Below are positions 1-55,875 of a stretch of 55,875 nucleotides of DNA, in pieces. Within the stretch, counting starts at the first letter, position 1. Each line of letters begins with the position of its first letter. The DNA is from Gammaproteobacteria bacterium (GTDB lineage: Bacteria; Pseudomonadota; Gammaproteobacteria; Steroidobacterales; GCA-2729495), in NCBI GenBank assembly GCA_029245525.1, contig JAQWPD010000074.1, forward strand, positions 1-55,875. The letters run 5' to 3'. The notes under the pieces are model-generated. The model made no database searches, was not told the DNA's origin, and was given only the letters and a program-made list of their open reading frames with translations. Made by a program: the position numbers and the translations under genes.

Positions 1-1430
1 AGATCCGGATACTTAGCCGCACGCACATCGTCGAGACGCCGCACAGGCATGGTCAGCGGCGCGGATTTTAATGCCTCAGGGTCACTGTAAGCCTTATCGC
101 GAATGGCTATCATCGCCTCAACAAAACCATCCAGCTCCTGGATTGATTCCGTCTCAGTTGGCTCGATCAGTAAACATTCTGGCACCAATAACGGGAAATA
201 CGTGGTCGGTGCATGAATTCCTTAGTCCAGTATTGCCTTGGCAAAGTCCATGGCACTAATGCCCGTTTCACGCGTAATTTGCTTAACCGAGATAATAAAT
301 TCGTGGCTTGCGCGCCGCTCAGCGAATGCAATAGTGAAACCAGCCGCGTCCAAGCAGACCATAATATAATTTGCATTTAGCACAGCGTATTCAGACACTC
401 TGCGCATGCCTTCGCCACCCAACATTCGCATGTAGATATAGGCTCGCAACAAAACGCCGACGTTGCCCATAAATGCAGACAAACGACCAATGCTATCGGG
501 GCAATCTTTTTCTGCAGCCCAGCTATAGCCAGAAGCGGTTTTAATAACCAGAGGAATAGGCAAATAGGGGCGCAGACGTTCGCTAACGCCCACAGCGCCA
601 GAGCCCGGGCCACCACCACCGTGCGGTGTAGAAAATGTTTTATGCAGGTTCAGATGAACCACATCGAAGCCCATCGCGCCCGGCGAAGTTCGCCCAAGAA
701 TGGCGTTAAGGTTTGCGCCATCATAATACAGCAGGCCACCAGCAGCATGAACGATGGCAGCTATCTCTTCAATCTGTCGCTCAAAAACCCCGAGCGTTGA
801 TGGATTGGTCAGCATAATGCCGGCTGTTTTTGGTCCAACAGCAGCTTTTAACGCATTAATATCCAAATCACCATCGGCACAGGTGGGTATTTCAACCACC
901 TTGCAACCGCACATGGTGGCAGTTGCCGGGTTTGTGCCATGCGCCGCGTCAGGCACGATAATCTCATTGCGCTCATGATCATTGCGCGCCTTATGATAAG
1001 CCTGAATCATGGCAACGCCGGCCAATTCGCCCTGCGCGCCTGCCATAGGGGTTAGCGAAACACCAGACATGCCAGTGGCTTGCTGCAACATCTCCTGAAG
1101 CTCATACAAACACTCCAGCGTACCCTGTGAAAACTGATCCGGCGCCAAGGGATGACGGCTCAACAACTCTGGCAGCATCGCCAGCGAATTACACGCCTTA
1201 GGGTTGTACTTCATCGTGCATGAGCCCAGCGGGTAAAAATGGGTATCAATTGAGAAATTTAGTTGCGAAAGACGAGTGTAATGACGCACCACCTGCAGTT
1301 CTGACACCGATGGCAAAGCAGGCTTGCTCTTGCGCAAAAACTGCTCAGGCAAATTAGATGCCTCAGGAGCTTTAACAGTAAAACTGCGACCACCATTTGC
1401 GTGATATTCAAAAATGAGTGGCTCAACCAT
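1..1430 (-). pseudogene. gcvPB: Glycine dehydrogenase subunit 2, interrupted by in-frame TAA and cut by window edge
   Basis: PLP-binding subunit of the split P-protein of glycine cleavage, which decarboxylates glycine and passes the aminomethyl group to GcvH. The motif [12 protein letters not shown] lies near residue 66 and the PLP-lysine motif [15 protein letters not shown] near residue 265. The start is the ATG at 1430: AGGAGG (1440-1445) sits 9 nt upstream, and the ATG overlaps the gcvPA stop by 8 nt. An upstream in-frame TTG at 1448 is less likely. A TAA at 222-224 ends the protein after 402 residues. The same frame then continues without a stop to position 3 for 73 codons, reading [15 protein letters not shown] and later [12 protein letters not shown], the normal C-terminus of the family. 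The stop replaces the conserved Tyr of LDYG, so this is a nonsense change and not a frameshift. It is either a real inactivating mutation or a base-call error. Confidence 0.85.
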
Positions 1431-2799
1431 GTTGACGAACCTCCTCAATTGTAAATACCGCCTTCATTGCGGCGACATACTGTCCAATATGTTTCGGTGT
1501 ACGAGTTTCCGTAGCGCATACTAGCAATGCGTTGCCCAACTCAGGGTAAAACTCGCTTAGGTCCACACCACCGAGAATTCCAGTTGCAGCCAATGCATCA
1601 AGCACCGGGGCCACCGGACGATCAAGCAATAACACCGCCTCATGAAACACCGGCGACGTAAATGCACGGGAAATACCCTGAATGGCGCACAAATCTTCAA
1701 TCAGTTGGCGGGTATTCTCATGACTGGCTAGCGCAACACGCCGCAGACCTTCATTACCAAGCAGCGCCATGTAAATAGTTGATGCGGTAACCATCAAGCC
1801 CTGGTTGGTACAAATATTGGAAGTCGCGCGCGAGCGACGAATATGCTGTTCGCGAGCCTGCAAAGTGAGCGTGAAGCCCGGCTTGCCGTCGACATCAACA
1901 GTGCGGCCCACAATACGGCCTGGCATCTGCCGGACTATGTTCTTTCTGCAAACCATGTAGCCATAAAATGGGCCACCGGATGACATGGGCACGCCCAAAG
2001 GCTGCCCTTCACCGCAGGCCACATCAGCACCGGCTTCCCCCCACTCCCCAGGAGGCGTTAGCAGCGATAACGCAAGCGGGTTTGCCACAGCAATGACCAA
2101 TGCGGCTTCAGCATGAGCCCAATTAGTTAGGGCATCAACCTGCTCAAGCGAGCCAAAGAAGTTGGGCTGCTGAATGACCACCGCGGCAAAATCCTGGCCC
2201 GCATGCTCAGCCAACGCTGCGATATCAGTAACGCCATCAAGCATCGGCAAATCAACCAACTCAATGTTCTGACCTCTGACAATATTAAATGCCACTTCGC
2301 GATAGTACGGATGCACCGTGCGCGGCACCAGAATTTTACGTGACTTTGACTTCCGGTTAGCCCGCACGGCCATCAGACAGGCTTCCGCAAATGCGGTGGC
2401 GCCGTCATACAATGAGGCATTGGAAATATCGAGGCCCGTTAACGATGCCATCATCGTTTGATACTCGTAGATAACCTGTAAAGTCCCCTGACTGGCTTCA
2501 GCCTGATAAGGGGTATATGCACTATAAAACTCACCACGAGTGGTCAACTGCCAGACAGCTGCTGGTACAAAGTGATCGTAAGCGCCCGCACCCATAAAAC
2601 AGACCGGACGACCATCGGTATCAGCTCGCTCATGCATAAGCGAACTGATTTCCGACTCACTCATGCCTTCAGGAGCGCCCTGTATCGACTGCATCGTAAG
2701 ATTCGCAGGGATCTCATCAAAAAGGTCATCCAGCGTGTCTGCACCAATGCGTTTAAGCATCGCGGACAGATCATCGGAAGTATGGGGAATAAATGGCAT
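1423..2799 (-). CDS. gcvPA: Glycine dehydrogenase (decarboxylating) subunit 1
   Basis: Alpha subunit of the heterodimeric P-protein; it pairs with GcvPB to form the glycine decarboxylase. At 458 aa it is slightly longer than the roughly 445 aa usual for this subunit. The N-terminus [15 protein letters not shown] and the internal [12 protein letters not shown] and [10 protein letters not shown] segments are typical. It starts at ATG 2799 behind a modest AGGTAG, 67 nt after gcvH, and its TGA overlaps the gcvPB ATG, implying translational coupling. Most gammaproteobacteria I know use one long GcvP chain of about 950 aa, so the split form is notable in this gene neighbourhood. Confidence 0.95.
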
Positions 2800-2866
2800 T
2801 AAATTTCTACCTGAGCAATGAATATCGAGCTACGAGAGCAATATACATCAGTCCTTATTATTGGGT

Positions 2867-3262
2867 TTAATCTTCGAGACCCGATAGGTACTCTTCATAG
2901 GCGATTGTGTCCATTAGCGTCTCAAGCGCGTCCTCACTTTCAGGCGCAATCCGGAACAACCACCCACCCTCATGGGGATTTGTATTAACTAATTCAGGCT
3001 CATCAGCCAGGTTGTTATTTACATCCGTTATTGACCCGCTCAACGGGCAATAGACATCGCTTGCTGCTTTTACTGATTCAACGACAGCACACGCATCACC
3101 TTTATTGAACACCTGACCCTCTTCAGGAAGCTCGACAAATACCAGCTCACCTAACGCACTCTGCGCATGATCAGTAATACCGACTGTAATTAAGCCATCT
3201 CCTTCAACACGCAGCCATTCGTGGTCTTCCGTGTATTTGAGGTCTTCAGGTATTTCAGACAT
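2867..3262 (-). CDS. gcvH: Glycine cleavage system H protein
   Basis: Lipoyl carrier that shuttles the aminomethyl intermediate between the P, T and L proteins in the cytoplasm. The protein has 131 aa, close to the E. coli 129. The lipoylation site is Lys65 in VESVKAAS, and YTEDHEWLRVE is the usual N-terminal block. The start is the ATG at 3262, with GGAGAG just upstream, rather than the longer frame opening at 3289. It is the second gene of the riboswitch-controlled operon, 56 nt after gcvT. Confidence 0.96.
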   Translation of the reverse strand: MSEIPEDLKYTEDHEWLRVEGDGLITVGITDHAQSALGELVFVELPEEGQVFNKGDACAVVESVKAASDVYCPLSGSITDVNNNLADEPELVNTNPHEGGWLFRIAPESEDALETLMDTIAYEEYLSGLED

Positions 3263-3318
3263 CGTTTTTCTCTCCGGGTTGTGTATCAAGTTGTATTGAA
3301 CTAAGCGATCGGCGCCGG

Positions 3319-4407
3319 CTATATAATTATTTGAATTTTTCCGTTCCGAACGAACGGCGTTTGCACAATACTTGCATCAATGTGCTTACCCCGAATCTCG
3401 ACCTTACAATCTGCACCAGCGCCCACAGGAACCCTCGCCAGAGCTATTGAGCGCTCCATGCTCGGTGAAAAACCGCCACTGGTAATCGCACCATCACCAG
3501 CAGGGGTAGTTACACGCTGATCGTGGCGCATAATACCGCGTCCACGCAAGATTAAACCGACAAACTTTTCACCAATGCCCGCCTCACGCTCGGCTTCCAG
3601 CGCGGCTCGCCCGACAAAGTTACGGTCAGCAGGCGCCCACGCCACCGTCCAGCCCAAACCACTCACCAGCGGTGATACAGAAGCGTTCATATCCTGACCA
3701 TAAAGATTCATGGCAGCCTCAAGGCGCAGCGTATCACGAGCACCCAAACCGCATGGCCGAATGCCCGCAGCAATAAATTCGTTCCACCAAGCCACAGCAA
3801 GGTCAGCAGGAATAACCAGCTCCCAACCGTCCTCACCGGTATAACCGGTGCGGGCCACAAAAACACCATCAGCTTCGGCTGCCTGAAAGGGCTCCAGCAC
3901 CGCCGCATCAGCTCGCAAAGAAGCCGGTATCACTGAGCCCGCCAAAGCAATCGCTTGCGGGCCCTGCACTGCAAGCATTGCATAGTCTTTTGCTGGAACT
4001 ATGTTGGCGGAAAAACCCTTCACCACCTCGGCCATCCATGCAATATCGGCATCACGGGTAGCTGCATTCACAACAACCCGATAGTTTTCATCACTGCGGC
4101 GATAAACAATGAGATCGTCAATTACACCACCCTGCTCATTCAGCATGCAGCTGTACAAACCTTTGCCGGGTTTCTTCAGCTTAGCCACATCATTCGCCAA
4201 TAGATGCTGCAAATACGCTTTTGCTTCGGTACCTAAGATATCAACTACCGTCATATGCGATACATCGAAAATACCTGCGCTCTGTCGCACGGCATGATGT
4301 TCGTCTATCTGCGAGCCGTAGTGCAATGGCATATCCCAGCCGCCGAAATCAACAATCTTTGCACCGGCATCAACATGAACCTGATAAAGGGGGGTGCGCA
4401 TACCCAT
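3319..4407 (-). CDS. gcvT: Glycine cleavage system T protein (aminomethyltransferase)
   Basis: Transfers the methylene group from aminomethyl-GcvH to tetrahydrofolate and releases ammonia. The protein has 362 aa (E. coli 364) and opens MGMRTPLYQVHVDAGAKIV. The conserved VDFGGWDMPLHYGSQ, FDVSHM and RTGYTGEDGWEL blocks are present. Either ATG 4407 or ATG 4401 could start it; 4407 has AGGA 6 nt upstream. The frame stays open further upstream, but that part lies over the riboswitch and terminator and is not protein. It is the first gene of gcvT-gcvH-gcvPA-gcvPB. Confidence 0.95.
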   Translation of the reverse strand: MGMRTPLYQVHVDAGAKIVDFGGWDMPLHYGSQIDEHHAVRQSAGIFDVSHMTVVDILGTEAKAYLQHLLANDVAKLKKPGKGLYSCMLNEQGGVIDDLIVYRRSDENYRVVVNAATRDADIAWMAEVVKGFSANIVPAKDYAMLAVQGPQAIALAGSVIPASLRADAAVLEPFQAAEADGVFVARTGYTGEDGWELVIPADLAVAWWNEFIAAGIRPCGLGARDTLRLEAAMNLYGQDMNASVSPLVSGLGWTVAWAPADRNFVGRAALEAEREAGIGEKFVGLILRGRGIMRHDQRVTTPAGDGAITSGGFSPSMERSIALARVPVGAGADCKVEIRGKHIDASIVQTPFVRNGKIQIII

Positions 4408-4484
4408 AACTATTCCTGCAAGTGTTGCCGGAGCAAAAGCGCCGACAGTGCCGATATCTGAAAGCAGTTCAGAATCGTAAAACG

Positions 4485-4520
4485 AAAAAAGGCGGCAGCT
4501 GCCCATTGGCAGCTGCCGCC
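4485..4520 (-). terminator. Intrinsic terminator of the glycine riboswitch expression platform
   Basis: Perfect 13-bp stem: GGCGGCAGCTGCC at 4491-4503 pairs with 4508-4520 across a 4-nt loop. Read on the minus strand it is followed by six Ts (4485-4490). It lies directly after the second glycine aptamer and about 80 nt before gcvT, where a riboswitch-controlled terminator is expected. Confidence 0.93.
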
Positions 4521-4730
4521 CCTCTGTCCTGTAACCTGAGAGATCGGGCACCTCAGGCCCTTAGGCCGATGCCTCACCCCTTCGGTGGACCGGTCTTGCC
4601 GATCGCTCTCCAGAGCCAACCATTGCGTCGCAATTCCTTGTGCCTGAGCGTTTCCGAGCGTGTTGCGCCTTCGGCGACCGCAGCAAGCGCTGAATTAACA
4701 GACCGTGCAGTTCTCTCATGCGACCCTTAA
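4519..4730 (-). promoter_or_regulatory. Tandem glycine riboswitch (two aptamers)
   Basis: Two successive glycine aptamers can be read on the minus strand. The first contains ATGAGAGAACTGC, GCCGAAGGCGCAA and CTCAGGCACAAGGA (about 4640-4725). The second contains CTCTGGAGAG, ACCGAAGGGGTGAGGC and CTCAGGTTACAGGACAGAGG (about 4520-4620). The outer stem of the second aptamer (CTCTG/CAGAG) abuts the terminator stem. By analogy with known gcv riboswitches, glycine binding should favour read-through into gcvT; the direction of control is inferred. Confidence 0.93.
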
Positions 4731-4742
4731 GGTTGAGATTTC

Positions 4743-4770
4743 ATTTTAACTTACCAGACGCGGCCCGCAA
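4743..4770 (-). promoter_or_regulatory. Predicted sigma-70 promoter of the gcv operon
   Basis: On the minus strand TTGCGG (4765-4770) is followed after 16 nt by TAAAAT (4743-4748). The predicted start falls about a dozen bases before the first aptamer. Confidence 0.55.
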
Positions 4771-4771
4771 G

Positions 4772-6025
4772 CTATTGACGCTTTGCCACCTTCGGTAGGT
4801 CTCCGGCCCTGCCCAACGCATGCTCAGCAAACGCTCGCTTAGCAGGCTCTATTGCATTCACCAGAGCAAGGCCTTGCCCGCCAATCTTTGCCAAACGACC
4901 GTCGGCAGCACTGGGATTTCCCGCAAAAACACGGTGCAGCACATTCATCATGCTCAACGTCAACTCGTTGTCGCGTCGACGCCAGCGTGCATAACGACGC
5001 AAAATAAGCGGGTCGCCCGGATCAGCATACTGAGCAGGCATATTGCTAGCGAGAGTCTCTGCAAGAGCCGCGGCATCGAGAAACCCAAGGTTTACCCCCT
5101 GACCCGCCAACGGATGAACCCTATGGGCGGCATCACCGACCAGCGCAAAGCGCAAACCTGAATAACTGTCTGCATGAGCATACGCCAATGGGAATGCCAC
5201 TCGCGGCGTTGCGCATTGCAAGTCGCCAAGCACTGCTTCCGTCGCCTCGGTAAGCCGAATTGAAAAGGCTGTATCATCAAGTGCCAACAACTCATCGGCG
5301 AGCGCATCGGCGCACGACCAGACCAGGGAACAACGGCCATCCTTAAGCGGCAACAAGGCCACCGGGCCTGTCGCCAAAAATCGCTGGTAAGCAATGCCCT
5401 GGTGCGGCTTCTCCGTAATAATATTTGCCACTATCCCCCGCTGTGAATACGCACCACCATCAACTTGGACATTGAGTAACTCTCGTAGATCTGAGTTGGC
5501 ACCATCAGCAGCCACCAGCAAACGTGCACTTACCACACTGGCGTCTGACAACACCAATTCAGCACCGTCTTCACTAATGCTTAGTGACTCAGGTGAGGCT
5601 GGCGGCACTATATCGATAGCCGGAGCCGCAAGTGCCTGTTCCCACAGCGCTTTACGCAGAAGATCATTTTCGACAATGAAACCCAGTTCACGGACACTCA
5701 ACTCAGCTGCAGAAAACTCCAGAGCATGATCGAACGACCCGGATGTTGAGCTATGCCAAACATACATTCCGGAATACGGACTCACTCGTTGCGCCACAAC
5801 AGAAGACCACACTCCCAATGACTCAAGAATACAGACACTGGCGGGAGATAAAGCAGACACTCTGAGGCTCATATCAGGCAATGAATCACTTGAAAGCAAT
5901 GCCGGCGGACGGGCCTCAACGATTGCGATGCGCAACTGCTGCGATACTGCGGCATCCAATAATAAAGCTGCGCTCAAGCCAACGAGTCCGCCGCCAACAA
6001 TCACAACATCATAAGAATCACTCAT
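4772..6025 (-). CDS. ubiI: 2-octaprenylphenol hydroxylase-type FAD monooxygenase UbiI (VisC)
   Basis: Flavoprotein monooxygenase that adds the first ring hydroxyl (C5) in ubiquinone synthesis. The protein has 417 aa. An N-terminal Rossmann motif VVIVGGGLVGLS binds FAD, the second motif LVAADGANS lies mid-chain, and VGDAAHRVHPLAGQGVNLG lies near residue 295. The GDAAH form of the last motif fits UbiI, whereas the upstream paralogue has the UbiH form. The ATG at 6025 overlaps the ubiH stop by one base (TGATG); a GTG at 6028 is the alternative. The order pepP-ubiH-ubiI-gcvT matches E. coli. Confidence 0.9.
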   Translation of the reverse strand: MSDSYDVVIVGGGLVGLSAALLLDAAVSQQLRIAIVEARPPALLSSDSLPDMSLRVSALSPASVCILESLGVWSSVVAQRVSPYSGMYVWHSSTSGSFDHALEFSAAELSVRELGFIVENDLLRKALWEQALAAPAIDIVPPASPESLSISEDGAELVLSDASVVSARLLVAADGANSDLRELLNVQVDGGAYSQRGIVANIITEKPHQGIAYQRFLATGPVALLPLKDGRCSLVWSCADALADELLALDDTAFSIRLTEATEAVLGDLQCATPRVAFPLAYAHADSYSGLRFALVGDAAHRVHPLAGQGVNLGFLDAAALAETLASNMPAQYADPGDPLILRRYARWRRRDNELTLSMMNVLHRVFAGNPSAADGRLAKIGGQGLALVNAIEPAKRAFAEHALGRAGDLPKVAKRQ

Positions 6026-7314
6026 CACTCGAACCCGGATGCTCTTATGCCGCGGGCCAGGCGCGAAAGTCTGCCACCCTGACCCATTGCGTAACGTGCC
6101 AGCTCGCGCTTCGCCGCAGGCAGTATATCGAAACCTAACAAACTTAAACCGCGCGCGATGCTTACAGCACCACCGGGCTTGGCGAATAATTCAATCAGCC
6201 CGTCGGTAAAGCTGACAACATTGCGCTGATCTGCGTGACGCCACTCACAATACGCAGACTGAATACCTTCAAGATCTGCATTCAATTGATCTGTGGCTGA
6301 CACCCCAGCTGACCCAGAGGCAATAGCATCAGTAATTAATTCTGCCAAGGCTGCAGCGTCCCGCAAACCGAGATTGAAGCCTTGGCCCGCAACGGGATGC
6401 AGCCCATGTGCCGCATTGCCGACAATAATTGTCCGTTCGGCAGTTAAAGACTCGGCAGTTGATAAGTACAAGGGGTATGCGAATCGACGACCCAGGTTTC
6501 TAAACACGCCCACACGATAGCCGAACAACTCCTGCAACAAGGCGCGCATAGCGTCATCGCTCAATGCCAGAGTGGCATCAACCTCGTCGGTATTGCGGGT
6601 AAGCACAAACGTATAAACACCATCAGCACCCGGCAACAAAGCCAGGGGGCCCGCAGAGGTAAAACGTTCGTAGGCAACATTACCTGCATAGCGCAGGTCA
6701 ATGCTCACATTACCAATAATGGCACTTTGTCCATACGATTTATGCTGGGCCACCACACCAAGCTGCTCACGCACCGCCGAGCGAGCGCCGTCAGCAACCA
6801 CCAGCAAGGCGCCCGAAATACTCACCGGCACTTGCTGCTCCACATTAACCGTAACACCGGTTGAAGCAGCAGCTGCAGCGCCAACACGCGCCGGACAAAA
6901 CACATCTATCGCCGAACATTCACTTAAGCGATCCCACAAACTACGGCCTAAAATACGGCTCTTAATAACGTGACCCAGATGGTCAATGCCCTGTTCACCG
7001 GCATTAATGACAGCACTGCCAAAACGCCCTTTCTCAGACACATGAATTTCATCAATAGGCCAAGCTGTGGCATCGATATCAGGCCACAAATCAAGTGCAT
7101 TCAATATGGATTTACTGCTGCGCGATAACGCAATGCTGCGCTCATCGAAACTGGAGTTTTCGGTGTCATCGGGCAACACCGCTTCAACCAATGCAATACG
7201 CAGCGGCAAGTCCGCAAGTGCAATCGCCAGGCTGGCGCCCACCAAACCGCCACCAGAAATAATAATGTCGTAATCATTCGAGGCCACGACTGCTGGTACG
7301 ACCAAATCAGACAA
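6025..7314 (-). CDS. ubiH: 2-octaprenyl-6-methoxyphenol hydroxylase UbiH
   Basis: FAD monooxygenase for the C1 hydroxylation of the ubiquinone ring. The protein has 429 aa. It shows the FAD motif IIISGGGLVGAS, the mid-chain VVADGARSAVR and VGNAAHGLHPVAGQGFNLG; the GNAA form with GQGFNLG is characteristic of UbiH. No ATG lies near the N-terminus: the best start is TTG at 7314, with GAGG upstream inside the pepP 3' end, giving an 8-nt overlap. It is a tandem paralogue of ubiI. Confidence 0.9.
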   Translation of the reverse strand: MSDLVVPAVVASNDYDIIISGGGLVGASLAIALADLPLRIALVEAVLPDDTENSSFDERSIALSRSSKSILNALDLWPDIDATAWPIDEIHVSEKGRFGSAVINAGEQGIDHLGHVIKSRILGRSLWDRLSECSAIDVFCPARVGAAAAASTGVTVNVEQQVPVSISGALLVVADGARSAVREQLGVVAQHKSYGQSAIIGNVSIDLRYAGNVAYERFTSAGPLALLPGADGVYTFVLTRNTDEVDATLALSDDAMRALLQELFGYRVGVFRNLGRRFAYPLYLSTAESLTAERTIIVGNAAHGLHPVAGQGFNLGLRDAAALAELITDAIASGSAGVSATDQLNADLEGIQSAYCEWRHADQRNVVSFTDGLIELFAKPGGAVSIARGLSLLGFDILPAAKRELARYAMGQGGRLSRLARGIRASGFE

Positions 7315-8626
7315 GTTGCTTGCCCTCAGACATCAAAGCCTCTATCGCCTCTGCCTCCACCGGCAATGCTCTTGTCAAAACCTCACATCCATCGCGGGTC
7401 ACCAAGACGTCATCTTCTATACGGATGCCGATACCGCGGTAGCACTTCTTCACGCGGCGATGTTGTTCGGAGATATAGATACCCGGCTCAACGGTAAGCA
7501 TCATGCCAGGCTCAAGCATTCGCCATTGGTCTGCCACACGATAATCTCCAACATCATGCACATCCATACCCAGCCAGTGTCCGGTGCGATGCATAAAAAA
7601 CGGTCTATACGCCTCCTTTCTAATAAGGTCGGCCAAACGGCCTTTTAGAATACCGAGATCCTTGAGGCCACGAGTAATCTCTACTACTGCAGCATCATGA
7701 AATTCATGCCATGAAAGACCCGGCGCAATATGCTCAATCGCTGCTTCGTGGGCACGCAAAACCACATCATAAATTTCGCGCTGGGGGGCGCTGAATTTAC
7801 CATTCACGGGAAATGTTCTGGTAACGTCGGCTGCATAACAATCAACTTCACAGCCGGCATCAATGAGCACCAGATCGCCATCTTCCATTTGTCGATCGTT
7901 GTCGTTGTAATGAAGCACACAACCGTTAGCTGCCGAACCCACAATAGGGTTATACGAGTGCTGCAATCCATTGCGCCGGAACTCATAGCCAACTTCAGCC
8001 TCAAGTTCGTATTCAAACATGCCGGGAGTAGCAGCGCGCATTGCTCGCGCATGACCGGCAGCAGCGACCTTAGCCGCCCTCCGCATAGCACTAATCTCGG
8101 CACGACTCTTATACATACGCATATCATGCAGCATGTGATCCATCGCAACAAAATCTTCCCGTGGATGCGCAGCCGGACCGGACTGCGCACGCAATGCTGT
8201 AACCCAATTAATCAGGCGGCTATCAAACTCCGGATGCGCACCCATGGTGTAATAGACCCCCTCACAGCTTTCAATAAGGCCAGGCAAAATATCGTCGGTA
8301 TCGGCTATTGGAAAAGCATCATCTGCTTCGTACTCTGCGACCGCACCTTCGGGGCCGGCACGATACCCGTCCCAGGTTTCACGAAGGGGGTCTTTCTCAC
8401 GACAAAACAACAGGTACTCGCCCTCCGGCCGGCCGGGGACTAGTACGGCAATCGCATCGGGTTCGGAAAAGCCAGTGAGATACATAAAATCACTGTCCTG
8501 ACGAAACGGGTACTCAACATCACGATTTCGTAGCCGAGTATTCGCCGAGGGCAATATAGCAATACTATTCTTGCCCATCATCCTCATTAGCTGTCGTCTG
8601 CGCTTCGCAAATTCCTTTTGATTCAT
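7307..8626 (-). CDS. pepP: Xaa-Pro aminopeptidase PepP (M24B)
   Basis: Dimanganese exopeptidase that removes N-terminal residues preceding proline. The protein has 439 aa (E. coli 441). The metal ligands are visible in order: Asp in LIDAGCEVDC, Asp in ADVTRTFP, His in MHRTGHWLGMDVHD, Glu in LTVEPGIYI and Glu in IRIEDDVLV. The N-terminal domain has the usual YLTGFSEPDA block. I chose ATG 8626 (MNQKEFAKRR) over the longer frame from 8665 by comparison with the family; its ribosome site is weak. It overlaps ubiH. Confidence 0.95.
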   Translation of the reverse strand: MNQKEFAKRRRQLMRMMGKNSIAILPSANTRLRNRDVEYPFRQDSDFMYLTGFSEPDAIAVLVPGRPEGEYLLFCREKDPLRETWDGYRAGPEGAVAEYEADDAFPIADTDDILPGLIESCEGVYYTMGAHPEFDSRLINWVTALRAQSGPAAHPREDFVAMDHMLHDMRMYKSRAEISAMRRAAKVAAAGHARAMRAATPGMFEYELEAEVGYEFRRNGLQHSYNPIVGSAANGCVLHYNDNDRQMEDGDLVLIDAGCEVDCYAADVTRTFPVNGKFSAPQREIYDVVLRAHEAAIEHIAPGLSWHEFHDAAVVEITRGLKDLGILKGRLADLIRKEAYRPFFMHRTGHWLGMDVHDVGDYRVADQWRMLEPGMMLTVEPGIYISEQHRRVKKCYRGIGIRIEDDVLVTRDGCEVLTRALPVEAEAIEALMSEGKQLV

Positions 8627-8700
8627 TACTGTTTCTACTAAAAAATAAATACTAAACAGTGGCAACGCAGATACCGGTATAAGTTATGCCACCGCATCAC

Positions 8701-9300
8701 TTAATGCTTAAGATCTGCACTGCTGCTGCCCCGGAGGTCAAGGCTATCCTCAAAAATCAGCAGCGCGCTAATGCGCACATACTCGGATAATTCAAAGAAC
8801 TCATTCTCAGCTTGGTTCAGCTCCGCCGCATCGGCCCCTTCAACATCAACTGCTGCCCGAGTTATCTCCACAAAGTCTGCAATGATCTCTTTTGCCACTT
8901 CTGATTCCAGAACCTTAGCTGCTTCCTCACCCTGATTGCCAATCGCAATACCGTGCATAAAGCCCTGACACCACATCGCAAGGCTCTCGGTGCGATCATG
9001 CAAGGACTCATCATCAGTCGGCAACAACAACCTGAAATCCATCTGGCCACCTTCTAGCATTGCGAAACTCGTCAGAGCAACCTGTCCGAGAAGTTTTGCG
9101 GCTTGGGCCACTTGGGCTGTCTGCGTATCAGATTCGCCCAGAGTCTCCTTCAGCCAAACTGCTCCGGCATGGGGCCCTAGAAGCACAGCAGCACCACAAA
9201 AGCTGCCATGAATCTCTGCAGCACAGGCACCAAGACCCGCGAACTCCAGCGCCAAAGTCAGTTCAGCGGAATCCGGAAGCGCACCAACAGCCATTGCCAT
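8701..9300 (-). CDS. ygfB: UPF0149 family protein YgfB
   Basis: Small acidic protein of the YgfB/YecA (UPF0149) family, 199 aa, near the E. coli 192-194. MWCQGFMHGIAI and FFELSEYVRISALLIF are family blocks. It sits just upstream of pepP, as in enterobacteria and pseudomonads, and divergent from the zapA side. In Pseudomonas YgfB has been linked to control of beta-lactamase expression; nothing here shows that role. It starts at ATG 9300 with AAGGG 6 nt upstream; a second ATG lies at 9294. Confidence 0.88.
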   Translation of the reverse strand: MAMAVGALPDSAELTLALEFAGLGACAAEIHGSFCGAAVLLGPHAGAVWLKETLGESDTQTAQVAQAAKLLGQVALTSFAMLEGGQMDFRLLLPTDDESLHDRTESLAMWCQGFMHGIAIGNQGEEAAKVLESEVAKEIIADFVEITRAAVDVEGADAAELNQAENEFFELSEYVRISALLIFEDSLDLRGSSSADLKH

Positions 9301-9412
9301 AGCAAACCCTTAAGTATTTAAATCCAATTGGAAGCCTTGTATCTTATCATCCCAGCCCGATTCGGGTCGTCAATATCTGCCTCACTATTGGCCGGACCAC
9401 AATGCAAATTAT

Positions 9413-9442
9413 TTGACCGTAGGGGACAGCACGCACTATATT
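9413..9442 (+). promoter_or_regulatory. Predicted promoter of the TIGR02449-zapA operon
   Basis: TTGACC (9413-9418), an 18-nt spacer, then TATATT (9437-9442). The expected transcription start is about 9449, which is the A of the next ATG, so the message may be leaderless. No Shine-Dalgarno sequence precedes that ATG. Confidence 0.6.
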
Positions 9443-9448
9443 TAGACC

Positions 9449-9679
9449 ATGCCTCAAGAAATCGACCAGACCTTTATTCAGGAGCTCCAGCGCCTCGGCA
9501 AGCGCGTGGATGAACTCGTTGTTATCTGCAGTCAGCTAAAAGAGGAGAATCGGTCTCTAAAAGACCGGCAGGATTCACTCATTGCTGACCGAGCGACCCT
9601 GCTGCAAAAGAATGAACAAGTAAGAGCTCGTGTAGAAGCAATGATAGGAAGACTAAAAGCTATGGAGACTGGATCATGA
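9449..9679 (+). CDS. TIGR02449 family coiled-coil protein (ZapB-like)
   Basis: A 76-aa, highly charged protein predicted to be almost entirely coiled coil, with heptad-like leucines through ELVVICSQLKEENRSLKDR and further on. It matches the small TIGR02449 family that sits before zapA in pseudomonads and relatives. A role in Z-ring assembly alongside ZapA is plausible from position and from resemblance to ZapB, but is inference. Its stop overlaps the zapA ATG by 4 nt (ATGA). The promoter position suggests a leaderless start. Confidence 0.8.
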   Translation: MPQEIDQTFIQELQRLGKRVDELVVICSQLKEENRSLKDRQDSLIADRATLLQKNEQVRARVEAMIGRLKAMETGS

Positions 9680-9984
9680 GCATTACCGAGGTTCATGTGA
9701 AAATTCTTGAAAAAGAGTTCCAGCTTGGCTGCTCTGCTGAGGAACGAGGGGACTTGCTAGATTCTGTCGAGCTGCTAAATAGTCGAATGCGGGAAATCCG
9801 CGACGGCGGAAAAGTGAGCGGTATCGATAAAATTGCTATTCTCGCCGCGCTTAATATTGCTAACGAACTGATTAAGTCTCGCGGCAAAGAGCATGCGCTA
9901 GAAACAGATGCGAAAAAGAAAGTCCAGACCATCCGCGAACAAGTTGAGACGGCTCTGCAATCCAGCCAACAGCTCGAATTCTAA
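9676..9984 (+). CDS. zapA: Cell division protein ZapA
   Basis: Cytoplasmic FtsZ-bundling protein of the Z ring. The protein has 102 aa (E. coli 109): an N-terminal beta/alpha head (VHVKILEKEFQLGCSAEER) and a C-terminal coiled coil. DKIAILAALNIANELI is the typical central helix. It is translationally coupled to the preceding small coiled-coil gene and followed by 6S RNA, the conserved gammaproteobacterial order. Confidence 0.93.
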   Translation: MSITEVHVKILEKEFQLGCSAEERGDLLDSVELLNSRMREIRDGGKVSGIDKIAILAALNIANELIKSRGKEHALETDAKKKVQTIREQVETALQSSQQLEF

Positions 9985-10049
9985 GCCGGTTCTTTCACTC
10001 AAATTTTGATAACGACCTCTCTACAAAGCGAAAGGTTTTCTGTTATCTT

Positions 10050-10240
10050 AGGATCTGCCTCCTGCGGTGTTCGATAAGGACCTGGATCCCTCGACCCTAA
10101 CTATTAGATCGGGGTTGGGCACTGCAGAAAGTTTTGTGCATTACCGCGTTAAGCGGGCAGCCTATACTCCCTGCGACCGACCCCACTTGTTGCTCCGGTT
10201 CGAGAGCAACGGTTCTACCGGCACAGGCGGGAGGCACCTC
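10050..10240 (+). ncRNA. ssrS: 6S RNA
   Basis: Regulatory RNA that mimics an open promoter and sequesters sigma-70 RNA polymerase. The ends pair (GCCTCC at 10057-10062 with GGAGGC at 10230-10235), and further complementary blocks flank an internal bubble, giving one long rod of about 190 nt. Its place between zapA and fau (ygfA) is the classic 6S location. Exact ends are estimated. TATCTT at 10044-10049 could be the -10 element; I see no convincing -35. Confidence 0.88.
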
Positions 10241-10406
10241 CTTCTAGCTCAGCGCAATAAGATATCGCTGACGAGCACTTTCAAAATGCTTATTGTCACA
10301 ACACAAAAATAAAAACTCGTTAGGTGTTAAAAAAATATTAGGCTGTTCAGCCTTTAATAATAAAAACTATACGTCATCGGCCTCACTTAAATACATCACC
10401 TTAATA

Positions 10407-10997
10407 ATGCACCAACAACCACCACCAAACATCGACCTACGCCATCGCTTGAAAACGCAGCGCCGGCAACTGAGCGAACAGCAGATCGGTGAAACTGCTG
10501 CTTCAGTTAATCGGCAACTTTGGAAACTTCCTGAACTTGCTCGTGGCAATCGTATCGGTTGCTACCTAAGCGTTAATGGAGAGGTAAATTGTGACGAATT
10601 TATCCGCTCAGCATGGATGCGCAAAAAGCGCATATTTGTGCCCATTTTGCGCAAAAGTGGCATGGGTTTTTTCCAACTTAATGACGATGATTCGCTCCAA
10701 AACAATCGTTTTGGTATCCCAGAGCCCCTCCCCAAAACCAGCGCTTATCTCTCGGCAAAAAACCTGGACATCATTCTGCTGCCACTACTTGGGTTTGACT
10801 CAAAAGGAAATCGGCTTGGCATGGGCGGAGGTTATTATGATCGCCTTCTTGCCTTCACAACAGCTCGTAGCAGATTTCGGCGGCCGCTTCTAATCGGCTT
10901 GGGGTATGACTTTCAGCGGGCAGAGGCGCTTAAGAAGAACAATTGGGACATACCCATGCACCTGATTGTCACACACGGGAAGACTTATAGGTTTTAG
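10407..10997 (+). CDS. fau: 5-formyltetrahydrofolate cyclo-ligase
   Basis: ATP-dependent enzyme converting 5-formyl-THF to 5,10-methenyl-THF (YgfA/MTHFS). The protein has 196 aa from ATG 10407. The family signature LLPLLGFDSKGNRLGMGGGY carries the nucleotide/metal-binding glycine loop, followed by YYDRLL, and KKRIFVPIL lies mid-chain. An in-frame TTG at 10293 would add 38 poorly conserved residues and lies close to 6S RNA, so I reject it. It is likely co-transcribed with 6S RNA. Confidence 0.93.
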   Translation: MHQQPPPNIDLRHRLKTQRRQLSEQQIGETAASVNRQLWKLPELARGNRIGCYLSVNGEVNCDEFIRSAWMRKKRIFVPILRKSGMGFFQLNDDDSLQNNRFGIPEPLPKTSAYLSAKNLDIILLPLLGFDSKGNRLGMGGGYYDRLLAFTTARSRFRRPLLIGLGYDFQRAEALKKNNWDIPMHLIVTHGKTYRF

Positions 10998-11148
10998 TTG
11001 CAAAGAATGAAAAAAAGTCCGGGATAATGAAGAGAAATCAGATCAACTGACCCCAATTACTCCGTTTCCAAAATACCCGCACAACGCTAACAAGCATTTT
11101 TTACAAACGCCTTTCCGAAACATGCAGTCCACACGGAAATCCTTGTGT

Positions 11149-11177
11149 TTGTGGAATTTTATCGACTTTTATATATA
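11149..11177 (+). promoter_or_regulatory. Predicted promoter of the histone-like gene
   Basis: TTGTGG (11149-11154), 17-nt spacer, TATATA (11172-11177); an alternative -10, TATACT, lies at 11174-11179. Confidence 0.45.
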
Positions 11178-11214
11178 CTCAATCGCGGTTACCCCGACAC
11201 TAGGAGACTGTGAT

Positions 11215-11529
11215 ATGGCTGCTAAAAAGAAAGCCGCAAAGAAGAAAGCTGCTACCAAGACAAAGGTAGTTCGTAAGGCACGCAAGAAAGCCGCACCTAA
11301 AAAGGCGTCTAAGAAGGCTGCCAAATAGAAAGTAGCGAAAAAAGCTTCGAAGAAAAAAGCTTCGAAGAAAAAAGCTAAAAAGAAAGTAGCCAAGAAAAAG
11401 GCTAAAAAGAAAGCTGCGAAGAAAAAAGCTTCTAAGAAGAAATCTTCTAAGAAGAAAGTAGCGAAAAAGGCTTCTAAAAAGAAAGCCAAGAAAAAAGCGA
11501 AGAAGAAAGCGAAGAAAAAGGCCAGATAA
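11215..11529 (+). pseudogene. Lysine/alanine-repeat histone H1-like protein, split by in-frame TAG
   Basis: ATG 11215 has GGAG upstream and opens MAAKKKAAKKKAATKTKV. It is a basic repeat protein of the bacterial H1-like/AlgP C-terminal kind, presumed to bind DNA. A TAG at 11326-11328 ends it after 37 residues. The same frame then runs on for 66 more codons of the same KKA, KKAS and KKAK repeats to a TAA at 11527-11529. TAG sits where the repeat pattern calls for AAG (Lys), so one base change explains it. The downstream part has no start codon of its own. The gene would be 104 codons if the stop were sense. A read-through product cannot be excluded. A strong terminator follows. Confidence 0.75.
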
Positions 11530-11596
11530 AGCCTCTAAGGCTTGGTCTTAATCGAGCTACCATCTGCGGCAGCAATGTTGATGGTAATCGCTATAA

Positions 11597-11626
11597 ATAT
11601 GCCCGCCTTGTGCGGGCATATTTTTT
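11597..11626 (+). terminator. Intrinsic terminator after the histone-like gene
   Basis: Perfect 10-bp stem ATATGCCCGC/GCGGGCATAT (11597-11606 and 11612-11621), 5-nt loop, then a T run. Confidence 0.9.
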
Positions 11627-11690
11627 GCCTGAGATTGCGCCCCAGCATTAAGTTTGCTTGACTATGTTCATATAACTCTTTCGCTGTGCG

Positions 11691-11696
11691 TATAAT
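11691..11696 (+). promoter_or_regulatory. Consensus -10 box upstream of rpiA
   Basis: Exact TATAAT, 23 nt before the rpiA ATG. The -35 region is poor, so either an activator or a weak promoter is possible. Confidence 0.45.
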
Positions 11697-11719
11697 CTTC
11701 CCCTAGGAGAATCCCCTCA

Positions 11720-12379
11720 ATGAGCCAAAATGAAGAGAAACGCGAAGCGGCTTCTGCCGCTCTTGAATTTATCAAGCCTGGCTGTGCGCTTGGCGTAGGT
11801 ACAGGATCAACTGTCAATTATCTGATTGATGCGCTACCAGCGGTAAAAGACAAGATTCAAAGCATTGTTTCCAGCTCCGTTGATTCGACCAAACGGCTGC
11901 GCAGTATTGGCTTTGAAGTCTCGGAACTTGCTGAGGTCGGGCATTGCGACTTATATATCGATGGGGCCGACGAAGCCAACAAACACTTTCAGCTTATTAA
12001 AGGCGGCGGTGGAGCACTAACTCGAGAAAAAGTGATTGCCGCAGCGTCACGAAAATTTGTTTGTATTATTGACCAAACGAAGATGGTCGGTGTTCTTGGC
12101 GCTTTTCCACTACCGATCGAAGTTATCCCAATGGCACGCTCGTATGTCGCGCGGGAAATTATTAAGTATCGGGGACAGCCAGTCTTCCGAGAAGGCTTTA
12201 TGACAGATAATGGCAATCAGATTATTGACGTTCACAACTTAAGCATCACCAATCCAATCGAAATTGAATCAAGAATCAGCCTAATACCCGGCGTAGTCAC
12301 AGTAGGGCTGTTCTGTCACCGGCCCGCAGACGTGCTGTTAATAGGAGCACCGGATGGCGTGAAGTGCCATGAACGTTAG
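11720..12379 (+). CDS. rpiA: Ribose-5-phosphate isomerase A
   Basis: Interconverts ribose-5-phosphate and ribulose-5-phosphate in the pentose phosphate pathway. The protein has 219 aa, as in E. coli. [33 protein letters not shown] and TREKV hold the phosphate-binding and catalytic residues. It starts at ATG 11720 behind AGGAGA. It converges on tRNA-Gln and shares a palindromic terminator with it. The partner enzyme Rpe is encoded about 4 kb away. Confidence 0.96.
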
Positions 12380-12446
12380 GCTGATTGCAAAAACTCATGC
12401 TTTAATGCATCAACCACATAAAATCGCTACTCTGGTAAGCAGACAG

Positions 12447-12490
12447 CCATAATAAAAAAGCCCGCATTGTTGCGGGCTTTTTTATTATGG
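12447..12490. terminator. Bidirectional terminator, perfect 20-bp palindromic arms
   Basis: A 44-nt element between rpiA and tRNA-Gln: left arm 12447-12466, loop TTGT 12467-12470, right arm 12471-12490, with perfect complementarity. The GC core GCCCGCA/TGCGGGC is flanked by A and T runs, so it can terminate either strand. The outer three bases of the right arm are the genomic CCA end of the tRNA. Confidence 0.92.
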
Positions 12491-12561
12491 CTGGGGGAGA
12501 GGGATTCGAACCCCCGCTGGCGGTGTCAGAGACCGCAGTCCTACCACTAGACGATCCCCCA
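12488..12561 (-). tRNA. glnX: tRNA-Gln (anticodon CUG)
   Basis: A 74-nt cloverleaf on the minus strand. Acceptor stem TGGGGGA/TCCCCCA with the U1-A72 pair typical of tRNA-Gln; D arm GTCTAGTGGTAGGAC; anticodon stem GCGGT/ACCGC around loop CTCTGAC; T loop TTCGAAT; discriminator G; encoded CCA. It reads CAG codons. It lies 31 nt after rpsI on the same strand, so it is probably co-transcribed with rplM-rpsI. Confidence 0.93.
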
Positions 12562-12566
12562 AAATA

Positions 12567-12580
12567 CGGGGTAATCCCCG
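12567..12580 (-). promoter_or_regulatory. Small hairpin between rpsI and tRNA-Gln
   Basis: CGGGG/CCCCG stem with a 4-nt loop, followed on the minus strand by TATTTT and then the tRNA 5' end. It may be a processing signal or a leaky attenuator between the ribosomal genes and the tRNA. Confidence 0.45.
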
Positions 12581-12592
12581 GACGCAGTATGA

Positions 12593-12985
12593 TTAACGCT
12601 TCGAGAACTGAGTCGCGCGACGTGCTTTGCGAAGACCAACTTTCTTACGTTCAACTTCACGTGCATCACGGGTAACAAATCCAGCGGCACGAAGGGGCTG
12701 ACGCAATGACTCATCAGACTGCATCAGCGCACGGGTCAACCCATGACGAATCGCGCCGGCCTGTCCGGTTGTGCCACCACCTTTTACAGTGGCTGTCACA
12801 TCAAACTTACCTTCCGCACCTGCTACTTGCAGAGCCTGACGCACAATCATACGCGCTGTTTCGCGACCAAAGAAGTTATCGATAGGCTTACCGTTAACAA
12901 TGATGGCGCCGGTACCAGGGCGTGCATAAACACGTGCTGTTGATCTCTTTCGGCGACCAGTGCCGTAATAAACTTGTTCACTCAT
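12593..12985 (-). CDS. rpsI: 30S ribosomal protein S9
   Basis: Small-subunit protein whose basic C-terminal tail reaches the P-site tRNA. The protein has 130 aa, as in E. coli. [14 protein letters not shown] opens it, and it ends in RRATQFSKR, the conserved tail. It is the second gene of the rplM-rpsI operon, 18 nt after rplM. Confidence 0.98.
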
Positions 12986-13003
12986 GAGTTATCCTGTGCC
13001 TGT

Positions 13004-13438
13004 TTAGGCTTGTATTTCTAAAGGCTGAGGCTGCTGAGCAACATGAGCGTGCTCGGGGCCTGCAAACACGCGCATTTTCTTAGCCATCGCACGACCCAGG
13101 CTGTTCTTAGGCAGCATGCCCTTAACTGCCAGAGTTAATACCCGCTCAGGCTTCTCAGCGAGCATTGTTCCAAGATCAACCGTTTTTAGGTGACCGACAT
13201 ACCCTGTATGGTGGTGGTACAACTTGCCCTCTAGTTTGTTGCCCGTTACGCGGATCTTAGCTGCATTAATAACCACGATATAGTCGCCGGTATCAACATG
13301 TGGGGTATATACAGGCTTGTGCTTGCCACGCAGACGCAAGGCAAGTTCTGTCGCGAGACGCCCCAAGGTCTTGTCAGTTGCGTCAACAACATACCAGCTG
13401 CGTTGAACCTCAGCGGGTTTTGCGGAAAAAGTCTTCAT
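13004..13438 (-). CDS. rplM: 50S ribosomal protein L13
   Basis: Early-assembling large-subunit protein. The protein has 144 aa (E. coli 142). [33 protein letters not shown] and [11 protein letters not shown] are family blocks. In E. coli L13 represses its own operon through the rplM leader; this leader also has strong secondary structure. Confidence 0.98.
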
Positions 13439-13476
13439 TGATAGTGCCCTCAGGGCTCCGAATCTATTGTTCTGCT

Positions 13477-13490
13477 GCGGGCATGCCCGC
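13477..13490. repeat. 14-bp palindrome in the rplM leader
   Basis: GCGGGCATGCCCGC is perfectly self-complementary and lies in the untranslated leader, about 40 nt before rplM. A second small inverted repeat, GCCC-TCA-GGGC (13446-13456), is closer to the ATG. Both could form a regulatory structure for L13. Confidence 0.5.
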
Positions 13491-13503
13491 CGAAAGGTGC
13501 GCC

Positions 13504-13532
13504 ATAATACTGATGTTTAGGCTGCATTTCAA
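13504..13532 (-). promoter_or_regulatory. Predicted strong promoter of rplM-rpsI
   Basis: Minus strand TTGAAA (13527-13532), a 17-nt spacer, TATTAT (13504-13509). This is near-consensus with ideal spacing and leaves a leader of about 60 nt. Confidence 0.72.
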
Positions 13533-13551
13533 CGGCTGAACCCTATTTCCA

Positions 13552-13582
13552 CCAAGAATCGCTTCATTATCGCGATTCTTGG
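13552..13582 (-). terminator. Hairpin after the DUF481 gene
   Basis: 11-bp stem CCAAGAATCGC/GCGATTCTTGG (13552-13562 and 13572-13582) just downstream of the DUF481 stop on the minus strand. No U tract follows, so it may be an inefficient or Rho-assisted terminator. Confidence 0.45.
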
Positions 13583-13595
13583 TTAAGTGCTTGTT

Positions 13596-14318
13596 TTAGA
13601 ACTCGTAATCAAGACCAATAGAAGTAATGGTGTCGGTTTTCTTTTTTCCGGGGACGACATCGGTATTGTTCTGGTAGGTAAACGAGACCGCTAGACCCAG
13701 ACTTCCTACGATTGCCAAACGCAATGAAGTCACCGCTTCGGTAAAGGTATTACTGCTACCAGCGGAAACTTGTATGGTTTGTGAAAACTTAGACGTATCG
13801 GTAATTTGCCAGTCATATTCGCCATACAATCGAAAAATAGCTTCGCTAATATCCTCGTTTACAATAGTTTTCGATTGGCTCCAACCACCACCAATTTCAG
13901 CGTCAAGCTCGTGCTTTTTATTCTTAATAATCCTACGACCGTATGCCAGAGTCGCAAAACGTTGGTAATCATAACTACTGAAACGATCGCGCTGCCAGTT
14001 CAAGCGCCCTACGCCATAGTTGAACTCCGAAAAATCGTATTTGCTGCTCCACGACAACTGATAGTTTTCGGCTGTTGCGTCATTATCTTGGCTCGAAGAG
14101 AAAAATCTACCACTCAGGCCATGATGCCAGCGAACTAAATCATAGTTCACACCAAACTCAAAGTTAGCCGACTTACTTTCCGTATTGCCGCTTGTCGCAA
14201 GATAACCCAAAGTGGTATTACCCGACCATGGTCCCTTATTTTCCTCTTGATCCTCAGCATTAGACGTCAATGCTGCCAACAGCAGAATGCTCGAAAAAAC
14301 TATTTTTTTTGCCCACAT
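13596..14318 (-). CDS. DUF481 family outer membrane protein
   Basis: Predicted outer-membrane beta-barrel, 240 aa. The signal peptide is MWAKKIVFSSILLLAALTS, followed by a short acidic stretch. The barrel has alternating-hydrophobicity strands (TTLGYLATSGNTESKSANFE is the DUF481 hallmark) and ends in Phe, as exported barrels do. Relatives such as YdiY are called salt-induced outer membrane proteins; the function is unknown. It starts at ATG 14318 with AAGG upstream; an in-frame start at 14345 would spoil the signal peptide. It is monocistronic and divergent from coq7. Confidence 0.85.
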   Translation of the reverse strand: MWAKKIVFSSILLLAALTSNAEDQEENKGPWSGNTTLGYLATSGNTESKSANFEFGVNYDLVRWHHGLSGRFFSSSQDNDATAENYQLSWSSKYDFSEFNYGVGRLNWQRDRFSSYDYQRFATLAYGRRIIKNKKHELDAEIGGGWSQSKTIVNEDISEAIFRLYGEYDWQITDTSKFSQTIQVSAGSSNTFTEAVTSLRLAIVGSLGLAVSFTYQNNTDVVPGKKKTDTITSIGLDYEF

Positions 14319-14488
14319 GTCGATTAACCTTGATTGATTTGTCAAATAATAAATTGAGCGGCCAGGAGCGCCTGAATAAGCGGTGGCATTACATAATGTG
14401 CGATCATACAGACCAAACTAAAATAAAAAAATAGGCACTGAGCGATTGTTCGCCCTCCAGACATCCGGAAAGGGAGTAAGATTGCCCA

Positions 14489-15130
14489 ATGGACAATCGA
14501 CAAATCAATCTGGGCGATGCCCTTCTTGCTGAGATCGGCTCCGCACTCAAGATTGTTGCCAGCAAAGCACGGGCGTCAAAACCGTTACCCGCGACCAGTG
14601 CCGAACCGAATAAGTTGACTGATGAAGAACAGCGGACTGCAAGCGCATTAATGCGGATCAACCATGCGGGCGAAATCTCGGCGCAGGCGCTGTATCGGGG
14701 TCAAGCAATGGTGTCGCGCGATCCCGAGCTCAGACAACACCTCCTTGAAGCGGCTGGTGAAGAGCAAGACCACCTAGCCTGGTGTGAAACCCGCCTCAGC
14801 GAACTTAACAGTCGACCCAGTTTGCTGAGTCCGGTCTGGTACAGCGGGTCTTTCGCCATTGGCGCACTGGCAGGCTTGGCGGGCGATAAAATCAGCTTGG
14901 GCTTCGTCGCAGAAACGGAGCATCAGGTCACTGCGCATCTAGAAAGCCATTTAAACGATCTGCCTGCAGATGACCATCGCAGTCGCGAGATTATCCTTCA
15001 AATGCGTGATGATGAACTTCGTCATAGCACCCATGCACTCGAAAAAGGGGGGTCTCAACTGCCCTCCGCGGTCAGAACATGCATGAGCCTTACATCCAAG
15101 ATTATGACCACCGTCGCCCGTCATATTTGA
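14489..15130 (+). CDS. coq7: Ubiquinone ring C6 hydroxylase, Coq7 type
   Basis: Di-iron carboxylate hydroxylase (demethoxyubiquinone hydroxylase) for the last ring hydroxylation of ubiquinone; it takes the place of the flavoprotein UbiF of enterobacteria. The protein has 213 aa. Iron ligands are visible as Glu62 (NHAGE), Glu92 and His95 (EEQDH), Glu142 or Glu144 (AETEH), and Glu176 and His179 (DDELRH). It has hydrophobic helices and no cleavable signal, consistent with a membrane-associated enzyme. AGGGAG lies 12 nt before ATG 14489. It is followed by crp/vfr, a neighbourhood also known from Pseudomonas. Confidence 0.94.
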   Translation: MDNRQINLGDALLAEIGSALKIVASKARASKPLPATSAEPNKLTDEEQRTASALMRINHAGEISAQALYRGQAMVSRDPELRQHLLEAAGEEQDHLAWCETRLSELNSRPSLLSPVWYSGSFAIGALAGLAGDKISLGFVAETEHQVTAHLESHLNDLPADDHRSREIILQMRDDELRHSTHALEKGGSQLPSAVRTCMSLTSKIMTTVARHI

Positions 15131-15236
15131 TATTTAGCGCTTAATTTTCACGAAACCCTCTGCAAACACGTGTTATAGCTTGCCCTTCGCCTCGGAAAGT
15201 ATTACAACAGGCAACGGGTTATTAAGGAGACATAAG

Positions 15237-15896
15237 ATGGCTGAGGCCAGAAAGGTTCTGAGTGATATTCCTGCAATTAACAGGTTTCTCACGTACTGCA
15301 GAGTTCGAACAGTTCCCTCTAAAACTGTGATAATTCATGCTGGAGATACTCCGGACACGCTCTACTATATTGTTGACGGTTCTGTCGAAGTGATGATCGA
15401 GGATGAAGATGGCAACGAAATGGTGCTGGCTTACCTCAACAAAGGTCAATTCTTCGGAGAAATGGGCCTGTTCCATGACGAGCCACAGCGCAGCGCCTGG
15501 GTTCGCACTCGCATCGAATCTGAAATCGCTGATATGACTTATTCACGATTCCGACAAATTGCCAGCGAAAATCCCGGACTGGTCTTTGAACTTGCCACAC
15601 AGCTGGCCAACCGTCTTGACCGCACCAACCGCAAGTTGGGTGATCTGGCGTTCGTGGATGTCACTGGCCGAGTCGCCCATGCCATTATGGATCTATGCAA
15701 TGAACCGGACGCAATGACTCATCCAGAAGGCATGCAGATTAAAGTGAGTCGTCAGGAGCTGTCCAGGCTCGTTGGCTGCTCAAGAGAAATGGCCGGGCGT
15801 GTGCTGAAGGTTCTTGAAGAGCAGGGTTTGGTTACAGCAAGCGGCAAAACCATCGTGGTTTTCAATGCCAGACCAAAACAAACGCTCACTGCCTAG
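15237..15896 (+). CDS. crp: cAMP-binding transcriptional regulator, Crp/Vfr
   Basis: Global regulator that binds cAMP and then DNA. The protein has 219 aa. The N-terminal cyclic-nucleotide domain carries the phosphate-binding cassette FGEMGLF (73-79) and RSAWVR (85-90). The C-terminal helix-turn-helix is VSRQELSRLVGCSREMAGRV, with Arg, Glu and Arg in the E. coli DNA-contact positions, so the recognised site is probably TGTGA-N6-TCACA. ATG 15237 has a good AAGGAGA; the open frame back to 15180 is discounted. Adenylate cyclase is not in the window. Confidence 0.95.
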   Translation: MAEARKVLSDIPAINRFLTYCRVRTVPSKTVIIHAGDTPDTLYYIVDGSVEVMIEDEDGNEMVLAYLNKGQFFGEMGLFHDEPQRSAWVRTRIESEIADMTYSRFRQIASENPGLVFELATQLANRLDRTNRKLGDLAFVDVTGRVAHAIMDLCNEPDAMTHPEGMQIKVSRQELSRLVGCSREMAGRVLKVLEEQGLVTASGKTIVVFNARPKQTLTA

Positions 15897-15910
15897 AGCT
15901 GCATGCTGAG

Positions 15911-15944
15911 AAAAAAAGGCCGTCATGATGACGGCCTTTTTTTA
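15911..15944. terminator. Bidirectional terminator between crp and rpe
   Basis: GGCCGTCAT/ATGACGGCC hairpin (15918-15936) flanked by seven As and seven Ts, serving crp on the plus strand and rpe on the minus strand. Confidence 0.92.
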
Positions 15945-15991
15945 TTGTTTAAATACCGAGCTGAAATCTGCTTTCCTGCAGCAGCGCTGCG

Positions 15992-16672
15992 CTAAGCTCT
16001 GGAGCTAATGCTCGCCAATTCAGCCCGCATCTTCGCAATAGTCTCCGCATAATCATCTGCCCCAAAAATAGCGGATCCGGCAACAAAGGTATCGGCACCG
16101 GCTGCTGCTATCTCAGCAATGTTATCTATCTTTACTCCACCATCGACTTCCAACAAGATTTCACGGTCCTGCAAATTGATAAGTTCACGCACTGTACTCA
16201 GCTTGTTAAGAGCCTCAGGAATAAAGCTCTGCCCACCAAAGCCCGGATTAACTGACATGATAAGGATCAGGTCTAATTGGTCCATGACATGCTCAAGCCA
16301 AAGCAAAGGCGTTCCCGGGTTAAATACCAAGCCGGGCTTACAGCCGGCATCGCGGATCAATGCAATGGTGCGATCTACATGCTCACTCGCCTCTGGATGA
16401 AAACTAATATAAGTAGCACCGGCGGCGGCAAAGTCCTGTACCAGGCGATCAACCGGCTTCACCATTAAGTGCACATCAATCGGTGCCGTGACCCCATGCT
16501 TGATTAATGCCTCACAAACCAGCGGACCGATAGTCAGATTCGGGACATAGTGATTATCCATCACATCAAAATGCACTATATCTGCTCCTGCAGCCAGAAC
16601 GTTATCAACTTCCTCGCCTAAGCAGGCAAAGTCAGCTGACAAAATGGAAGGGGCTATCTGGTAATCACTCAT
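15992..16672 (-). CDS. rpe: Ribulose-phosphate 3-epimerase
   Basis: Pentose phosphate pathway enzyme interconverting ribulose-5- and xylulose-5-phosphate, a TIM barrel. The protein has 226 aa (E. coli 225). [49 protein letters not shown] and VDGGV carry the metal and phosphate ligands. It starts at ATG 16672 with AAGGA upstream. It converges on crp. Confidence 0.96.
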
Positions 16673-16738
16673 GCGCGACTATTCCTTATGAAGTGCTGGC
16701 AAAAAATGCAGTCGCCCTATTGTAGGGGCGCTGGCAAG

Positions 16739-17557
16739 CTATTTGAAGCCGCGGGCCTTTTTGATCACTTCATAAGCAGCAAGAATCTCACGGGTTTTCT
16801 CTTTGGAGACCTCCAGCATGGAGTCAGGCAAGCCCTTAGCCATTAGCTTATCCGGGTGATGCTGGTTCATTAATCTGCGATAGGCGGTCTTAACCTCTTT
16901 ATCGCTGCTTTCCGACGTGAGGCCGAGAGCCTTATAGGCTTGACCCAGATCTTGTTCCGGGCTAGCGGCTGGACGCTGCCCCCCTCCGAAAGTCTGCTGA
17001 GCCCGCAAAATAGCCTCCAATTGAGCCAGCTCAACACGGCTAAAACCCAGGCCAGCAGCAATGCGCCATAGCGAATCGCGTTCCGCCGCATCAATAGAAC
17101 CGTTACTGAGGAGCAAATAGAACTGAATTTCCAGAAAACTGCGGACCAGCAGTTTTTGCCCTCTTAATGCCGCATTCAGATGAGCCACCTGAGTATCAAG
17201 ATCAAATCCCGCAGACTTTCCTTCGGAAAACAGACCAATCGCCTCTCTAACCTGGTCTGGACCCAAACGGAGCTGATGCATAACGCTGCGTGCCGCACTG
17301 ATCTCCTCTTGGGAAACTCGGCCATCGGCCTTGGCTAGATGCCCCATAATCAAGAAGGTCGAACGGAAAAACTCACGCTGCACATCGCTGGATGCGCCGC
17401 CCAAGCGGCTGCGAGAGCCTGCCGCAGCGCGGGCCTTATCAAACTGATGCCCCCACATCACACCCAACACAATGATAACAAGGCGCCCAGGGCCTGACAT
17501 GCCTGATGTCAGCAAGAAAGCCAGCGCACCAACAATAATTTTACCGATCCATGGCAT
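16739..17557 (-). CDS. djlA: Co-chaperone DjlA (TerB and J domains)
   Basis: Membrane-anchored DnaK partner. The protein has 272 aa (E. coli 271). One N-terminal membrane segment (residues about 5-35, WIGKIIVGALAFLL onward) is followed by a TerB-like alpha-helical domain (STFLIMGHLAKADGRVS). The C-terminal J domain holds the essential HPD in NQHHPDKL. ATG 17557 (MPWIGK) matches the family start; the frame extends to 17584 without need. Confidence 0.92.
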   Translation of the reverse strand: MPWIGKIIVGALAFLLTSGMSGPGRLVIIVLGVMWGHQFDKARAAAGSRSRLGGASSDVQREFFRSTFLIMGHLAKADGRVSQEEISAARSVMHQLRLGPDQVREAIGLFSEGKSAGFDLDTQVAHLNAALRGQKLLVRSFLEIQFYLLLSNGSIDAAERDSLWRIAAGLGFSRVELAQLEAILRAQQTFGGGQRPAASPEQDLGQAYKALGLTSESSDKEVKTAYRRLMNQHHPDKLMAKGLPDSMLEVSKEKTREILAAYEVIKKARGFK

Positions 17558-17663
17558 AGTCGCCGTCAATCTCCAAAAAATCACGCCACATGGAATTCAC
17601 CGCGCGCTCAGGTAAGGCTACAATAGCCAATCACTAAATTAACCGAAAGGCCGGATCAATCCA

Positions 17664-18560
17664 ATGAACAAATCAGCACCCGCAGCGCTTTACGAATCCA
17701 GTGTGACAGGGCTTACCCGCCTGAATCAAGGAAAGGTAAGAGACATTTATGAAGTAGACCACGAGCATCTGCTTATTGTGACAACAGATCGGCTGTCCGC
17801 ATTTGACGTCATTCTGCCAAACCCTATTCCGGGGAAGGGCGCTGTACTCACACAAACAGCGAACTTTTGGTTCGAGCGCACTAAAAACATTATTGATAAT
17901 CACCTAACCAGTAAAACATTGGCCGATGTTCTACCAAACCAAGCTGAGGTCGAAGTTCTTGAAGGTCGATCTATTGTTGTTAAACGACTTCAGCCCTTGC
18001 CTATCGAGGCAGTTGTCCGCGGTTACCTCATTGGCTCGGGCTGGAAAGATTACCAAAAAACCGGTGCTGTATGCGGCATCGCACTGCCTAAAGGCTTGCC
18101 GATGGCTGCCAAACTGCCTGAGCCCATATACACGCCTGCTACAAAAGCAGATGTTGGTGACCATGATGAAAATATTAGCTTTGAGGAAACTATAGACCTG
18201 ATCGGCGAAGAGCTCGCAACTCGGGTTCGTGATCTGGCAATTAAAATTTATCAGTCAGGTGCTGAGTACGCATTAACCAAAGGCATTATTATTGCCGATA
18301 CAAAATTTGAATTCGGACTGGATGATGATGGCAAGCTGTACTTGATCGACGAGGTCCTTACACCCGACTCATCGCGCTTTTGGCCAGCAGATAAATATCA
18401 GGTAGGTATCAGCCCACCCAGTTTTGACAAACAGTTTGTCCGCGACTATCTCGAAACAGTTGATTGGGATAAAACCGCTCCGGGACCCGAGCTACCTGCC
18501 GATGTCATCGAGAAAACCGCGCTTAAATATCGCGAAGCCATGGGACAACTCACCAAATAG
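17664..18560 (+). CDS. purC: Phosphoribosylaminoimidazole-succinocarboxamide synthase (SAICAR synthetase)
   Basis: ATP-dependent step of purine synthesis joining CAIR and aspartate. At 298 aa it is the longer, yeast-ADE1-like form rather than the roughly 237-aa E. coli form. [42 protein letters not shown] and IADTKFEFG are typical. It starts at ATG 17664. It stands alone with its own terminator; purE is 3 kb downstream. Confidence 0.95.
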
Positions 18561-18582
18561 CCTGAGAAACAGAGCTGCACTC

Positions 18583-18612
18583 AAAAAGCCCACCACGTTC
18601 GGTGGGTTTTTT
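18583..18612 (+). terminator. Intrinsic terminator after purC
   Basis: CCCACC/GGTGGG stem (18589-18594 and 18601-18606), 6-nt loop, six Ts, preceded by As. Confidence 0.88.
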
Positions 18613-18702
18613 GCGCTCAGGAAGCGCTCAGGCAATAAGGTACAATCTGCCCATTACTAACAAGCCTGCCAGCATTAAAAGGCGGCAGTCAGAGGTTTTG
18701 GT

Positions 18703-20034
18703 TTGGATACTCTTGAAATTATCGAGTCATGGCTCTGGAATCCAGCACTGGAAAAAACTACCGGTCTCGCGAAAGCGGCCGTCCACATTATCCGGTTTGT
18801 GTACGCTGTTATCCGCGATGGAGTAACAGGCACGCTCACCTTGCGGGCAATGGGCCTGGTCTATGTCACCATACTGTCTATTGTCCCGCTGCTCGCATTA
18901 ACGTTTTCTGTCCTGAAAAGCTTCGGCTACCACCGAAAAGTCGAACCTCTGCTCTATAATTTTCTAGCACCGCTAGGCGACCGCGGCGAAGACCTCACCC
19001 GTCAAGTAATGGGCTTCGTAGACAATATCAAAGGCGGATTGCTCGCGGGTATTGGTCTCCTATTACTTATTTACACATCAGTATCGATGATCAAAAAAGT
19101 TGAAGACAGCTTTAACTATGTATTCCGTGTTGAACATTCCCGTAACGTCCTACAGCGCTTCAGCGAATACCTAAGCGTTCTGCTGATTGGGCCGGTGCTC
19201 ATGGTAACTGCCATGGGCTTAATCGCCTACGTGGGCAATCTCGATATCGTTCAGAATGCTGCGGGGATATCCGGCGTTCACCAAACAACGCTGTTGGTGG
19301 GCAAGCTGCTCCCCTACATTCTCATTAGTGGGTTATTTACCTTCTCGTACATGTTTATTCCTAACACTAGCGTTAATTTTTTTGCCGCGCTTGGTGGCGG
19401 TATAACCGGCGGTATCCTATGGTCTAGCATCGGGTTGTTATTTACCCAATTTGTAGTTAGCGCCAGCCGTAATATTGATATTTACGCGTCTTTTGCCGTG
19501 GTCATCGTTGCACTGATGTGGCTTTATGTGTCGTGGCTTATTCTGTTAATTGGCGCACAAACAGCTTTTTACTTGGAAAAACCTGAGTACCTCAGAATTG
19601 GCTATAAACCACTAAACATTGGCAACCGCCTGCGGGAAAAAATTGGTTTAGAAGTTATCTTTGAGGCTGCGCGACGCTTCAGGGACGGCAAGACGCCGGT
19701 CACCGCTGCTGAGATAGCCGCTCTAATCGATCAGCCAGGCTTAGTTATCAGCCCCGTATTAAGACGGCTGACGAATGCCGGGCTCATTGCTGAAAGTGGA
19801 AAACAAGGCCTTATTCCCGGGCGAGATCCGGCGACGATCAAAATTAGCGATATCCTTGGTGCTATAAGAAACGACCATCAATGGGACATTTTCAATCACG
19901 GGAACTGGGCACCGGACGTGGATGCTATTGATCTAAAAATCAATCGTAGCATCGAAGATTTTTATTCGAACCTATCGGTTTACAATGCGCTTAGCACCGC
20001 CACCGGCAATGATGAGAAAACACCAAACATCTAA
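18703..20034 (+). CDS. YihY/BrkB-type inner membrane protein
   Basis: 443-aa protein of the family once annotated as ribonuclease BN. About six membrane segments fall within residues 40-290 (VYVTILSIVPLLALTFS, LLAGIGLLLLIYTSV, LLIGPVLMVTAMGLIAYV and others), then a cytoplasmic C-terminal part of about 140 residues resembling a winged helix (PVTAAEIAALIDQPG). The function is unknown. The start is TTG 18703 with AGAGG upstream; no nearby ATG keeps the first conserved segment. The last bases of its stop are shared with the convergent pmbA stop (CTAA at 20031-20034). Confidence 0.88.
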   Translation: MDTLEIIESWLWNPALEKTTGLAKAAVHIIRFVYAVIRDGVTGTLTLRAMGLVYVTILSIVPLLALTFSVLKSFGYHRKVEPLLYNFLAPLGDRGEDLTRQVMGFVDNIKGGLLAGIGLLLLIYTSVSMIKKVEDSFNYVFRVEHSRNVLQRFSEYLSVLLIGPVLMVTAMGLIAYVGNLDIVQNAAGISGVHQTTLLVGKLLPYILISGLFTFSYMFIPNTSVNFFAALGGGITGGILWSSIGLLFTQFVVSASRNIDIYASFAVVIVALMWLYVSWLILLIGAQTAFYLEKPEYLRIGYKPLNIGNRLREKIGLEVIFEAARRFRDGKTPVTAAEIAALIDQPGLVISPVLRRLTNAGLIAESGKQGLIPGRDPATIKISDILGAIRNDHQWDIFNHGNWAPDVDAIDLKINRSIEDFYSNLSVYNALSTATGNDEKTPNI

Positions 20035-21356
20035 CTGCCAGCAACAGTCATCGTCTCAAGAAGCACCGATCCACTGCGGATGCCGCCACGCAAATCGATA
20101 TCATTGGCTACTGCAATGACCTGGGAATACATCTGCTTCAAATTACCGGCAATGGTGATTTCATGCACCGGGTACTGAATCACCCCATTTTCTACCCAAA
20201 AGCCTGCCGCACCGCGCGAATAATCGCCGGTTACCGTGTTAACACCCTGCCCCATCAACTCAGTCACCAACAGGCCGGTATCCATTTGTGCAAGAAGCCC
20301 CGCAAAATCAATATCATTGTGACTGACCACCAAATTGTGCACCCCGCCAGCATTGCCAGTACTTTCTTTACCGAGTTTCCGTGCGGAATAACTGGCGAGC
20401 ACATAGCTTTCAAGAATGCCTGCCCGAACTAGATCATGCTCATAGGTGGCTACACCCTCTGCATCAAACGGAGCGCTACCCAATGCCCGCGGTATATGCG
20501 GCTGCTCGATAATCGAAATAAACTCGGGCAACACACGGGTCCCTAGACTGTCCAGTAGAAAGCTAGACTGCCGGTACAACGCACCACCGCTTACTGCACC
20601 AACCAAATGGCCAAATAAACCGCGCGCCAGCCGGGAAGGAAAAATGACCGGCGTATTCCGAGTGTCCAGTTTACGCGAACCTAAGCGCTTAACCGCACGC
20701 ATACCGGCCTCTCGACCAACCTCAGCAGCCGCTCTTAGCTCTCCAGGAACGCGAGAAGCGGTGTACTCGTAGTCGCGCTGCATCTCATCGCCCTCCTGCG
20801 CGATCACCGAACAGGAAACGCTGTGGTGGCTATCAGGATAAACGCCCATAAAACCATTGCTATTCCCGTAGAGGCTAATACCCTCTGCAGCCGATACCGT
20901 AGCCCCCTCAGAGTTAGTAATACGGGTATCCGCAGCACGAGCAGCGGCTTCGCACTCTAGAGCAAGCGAAATGGCCTCTACAACAGAAATGTCCCACGGG
21001 TGCCACAAATCAAGATCTGGCCACGTTGATGCCAGACGTTTAGGGTCCGCCAGGCCTGCGCAATCATCTTTGGCCGCGTAAGATGCCAGCGAGCAAGCCT
21101 TAGCAACGGTTTCCGCAACGGCTGCGGCACTCAGATCTGAACTGCTGGCACTGCCCTTCTGTTGATTCACATAGACCGTAATACCTATAGCCTGATCACG
21201 ATGATGCTCAATGGTTTCAACGTCTTGAAGGCGGCCGGTAACACTGAAGCCAGCTCCCTGACTGACATTAACCTCGGCTTCGGTGGCACCCAAGGCCTTC
21301 GCTTTATCCAACGCGATGCCAGCGATGCTCTCAAGCTGCTGCTGATCAAAATCCAT
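20031..21356 (-). CDS. pmbA: Metalloprotease subunit TldE/PmbA
   Basis: Partner of TldD; the heterodimer cleaves unfolded peptides, matures microcin B17 and degrades the CcdA antitoxin in E. coli. The protein has 441 aa (E. coli 450). SVTGRLQDVETIEHHRDQ at the N-terminus and SRGAAGFWVENG at the C-terminus are diagnostic. As expected for TldE, no HExxxH metal site is seen. ATG 21356 (MDFDQQQ) is chosen; a TTG at 21368 is possible and neither has a clear ribosome site. tldD lies separately at 22393-23838. Confidence 0.94.
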   Translation of the reverse strand: MDFDQQQLESIAGIALDKAKALGATEAEVNVSQGAGFSVTGRLQDVETIEHHRDQAIGITVYVNQQKGSASSSDLSAAAVAETVAKACSLASYAAKDDCAGLADPKRLASTWPDLDLWHPWDISVVEAISLALECEAAARAADTRITNSEGATVSAAEGISLYGNSNGFMGVYPDSHHSVSCSVIAQEGDEMQRDYEYTASRVPGELRAAAEVGREAGMRAVKRLGSRKLDTRNTPVIFPSRLARGLFGHLVGAVSGGALYRQSSFLLDSLGTRVLPEFISIIEQPHIPRALGSAPFDAEGVATYEHDLVRAGILESYVLASYSARKLGKESTGNAGGVHNLVVSHNDIDFAGLLAQMDTGLLVTELMGQGVNTVTGDYSRGAAGFWVENGVIQYPVHEITIAGNLKQMYSQVIAVANDIDLRGGIRSGSVLLETMTVAGS

Positions 21357-21412
21357 AGTCACGACCAATTAATAATTACTGAGTGGTTAAAACCCGCTAT
21401 TCTAGCGAAACT

Positions 21413-21440
21413 TTTACAAGCCGGATTGGCAATGTAGAAT
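21413..21440 (+). promoter_or_regulatory. Predicted purE promoter
   Basis: TTTACA (21413-21418), 16-nt spacer, TAGAAT (21435-21440), with a leader of about 36 nt. No obvious PurR operator was recognised. Confidence 0.55.
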
Positions 21441-21482
21441 CGAACCGTTCTTAACTTACATTATTACAAGTGAAATCTGTCT

Positions 21483-21968
21483 ATGAGCATTCAAGTAGGA
21501 ATCATTGTCGGCTCTCAGTCTGACTGGGAAATCATGACTCACGCCACCGACACACTAAAGCAGCTTGGCATTGAGCACGAGGCCCATGTGATCTCAGCAC
21601 ACCGTGCTCCGCATCGTTTAGTTGAGTATTGCAACTCTGCCAAAGACCGCGGGCTGAAAGTTCTCATTACTGCAGCGGGCTTGGCGGCTGCTCTGCCGGG
21701 CGCTGCCGCTGCAATAACCCCACTGCCGGTTCTCGGAGTACCGATGTACTCAAAATACTTTGGTGGCATGGACGCTTTGGTATCGATGGTACAAATGCCG
21801 GCGGGTATACCAGTGGGAACTCTCGCTATCGGGCGCGCTGGTGCAATTAATGCTGCTTTGCTTGCGGCTGCCATCATTGCCTTGTCGGACAAAGACGCAG
21901 AGATTGCGTTGGATCAGTTCCGTGCAAATCAAACGCAGGCTGTTCTGGACACACCACAACTGGTCTAG
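21483..21968 (+). CDS. purE: N5-carboxyaminoimidazole ribonucleotide mutase PurE
   Basis: Purine enzyme converting N5-CAIR to CAIR. The protein has 161 aa. GSQSDWEIM and [11 protein letters not shown] (catalytic His) match class I PurE. In well-known class I enzymes the third active-site loop reads GAAHLPG; here it is [12 protein letters not shown], with no His. The C-terminal half ([20 protein letters not shown]) also departs from the E. coli pattern. PurE is still by far the best call, but as a variant. purK is not adjacent. It starts at ATG 21483. Confidence 0.9.
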
Positions 21969-21998
21969 TGGCTGAGCACGGCACACCTTCTGTGTGAC

Positions 21999-22030
21999 AA
22001 AAAAGCCTCTGTAAGACAGAGGCTTTTTTT
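21999..22030. terminator. Bidirectional terminator between purE and the small membrane gene
   Basis: GCCTCTG/CAGAGGC stem (22005-22011 and 22017-22023), 5-nt loop, flanked by As and Ts. Confidence 0.92.
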
Positions 22031-22050
22031 TACCTAATATTTCAACGCGC

Positions 22051-22275
22051 CTAGTCCTCATCAATTTGATCACGCGGAACGTTATAGCGGAAGTCTCTGC
22101 GTTTAAGCAAAACCATTAGCCCTAAGATCAAACATACAAAACCAGCTATCAGGCAGATAGTAGGCCAATACCAGTAATTCAAATAGAGGGAAGCGCCAAG
22201 CAGGAGCACGCCCGCCAAAAGATAAAAGAAAGGCAACAACTCATAAAGCGGCTTTGACAACCACACGCTATTCAA
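22051..22275 (-). CDS. Small two-span membrane protein of unknown function
   Basis: 74 aa, two hydrophobic segments (about residues 11-33 and 37-58) with aromatic WYWP between them and a charged tail (KRRDFRYNVPRDQIDED). I do not recognise the family beyond a general likeness to small proteins near tldD and purE in related bacteria. The start is TTG 22275, supported by GAGG 8 nt upstream; GTG 22266 is an alternative. It sits 117 nt downstream of tldD on the same strand and has its own terminator. Confidence 0.7.
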   Translation of the reverse strand: MNSVWLSKPLYELLPFFYLLAGVLLLGASLYLNYWYWPTICLIAGFVCLILGLMVLLKRRDFRYNVPRDQIDED

Positions 22276-22392
22276 TCGACGAACCTCAAAAAAAAGCCAG
22301 AGGCCATCCTATGGCCCCATCGAGACTCTCAGATTAGCATAACAATCTAGGCTGAATGAGCCACCTAGTGAATCTTTGCTGCGGATAGTAGG

Positions 22393-23838
22393 CTAAATGC
22401 CAACACCGCCTACGGTCAGCCGATCAATCTTTAGTGTCGGCTGGCCAACGCCCACGGGCACAGACTGGCCCTCTTTGCCACAAACGCCAATACCCGTATC
22501 AAGTTCCAGGTCATTGCCAACCATTGATACCTGATTTAATACAGAAGGCCCATCGCCAATTAAAGTTGCATCCTTTACCGGAGCCCCCAGCTTGCCGTCC
22601 TTGATCAGATAACTTTCGCTGGCAGAAAAGACAAACTTCCCGGATGTAATATCAACCTGTCCACCCGCAAAGTTGCGCGCATATAACCCATTTTTTACCG
22701 AGGCAATAATCTCTGCCGGATCATGCGGACCGGGCAGCATATAGGTGTTGGTCATTCGGGGCAGCGGCGGGTGCGCGTAGGACTCTCTCCTGCCATTTCC
22801 GGTAGGCTCCACTCCCATTAGTCGGGCATTCATTTTATCCTGCATATAACTGACCAGCCTTCCATTCTCAATCAACGTGGTCTGGCGGGTTACTGTGCCT
22901 TCATCGTCTATATTGAGGGATCCACGACGACCCGGCATCGCGCCATCATCTACAATAGTGCAGAATTCAGAGGCCACCTTCTCACCCATGAGATTTGAAA
23001 ATGCGGATGTTCCCTTGCGATTAAAGTCGCCTTCGAGTCCATGCCCGATAGCCTCATGCAACAGCACGCCGGGCCAACCAGGCGCCAAAACAACGGTCAT
23101 CTCACCTGCAGGTGCAGGGCCGGCTTCAAGATTTACCAGCGCCTGGCGTACTGCCTCATCGACATAGGCTGCAGAGTTTTGAGAATCCAGCAAATAATCA
23201 TAGCTATGCCTTCCGCCGCCACCACTAAAGCCCTGTTCACGCCGGCCGCTCTCTTCGACAATGACCGATACATTCATGCGTATTAATGGTCGGATATCTG
23301 CCGATAACGTACCGTCACTCGCACAGACCAAGATCATTTCAAACGCCGCTGATAAACTAGCCATTACCTGCTGCACACGGGGATCAAGCGCTCGTGCACG
23401 GACGTCGGCCTGTTGCAACAAAGCCACTTTCTGATCATCAACTGCCGATAGCAATGGGTCGAGCATCGGATACAACTGATGCGCTGCTGGTACCTTCCAG
23501 GCGCTCAACCTTTTGCTGTTACCAGAACGAGCAATCGCCGCAGCCGCCTCGGCAGCACGCAACAACGATGGCAATACAATTTCATCAGAATAAGCAAAGC
23601 CCGTCTTATCGCCGGCAATAGCGCGCACTCCAACGCCCTGATTGATGCTGTAACTGCCCTGCTTCACGATGCTATCTTCCAACGACCAGGATTCCTGCCG
23701 CATCGACTGAAAATACAAATCGGCACTGTCCACGCCGGGTGCCATAAGTATTCCGAGAGACTTCTCCAGGTCTTCATTGCTCAGTTCAGCCGGTGCCAGT
23801 AATGCTTCCCGGACTGTATCTAGATAATTGTCTGTCAT
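22393..23838 (-). CDS. tldD: Metalloprotease TldD
   Basis: Catalytic subunit of the TldD/TldE protease. The protein has 481 aa, as in E. coli. The zinc site is [11 protein letters not shown] in mid-chain, with the downstream Cys in [33 protein letters not shown] and [12 protein letters not shown] are family blocks. It starts at ATG 23838. It follows yhdP by 36 nt, giving the enterobacterial order maf-rng-yhdP-tldD. Confidence 0.96.
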
Positions 23839-23874
23839 AGTCTCTCTATCACTTAATTAGCAGATGCAAAAAGC

Positions 23875-26800
23875 TTACTTAGGCAAGCTCGTGTCTGTAG
23901 ATGACTCGGATGTCGGTGAAATAACGTCTTCTGAAAAGCGCAACTCTCGCAAAGCGGCGAGATCACTATCTGAAAACTTGGGCAACGTATCTTTGCAATT
24001 CTTGAAGCGGTCAGTATCAATATCATTACGCTTAACTTTTACAATCTGGGGGTCTGCCCAGCCACCAGCGATATCATAGTAAGTTTCCCCAATACTGCTC
24101 AACGGCTCTTTAAATATTGCAGAAGCCAACCATACCGCAGCGCCAATCATCGGCCCAGCCACCACAGCGGTGCCCAAAGGAATGACATTCGACATATGCG
24201 GACGAACCACAGCTAACTGATCATACTGTTGGTCAAAAAGATTTGAACTGCCGATAATCGCCATATCCGTTACTGAGCCATCCATTGCCACATCGCAGGT
24301 ATAAGCCAAGCCTTTATCCAGACTGAAGCTGCCTTTTAATTTATCAAAGCCTAGCCCCTCATCAAATACATCGCGAAAATCTAATGACAGCCGGCGTGGC
24401 AACGAGCTAAAGCTCAACAGCCCTAACAAGCGTCCGCTACCCGGGTCCACATTCAGAACCTGCCCATTTTCAACACGGAAGCCGAAAGTCCCCTTTGACT
24501 CATACATGAGACCACTACCGGGCTGCCCATTCCATGTGAGGTCGGCATTAGCAACGCCCCGTTTAGCCGCCACCAATGGTTCATACCCTAACTGGGATAG
24601 CGTTTGAGCCACATCAGTACTTTCGAGCTTCATGCTCATACTGGTGCGCGGGGTTAAATTAAAGGGATCAGTGATAATCCAGTCGCCGTCGATAGTGATG
24701 TTGAAGGTATCGCTGCTTGTCACAATGCGCTCAGCCTTCAGTCCGCGGTCCGTACGCCACACCGATGCGTCCAGTTTGCCGAAGTTCATGTCATCAATGA
24801 TAAAGCTGGCAATCTGGATAGACAGCGATGGAAAGTCACGCGGGTCAATAAAATTATCTGTCGTCGCCGCATTGGGATCAACAGAGTCATCGTTTTCGTT
24901 CTGCAAAACGAGTCGTGACATATCGCCAACCAATGGTTTATCGCCTGAGAAGTCGGATGGCACAGCTAAGCTACCACTGGCGCGAGGGCCATCAATATCC
25001 AGATTCCACACTCCTTGGGCCTGCAATGCACTAACCGTCGAATCTGGAAAGCGATAACCAAAAAACTGGAGGTCTTTTGCATAGATATCAACTTCGCGAA
25101 GGAAATTCCCTTCACCTGACTTACCGCTATCTGCCGTTCTCGCGTACTCCGAGGCCACAGAGAGCCACTCCTCTATAGATAAACCATCAAAGGTACCGCT
25201 TACGGCGAGCCCTGGAGTCTCTGGCAGTTTTGGAATGAGAGCCCCAACATTCAAAGCGGCACTTTGAAAAGCCCACCCAAAGTTAGCTTTCTCAAAACGA
25301 AGATTTGCAGAAATCCCTGACTTACTATTTGCGAGTACGTCAAGCACGCCAGATGTTGGAAATCGAACGCTGGCGGTGAGGGGGTCAGCAACACCCGCTG
25401 TTTTAAACAATGGAGCCGGCATGTCTATCGCCAGGCCCTGTAAATCAGACTCTACAAGAATCTCAAACTGACGAGAGTCGCCAGCGTCCAATGCAGGAAA
25501 TAGCACTTGCGATTCCCAGGCGATCGACCCTGTGTAACGATTGGGCAGTGGTATACGCAATGCTGCCGAGATATCAGGCATAGGCGTTTCACCACTGACC
25601 TCGACAACCTGAGTGAGCCCAGCCTCACTTGACATCGGATGTCGCAAGGCGATTGATATTGGCTGCCCCAAAAAACGTCCATCGATAGACTTTGATGACA
25701 AGCGGGTCCTGTCAAGCTCAACCGGACCATTCAGCTCAGTTACAGGATAATCAATCCCACGAAGGCTCATCATGGCATCACTGACTAAAAGACTCGCATT
25801 CAGTCTGTAATCTGCTAATGCATTAACCGGCAGATACAACCTTACAATGCCACTGACATCACCCGATGCCGTCACATCATTCAATATTGGCCCGAGGACG
25901 TTACCGATAAAGGACTCGCGCAATAAACGCAACACCTGGGGAAACCCGGTACTGACAGATGCATCAACGGTCAATTTGCCATCGCGCATATCCGGCATTT
26001 GCGCATTGATGTTACTAAATACTGTGCCGGCAATCGAGCCTTCATTTCGCGTACTAAACATCGATATGCCGTCAAACACAAGCTCGCCACTGAGGTCTTC
26101 AAGCTGCGGCCAACCCGGAGCAAATGCAAGCGCCCCTTTTTCAAACGGCACCACCACACTAAACTCGCCCTCTTCAGCTGTCGCGTAGGGGAACTTGCTT
26201 AAATCACCCAAAAATCTGAAGCGAACGTCATTCACCTCACCTGCCAACACCGCATCCTCGAGCCAGTCCAATACCACTGCAGGGATTTTAGTAGGTAGAT
26301 TGGGTATCACTCGGGGCACTTCATCGGAACTGGCCACTGCGGAAAAATCCATGATCCATCCGCTGTTGTCATCAACCGCCTTAAATAGGCTCAACTCGCC
26401 ACTGCCTGTGCCATAAGGTGTCTGCAATTCTATCGCAGCGGCTTCGACTAACAGCCCATCATCGCTCGTGCTCCAAAGTACCTGAGTATCTAAACGTTCG
26501 GCATTTATCGCCTCACGAAAGAAATCATCGAGTTGGAAACGCCCATTACGTATATCAATGTTCAGCTGGCCACTTTCAATGCCCCCATCGATATTTCCTG
26601 AGACACCTGCAATATTAATACCGACACTCTCATTTACGTAGCTCACATTTGTGAATGCTCCACGGACACTTAAATTGGAAACATTCCCATCGATTAAAGA
26701 ACCGCGCAGTCGCACACCAGCAAGGCGGCCTCCGAGCTGTCCACCAAAACCGATTGATTCCAATTGCCGACGTGCAAATGCTGTGCCCAGCGGCATCAGA

Positions 26801-27891
26801 TTGTTAAGATTTGCAAAATCAACATCCAACATAAAGCTACTAGGTCTATTGTCCGCATCCAGCAACACCTGTCCGTCAAAGCGCCCTGGTGGCCACTGCT
26901 GTTGGTAGCGTTGCAAAACAAATTTGCGCCCACTAAATTGCCAACTCTGATTATCACGCTCGAAACTCACTTCGCCGGCAACTTGCTCATAGACAATAGG
27001 CTCTGCATCGGGAAGCGCTATCCGCACATCCTGCAAGTCAACGTCGACATCGATAGCAAGTGGCAGGCCTCCTCGTAATCTCGCTGAAATAAAGCCAGCG
27101 CCGGCACCACTCAAAACCGGCGACATCTCATCCGGCAATAAACTGACCCATTGCCCAATATCGAGATCTGGAACATCAATCTCAATCGACCAAGTTGCGC
27201 CCTGAACGGAGTGCTCACTGTCTAACAATGCGACCAGGTCGGCCTCAGCCACAAAGCTGATACCCTCACCAAAACGCTGCTCTGGCTGGACTAATCCGAT
27301 CAACTCAAGAATGCCATCGTCCAGCTCTCCCTCAAGCTCATCAATACGAAAGTCCGCTGGTGGTTGATTCAGATACTGGTCGTCGAATCCTACTGTCACA
27401 TTGTTCAACCATAACGAGGTATCAGGCAAATCATCGACATCCAATCCGTCGCTAGCCCGCGTCCGAATCCAATCTGCCAGAGTACGACCCTGTAACAATA
27501 GACGGCCCTCAGTATCACGAATAAAATCAAGACGAACACCACTGATTTGTGTATGGCTCGGCAGTACGGTCTGATGCAGGATCAAAGCAGCCATATCGAG
27601 GCTAATTTTAACCTCTTCCGCGTAGACCACTTCGGAGCCCTCTTCCGGCAATGAAATACGGGTCTGCTGCAATCTCAGTTCCGGACCATAACGCGATATG
27701 CCTGCACTAATCTGCCCGAAATCAACCTGAAAACCGGTTGCCCTCTCTGCCAGACGCTGAATATCACCTTGATACTGGGGAATTTGTGGCAACAATAAGC
27801 GGGCAACACCAACCAACAGTGCCAGCACAATTAAAACCGTCGCCATAAATGGCAGCAGTAATCTTTTTAGCAACCCAAAAAACTGCTTCAT
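23875..27891 (-). CDS. yhdP: AsmA-like phospholipid-transport protein YhdP
   Basis: 1338-aa envelope protein (E. coli YhdP 1266 aa). One N-terminal membrane anchor (residues about 10-35, LLLPFMATVLIVLALLVGVA) is followed by a very long periplasmic beta-rich region of the AsmA/TamB bridge type; the C-terminal AsmA-like block (TFGFRVENGQVLNVDPGSGR) is clear. In E. coli YhdP acts with TamB and YdbH to move phospholipids to the outer membrane. It starts at ATG 27891, 3 nt after the rng stop, so the two are coupled. Confidence 0.93.
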   Translation of the reverse strand: MKQFFGLLKRLLLPFMATVLIVLALLVGVARLLLPQIPQYQGDIQRLAERATGFQVDFGQISAGISRYGPELRLQQTRISLPEEGSEVVYAEEVKISLDMAALILHQTVLPSHTQISGVRLDFIRDTEGRLLLQGRTLADWIRTRASDGLDVDDLPDTSLWLNNVTVGFDDQYLNQPPADFRIDELEGELDDGILELIGLVQPEQRFGEGISFVAEADLVALLDSEHSVQGATWSIEIDVPDLDIGQWVSLLPDEMSPVLSGAGAGFISARLRGGLPLAIDVDVDLQDVRIALPDAEPIVYEQVAGEVSFERDNQSWQFSGRKFVLQRYQQQWPPGRFDGQVLLDADNRPSSFMLDVDFANLNNLMPLGTAFARRQLESIGFGGQLGGRLAGVRLRGSLIDGNVSNLSVRGAFTNVSYVNESVGINIAGVSGNIDGGIESGQLNIDIRNGRFQLDDFFREAINAERLDTQVLWSTSDDGLLVEAAAIELQTPYGTGSGELSLFKAVDDNSGWIMDFSAVASSDEVPRVIPNLPTKIPAVVLDWLEDAVLAGEVNDVRFRFLGDLSKFPYATAEEGEFSVVVPFEKGALAFAPGWPQLEDLSGELVFDGISMFSTRNEGSIAGTVFSNINAQMPDMRDGKLTVDASVSTGFPQVLRLLRESFIGNVLGPILNDVTASGDVSGIVRLYLPVNALADYRLNASLLVSDAMMSLRGIDYPVTELNGPVELDRTRLSSKSIDGRFLGQPISIALRHPMSSEAGLTQVVEVSGETPMPDISAALRIPLPNRYTGSIAWESQVLFPALDAGDSRQFEILVESDLQGLAIDMPAPLFKTAGVADPLTASVRFPTSGVLDVLANSKSGISANLRFEKANFGWAFQSAALNVGALIPKLPETPGLAVSGTFDGLSIEEWLSVASEYARTADSGKSGEGNFLREVDIYAKDLQFFGYRFPDSTVSALQAQGVWNLDIDGPRASGSLAVPSDFSGDKPLVGDMSRLVLQNENDDSVDPNAATTDNFIDPRDFPSLSIQIASFIIDDMNFGKLDASVWRTDRGLKAERIVTSSDTFNITIDGDWIITDPFNLTPRTSMSMKLESTDVAQTLSQLGYEPLVAAKRGVANADLTWNGQPGSGLMYESKGTFGFRVENGQVLNVDPGSGRLLGLLSFSSLPRRLSLDFRDVFDEGLGFDKLKGSFSLDKGLAYTCDVAMDGSVTDMAIIGSSNLFDQQYDQLAVVRPHMSNVIPLGTAVVAGPMIGAAVWLASAIFKEPLSSIGETYYDIAGGWADPQIVKVKRNDIDTDRFKNCKDTLPKFSDSDLAALRELRFSEDVISPTSESSTDTSLPK

Positions 27892-27894
27892 ATG

Positions 27895-29370
27895 CTATAC
27901 CGGCACCACATCAAATTCATGCTGCGCGCTAAATGCCTGCGCTTGCAGTCGTATGGTCTTACCTGTCAATTCTGATAGCCGAGCAAGCCCTGAAGACTCT
28001 TCGTCAAGCAACATCTCAACGACATTGTCATGAGCAATAACCATCAACTCCTTAACCTCAAATTGCCCATGCTGCCGCATGATCTCGCGGAAAATCTCAT
28101 AGCAGACTGTTTCAGATGCCTTTATATAACCTACCGATCTGCAAGTTGGACAAGGCTCGCACATCACATGCTCCAGGCTCTCACGCGTTCGCTTCCGGGT
28201 CATTTCGACTAAGCCTAAGGGCGAAATCTGAGCTATTTTTGTAGTGGCATGATCCGCAGCCAGCGCTTTATCTAAGGCGACCAGAATCTGGTCCTGATGC
28301 GACCTGACATCCATATCAATAAAATCAACTATAATAATACCGCCAACATTGCGCAGGCGAAGCTGCCTGGCAATAGCCTCAGCCGCTTCCAGATTAGTAA
28401 GGAACGCCGTTTCGGCAGGGCTGCTCTGGCCAACGAAACGACCGCTATTAACATCAACGGTCGTCATCGCTTCAGTCTGATCAAAGATCAGATAACCACC
28501 CGATTTAAGATTCACTTTACGGCACAATGCTCCCTGTATTTCGTCTTCAATACCGTACAAATCAAGAATCGGTCGATGCCCCGAATACAGTTCCATAGTT
28601 GGTTTGGAGTCAGACAGAAAACTGTCTGAGAAACGCTGCATTGTGGCCAGACAATCTTCAGAATCAACGAGCACTCTATCGAGATCAGGGTGCAACATAT
28701 CGCGCACAACTCTAGCGGCCAGCGGTAAATCTTCATGAATCAAATTACCCGCTTTTGCCTCTTTGTACTTAAGACCGATGAACTCCCAAAGCTTTTGCAA
28801 TACCAGAGCATCGGCTTCCAATGCTTCAGCACTGGCGCCCTCAGCTGCAGTGCGAAGAATATATCCATTTACGACTTGGTCGGGAAGTAAGCCTGCGGCC
28901 AGCTCTCGCAGTCGCTCTCGCTCGGCTTCCACTTCGATGCGTGCCGAAACGCCCAGAGTCGGGCGCCCAGGAAGCATCACCAAATAACGCGATGGGATAG
29001 TAATGAATGCGGTCAAACGCGCGCCCTTGTTGCCCAAAGGCTCCTTAATCACCTGCACCAGAACCTCCTGGCCGTCTCGGAGTAATCGCGATATATCGGT
29101 TTTGCCTATATCACCCCCTTTGAGCATGGGCGCACTCGGTGAAGCGGCGATATCGGATGCATGCAGGAATGCGGTTCGAGTGAGGCCAATATCAATAAAG
29201 GCAGCCTGCATACCTGGCAGCACCCGCATGACTTTGCCTTTATAGATATTGCCTAGTACGGCGCTTCCCTGAGCCTGTCGTTCGATGAGAAAATCCTGCA
29301 ACACTCCATCAGAAATCAGTGCGGCGCGAACTTCGCGCGACCCGGCATTGATAAGAATTTCTTCTTTCAC
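27895..29370 (-). CDS. rng: Ribonuclease G
   Basis: Single-strand endoribonuclease that matures the 16S rRNA 5' end and decays some mRNAs. The protein has 491 aa (E. coli 489). An S1 domain near residues 35-120 (NIYKGKVMRVLPGMQAAFID) is followed by the RNase E/G core with the catalytic Asp residues in TTVDVNSG and IIIVDFIDM, and the Zn-link Cys in CEPCPTC. It lacks the long RNase E tail. The GTG start at 29370 follows the maf TAA with no gap. Confidence 0.96.
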   Translation of the reverse strand: MKEEILINAGSREVRAALISDGVLQDFLIERQAQGSAVLGNIYKGKVMRVLPGMQAAFIDIGLTRTAFLHASDIAASPSAPMLKGGDIGKTDISRLLRDGQEVLVQVIKEPLGNKGARLTAFITIPSRYLVMLPGRPTLGVSARIEVEAERERLRELAAGLLPDQVVNGYILRTAAEGASAEALEADALVLQKLWEFIGLKYKEAKAGNLIHEDLPLAARVVRDMLHPDLDRVLVDSEDCLATMQRFSDSFLSDSKPTMELYSGHRPILDLYGIEDEIQGALCRKVNLKSGGYLIFDQTEAMTTVDVNSGRFVGQSSPAETAFLTNLEAAEAIARQLRLRNVGGIIIVDFIDMDVRSHQDQILVALDKALAADHATTKIAQISPLGLVEMTRKRTRESLEHVMCEPCPTCRSVGYIKASETVCYEIFREIMRQHGQFEVKELMVIAHDNVVEMLLDEESSGLARLSELTGKTIRLQAQAFSAQHEFDVVPV

Positions 29371-29982
29371 TTAGTGAACTGCCTTGCCGAACAGCTGATA
29401 ACCGAAGCGCTCCAGCAAACGACCCGTTTCAAATAACGGCAACCCCATAACACCGGAGTAACTGCCTGAAATATTTTCGATAAACAGCGCTGCATGCCCC
29501 TGAATCGCATACGCACCGGCCTTATCGGATGACTCACCGAGCGCCCAGTAAGCCATCATTTCCGCATCACTGATGCGCCGGAAGCTAACCTGGGTTCTAT
29601 TAAGGTCGAACAACTCATCATTACTGCCAACCAGGGCAATAGCACTCAAAACTTCATGGGTATTATCGGAAAGCTTCCGTAGCATAGCGAGAGCATCCTC
29701 TTTGCTCTCGGGCTTACCAAGAATCTGTCCGTCAATTACGATGGCTGTATCAGCGCCAAGCACTGGCATATTGTGTGACTCTAATTTGCTTGCGGCTGCG
29801 CGTGCTTTCCCCACCGCCATACGAAAAACATAGTCTTCAGGCTTTTCACTAGCCTGAAGACTCTCATCTATATCGGCAGGGACCTGCTCAAATTTCATAC
29901 CGAGCTGCTGCAGTAACTCACAACGCCGCGGCGACCGGGATGCCAGATAGATAAAATTTGTACCGTGCTTCGCGTTACTCAC
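29371..29982 (-). CDS. maf: Maf-type dTTP/UTP pyrophosphatase (YhdE)
   Basis: House-cleaning nucleotide pyrophosphatase. The protein has 203 aa. YLASRSPRRCELLQQLG at the N-terminus, VLGADTAIV (catalytic Asp) and GAYAIQGHAALFIENISGSY are family hallmarks; the GAYAIQG form fits the YhdE subgroup acting on dTTP and UTP. It starts at GTG 29982, six bases after the rlmH stop, and ends flush against rng. Confidence 0.94.
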   Translation of the reverse strand: MSNAKHGTNFIYLASRSPRRCELLQQLGMKFEQVPADIDESLQASEKPEDYVFRMAVGKARAAASKLESHNMPVLGADTAIVIDGQILGKPESKEDALAMLRKLSDNTHEVLSAIALVGSNDELFDLNRTQVSFRRISDAEMMAYWALGESSDKAGAYAIQGHAALFIENISGSYSGVMGLPLFETGRLLERFGYQLFGKAVH

Positions 29983-29988
29983 AATTGC

Positions 29989-30459
29989 TTATTCCCGATG
30001 ATACGGATGACCCTGCAGTATCGTCCATCCTCGATAAATCTGCTCGCACACCTGAACCCTAACCATTGCGTGAGGGAGCGTTAGCTGTGATAGAGACCAG
30101 GTTTGATCTGCACGCGCCTTGCATTCTGGTGACAAGCCATCCGCGCCACCAATAAGAAAGGTAACCTGCTTATAGGTGCTTTGCCACCTGCCCATTTCAA
30201 CGGCCAGCTGTTTAGACCCCCATTGGCGACCACGCTCATCAAGCGCCACAACATAATGGTCTGGCTGCAACTGCTTCATCATTTTGCCGCCCTCCCGCTG
30301 CATAGCCCTAGCAACAGGCATAGCGGCACTTCGAGTGACCGCCGGAATTTCTATCAGCTCGGGGTGAAAATGCTTTGGCAGACGCTGCTGATAAAACTTG
30401 AAGCCATCGCTAACCCAAGAGGGCATACGATGTCCAACTGCCACGATAGATATCTTCAA
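29989..30459 (-). CDS. rlmH: 23S rRNA (pseudouridine1915-N3)-methyltransferase RlmH
   Basis: SPOUT methyltransferase modifying helix 69 of 23S rRNA. The protein has 156 aa (E. coli 155). VALDERGRQWGSKQLA, TFLIGGADGLS and LSQLTLPHAMVRV form the knotted SAM site, and the C-terminus ends HPYHRE. The start is TTG 30459 (MKISIVAVG), matching the family N-terminus. It lies 17 nt after rsfS. Confidence 0.96.
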   Translation of the reverse strand: MKISIVAVGHRMPSWVSDGFKFYQQRLPKHFHPELIEIPAVTRSAAMPVARAMQREGGKMMKQLQPDHYVVALDERGRQWGSKQLAVEMGRWQSTYKQVTFLIGGADGLSPECKARADQTWSLSQLTLPHAMVRVQVCEQIYRGWTILQGHPYHRE

Positions 30460-30476
30460 CGTGGGTTACCGCGCCA

Positions 30477-30833
30477 CTAGCTAGGGGGCGTATCCGCAGC
30501 TTCAGAAAATGGTCGAACAGACCAAAGATCTTCCAGCTTATAAAACTCGCGCACGGCTGGTTGCATAACGTGCACAATCACATCCCCCAGATCGATAAGC
30601 ACCCACTCAGAACCTTCTCTTCCTTCGACCCCTATGGGTGTAGCGCCAAATTTTTTAGCGGCATCTAATAAATTCTCAGAAACTGATCGCACATGCCGAC
30701 CCGATGTTCCGCTGGCAACTACAAGGTGGTCAGCTATGGTGGTGAATTTTCCGACATTCAGAACTGCAATGTCCTTGGCTTTGAGCTCTTCTAGTTCTGC
30801 GCAGATGAACTTCAAAAGTGCGTTGCTATTCAT
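30477..30833 (-). CDS. rsfS: Ribosomal silencing factor RsfS
   Basis: Binds L14 and blocks subunit joining when nutrients are scarce. The protein has 118 aa (E. coli 105). ELKAKDIAVLNV, DHLVVASGTSGRHVRSV and GREGSEWVLIDLGDVIVHVM are the family core. It starts at ATG 30833 with GAGAGGA upstream. It lies between nadD and rlmH, the conserved order. Confidence 0.95.
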   Translation of the reverse strand: MNSNALLKFICAELEELKAKDIAVLNVGKFTTIADHLVVASGTSGRHVRSVSENLLDAAKKFGATPIGVEGREGSEWVLIDLGDVIVHVMQPAVREFYKLEDLWSVRPFSEAADTPPS

Positions 30834-30848
30834 TCTTCCTCTCTCGTA

Positions 30849-31499
30849 TTATAAAACTCCGCGGCTATAACAACCCGAGTTCTTGGCAAGCTCCCCGACC
30901 TCGTCAGGCAACAAAAACTCCGTTCCTAAACCGTCGGCAATAAGCTGCCTAATGGCTGAAGAAGAAATTTCTAATTGTGTTACCTCATGCACAAAAATCC
31001 TACCCGCTAAGAAGGCATTCAGATCTGCCGCTTCATTGGTCTGCCTTTCCTTCATCAAGCCAGACAATTGGTCATCGACGTGCAATTGGCTGCCGGGCCT
31101 ATGCACTACAACAATATGTGCAAGAGACAGTATATCCTGCCACCTGTGCCATTGGGGAAAACTTAGCCAGGCATCCATGCCAATGATTAAACAAAGTGGG
31201 GTATCGGGCAGCTCCTGTCGTATCTGCAACAGCGTATCTACTGTGTATGAAGGTCCTGCACGATCCAATTCGCGCTCATCCAAAGAAAAGCCGGGATAAT
31301 CATTGATAGCAGCCTTGAGCATGCTTATTCTGAGCGCTGCCGAAGCGCGGGCCGCCGCCTTCAAAGGTGAAACTGCGCAAGGCACAAACCGCACATCCTT
31401 CAGCCTCAATACCTGCTGCAATTCCGATGCGGTCCGCAAATGCCCGTAATGGACCGGATCGAAAGTACCGCCAAAAATGCCTATTACAGTTTGCGTCAT
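30849..31499 (-). CDS. nadD: Nicotinate-mononucleotide adenylyltransferase
   Basis: Makes deamido-NAD in NAD synthesis. The protein has 216 aa (E. coli 213). GIFGGTFDPVHYGHL has the GxFxPxHxGH nucleotidyltransferase loop, and ISSSAIRQL is the second ATP motif. It starts at ATG 31499. It follows holA by 48 nt and precedes rsfS by 15 nt. Confidence 0.96.
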   Translation of the reverse strand: MTQTVIGIFGGTFDPVHYGHLRTASELQQVLRLKDVRFVPCAVSPLKAAARASAALRISMLKAAINDYPGFSLDERELDRAGPSYTVDTLLQIRQELPDTPLCLIIGMDAWLSFPQWHRWQDILSLAHIVVVHRPGSQLHVDDQLSGLMKERQTNEAADLNAFLAGRIFVHEVTQLEISSSAIRQLIADGLGTEFLLPDEVGELAKNSGCYSRGVL

Positions 31500-31547
31500 A
31501 TGCGTGATACCGCGATTGCTGTTGCGATGATGATCTGCGACACGGAG

Positions 31548-32582
31548 TTAGGCTGACAGCTGACCTCGGGCGCCTTCTTCAGGAGCTCCGATCGCGTACA
31601 ACAACTCTAACAAAGCATCCCAAGCCGAACCGTAGTGAGCACCCTTAACAATTCTATCGGCGGTAACTGCGGCTTGTAACAAATAATTGATACTCTCACG
31701 ATTGTGTTTTCGCAAACACTGCTTCGTGAGTTGTTGTCTGGCACTCCAGATTCCAGATTGTTTCATCGCCACACCTTCCGGAACACCCTGATCGACCTTT
31801 AACCAAACCGATGCAACTGACATAGACTCGCGTACCAATGCCCATAGAGTTAGTGCCGGAGCAATGCCTTCCGCACGCAGCCCATAAAGTATCCTAACAG
31901 CACGTGTAACATCGCCTTGCAAAGCAACGTCCGCAAGCTGGAATACATCGAAGCGTGCACCATCCGCAACAGACTCGATGGCTAACTCAAGGCTGACATG
32001 CGAACTGGTTGCCAGCAAGCAGAGCTTATTAATTTCCTGGCGCGCCGCGAGCAAATTACCCTCAACCCGATGAACCAGCAGCTCGACAACCTCGCGATCA
32101 TAGGTTAATGACTGGCGCTGTAAGTTCTTTTCGATCCACGCCGGCAACTGAGCAACCGATATAGGGCGAACAATTACGGTAATCACAGAATCAATGAGCT
32201 TACCGACCCACTTGCTTTTGGCCGTTGTGCTATCGAACTGCTCCGCGATTATAAGCAGCAAGGTATCGGGCGGCGGCTTAGCGGCAAGTTCAGCAAGCAT
32301 CGGGCCACCCACCCGGCCCGGCTTGCCCGTGGGTAAGCGGATTTCGACAATTCTGCGACTGGCAAACAAGGACATATTGCTGGCGCTATTGCGGATTAAA
32401 TCCCAATCAAATCCTGTGCCAACAACAAAAACTTCTCTATCCTCATAGCCTTCTTTGCGCGCGCGCGCGCGAATTCCATCCAGCGCCTCGCCAATCAACA
32501 GGGGCTCATCGCCCGCAACAAAGTAGACCTCGGCCAGACTATCTTTAAGCTGTTTATTTAGCTGTGGCAGCGATATCTTCAC
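31548..32582 (-). CDS. holA: DNA polymerase III delta subunit
   Basis: Clamp-loader subunit that opens the sliding clamp. The protein has 344 aa (E. coli 343). VYFVAGDEPLLIGEALDGI opens the AAA-like domain, and EGNLLAARQEINKLCLL and GDVTRAVRILYGLRAEG are typical. The GTG start at 32582 overlaps the Trm112-like stop (GTGA). A (GC)7G run at 32457-32471 codes for its RARAR segment. Confidence 0.95.
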   Translation of the reverse strand: MKISLPQLNKQLKDSLAEVYFVAGDEPLLIGEALDGIRARARKEGYEDREVFVVGTGFDWDLIRNSASNMSLFASRRIVEIRLPTGKPGRVGGPMLAELAAKPPPDTLLLIIAEQFDSTTAKSKWVGKLIDSVITVIVRPISVAQLPAWIEKNLQRQSLTYDREVVELLVHRVEGNLLAARQEINKLCLLATSSHVSLELAIESVADGARFDVFQLADVALQGDVTRAVRILYGLRAEGIAPALTLWALVRESMSVASVWLKVDQGVPEGVAMKQSGIWSARQQLTKQCLRKHNRESINYLLQAAVTADRIVKGAHYGSAWDALLELLYAIGAPEEGARGQLSA

Positions 32583-32851
32583 CCTCGCTGGCCGCCAGCT
32601 GACTGAGACGCCAAGTCAACACAAGAGTCTTCGAGCAACACGGGCACGCCATCGATAACCGGGTAAACCCAACGGCCGCAAGCGGTTAATAAGGCCTCAT
32701 GCATAGGCTTATCGACACAGACACCGCCCCGGGTAAATAATTCTCCCCGGGCGATATCTTCATTCAGACCAGCAAGCTGATCTGCTGCAACAACAGATAA
32801 TGACTTGTGCGTAATCGGACAACACAGAATATTGAGCAGCGTCAAATCCAC
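32579..32851 (-). CDS. Trm112-like family protein
   Basis: 90-aa protein of the Trm112/YcaR-like (UPF0434-related) group. LLNILCCPITHKSL at the start and YPVIDGVPVLLEDSC at the end form the small beta fold. Compared with YcaR (about 60 aa) it has an insert of some 25 residues and lacks the second Cys of CPxC, so it probably does not bind zinc there. The role is unknown; eukaryotic Trm112 activates methyltransferases. It starts at GTG 32851 with AGGG upstream, and is coupled to holA by a 4-nt overlap. Confidence 0.8.
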   Translation of the reverse strand: MDLTLLNILCCPITHKSLSVVAADQLAGLNEDIARGELFTRGGVCVDKPMHEALLTACGRWVYPVIDGVPVLLEDSCVDLASQSAGGQRG

Positions 32852-32943
32852 TTAGTTAATCCCTGAAACAAATTAATAAAAAGCGCTTTCACGTACTATA
32901 TAACAGCTTAATCTGCAGGTGGTGCACCGGGGCTTAAAATGGG

Positions 32944-33198
32944 CTAATCACGGCCTTCTGAGGGCACCGTGCCGTGCAATGCGACGCGCCATGAGAACTC
33001 TAATGGCAATGGATCGGCGCCACAATGCCCCCAAGGGTGACAGCGCAGGACCCGACCCAATGCCAGGATCAGTCCCTGCGGATAACCGAAACGATCGAGA
33101 GCCTGATACGCGTATTCGGAACAGCTTGGGCTATAACGGCAATGCGGCCCGAGCAACGGGGATACGTAACGCTGATAGCCGCGTATCAGCCAGCGCAT
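32944..33198 (-). CDS. yidD: Membrane protein insertion efficiency factor YidD
   Basis: 84-aa amphipathic inner-membrane-associated protein assisting YidC-dependent insertion. LIRGYQRYVSPLLGPHCRY, SPSCSEYAYQA and LRCHPWGHCGADPLP are the family signatures. It is normally found between rnpA and yidC near the origin; here it sits between sufE and the Trm112-like gene. It starts at ATG 33198 without a clear ribosome site, 16 nt after sufE. Confidence 0.93.
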   Translation of the reverse strand: MRWLIRGYQRYVSPLLGPHCRYSPSCSEYAYQALDRFGYPQGLILALGRVLRCHPWGHCGADPLPLEFSWRVALHGTVPSEGRD

Positions 33199-33214
33199 TG
33201 GAGATGAGCCATAA

Positions 33215-33634
33215 TCACGCTGTCAGGCATATCTGCGCCTGCTCGCGAATAGAATTGATCATTGCCGCCAGTCCGTTGTTGCGGGTCGGGCTTAAATGCT
33301 CACTAAGGCCTATTGCGCGAATAAACTCCGGCGGGGTGCTCAAAATATCCGCCGCAGACTGCCCGCTGTATACACGCATAACCAAGGCTATCAGTCCCGA
33401 AACAATTGCAGAGTCGCTGGCTGCATCAAAATACAACAGGCCATGTTCTGATTTTGCCTTAAGCCAGACCTGGCTCTGACAACCATGAAGCTTGTTCTCG
33501 TCAGTACGATACTCTTCTGGGAACTCAGGCAATTGCCTCCCGAGGTCAATAATGTATTGGTAGCGGTCAAGCCAGTTATCAAATAGCTGGAACTCATCGA
33601 TAAGCTCTACCTGAATTTGCGCGACATTACTCAT
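33215..33634 (-). CDS. sufE: Cysteine desulfuration protein SufE
   Basis: Sulfur acceptor that stimulates SufS or CsdA desulfurases. The protein has 139 aa (E. coli 138). The active Cys is in LHGCQSQVWL, and LGLSEHLSPTRNNGL-type residues near the C-terminus (IGLSEHLSPTR) are conserved. It starts at ATG 33634. No suf operon is adjacent; its neighbours are cysS and yidD, which makes CsdE-like service possible. Confidence 0.93.
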   Translation of the reverse strand: MSNVAQIQVELIDEFQLFDNWLDRYQYIIDLGRQLPEFPEEYRTDENKLHGCQSQVWLKAKSEHGLLYFDAASDSAIVSGLIALVMRVYSGQSAADILSTPPEFIRAIGLSEHLSPTRNNGLAAMINSIREQAQICLTA

Positions 33635-33687
33635 ATGCGCACCATACGCCTTTAGATATATTCAGATTTCCGTCAGCAGCCATCACT

Positions 33688-35067
33688 TTAATCGCGATTA
33701 ATCTGCCAGCGCGTGCCGTCAGGTCCATCTTCAATAACCACGCCCATCGCGCTCAACTCATCTCTAATTTGATCTGCTCGCCCGTAGTCTTTATTGGTTC
33801 GTGCTGAAACTCTTTGCTCCAGCAATGCTTCAACTTTCGCCGAAAACTCTGCGTCATGATCTGTCGCAAACCAGACCTCGGGGTCTTCAGCAAGCAATCC
33901 AACAATATTGGCGCTGGCCCGCAATTGGCCGCCCAGCGAAGCCTGCTCCGCAACATCAGTCGACTTGTTCAGCTGGCGAGCTAGGTTAAACAATTCTGCA
34001 AATGCCTTTGGGGTGTTCAAGTCATCGGATAAGGCGTCAACAAACGCCGGAGACGGCCCTGTTTCTTGCCACGAAGCCTGCCACCCGGAGGTATTACGCA
34101 ACGCGGTGTAGAGTCGATCGAGCTTACGACAACTCTCGACCAGCAGATCATCTGACCAGTCCAGCGGTTGCCGATAGTGCCCACTGAGCAACGCCAAACG
34201 CACCGCTTCTCCAGGCGCATCCTTTAATAGGTCTCTTACCAGCACAACGTTACCAAGCGACTTGGACATTTTGGTCTGATCAACATTCACAAAGCCATTG
34301 TGCATCCAGTAACGACTGAATAACTTGCCGCCATGTGCGCAGGTGCTTTGTGCAATTTCATTTTCATGGTGAGGGAAAATCAGATCATTGCCACCACCAT
34401 GAATATCAATAGTCGGCCCTAGATGCTCGGCAGCCATCGCTGAGCACTCAATATGCCAGCCCGGACGACCCCTGCACCATGGACTGTCCCAGCCTGGCAT
34501 ATCATCACTTGACGGTTTCCACAGAACAAAATCGCCCGCATCTTCCTTATAAGGCGCTACGTCGACGCGTGCACCATCTATCAATTGCCGCGTATCGCGT
34601 CGCGACAAATGACCGTAGTCCGCGTATGAACTAACACGAAACAGCACATGACCTTCAGCAACATACGCATGGCCCTCCTTAATTAAGGTGGAAATCATCG
34701 CAATCATCTGAGGGATATGATCAGTAGCAAATGGCTCAATGTCCGGATCAAGAACGCCAAGAGCCTTGATATCTGCATGATAGGCGGCTGCATTTGTCTC
34801 AGCAATTTCTCGAATCGAAAGGCCCATTTCCTGCGCACGAGTGCTTATCTTGTCATCAATATCCGTAATATTGCGCGCATAGACCACCTCATATTGGATT
34901 CGCAGCAGACGCACGAGCACGTCAAACACAATGGCAGGCCTGGCATTCCCAATATGGGGCAGGTTGTAAACCGTTGGGCCACAGACATAAACAGTGACCT
35001 TAGGGGGGGCTGCCGGCTCAAAATGCTCTTTTTTCCGGTTCAGGGTGTTGTAGAGCTTAAGGTTCAT
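33688..35067 (-). CDS. cysS: Cysteinyl-tRNA synthetase
   Basis: Class I synthetase. The protein has 459 aa (E. coli 461). VCGPTVYNLPHIGNARP contains the zinc Cys and the HIGH-type motif, ITDIDDKI follows, and the KMSKS loop is TKMSKSLGN. GWHIECSAMA and IHGGGNDLIFPHHENE carry the other zinc ligands. It starts at ATG 35067, divergent from hisI, with sufE 53 nt downstream. Confidence 0.97.
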   Translation of the reverse strand: MNLKLYNTLNRKKEHFEPAAPPKVTVYVCGPTVYNLPHIGNARPAIVFDVLVRLLRIQYEVVYARNITDIDDKISTRAQEMGLSIREIAETNAAAYHADIKALGVLDPDIEPFATDHIPQMIAMISTLIKEGHAYVAEGHVLFRVSSYADYGHLSRRDTRQLIDGARVDVAPYKEDAGDFVLWKPSSDDMPGWDSPWCRGRPGWHIECSAMAAEHLGPTIDIHGGGNDLIFPHHENEIAQSTCAHGGKLFSRYWMHNGFVNVDQTKMSKSLGNVVLVRDLLKDAPGEAVRLALLSGHYRQPLDWSDDLLVESCRKLDRLYTALRNTSGWQASWQETGPSPAFVDALSDDLNTPKAFAELFNLARQLNKSTDVAEQASLGGQLRASANIVGLLAEDPEVWFATDHDAEFSAKVEALLEQRVSARTNKDYGRADQIRDELSAMGVVIEDGPDGTRWQINRD

Positions 35068-35174
35068 AAGGGTATCTTTCTTTACAGCCAGCTATAATAA
35101 CAATCATTGAGACAATGCCCACCTTGGTGAAGAGTTATGTTTTCACGATGTGGTCAACCCCCGGAGACGATACA

Positions 35175-35663
35175 TTGAATTCCATGGATATTTTTGGCCC
35201 ACGCGCATCTATCGAGCAAGTGGAAGAAGGCACAGAACTCGCACCGAAATTCGATGCGGATGGACTGATGCCCGCTGTAACGACAGATTACACCAGTGGC
35301 GAGTTGCTGATGCATGGCTACATGAATGCCGAAGCGCTAAGCAAAACCATCGAAACCGGCGAGGCGCACTATTTCAGCCGCAGCCGGCAAGCGTTATGGC
35401 ACAAGGGAGCCACCAGCGGACTAACCCAGAAAGTGGTCGAACTCATGGTTGATGACGACCAGGACTGTGTTTGGCTCAGAGTTGATGTTACGGGCGGCGC
35501 AAGTTGCCACGTGGGATACCGTTCTTGTTTCTATCGCAAAGTCCCAGTGGCCGACAATGCGACGAATATTAAGGGCCCGCTGCCGCTGGAATTCACTGAA
35601 ACCCAAAAAGTTTTTGACCCCGAAGAAGTTTATCCGGGCGTGCCTAACCCGACTAAACTCTAA
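35175..35663 (+). CDS. hisI: Phosphoribosyl-AMP cyclohydrolase HisI (stand-alone variant)
   Basis: Third step of histidine synthesis. The protein has about 162 aa and no HisE domain. [38 protein letters not shown] and [11 protein letters not shown] give the identity, including two zinc Cys. The canonical DCDxD metal motif reads DDDQD, so the first zinc Cys is Asp. The C-terminus extends past the usual end and finishes in VPNPTKL. Start: TTG 35175 has GGAG 8 nt upstream; ATG 35184 ([12 protein letters not shown]) is the nearest ATG, and ATG 35148 or 35115 would add weakly supported residues. TATAAT at 35093-35098 is a possible -10. The rest of the his operon is absent. Confidence 0.88.
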
Positions 35664-36370
35664 ACAGATCGCTTTTTCTTTCTAGCTTTTCTTAGCGGAC
35701 GCCTTTTTGGCAGTGCACCGATCAGTCTCGTTTGGGGCAAGCGCGACCAGGAATACAAAAACTCAATGCTGCCGATCAACATCACGAGATATGCGCCCAG
35801 TTCCATCAGCTCCTCAGCAGCAACCTTTGCTGCACGAACGTAGTGCTCATCCATCACCACTGCCCATAGCTGATTGCTGACGACGATTTGCGTAAACGGC
35901 ACTAGCATGAGCAAGCCTCCGAGTACCATCCCCAGTCCAGCCGACGGCCAGGAACGGCGCCAGCCATTTAGGAATCGATTGCGATTACGGACTAAGTAAA
36001 CTCCGGAAATCGCAAGTAGGACCGCGCACAACACCTGCCAAAAATTGTCAATGACATAGGTATCGAAGACATAGTCAAGCTCACGAATCAGAAATAACGC
36101 AAACAGCGATGCCCAAGCAATCGCCATAGGGCGACGCAAACGATCACGGCTGGCTATCCAGATGAACAATCCGATACAAACCAGCAAGCAAGCATGCTGC
36201 AGCTGTTCGATCGCTGAGAACTCACTGGTGGCAGCTCGTTGAACAGCAACGTCCAGCGATAAACCGCTTGGTGCAATAAAGGGCACCAACATGATGCCGT
36301 AAGCGATTGCGGCTACAAACAAGCCGTACATCAAATAACGTAAAAATGCTTTTCTCATACCACACGCCAT
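35660..36370 (-). CDS. Multi-span membrane protein of unknown function
   Basis: 236 aa (232 if ATG 36358 is used) with about six hydrophobic segments: [75 protein letters not shown] and [16 protein letters not shown]. It ends in a very basic tail ([13 protein letters not shown]). Charged residues in the IRELDYVFD and VAAEELMEL segments look conserved-type. I do not recognise the family. It follows lptE by 27 nt on the same strand, and its stop overlaps the convergent hisI stop by 3 nt. Confidence 0.75.
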
Positions 36371-36397
36371 CTTGTTGAAAGAGCAACAAAGCCTGAG

Positions 36398-36880
36398 TTA
36401 CAAAGTCGATATTTGTACCAAAATCTGTCGGGCAATATCCTTAGCCTGCGAGGCAGAAAGGACTTCGTACTCTTCAGCCTTACCGAGTACCTCAGTTTGG
36501 TTGTACTCATAACGATTTGTCAGCGTTATTGCTGCAGGCTCGAGAACCTGCTTGCCATTAACAGCAACGGAAAAACGGACTGAATAATAAGCCTCATACT
36601 CTAGCGGGATATTACGCGAAGATACTGCTGTCACATTCTGCCCCGAGTTATCGGCTTCCACCTTAATTATCGCTGTAGCTGACGAAGGGCCCTTGGCAAG
36701 AGCCACCCCACGTTGTCGCAAAGCCTTGCTAAGACTTTGATAAAAAAAAGTGTAGCGATCGCCCGCTTGGATATACGTCGACGAAAATTCTGGCGGTAGT
36801 GGCACACTGCCTTGCAAATGAAACCCACAGGCGGTCAATAACAACACGCTGACCAAACACATTAAACGCAATTTCGCCAT
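36398..36880 (-). CDS. lptE: LPS-assembly lipoprotein LptE
   Basis: Outer-membrane lipoprotein that plugs the LptD barrel for lipopolysaccharide export. The protein has 160 aa. The signal peptide ends in the lipobox LLTACGFHLQG, so Cys follows VSVLLLTA. The remaining mixed alpha/beta domain matches in length. ATG 36880 comes one base after the leuS stop (TAATATG); ATG 36895 inside leuS is possible but lengthens the signal. It is translationally coupled to leuS, as in E. coli. Confidence 0.93.
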   Translation of the reverse strand: MAKLRLMCLVSVLLLTACGFHLQGSVPLPPEFSSTYIQAGDRYTFFYQSLSKALRQRGVALAKGPSSATAIIKVEADNSGQNVTAVSSRNIPLEYEAYYSVRFSVAVNGKQVLEPAAITLTNRYEYNQTEVLGKAEEYEVLSASQAKDIARQILVQISTL

Positions 36881-36881
36881 A

Positions 36882-39332
36882 TTAAATAACAACATTAACT
36901 AACTTGCCAGGAACCACAATTACTTTTCGTAACTCACTGTCCCCAATAAACCGTTGCACATTTTTATCAGCCAATGCTGCGGCCTTTAAAGCGTCTTTAT
37001 CGGCATCAGCAGGCACGTCGATCCGACTGCGAAGCTTACCATTCACCTGCACAACCACCTGCATAACATCAACCATCAGGGCCTTTGGATCCACATCAGG
37101 CCAACGCTCGCAAGCAATTGAGGCGTCATGGCCCAAAACTTTCCATAACTGATGGCAAATATGCGGCACAATCGGCGACAACATTAAGACAACTTTCTCC
37201 AGTGCTTCCTGAGCTAACAATCGATCTACAGCATCATTCACTGGGTACTTATTCAATGAGTTCATGAGCTCCATCACAGCCGCAATGGCTGTGTTAAACG
37301 TATAACGCCGACCAATATCATCGCTAACCTTCGTTACTGTTGTATGCACGATGCGCCGGAGGTCCTTTTGCGCAGGATTCAAATCCTCATGTTGAAAACT
37401 GCCGGCTGGTACACCAGCAGCAATGTGCTCATGAGTCTTTGTCCATAGGCGCCGCAAAAACCTGAAGGCCCCCTGAACACCCTCATCAGACCATTCCAGA
37501 GACTGCTCTGGCGGAGCGGCAAACATAACAAACAGGCGCACGGTATCTGCACCATACTCATTAATTAGCTGCTCAGGGTCGACAGTATTGCCTTTTGACT
37601 TTGACATTTTAGCGCCATCTTTGAGCACCATTCCCTGAGTCAACAAACGGGTAAATGGCTCATCACAGCTCACCAGACCTTCGTCACGCATCACCTTGTG
37701 ATAAAAACGGGCATAGAGCAGATGCAGAATGGCATGTTCAATACCGCCAATATACAAATCAACTGGAAGCCAATATTTGGCGCGCTCGTCAAGCATGGCA
37801 TCCGCATTATCGGGACAGCAATACCGTGCGTAATACCAAGAAGACTCCATAAAGGTATCAAAAGTGTCGGTTTCCCGTATTGCAGGCGCCCCGGTTATGG
37901 GATCGACAGTTTCGAAGAACTCCGGAAGCCTAGCCAATGGCGAGCCACTGCCATCAAGCTCAACATTTTCAGGCAGCTGAACCGGCAAATCGGCATCAGG
38001 TACTGCTAAATACTGGTCGCCGTTATTTATTACCGGGATTGGCGCACCCCAATAACGTTGGCGGGATATCAACCAATCGCGCAAGCGATAGTTCGTATGG
38101 CGCTCGCCACAACCGCCCGCCTCAAGATCTGCAGCAATGGCATTAAATGCATCTGCAGATGTTAAGCCATCGTACTTGCCTGAGTTGACCAGCACGCCTT
38201 TTTTAACAAACGCAGCATCTGCTACATCGCACTCCGAAGAATCCCCTGCAGCAATAACCTGCTTAATTGGCAAATCGTATTCAGTAGCAAATTCATAGTC
38301 ACGCTGATCATGAGCGGGAACTACCATAACAGCACCGGTGCCATAGCTAATCAATACAAAGTTAGCCACCCAAATTGGTATCAGCTCACCTGTAACCGGA
38401 TGAATCGCATTAATGCCAAGAGGCTTCCCGAGCTTGTCCATAGTCTCGACAACAGCCTCGGAGACCGCATTTCGCTGGCAATCAGTCAAAAACTGCTGCA
38501 GCTCCGAGTTAGTCGCTGCGGCGGCGACCGCTAGCGGGTGCTCGGCCGCAACGGCCATGCAACTAACACCCATTAAAGTATCTGGGCGAGTGGTATAAAT
38601 ACGCAGCAGCTCGTCACTGCCCGCGACTTTAAACGCCACTTCAACGCCCTCTGAGCGACCAATCCAATTGCGCTGCATCACCTTAACTGACTCCGGCCAA
38701 TCAAGGGCATCAAGCTCAGTCAGCAGCTCTTCAGCATAGTCAGTAATTCGGAAAAACCACTGCGGAATCTCTCGGCGCTCGACAGTTGCACCTGAGCGCC
38801 AGCCCTTACCATCGATAACTTGCTCATTAGCAAGCACCGTCTGATCGACCGGATCCCAATTCACCACTGCCCTTTTTTTGTACGCCAGATTCTTACTGCG
38901 CATACGGCCGAACAACCATTGCTCCCAGCGGTAGTACTCCGGCTCACAAGTGGCAATTTCTCGATCCCAGTCATACGCAAAGCCCAGCCGCTTTAGCTGG
39001 TCACGCATGTAGTTGATATTTTCACGGGTCCATTTTGCAGGGGCCATCCCATGCTTAATAGCCGCCCCTTCTGCAGGCAGGCCAAACGCATCCCAACCCA
39101 TAGGCTGCAGGACGTTTTTACCCAACATGCGCTGATAACGCGAAATGACATCACCGATCGAGTAATTACGCACATGGCCCATATGAAGACGGCCGCTCGG
39201 GTATGGAAACATGCACAGGCAATAAAACTTCTCCAGCTCCGGGTCTTCGGTAACTTTGAAGGTTAATGCTTCTTCCCAGTAGGCCTGGGCCTGCGATTCG
39301 ACTTCCGCCGGATTGTATGGACGATCCTGCAC
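36882..39332 (-). CDS. leuS: Leucyl-tRNA synthetase
   Basis: Class I synthetase with editing. The protein has 816 aa, shorter than E. coli (860) but with all landmarks. [20 protein letters not shown] has the HIGH motif, [11 protein letters not shown] marks the CP1 editing domain, and [13 protein letters not shown] is the KMSKS loop. It starts at GTG 39332. It heads leuS-lptE, about 100 nt after lnt. Confidence 0.97.
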
Positions 39333-39432
39333 TGAATGCTCTCGTTAAATGATGATTTAGTAGACCGGCAAGGATACACCAGTCAGGCTGCCAATCGCAC
39401 CGGTATCAGGTCTGTTCCAGCAAAACCACTGG

Positions 39433-40929
39433 TTACACTGAAACCTTCCGGCGCAAGGCCGCAACACCAAACAACAGGAGCGCGGAGCAGACTACCGGAT
39501 AATTGCCCCAACGAATGTAAGGAGTCATGCCTGTATATGGATAGACATCAGCAATCAGAACACCGGGAACAAATTGTGGAATGCGCGTCAGAATGCCACC
39601 ATCAGGAGCAATGATTGCGGTTATCCCTGTATTGGTTGATCTCAGCATTGGACGTCCTGTCTCAAGTGACCGCATCCGCGCCATCTGCAGGTGCTGATGC
39701 GGCGCGATAGAATCACCAAACCAGGCATCATTGCTGATATTAATCATCAATTCAGCATCTGGGAAAAACTGCAGCTGCTCGGCACCGAAAGCCACTTCAT
39801 AACAAATGGTTGGCGCTATCGGAACTCCATTGACCTCTAATGTACTCTGCAGTGGCGGACCTGCGGTGACATCTTCGGATGGGAGATTCATCAGACGCAG
39901 CCAATTGGAGATGAACTCAGGGACTGGAAAATATTCACCGAACGGCACTAAATGGCGCTTGTCATAGCGACCCTGGTAGGCTCCAATACCCATAAAAGTA
40001 TTGCGAAACTCGCCTGTCACAATATCAAAAGTAAGAATCCCGGAATACAACTGGGTACCCTGCTCAGACATGACTTCATTCAGCTCATCGAGGAAGTCTG
40101 GAACTTCGAACGGCAATGCGGGAATAGCCGCTTCCGGCCAAATTACCAAATCTGGGGCTTCGAGTGCCAGTGTCGTATCGCGATAATAGCTCAGTGTTGG
40201 TTGAAGCTGGCTTGGCGACCATTTCACTTCCTGTGGAATAGCTGCCTGAACCAGAGCCACACGCAATGGCTCATCTCTTGGCTGTGTCCAGCTAATCGAT
40301 TGCAATTGCATCGATAAGGCAACAATTACGCCGCCTGCAGCTGCCGCAAACAACTGTTGCAATCGCGAGCCTCCGCGCAGGACCATCACACCAAGACCGG
40401 CCACTAGGGCAAGCACCCAGCTAACCCCATGAACACCTATAATAGGAGCCCAAGCAGCAAACGGTGTGTCGACCTGGCTGTAGCCGATACTGAGCCATGG
40501 GAACCCGGTCAAAAACCAACCACGAAACCACTCGACCAAAACCCATACAGCCGGCAATACCACCAACCACTGCAATGGCCCTGCGTTAGTGCGAAAACGG
40601 TTTGCCAACCAACCGGCCAGCGCGGTGTAAGCACTCATGGCAAGAACCAATGCCGACATTAATAGAATGACCACCGGAATTGGCGCCCCACCCAACTGCC
40701 GCAATGAGATATACAACCAATAGGTGCCCAGAGTGAACACGCCCATGCCATAGAAGCAGCCCAATATTGCGGCTTCACGGGGCGATTGCTCCTCCCAGAG
40801 AAAGAACAGCATTATCAGAGATACGGGTGCCAGCCAAAATAAATTGAAAGGTGCAAATGCCAATGGCAGCAGCAAGCCAGCAGCAATTGAGCCCGCCCAC
40901 CGGCCCCGGGTTGTCATCGATACGGCCAA
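39433..40929 (-). CDS. lnt: Apolipoprotein N-acyltransferase
   Basis: Adds the third acyl chain to lipoproteins in the inner membrane. The protein has 498 aa. About seven N-terminal membrane segments are followed by a periplasmic nitrilase domain with the catalytic triad Glu in VIWPEAAIPALP, Lys in YDKRHLVPFGEYFP and Cys in PTICYEVAFG, and a final membrane span. TTG 40929 has AGAGG at good spacing; ATG 40917 has none, so TTG is preferred. It follows corC by 9 nt. Confidence 0.95.
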   Translation of the reverse strand: MAVSMTTRGRWAGSIAAGLLLPLAFAPFNLFWLAPVSLIMLFFLWEEQSPREAAILGCFYGMGVFTLGTYWLYISLRQLGGAPIPVVILLMSALVLAMSAYTALAGWLANRFRTNAGPLQWLVVLPAVWVLVEWFRGWFLTGFPWLSIGYSQVDTPFAAWAPIIGVHGVSWVLALVAGLGVMVLRGGSRLQQLFAAAAGGVIVALSMQLQSISWTQPRDEPLRVALVQAAIPQEVKWSPSQLQPTLSYYRDTTLALEAPDLVIWPEAAIPALPFEVPDFLDELNEVMSEQGTQLYSGILTFDIVTGEFRNTFMGIGAYQGRYDKRHLVPFGEYFPVPEFISNWLRLMNLPSEDVTAGPPLQSTLEVNGVPIAPTICYEVAFGAEQLQFFPDAELMINISNDAWFGDSIAPHQHLQMARMRSLETGRPMLRSTNTGITAIIAPDGGILTRIPQFVPGVLIADVYPYTGMTPYIRWGNYPVVCSALLLFGVAALRRKVSV

Positions 40930-40938
40930 AAGCAGCCT

Positions 40939-41787
40939 CTATTCCTGGGTTTCTTCAAATGCTTCCCGGCCAACCTCAACAGAATGAATCCGCCTCCGGT
41001 CAGCCTGCACCACAGTGATCTCCAACCCACCGGTAACGATTTTGTCGCCACGACGGGGCAACCGGCCAAATGCTTGCATGACCATGCCAGCCACAGTCTC
41101 GAATTCACCTTTATCGAACTTCACAACAAAGTACTCATCGAAGTCTTCGATCCTTGTGTGCGCTAAGACCGCCCAAGTATTAGGACCAAGCTGCACGATT
41201 TGCTCAGCCTCCTCCTCATCATGCTCATCATCGATATCGCCGACAATTTGCTCCAGCACATCTTCGATAGTAAGCAGGCCGGCAATGCCACCATACTCAT
41301 CGACAACAATCGCTATGTGATAACGCCCATTCCGGAATTCTTCAAGCAAGGTATCCAGCCTCTTGCTCTCGGGAATAAACGTTGCAGGGCGCAATGAGCC
41401 CTCAAGGTCAAATTCTTCGCCAGGAGAACCGACGAGAAAACGAAGCACATCCTTGGCCAGCAACATGCCAACGACCTCATCACGATTCTCCCCGACAACA
41501 GGAAAGCGTGAATGGCCGCTTTCAACAATCACGTTCAATAGCTTATCGCGGGGCGCATCGCGTTCGATCACAACCATCTGCGAACGTGGAATCATAATTT
41601 CGCGCACCTGCATTGATGACACCTGCAGAACGCCGCGCAACATTGATAGCTCCTGCTTATCCAGGAATGTTAGATCAGTATCATTATCAATAAGCTCAAG
41701 CAGCTCTTGACGGTTCTCTGGCCCAATATGCAGTGCCTGTTTTAAACGTGATATCCACGATGGCGATTCAGAATTGTCATCTCCCAT
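40939..41787 (-). CDS. corC: CBS-domain protein CorC (YbeX)
   Basis: Cytoplasmic protein linked to magnesium/cobalt efflux and, in E. coli, ribosome homeostasis. The protein has 282 aa (E. coli 292). MREIMIPRSQMVVIE begins the paired CBS domains (residues about 60-190), and the C-terminal transporter-associated domain includes FGRLPRRGDKIVTGGLEI. It starts at ATG 41787. It lies between ybeY and lnt, as in E. coli. Confidence 0.94.
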   Translation of the reverse strand: MGDDNSESPSWISRLKQALHIGPENRQELLELIDNDTDLTFLDKQELSMLRGVLQVSSMQVREIMIPRSQMVVIERDAPRDKLLNVIVESGHSRFPVVGENRDEVVGMLLAKDVLRFLVGSPGEEFDLEGSLRPATFIPESKRLDTLLEEFRNGRYHIAIVVDEYGGIAGLLTIEDVLEQIVGDIDDEHDEEEAEQIVQLGPNTWAVLAHTRIEDFDEYFVVKFDKGEFETVAGMVMQAFGRLPRRGDKIVTGGLEITVVQADRRRIHSVEVGREAFEETQE

Positions 41788-41798
41788 GAGGTTTCTTT

Positions 41799-42311
41799 TT
41801 AATCCTTAGCAACTTGATAGGGGTTACTGTAACCGAGAGCACCAAGCGCGGTCACTTCTAAACCTTCCATAACTTCAGCATCTGAGTGTTTAATATGATC
41901 GAAACCGAGCAAATGCAGGGTGCCATGGACAACCATATGCGCCATATGCGCAAGCAGTGTCTTACTCTGCCCAGAAGCCTCATGAATGACGACCGGCAGA
42001 CAGATAACGAGGTCACCCAGTTCCTGCTCATCCAAAATATCGCGATGAGGTAGCGCACTGTCGGAGGGAAATGCGAGCACATTAGTAGAGCCTGCCTTAC
42101 TCCTATATCTCTGGTTCAACTCTGCGCTTTCTGCGTCGTCAACAACGCGAACAGTAACAGTCTTCTTACGCGCGCCAAGCATCTTATCTCGCGAACTCGA
42201 AGAAGCACCCGCCACCATAGCGGCGGTCACCCAGCTTACGAAAGCATCAGCAGGTATCGGGACCTCATCAACCACGGCCCACTGCACGTCGGTTTCAATT
42301 TCAATGCTCAT
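41799..42311 (-). CDS. ybeY: Endoribonuclease YbeY
   Basis: Zinc RNase for 16S rRNA 3' maturation and late ribosome quality control. The protein has 170 aa (E. coli 155). The metal site HGTLHLLGFDH has the H-x3-H-x5-H pattern, and STNVLAFPSD and LGDLVICLP precede it. ATG 42311 is 10 nt after the phoH stop; the open frame back to 42491 lies inside phoH and is not used. Confidence 0.94.
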   Translation of the reverse strand: MSIEIETDVQWAVVDEVPIPADAFVSWVTAAMVAGASSSSRDKMLGARKKTVTVRVVDDAESAELNQRYRSKAGSTNVLAFPSDSALPHRDILDEQELGDLVICLPVVIHEASGQSKTLLAHMAHMVVHGTLHLLGFDHIKHSDAEVMEGLEVTALGALGYSNPYQVAKD

Positions 42312-42321
42312 GAAAAACTGA

Positions 42322-43353
42322 TCAGCGAATGCTATTTGATGAGCTCCGGCCCGCGGAGTTACCCGGGTCGGAGTGATGCGAATCTGAATCCGCCTCAGCG
42401 AGCTCGTAAGCATCGACAATGCGCTGAACCATCGGGTGCCGTACAACATCCTTGGATGAAAATGCACTAATACCGATTCCCTCGACGCCATCGAGTATAT
42501 TCAATACATGGCGCAACCCTGAAAGCTGCTGTCGCGGCAAATCAATTTGTGTAATGTCTCCGGTTACGACTGCACGTGAGCCAAAGCCCATTCGCGTAAG
42601 GAACATTTTCATCTGCTCAACCGTCGTATTCTGGGCTTCGTCGAGAATAATGAAACTCTCGTTCAAAGACCGGCCACGCATAAATGCCAAGGGGGCAATC
42701 TCAATAATGTTGTGCTCAATTAAACGAGCGACTTTTTCATAGCCTAGCATCCCATAAAGCGCGTCATACATTGGGCGCAGATAGGGATCAACCTTCTGGG
42801 TCAGGTCACCGGGAAGAAAGCCGAGATGCTCACCAGCCTCTACTGCCGGACGAACCAACACTATACGTCGCACTAAATCACGCTCCAGCGCCTCTACGGC
42901 ACAGGCAACAGCAACATAGGTTTTACCTGTGCCCGCAGGACCGACACCAAAACTTAAATCATTGTCACGAAGGCTCTTAATGAATGAACGCTGAGTAGCG
43001 CCTCTGGGCCTAATATGCTTTCGCGGCGTCTTGACAGAAAGTTCTATAGCAGGCTCTTCTAAAACACTTTTGGGCTCATTCATGCTCGCTTCCTGCAAAT
43101 ACAACTGCACACGCTGGGGATCTATGCGCTCTTTATCTGCGAGCGAATAGAGCTCTTTAATAACTTTAATACTGGCAAGTGAGGGTTTGAGCTGTCCAAC
43201 AATCTGGAAGTGATTGCCGCGATTGCTGATATGAACACCTAAGCGCTTTTCTATCTGTCGCAGATGCGCATCAAACTGACCGCATAGATTAGCAAGCATC
43301 TCATTGTCGACCGGCTCAAGGTGAAGCTCGTGAGTTTGAGTTGTAAGTGTCAA
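42322..43353 (-). CDS. ybeZ: PhoH-family ATPase YbeZ
   Basis: Cytoplasmic P-loop ATPase, partner of YbeY. The protein has 343 aa (E. coli 346). Walker A is GPAGTGKTYVA, Walker B is FIILDEAQN, and ITQIDLPRQQLSGL follows. An N-terminal RNA-binding-like part precedes residue 130. The start is TTG 43353 with AGGAGA 11 nt upstream; no in-frame ATG is near. Confidence 0.94.
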   Translation of the reverse strand: MTLTTQTHELHLEPVDNEMLANLCGQFDAHLRQIEKRLGVHISNRGNHFQIVGQLKPSLASIKVIKELYSLADKERIDPQRVQLYLQEASMNEPKSVLEEPAIELSVKTPRKHIRPRGATQRSFIKSLRDNDLSFGVGPAGTGKTYVAVACAVEALERDLVRRIVLVRPAVEAGEHLGFLPGDLTQKVDPYLRPMYDALYGMLGYEKVARLIEHNIIEIAPLAFMRGRSLNESFIILDEAQNTTVEQMKMFLTRMGFGSRAVVTGDITQIDLPRQQLSGLRHVLNILDGVEGIGISAFSSKDVVRHPMVQRIVDAYELAEADSDSHHSDPGNSAGRSSSNSIR

Positions 43354-43392
43354 GGGAGCATCAATCTCCTGAAGCTAACTGCTGCAAATACA

Positions 43393-44736
43393 CTATGCCA
43401 CATTATTATGCCGGTTTGTCTGCCTTCCCCGCAGAGAATTTGGCAAAGCCTCTGTCACCAACACTTCTACAAAACTCCCAATCAACTCAGGCGCTCCATC
43501 GAAATTAACCCACCGCATATTTTCAGTACGCCCTGCCAGTTGGTTGCTGTCTTTCTTTGAAACCCGCTCCACCAGCACACGCTGCACTGTTCCAACCATA
43601 GAGCGACTGATCTGCTGGGCCTGCTGCTTCAAGCGATCCTGCAGTAGCTGTAAGCGTTGCCGCTTAACTTCCTGCGGAGTATTATCATCAAGATTCGCCG
43701 CCGGCGTGCCGGGGCGAGCGCTATAAACAAAGCTGAAGGACTGATCAAACCCCACTTCGGCAACCAGACTCATGGTTGCCTCAAAATCAGAATCTGTTTC
43801 CCCAGGAAAGCCGACGATAATATCGGTTGATAAACTAATGTCCGGACGAACTGCTTTTAGCCTGCGCAACTTCTGCTTAAACTCCAATGCCGTATAACCA
43901 CGCTTCATTGCAGCCAGCACGCGATCAGATCCACTTTGAACCGGCAGATGAAGATAATTAGCAAGCTTCGGCACATCGGCGTAGGCCTGTATAAGGCGGT
44001 CACCAAATTCCAATGGGTGTGACGTAGTAAAACGAATGCGTTCTATATCCTCAATAGCAGCCACATAATGAATCAGAGTGGCGAGGTCGGCAAATTGACC
44101 ATCATGAGTGGCACCACGGTAGCCATTAACATTCTGACCCAACAAGTTTACTTCTTTAACGCCCTGCCCTGCTAAAGACAAGATTTCTTTTACCACGTCA
44201 TCGAGCGGCCGACTAATTTCTTCGCCACGCGTATATGGCACAACGCAAAAACTGCAGTATTTACTGCAGCCTTCCATTATTGACACAAATGCGGTGACCC
44301 CCTCTGCTCGAGGCTCAGGCAAGGCATCAAACTTTTCTATTTCGGGGAAGCTGACATCAACAACATGTTTCATGCCGCTGCGCTTTTCAGTCAGCATTTC
44401 CGGCAAACGATGCAGAGTCTGGGGCCCGAACACCAGGTCAACAAAAGGTGCACGCTGAGTAATCGCTTCACCTTCCTGACTGGCAACGCAGCCTCCAACC
44501 CCAATGACAAGATTCGGGTTTTTTTCTTTCCAGGGGCGCCATAAGCCCAACTGAGAGAACACCTTCTCCTGAGCCTTCTCTCGGATAGAGCAGGTGTTCA
44601 ATAACAGAACATCTGCCTCATCAGGATTCTGAGTCAGCTCTAAGCCATGACTGTCATGCAGCACATCAACCATTTTACCGGTGTCGTACTCATTCATCTG
44701 ACAGCCGAATGTTTTTATATACAATTTGCCTGACAT
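43393..44736 (-). CDS. miaB: tRNA-2-methylthio-N6-dimethylallyladenosine synthase MiaB
   Basis: Radical-SAM methylthiotransferase acting on A37 of tRNAs that read U-starting codons. The protein has 447 aa. The N-terminal cluster domain holds [20 protein letters not shown] and [11 protein letters not shown]; the radical-SAM Cys are in [15 protein letters not shown]; a C-terminal TRAM domain follows. ATG 44736 has AGGG upstream. It heads miaB-ybeZ-ybeY-corC-lnt, the E. coli order. Confidence 0.97.
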
Positions 44737-44811
44737 CTGAAACCCTGCGCCAATCAATAGGCTCTCACGCCGAAACGCAATGACTTAAATCCGTGTCGGT
44801 GAAACCAACAT

Positions 44812-46524
44812 CTAGCGGATAAAGCCCATGCTCTCGAGCTTAACAAAGATACGATGGGCTGCTAATTCTGGCTCCATTTCGACAGTGTTAATTCGCATTT
44901 CGGGGTTTTCCGGCTCCTCATAAGGATCGCTGATTCCGGTAAACTCTTTAATAATACCCGCACGCGCCTTAGCGTAGAGGCCCTTGCGATCACGTTCCTC
45001 ACAAACCTCCAGCGGAGTAGCCACGTGAATCTCAATAAAGCCGCCAAGAGGCGTAATCATGTCACGAACTTCCCGGCGTGTTGCTGTATAAGGCGCGATC
45101 GGTGCGCAAATAGCGATGCCGCCATTCTTAGTGATTTCACTCGCCACATAACCGATACGCGTAATATTCAGATCACGATGTTCACGGGAAAAGCCCAACT
45201 CGCTCGAGAGACTTTTACGCACCTTGTCGCCATCAAGCAACGTGACGCTGCGGCCACCATTCTCCAGCAGTTTAACCAACAATGCGTTCGCAACCGTTGA
45301 TTTACCAGAGCCTGATAAGCCGGTAAAGAACACGGTGAACCCCTGCTTATGGCGCGGCGGATATGAACGACGGAGCTCTTCAACAACTTTGTCATAGGAG
45401 AACCATTCAGGAATTTCAAGACCTTCCTGCAGGCGGCGGCGAAACTCTGTACCCGAGATATTAAGAACCACATCTTCGGGTGCTGTTTCATCTGCAGGCT
45501 CATACTGAGCCTTATTCTCGACATAAACCATCATCTTAAATGGCACCATCGTAATATTGAGCTCGGCTTCATGTTCAAGGAATAATTGCTGAGCATCATA
45601 AGGACCGTAAAAGTCTTCGCCCTGAGAGTTCTTGCCTGGACCGGCGTGATCGCGGCCAACGATGAAGTGGGTACAGCCATAATTCTTTCGGATGATGGCA
45701 TGCCATACCGCCTCACGCGGACCGGCCATGCGCATCGCTAAGTTCAATAGACTCAGATTAGTGGTTTGCTCTGGGTATTGCTCAAGCACATGCTCATAGC
45801 AGCGCACGCGCGTGTAGTGATCGATATCACCGGGCTTTGTGAGACCAACGACCGGATGAATCAGCAGGTTTGCTTCTGCTTCACGTGCAGCGCGGAAGGT
45901 CAGTTCCTGATGAGCACGGTGCAGTGGGTTGCGGGTCTGGAACGCGACAACCTTGCGCCAACCCAGCTTTTCAAAACGAGCACGAACATCTACAGGATCT
46001 TCACGCAACAACCTGAAATCATAATGAGTCGGCTTTTCAATACCCGTAAGTTTACCGCCTAAATACACGGCACCCGCAATATTATGCAGATAATGAACAG
46101 CAGGATGAGCCATATCATTAGAACCAAATACTGCTGCCGCCTCAGCTTCTTTATCGGGCATCCAGATATCACTGACATCCAGAATCGCTATAAGTACGCC
46201 CTCGGCATCACGCAGTGCAATTTTTTCATTGGTCACCAAAGAACCCGCAAATGCTTCATCAACATCTAAGGTGATTGGCATTGGCCATAAAGTACCATCT
46301 GATAAGCGCATATCCTTAAGCACGCTGTCAAAATCTGCCTGACTCAAAAAGCCTTCCAACGGCGAAAATGCGCCATTAAGAATTAGCTCCAGATCGCAGA
46401 CCTGGCGATCGGTTAGATCCCATGATTTGTAATCTTTGGATTCCTGCTTGATCGCATCGACCGCGGACCTCTCAACGTATAACTGTTTCAGCTCGCCGCC
46501 ATGTGGCTCTTTAAAAGCACCCAT
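44812..46524 (-). CDS. Bifunctional sulfate adenylyltransferase / adenylylsulfate kinase
   Basis: Activates sulfate to APS and then PAPS in one 570-aa chain. Residues 1 to about 375 form a Sat-type ATP sulfurylase with the HxxH loop in FQTRNPLHRAHQE and VGRDHAGPG. Residues about 390-570 form APS kinase with P-loop [30 protein letters not shown] and KGLYAKARAG. This Sat-CysC fusion differs from the enterobacterial CysDN plus CysC. It starts at ATG 46524 with GGAAGG. No cys genes are adjacent. Confidence 0.94.
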   Translation of the reverse strand: MGAFKEPHGGELKQLYVERSAVDAIKQESKDYKSWDLTDRQVCDLELILNGAFSPLEGFLSQADFDSVLKDMRLSDGTLWPMPITLDVDEAFAGSLVTNEKIALRDAEGVLIAILDVSDIWMPDKEAEAAAVFGSNDMAHPAVHYLHNIAGAVYLGGKLTGIEKPTHYDFRLLREDPVDVRARFEKLGWRKVVAFQTRNPLHRAHQELTFRAAREAEANLLIHPVVGLTKPGDIDHYTRVRCYEHVLEQYPEQTTNLSLLNLAMRMAGPREAVWHAIIRKNYGCTHFIVGRDHAGPGKNSQGEDFYGPYDAQQLFLEHEAELNITMVPFKMMVYVENKAQYEPADETAPEDVVLNISGTEFRRRLQEGLEIPEWFSYDKVVEELRRSYPPRHKQGFTVFFTGLSGSGKSTVANALLVKLLENGGRSVTLLDGDKVRKSLSSELGFSREHRDLNITRIGYVASEITKNGGIAICAPIAPYTATRREVRDMITPLGGFIEIHVATPLEVCEERDRKGLYAKARAGIIKEFTGISDPYEEPENPEMRINTVEMEPELAAHRIFVKLESMGFIR

Positions 46525-46703
46525 TACTACCTTCCTTTATTCATACAAAAACCGGGCATCAGGAGATGCACGGGAAATCGATGTCAAAAAACACCGTAAA
46601 CTGTTTTCACGATTTGACTGCAAAAAGCGCTCGGACAAAATACTAGGCTGTGCTTGCCCTAGCAATAAGAGCCGACAGTTGCCGGGTCAGTCGTCGAATC
46701 GGA

Positions 46704-47144
46704 TTAAAACGGGATTTCGTCATCAACCTCTGCGACCATCGCAGGAGCTGCACCCGGTGATGACGCTGCAGGCATTGCAGCCGAACCACCCATGCCGCCG
46801 GCACCACTTCGACCATCAAGCATCTGCATTTCACGCACTTTAATTTCAGTGGTGTAACGCTCATTGCCGGACTTATCCTGCCACTTGCGAGTTTGCAAAT
46901 TGCCTTCAACATAAACCTTAGAGCCCTTCTTAAGGTACTCGCCCATGATCTCGGCCAGACGACCAAACGCTACCGCACGGTGCCACTCAGTTTTCTCAAC
47001 CTGCTCACCCGTCTGCTTATCTTTCCACGAATCAGAGGTGGCAATAGAAAGTGTCGCAGCGGCATCGCCAGATGGCATGTATTTGATCTCCGGGTCAGAG
47101 CCGAGATTACCGATAATCATTACTTTGTTTAAGCCACGCGCCAT
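46704..47144 (-). CDS. ssb: Single-stranded DNA-binding protein
   Basis: Tetrameric ssDNA-binding protein. The protein has 146 aa. The OB fold covers residues 1 to about 110 ([36 protein letters not shown]), followed by a Gly/Ala/Met-rich linker and the acidic tip DDEIPF that recruits partner proteins. ATG 47144 has AGGTGG upstream; the frame back to 47210 is discounted. It is divergent from uvrA, as in E. coli. Confidence 0.97.
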
Positions 47145-47465
47145 GCTGCCACCTATACGAATTAAGTGTAAAAAGACCGGATTCGATGCAAAAAACCGGA
47201 TAAACGTCAAATTCTGAGCACTTGTCAGTCACCCGACGCCGCAAGGCCGGAAATACCACAATCGCTTATCGGCCAAATCAGCCCTCTATTGTATGTCCGC
47301 CGACACAAAATGACACCTACAAATACGCCATAAGCGTCATGAAATCAGTGCATAAGAGCAAACCTATCCAATCAAAGCTAATTTTGCTGCAAAACATCCG
47401 ATTATGGTCTGGCGACGAAACAGCTTATATTGACGGGTTGATTTTAGACTTAGGCGATATACGGC
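47145..47465. other. Intergenic region between ssb and uvrA
   Basis: 321 bp without a convincing gene. I looked for the LexA box that E. coli shares between these genes and found no CTG-N10-CAG palindrome; two CTG-N9-CAG strings (starting near 47215 and 47418) have the wrong spacing and low AT content. ACCGGAT occurs as a direct repeat 19 nt apart (47176-47182, 47195-47201) in the ssb leader. TTGACG on the minus strand has no good -10 partner. Confidence 0.6.
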
Positions 47466-50309
47466 GTGAAAACCATCAGTATCCGGGGTGCCCGGACGCA
47501 CAATTTAAAGAATATCGACGTTGATCTCCCACGGGACCAACTGATCTGTATCACCGGACTGTCTGGCTCCGGCAAATCATCTCTGGCCTTCGATACCATC
47601 TATGCCGAGGGTCAACGGCGCTACGTTGAATCTCTGTCTGCCTACGCTCGGCAATTCCTCTCTATGATGGAAAAACCCGATGTGGATCATATCGAGGGGC
47701 TTTCTCCGGCCATATCTATCGAGCAAAAATCAACATCTCACAATCCCCGCTCAACAGTCGGTACTGTCACTGAAATTTATGACTATTTGCGACTTTTATA
47801 CGCGCGTGCGGGACGCCCAAAATGCCCCGACCATCATAGAGACCTGCAAGCACAAACTATCAGCCAAATGGTGGATCAAATTCTGGCCATAGAAGAAGGC
47901 ACTGCGCTATTGCTGCTAGCCCCGGTGGTTCGTGACCGAAAAGGTGAACACTTGCAGCTATTCGCCGATGTGCGCGCTCAGGGCTTTGTTCGCGCCCGAA
48001 TTAATGGTGAAGTTTGTGAACTTGACGATCCACCGAAGCTCGACCTGCGGAAAAAGCACACCATTGAAATCGTCGTCGATCGCTTCAAAGTTCGCCCTGA
48101 CATTGGCTTAAGACTCGCCGAGTCTTTTGAGACAGCGCTCAAACTTGCTGATGGCGTTGTCAACGTAGCGCGGATGAATGACCCCGCTCTGCCTGAACTG
48201 CTGTTCTCAGACAAGTTTGCCTGCCCCGTTTGCAGCTTCAGTATTCCGGAGCTTGAACCGCGACTGTTTTCCTTCAACAACCCTGTAGGTGCATGCGGAA
48301 ACTGCGACGGATTAGGTGTGCATCAATTTTTTGACCCAGAACGAGTTATTAAAAGTTCGGCAATTAGTCTTGCTGGTGGTGCAATCCGTGGTTGGGATCG
48401 ACGTAATTCTTATTATTCTCAGCTCATTCTATGCCTAGCTGAGCATTATGGTTTCGATGCAGAGATTCCGTACGCAGACCTCGATGAAACCACAAAACAG
48501 ATCCTACTCTGGGGCAGCGGGGATGACGAGATCGAGTTTATTTACAAAACCGCTCGAGGGGCCAATTTTAGGCGGAAACACCCTTTCGAAGGGGTTATCC
48601 CAAACCTTGACCGTCGCTATAAGGAAACCGATTCCTCGAAAGTGCGTGATGAGCTCGCGAAGTATCTTAGTGTGCAGCCCTGTCCGGAATGTGCAGGTAC
48701 CCGACTTAATACAGCCTCACGCAATGTATTTATCAACAACCTCAGTATTCCCGACATATCAGGGATGTCTGTATCGAACGCCCTCGATTTCTTCAACAAT
48801 CTCAATCTGAAGGGCGCGCGAGGCAAAATCGCTGAAAAAATTGCCAAAGAGATTCAGGACAGACTGCGGTTTTTAGCGGATGTTGGGCTTGAGTATCTAA
48901 CGCTCAATCGCAGTGCTGACACACTCTCAGGGGGCGAATCGCAAAGAATCCGACTCGCAAGTCAGATTGGTTCCGGCCTGGTCGGTGTAATGTATATCCT
49001 CGATGAGCCGTCTATCGGACTCCACCAACGCGATAACGATCGTCTTCTGGGCACGCTGTTGCGCTTGCGTGATCTGGGCAATACAGTGGTGGTGGTCGAA
49101 CATGACACCGATGCAATTTTGGCCAGCGACTATGTCCTGGACTTAGGTCCCGGCGCGGGCATTCATGGTGGCCAAATAGTAGCAGCGGGCTCTTCAGAAG
49201 AAATTATGCGCAATGATGCTTCGCTGACAGGCAGGTATTTGTCGGGGAAACTGGAAATTCCATTGCCCAAAAAACGCATTAAGCCCAACCCGAAGCAACT
49301 GATAACACTTGAAGGCGCTAGTGGCAACAATCTTAAAAATATAACGGCGCATTTCCCAGTTGGCCTTTTCACCTGCGTTACCGGCGTGTCCGGATCGGGA
49401 AAATCAACTCTGGTTAACGATACTCTTTACCGCATCGCTGCTGAAAAGATCAATCGTGCGACAGTATCTGCTGCGGCCTACAGCGGACTGCAAGGATTGG
49501 AGCACATCGACTCCGTCATCGATATAAGTCAGAGCCCGATCGGACGAACACCCAGATCGAATCCTGCCACATACACCGGGCTATTCACCCCGCTGCGAGA
49601 CTTGTTTGCTGGAACTCAGGAGGCTCGATCGCGTGGCTACCAAGCAGGACGCTTTAGCTTCAATGTGAAGGGTGGGCGCTGCGAGGCATGTCAGGGCGAT
49701 GGGATGATTAAAGTAGAAATGCATTTTCTCCCCGATGTGTATGTGCCGTGTGACGAGTGCAAAGGCAAACGCTACAATCGTGAAACATTAGAAATTCGTT
49801 ACCGAGGATTCACTATTTCTGAAATTCTCGATATGACTATTGAAGACGCCTGCGAACAATTTCAGAACATTCCGGTTGTTGCGAGAAAGCTACAAACACT
49901 TATGGATGTCGGCCTGTCTTATATCCGCTTAGGGCAAAGCGCCACGACCTTGTCCGGTGGCGAGGCACAAAGAGTTAAACTGGCCAAAGAGCTCTCGAAG
50001 CGCTCAACAGGCAGCACACTGTATATTCTTGACGAACCCACTACCGGACTGCACTTTCATGATATCGCGAAGCTTATGGAAGTCTTGCAGTTGCTGAGGG
50101 ACCAAGGAAACACCGTGGTGGTCATTGAACACAATCTCTATGTCATTAAAACAGCAGACTGGATAGTCGACCTTGGTCCGGAAGGGGGTGATGGTGGAGG
50201 AACCTTGGTAGCAGAGGGCCTTCCCGAAGATATTTGTAAAGCAGAAAAGTCTTATACCGGCAAATACCTAGCCGCCATGCTCAAACCCAAACGCAAAAAA
50301 GCAGGTTAA
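47466..50309 (+). CDS. uvrA: Excinuclease ABC subunit A
   Basis: Damage-recognition ATPase of nucleotide excision repair. The protein has 947 aa (E. coli 940). Two ABC modules: Walker [14 protein letters not shown] near residue 31 and [13 protein letters not shown] near 640, signatures LSGGESQR and LSGGEAQR. Zinc modules are at CPVC/CGNC and CEAC/CDEC. The start is GTG 47466 with a weak ribosome site, the N-terminus [16 protein letters not shown] fitting the family. No SOS box was recognised upstream. Confidence 0.97.
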
Positions 50310-50345
50310 CCCTTAGCGAGACACAGCAAAACTGAAGGCCTGTCG

Positions 50346-51356
50346 CTAAGCTAAAGGAACAATACCCACGGCCTGTCGCACCTGACTCATCAGCGCAGCA
50401 GACTGCTCGCGAGCCCGCTTTGCGCCAGACTGCAATACAACTTCTATACTCGCCGGGTCTGCTATCAAGCGATCATACTCGCCTCTGGCAATTGCCAAAT
50501 GAGCATCCAGATACTCGAATAATTCCTGTTTAGCGTCGCCCCAGCCCAGCCCTTCCTCTAGCCTGTTCCGAAACGCTGTTGTTTCCGACTCAGTCGCAAA
50601 GGCTTTATATATATCAAATACTGTGCAGTCCGCATCGGGGTCTTTCGGCTCACCGGGCGTGAGAGAATTGGTTTTAATTTTCATAACTAACTTACGTAGC
50701 TTCTTCGGCGGCACAAACAGTGGAATGGTGTTGTTATAACTTTTGCTCATTTTCCGACCATCCAGCCCAAGCAAGGTTGCCACATCCTCACCAACAACAG
50801 CTTCCGGCAAAATAAACCGCTCACCATAAACATGGTTAAATCGTTGTGCGATATCCCGCGCCATTTCAACATGCTGAATTTGATCTTTGCCAACCGGCAC
50901 CCTGTTAGCGCCAAAGATCAGAATATCCGCTGCCATAAGCATCGGATAACTAAATAACGCCATAGTAATACCCTTATCTGGGTCACGATCGCCTGACTCT
51001 TGATTCGAAGCAACCGCTGCCTTATACGCATGCGCTCGATTCATAAGTCCCTTGGCTGTCAATGAACTGATAATCCACATGAGCTCGGGAATTTCAGGGA
51101 TATCTGACTGCCGATAAAACACGGCTTTATCGGTATCCAGACCCAAAGCAAGCCAGGTAGCAGCAACTTCGAGGCTGGACTGCCTTGCCTGCTCGGGGTT
51201 CTGGTTCTTTACCAACGCATGGTAGTCCGCCAAGAAATAAAATGACCGCACATTAGCCGCTCTGCTAGCGACTATCGCAGGCCGTATTGCGCCAACGTAG
51301 TTACCTAGATGCGGAGTTCCAGTAGTGGTGATGCCAGTGAGTACAGTTTTTGTCAT
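50346..51356 (-). CDS. trpS: Tryptophanyl-tRNA synthetase
   Basis: Class I synthetase. The protein has 336 aa (E. coli 334). [18 protein letters not shown] carries the HIGH-type motif and [17 protein letters not shown] the KMSKS loop; [17 protein letters not shown] is conserved. It starts at ATG 51356. It converges on uvrA; the 8-bp inverted repeat CTTAGCGA/TCGCTAAG (50312-50319, 50343-50350) at the junction may be a weak shared terminator. Confidence 0.96.
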
Positions 51357-51525
51357 TAGAAAATCTTTTAAGGGTGCGCTGCAGGGGTAACATAATAAAG
51401 CATATTAGGTGAGGGTATCTCCCAGCATCAAAAGAGCTTCACTCAAGCTAGAGCTTACCAGACCGACAGTAAGAAATAGCAGCCTAAGCCGCCACTTGTC
51501 TCCGCTGTATTGATATAGTCTGTGG

Positions 51526-52848
51526 ATGGCATCTACCACACGATTAAGCAGTGCTCCCCCCACTTATGCTGCCCATGTCGGCGCGCTGGTAAGCCGCTAT
51601 AGCGAGGCCATGCATCACTGCGGCTACAAGGCAATACTGCTGGCAGCGGGCGAACAACTGCCAATATTTCTCGATGACCAATATTATCCGCACAGGCCCA
51701 ACCCGCATTTTCTGCAATGGTTGCCACTGTTCGATACACCCGATGCTTGGATCATCTGCTTAAAAGGACAACGCCCCCGCCTAATCATTCTTAGCTCAGC
51801 CAATTTCTGGCACGCTGAGCCCGAGCTGCCGGACAACTCTTATTTGCAACATTTTGATGTTGAAGTTCACACCGAGGCCCATCTGGTTGATGCGGTGCTT
51901 TCTAAGCTGCCCAGAAAGACCGCCATAATTGACCCTGCAGACTCATCGAGACATGCCAATCAGGATAAGCTGCTTAATTTCCTGCATTTTCATCGAAGTA
52001 TAAAAACGGACTACGAAATTGACTGCATTCGCAGAGCAACAGACATCGCTGTGCCGGCCCACAAAGCTGCAAAAGAGGCCTTTTTTAAAGGCGGCAGTGG
52101 CTTCGATATTCACCTCGCATTTCTAAAAGCTGCAGGTTGCAGCGAGCACGAACTGCCTTACCCAGATATCATCGCCTGCAATCAGAATGCAGCAACCCTG
52201 CATTACGAGCGGCGAACGCATGAAATCAATCCTTCAAGTTTATTGATTGATGCCGGCACATCAATGAACGGCTATGCCTCTGACATTACCCGCACCTATA
52301 GCCACAATGAAGAGTTTGCTGCATTAATCACCTCAGTAGATGCGCTTCAGCTAGAACTTTGTCGCAATGTTCGACCCGGCATATCTTTTGGCGACGCGCA
52401 AAATGATGCGCACCTGGGTATAGCCCGGATACTAAAAGAACATCAATTGGTCGATATGACACCTGAGGCCATGGTTAAGGAATCAATTACATCCGTATTC
52501 TTTCCACACGGTCTGGGGCATATGCTCGGCCTTCAAGTGCACGATATGGGCGGCCATATGGCCGATATAACAGGAAAACGTGCGACGCCTCCAAAAGCAC
52601 ACCCAAAGCTGCGCATGAGTCGAAGGCTTGAGGCTGGAATGGTGCTAACAATAGAACCGGGACTTTATTTTATTCCGACACTGCTGGAAGAACTGCGCGC
52701 GAAACCTTCAAGCAATCGGGTCAACTGGGCTTTGGTGGAGACCTTCACAAAACTTGGTGGAATACGGATCGAAGATAACGTGGTAATTACCAAATCCGGC
52801 GCTGAGAATATTACGCGCGATGCATTCAGAAAAAGCTCGCCAAGCTAG
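51526..52848 (+). CDS. pepQ: Xaa-Pro dipeptidase PepQ (M24)
   Basis: Dimanganese dipeptidase for X-Pro dipeptides; some relatives also hydrolyse organophosphate esters. The protein has 440 aa (E. coli 443). Metal ligands: Asp in LLIDAGTSMNG, Asp in SDITRTYS, His in FFPHGLGHMLGLQVHD, Glu in LTIEPGLYFIP and Glu in GGIRIEDNVVI. It is a paralogue of pepP elsewhere in the window. It starts at ATG 51526 with a weak ribosome site. It stands alone with its own terminator. Confidence 0.93.
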   Translation: MASTTRLSSAPPTYAAHVGALVSRYSEAMHHCGYKAILLAAGEQLPIFLDDQYYPHRPNPHFLQWLPLFDTPDAWIICLKGQRPRLIILSSANFWHAEPELPDNSYLQHFDVEVHTEAHLVDAVLSKLPRKTAIIDPADSSRHANQDKLLNFLHFHRSIKTDYEIDCIRRATDIAVPAHKAAKEAFFKGGSGFDIHLAFLKAAGCSEHELPYPDIIACNQNAATLHYERRTHEINPSSLLIDAGTSMNGYASDITRTYSHNEEFAALITSVDALQLELCRNVRPGISFGDAQNDAHLGIARILKEHQLVDMTPEAMVKESITSVFFPHGLGHMLGLQVHDMGGHMADITGKRATPPKAHPKLRMSRRLEAGMVLTIEPGLYFIPTLLEELRAKPSSNRVNWALVETFTKLGGIRIEDNVVITKSGAENITRDAFRKSSPS

Positions 52849-52862
52849 AAATCAATCAGCAT

Positions 52863-52892
52863 AAAAAAAGCCTCGCTATGCGAGGCTTTTTT
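52863..52892. terminator. Bidirectional terminator between pepQ and rplQ
   Basis: GCCTCGC/GCGAGGC stem (52870-52876 and 52880-52886), 3-nt loop, flanked by seven As and six Ts. Confidence 0.93.
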
Positions 52893-52912
52893 CTAACACT
52901 TCTATCCGCGCC

Positions 52913-53305
52913 TTATTCTACTGCGCTCTCAACCAGCTCGGCTTCAACCGGCTGATCCATTAGCTGAATCAATGCCATAGGAGCAGAGTCACCTGGACGA
53001 TGTCCCATTTTTAAAATCCGCAGATAACCACCGGGGCGCGTTTTAAACCGTGGGCCAAGCTCCCGAAATAATTTACCAACCGCTGCTTTATCTCTAAGAC
53101 GACTAAATGCCACCCTGCGATTGGCGACGCTATCTTCCTTCGCAAGAGTGATCATAGGCTCAATAACGCGACGCAATTCTTTGGCTTTAGCCACTGTAGT
53201 GCGAATTGTTTCATGCATGATCAACGAAGTGGCCATATTGCGATACATAGCCTTACGGTGACTGCTATTACGACCTAACTGACGGCCTGATTTCTGATGT
53301 CGCAT
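52913..53305 (-). CDS. rplQ: 50S ribosomal protein L17
   Basis: Large-subunit protein near the tunnel exit; last gene of the alpha operon. The protein has 130 aa (E. coli 127). [34 protein letters not shown] and [16 protein letters not shown] are conserved. It starts at ATG 53305 with AGGA upstream, 28 nt after rpoA. Confidence 0.98.
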
Positions 53306-53333
53306 TGTATTTCCTAAATCTCAATGATATTTC

Positions 53334-54335
53334 TTAAGCAGCTACGTCGTTCTGTGCGAGGCTGGCCGGTGGCCAGTTCTCAACATGCATACCCAAAGCC
53401 AAACCGTGGCTCGCCAGCACTTCCTTGATTTCAGTCAATGACTTCTTACCAAGATTAGGCGTACGAAGCAGCTCCACTTCACTGCGCTGAATAAGATCAC
53501 CAATATAATTAATGTTTTCTGCTTTAAGGCAGTTAGCTGAGCGAACGGTAAGTTCAAGCTCGTCGACCGGCCGTAACAGAATTGGATCAACTTTGCTCTG
53601 CTCTGCTGCGGCGGCTGCCTCATCTTGCCCCTGAAGATCAGCAAACACATCAAGCTGGTCTTTCAAAATGCTGCCCGCACGACGGATAGCCTCATCAGGG
53701 TCAATAGTGCCATTGGTCTCAATGTCAATAATTAACTTATCAAGGTTGGTACGCTGCTCAACACGAGCGGCTTCAACGTTGTAGGTAACCTTCCGCACAG
53801 GACTAAAAGAAGCGTCCAACTGAAGCTTACCGATCTGGCCGGCAGGAGCATCAAAGGTAGCTGCCTGACTGGCAGGGCGATAACCACGGCCAGCCTCAAT
53901 AGTCAGAACCATCTTAAGCTCGCCGCCCTTGGTCAAATTAGCGATAACGAGATCGGGATTAACCACCTCAATATCATGATCCAACTGAATATCAGCTGCA
54001 GTTACAGGACCAGAGCCCTTCTTATGCAAAGTCAGTTCCGCATGGTCGCGCGAATGCATAGTAATAGCCAGCGCCTTCAAATTCAGAAGAATCTCAACAA
54101 CGTCTTCCTGCACACCCTCAATGCTAGTGTATTCGTGCAGAACACCTTCGATATCCACTTCAACAACAGCGGCACCCGGCATACTCGAGAGCAGTATACG
54201 ACGCAGCGCATTGCCTAAGGTATGACCATACCCCCGTTCAAAAGGCTCTAGGCTAACTTTGGCATGACGGTTGTCGTCACTCTTTTGCTCTACCTTAACG
54301 GTACGCGGCTTTAACAAATCATTTGAATCTTGCAT
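53334..54335 (-). CDS. rpoA: RNA polymerase alpha subunit
   Basis: Assembly scaffold and activator-contact subunit. The protein has 333 aa. The N-terminal domain holds [20 protein letters not shown]; after a linker the C-terminal domain (residues about 250-333) holds [15 protein letters not shown] and [14 protein letters not shown], which bind UP elements and regulators such as Crp. ATG 54335 follows AGGAG; the longer frame to 54479 lies inside rpsD. Confidence 0.98.
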
Positions 54336-54351
54336 TCCTGCTGTCTCCTGC

Positions 54352-54975
54352 TTACTTAGAGTAAAGCTCAACAACGAGATTCTCGTTGATATCGGGAAGT
54401 ACATCTTCACGTTCAGGCACTGCCTTGAACACCCCAACCAATTTCTTCTCGTCCACCTGAACCCACTCTGGAAAACCAACCTGACGGGCGATTTCTAGTG
54501 CGGTCTCAATACGCCCCTGTTTCTGAGCTTTCTCACGAATAGAAATAGTGGCGCCACCAGCGACCTGAAATGAGGCAATGTTAACGACAATGCCATCAAC
54601 CATAACCGCCTTATGGCTAACCAATTGACGCGCCTCGGCTCGTGTCGAGGCGAAACCCATACGATAAACTACGTTATCCAGGCGACCTTCAAGCAGCTTG
54701 ATCAAGTTGCCACCTGTAGAGCCCTTGGTTCGCGCTGACTTTTTATAATAGCTGCGGAACTGACGCTCTAAAACGCCATACATACGACGCAGTTTCTGCT
54801 TTTCACGCAACTGCAAACCGTAGTCGGATAGCCGGCCGCGACGCTGTGACGCGTTGCCCCCGGGTAATACCTCGAGTTTACACTTAGCTTCGAGCGGCTT
54901 AATACCGCTCTTTAAGAAAAGATCCGTACCTTCGCGACGCGAAAGCTTACATTTTGGTCCAAGATATCTAGCCAT
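54352..54975 (-). CDS. rpsD: 30S ribosomal protein S4
   Basis: 16S rRNA assembly initiator and, in E. coli, translational repressor of this operon. The protein has 207 aa. [37 protein letters not shown] and the S4 RNA-binding domain ([20 protein letters not shown]) are visible. It starts at ATG 54975, 11 nt after rpsK. Confidence 0.98.
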
Positions 54976-54986
54976 TATTCTGTACC

Positions 54987-55370
54987 TTACACACGCCGTT
55001 TCTTAGGCGGTCGACATCCGTTGTGAGGAATAGGAGTTACATCCTCAATATTAGTAATTTGATAGCCCGCGGAATTCAAAGCGCGAACTGCAGACTCACG
55101 ACCAGGGCCGGGACCACGAACCTTAACTTCTAAGTTCTTCAAACCATATTCTTGCGCCGCAAGACCCGCCTTCTCGGCGGCAACCTGCGCCGCAAAAGGT
55201 GTGCTCTTACGAGAACCGCGGAAGCCACAACCACCGGCAGTGGCCCAACTCAGAGCATTGCCCTGGCGATCTGTAATCGTGATGATCGTGTTATTGAAAG
55301 ATGCATGAATATGGGCGATACCATCGACCACAGTCTTTTTTACCTTTCGTTTTGTCTTTTCAATTGCCAT
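54987..55370 (-). CDS. rpsK: 30S ribosomal protein S11
   Basis: Platform protein of the small subunit. The protein has 127 aa. [20 protein letters not shown] and [20 protein letters not shown] are conserved, and it ends [12 protein letters not shown]. It starts at ATG 55370, 18 nt after rpsM. Confidence 0.98.
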
Positions 55371-55388
55371 ACCGTATTAATCCAGTGC

Positions 55389-55745
55389 TTATTTTCTAAT
55401 TGCCCGACGCGGACCTTTGCGGGTGCGTGCGTTAGTGCGCGTGCGTTGGCCACGCAGCGGCAACCCACGGCGATGACGAATACCGCGATAACAACCGAGA
55501 TCCATCAGGCGCTTAATTGCAAGAGAGTTCTCACGTCGAAGGTCACCTTCAACAATGAAACGTGCTACCTCAGTACGAATGTTCTCGACCTCAGCTTCAC
55601 TCAAATCCTTAACACGGACACCAAGAGACACATTTGCTGAAGCGCATATCTGATCGGCACGAGTGCGTCCGATACCAAAGATATGCGTCAAGCCAATGTT
55701 AATGTGCTTGTTGAGGGGAATATTTATGCCAGCAATACGGGCCAT
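55389..55745 (-). CDS. rpsM: 30S ribosomal protein S13
   Basis: Small-subunit head protein contacting L5 and P-site tRNA. The protein has 118 aa, as in E. coli. [33 protein letters not shown] and [20 protein letters not shown] are conserved. It starts at ATG 55745. Confidence 0.98.
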
Positions 55746-55760
55746 TACTTAATCTCCGAA

Positions 55761-55874
55761 TTAACCCTGGCGTTGTTTGTGACGTGGATCTGAACAAATC
55801 ACGCGCACAACACCGTTTCTGCGAATAATTTTGCAGTTTCTGCACATACGTTTTACAGAAGCTCTAACTTTCAT
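55761..55874 (-). CDS. rpmJ: 50S ribosomal protein L36
   Basis: 37-aa zinc-ribbon protein of the large subunit, complete at the extreme right edge: its ATG is 55872-55874, one base from the end. [16 protein letters not shown] continues with the zinc ligands Cys11, Cys14, Cys27 and His32, so it is the zinc-binding form. It precedes rpsM by 15 nt in the alpha operon; secY should lie just beyond the window. Confidence 0.96.
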
Positions 55875-55875
55875 C

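Follow-up and report, generated by a model that had tools for sequence, protein, structure and literature searches.

A premature stop codon in a lysine-repeat gene

We found that a long lysine-repeat, histone-H1-like gene is interrupted by TAG at codon 38, probably as a young A-to-T nonsense allele that gives a short polycation. The gene lies in contig JAQWPD010000074.1 of a Gammaproteobacteria bacterium (assembly GCA_029245525.1), of which we analysed a stretch of 55,875 nucleotides, hereafter the window. On the forward strand, ATG at 11215 is in frame with TAG at 11326-11328. The head (11215-11325) comprises 37 codons with 18 lysine or arginine (K/R) residues and no aspartate or glutamate, and the tail (11329-11526) comprises 66 in-frame codons with 42 K/R, up to TAA at 11527-11529. 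The first-pass annotation had described a lysine-repeat gene split by an in-frame TAG that replaces an expected AAG. Both points were confirmed, the latter by an orthologue alignment with a syntenic gene of the same genus (G002), which has AAG at this position and shares the final TAA. The annotation was also right that the downstream half has no start codon: ATG, GTG and TTG are absent from the tail in any frame, as are CTG, ATA, ATC and ATT in the gene's own frame. An internal start in the tail is thus ruled out, as is a frameshift around TAG, because the other two frames hold several stops within the gene.

Across all six frames of the window, this TAG is the only stop flanked on either side by 30 codons that include at least 10 lysines. 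Lysine accounts for 57 of the 103 sense codons, each of them one A-to-T change away from a stop, and 60 of the 927 possible single-base changes (6.5%) would create a stop codon, as compared to 3.6% in a set of 16 large window ORFs. A gene so rich in lysine is a large target for nonsense mutations, and the one seen here is of the cheapest kind.

The intact copy in a congener and the age of the TAG

One contig of G002 is syntenic with positions 1-14272 of the window, and its copy of the gene is open over 141 codons (141 aa), so that the in-frame stop stands where the orthologue has a sense codon. Apart from the TAG itself and a single gap of 37 codons (111 nt), 8 of the 103 aligned codons differ: the head carries two synonymous and two nonsynonymous differences in 37 codons, and the tail one synonymous and three nonsynonymous differences in 66. 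The gap corresponds to a block that is present in G002 and missing from the window gene. The polarity of the mutation rests mainly on this one congener; in G001, which is the third genome of this genus and 72% complete, neither rpiA nor the leader described below was matched.

The conservation is concentrated in the lysine-repeat unit. Between 11140 and 11559, identity to G002 is 93-100% per 60 bases, as compared to 67-92% between the 6S RNA and the unit and 73-93% beyond 11620 (for example, 91 of 120 bases match in 11620-11739). At the rate of that last stretch, an unconstrained tail would be expected to have collected about 24 changes since the split in the window lineage alone, whereas 4 are seen in both lineages together, so either the TAG arose recently or the tail continues to be used. 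With strong conservation on both sides of it, the TAG is probably of recent origin, as far as the alignment goes. The 6S RNA itself lies at 10056-10237, and a 120-nt identical run ending at 10240 is the longest shared with G002 in the compared stretch.

Substitution rates were estimated by two methods. NG86 gave dN 0.021 and dS 0.049 for the lysine-repeat gene (103 codons). The corresponding dS was 0.163-0.653 for 12 ORFs of the neighbourhood and 0.171-0.339 for seven presumed ribosomal-protein ORFs, two of nine such pairs having been dropped as probably spurious overlapping ORFs (dS 0.152 and 0.026). YN00 gave dN 0.149 and dS 0.011 for the same gene. Since the two methods disagree, we make no claim about selection from dN/dS and use the raw difference counts alone.

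In the rpiA tree, the window groups with G002 (support 100/100), and next to this pair stand the genera g5 and g9 (support 86/81), in which the complete orthologues are 82-174 aa long. All six complete orthologues in genera grouping with that of the window are long (82-174 aa), so the long form is likely to be ancestral for the window gene, judging from the tree.

A wrong base is the next explanation to consider, namely one that came from assembly, sequencing or possibly a minority strain, in which case most of the resident population would have the lysine codon. The event is an ordinary one, either a young nonsense allele or a base call that the reads would put right. The genome (2,279,664 bases, 98% complete) is in 123 contigs, and the base sits inside a repeat array, where short-read assembly is weakest and where the window also differs from G002 by the 111-nt block. 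The TAG allele, searched as a 29-base pattern, had no copies in viral_contigs, which is a poor place to look, and no second genome of the species was found. Nevertheless, the surrounding sequence does not look damaged: in 12 neighbouring ORFs compared with G002, no disruption survived inspection. Stop columns appeared in two of these comparisons, one in the ORF at 7307-8665, which tblastn matches cleanly over residues 8-452, and three in fau, where the G002 match begins only at residue 35 of a TTG-extended ORF and the true start is probably downstream of this TTG. We consider a wrong base unlikely.

One leader and peptides of 20 to 174 residues

The gene belongs to a family with a conserved setting. 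A promoter-like element, TTGTGGAATTTT ... TATATATACTC, is found at 11149-11180 on the forward strand by positional alignment of 35 orthologues; its consensus is TTGCTGGaAtTTT and TTGTATATACTC, several columns agree in all 35, and it is identical in G002, although a generic sigma-70 promoter scan did not call it. It is followed at 11181-11214 by a conserved leader, CGGTTACCCCGACAC, with a GGAGA ribosome-binding site, which stands after GACA in 35/35 orthologues. The strongly conserved pattern over 11149-11214, TTGCTGGaAtTTT...TTGTATATACTC...GGTTA..CC.GACA..GGAGA, thus precedes lysine-rich ORFs of 20-174 aa. Of the 40 family genomes, 35 have such an ORF preceded by this leader, the shared leader being partly a search condition, since loci were gathered via leader or rpiA matches. 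Neither a leader-linked ORF nor an rpiA match was found in G001, G021, G030, G061 and G062; as rpiA goes undetected too, assembly gaps may explain these absences. In a sample of 196 genomes of the order, the leader was matched in 40, some of them outside the family; this count is a minimum, because the search missed family members known to carry it.

The neighbours are equally constant. The gene for 5-formyltetrahydrofolate cyclo-ligase (fau; 10293-10997, forward strand) lies upstream on the same strand in 35/35 loci, and rpiA (11720-12379, forward strand) lies downstream on the same strand in 33/35, being on another contig in the two loci whose contig ends; both end in TAG in the window. The distance from stop to rpiA is 108-235 nt in 31 loci, 392 nt from the TAG of the window and 1785 nt in G004. 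Other RNA features of the window are a tRNA-Gln gene (anticodon CTG; 12488-12561, reverse strand) just behind rpiA and a match to the glycine riboswitch aptamer at 4621-4730 (reverse strand).

It is in length that the family varies. The 33 complete orthologues, not counting the window and G013, which is cut by a contig end, comprise 13 of 20-35 aa, one of 57 aa and 19 of 82-174 aa, and the statement of the first-pass annotation that repeat genes of this kind vary quickly is thus well borne out. The 37-residue head falls inside this natural range. The short forms occur in the genera g4 and g8, in separate parts of the rpiA tree, where G026 (g8) groups with G004 (g3, 105 aa); none of the natural short genes has a long lysine-rich continuation behind its stop. 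In G006, a TAG at codon 87 of the orthologue (L038, contig C92) removes the C-terminal six residues, ASRRRR, which are followed by TAA and form an ending seen in relatives. The family thus has another premature stop, though a far milder one, and G006 is the only orthologue that resembles the window. The window genome also holds a second lysine-rich gene (L064, contig C79), an open stretch of 354 residues whose N-terminal half is rich in lysine and whose C-terminal part we take to resemble DksA/TraR.

The coding sequences are poor in slippery heptamers. In-phase A_AAA_AAR occurs twice in 35 ORFs, whereas a mean of 48.6 (range 35-67) is expected from 300 permutations of the lysine codons within each gene; the copies are non-independent because of repeats and relatedness, and the deficit is clear gene by gene in some genes only.

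Given this variety, the 37-aa peptide could be the proper, selected product of the gene, like the mostly 20-35-aa orthologues of g4 and g8. The short orthologues keep the leader and GGAGA, they lie in two separate parts of the tree, and their 13-19 K/R enclose the 18 of the head; among the g4 24-mers, G012 differs from G034 or G060 by three synonymous and no nonsynonymous changes. However, G032 differs from the others by seven nonsynonymous and 1-3 synonymous changes, so the short peptides are not uniformly constrained, and the tail of the window gene is undecayed while the congener is long.

The position of the terminator also counts against this reading. An intrinsic-terminator-like hairpin, ATATGCCCGC-CTTGT-GCGGGCATAT with a T run, lies at 11597-11627 on the forward strand and has counterparts in G002 and 24 other orthologues. 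By a strict rule, a terminator is found within 260 nt of the stop in 25 of 35 loci, and in these its stem begins 34-77 nt past the stop; in the 8 of 13 natural short genes that have one, this distance is 65-77 nt. The window stem starts 67 nt past the TAA and 268 nt past the TAG. This spacing fits the TAA and not the TAG, so the window gene is not simply another settled short form, a reading that we regard as improbable. The first-pass annotation had allowed for a live truncation and had named relatives with the same short protein under selection as evidence against an interrupted gene. A live truncation is indeed plausible, and short relatives do exist, but the terminator sets them apart from the window gene.

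TAG as a stop codon and the case for read-through

TAG is read as a stop in this organism. The genome encodes release factor 1, whose profile match of 542.8 bits exceeds the cut-off of 423.25. Of the 16 large window ORFs chosen for comparison, 8 stop at TAG, and the 33 complete orthologues end in TAG (26), TAA (6) or TGA (1). No CTA anticodon was found among the 33 tRNA genes, all of them typed, in a set that is incomplete, an alanine tRNA being unseen. Reassignment of the stop codon is ruled out by these observations.

The suggestion of the first-pass annotation that the tail may be reached by read-through found no positive support. A functional read-through of UAG, giving a long minor form alongside the 37-aa form, would explain the lack of tail decay relative to G002 equally well, and this lack counts against a young truncation. 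The sequence after the TAG is also predicted to fold stably (-35 kcal/mol, z -4.4 against dinucleotide shuffles, 0/200 as stable), and a stable fold 3' of a stop is a feature sometimes linked to recoding. Against synonymous permutations, a control that is imperfect because of the tandem repeats, folding of the tail has z -2.9 (2/100 as stable) and that of the head +0.3; the tail further has no in-phase A_AAA_AAR heptamer where 3.7 are expected. However, the same hairpin sequence stands behind AAG in G002, and when the tail (11329-11526) is taken together with 19 long orthologues, 17 of the 20 genes have coding RNA that folds more stably than permuted synonymous versions, at z of -2 or lower. 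The hairpin thus predates the TAG, and neither it nor the family-wide folding arose for read-through; the excess folding is perhaps a by-product of repeats with self-complementary codon pairs. An Rfam search of the unit gave three sub-threshold matches, which we take as chance. The heptamer deficit shows past translation, not present translation. In addition to release factor 1 and the anticodon result, no other orthologue has a long lysine-rich continuation past its stop: a conserved stop with an extension occurs in 0 of the 33 complete orthologues, the nearest case being the six residues of G006. Read-through is accordingly the least probable of the readings, and we think it very improbable.

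A possible fate of the short product

If the TAG is a young nonsense allele, transcription would proceed from the conserved leader, and ribosomes would start behind the conserved GGAGA and make the 37-residue polycation. They would be released at the TAG via release factor 1, leaving the 66-codon tail transcribed but silent. The short product may still bind nucleic acid or some other polyanion, though less strongly than the full-length protein, and such residual binding would explain the persistence of the allele, natural orthologues being as short as 20 residues. As its 18 K/R lie inside the range of the natural 20-35-aa peptides, the 37-aa product is likely to keep partial function, by analogy with them.

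A bolder reading is that a single ancient gene encodes the polycation between fau and rpiA, with length as an evolvable dial that is set between 20 and 174 residues by repeat gain and loss and, in the window, by a point nonsense change. The TAG would then be a live, adaptive shortening caught before deletion of the tail, an intermediate on a path completed by g4 and g8. We put this forward tentatively and think it rather unlikely.

Taken alone, the TAG is a nonsense change of the ordinary sort, in a gene where a single step turns more than half of the codons into stops. The allele has some value as a natural experiment, since it would show whether losing two thirds of the chain at once can be tolerated. 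The length-variable family, in which a lysine-rich peptide under one conserved leader is 20 or 174 residues long, is a better lead than the TAG itself, and it would lend itself to a test of how binding to DNA, RNA or polyphosphate depends on chain length.

Comparison with known lysine-rich repeat proteins

Among CC-licensed papers in PubMed Central, we recognised none on such a gene beside rpiA. In composition, the family is like the Burkholderia-type histone H1-like protein (NF038053), to which one orthologue gave a weak match of 14.9 bits (cut-off 80 bits), while the G002 protein was unmatched at E up to 1 and the window halves at E up to 0.1.

Parallels are also offered by two other systems. 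AlgP of Pseudomonas aeruginosa has a helical N-terminal domain of 124 aa followed by KPAA repeats, which form a basic, repetitive, disordered H1-like stretch whose repeat number varies among clinical isolates and whose loss impairs the spacing of polyphosphate granules (PMC9239181). The window gene shares the basic, repetitive H1-like sequence, but it begins directly with lysine-rich sequence and has no KPAA unit. Hc2 (hctB) of Chlamydia is described as a protein of 165-237 aa with 36-aa elements, which changes its length by in-frame gain and loss of repeats (PMC2848022). The Hc2 profile (PF07382) left the window halves and the G002 protein unmatched and gave 13.7 bits for one orthologue (cut-off 40), and the lysine-repeat orthologues, unlike Hc2, go down to 20 aa. 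From composition and by analogy with AlgP and Hc2, the peptides of the family may bind DNA, RNA or polyphosphate. With Hc2 and similar proteins of Bordetella and related genera, the family has in common its lysine-rich repeats and a block-wise change of length, one 37-codon block being what separates the window gene from that of G002.
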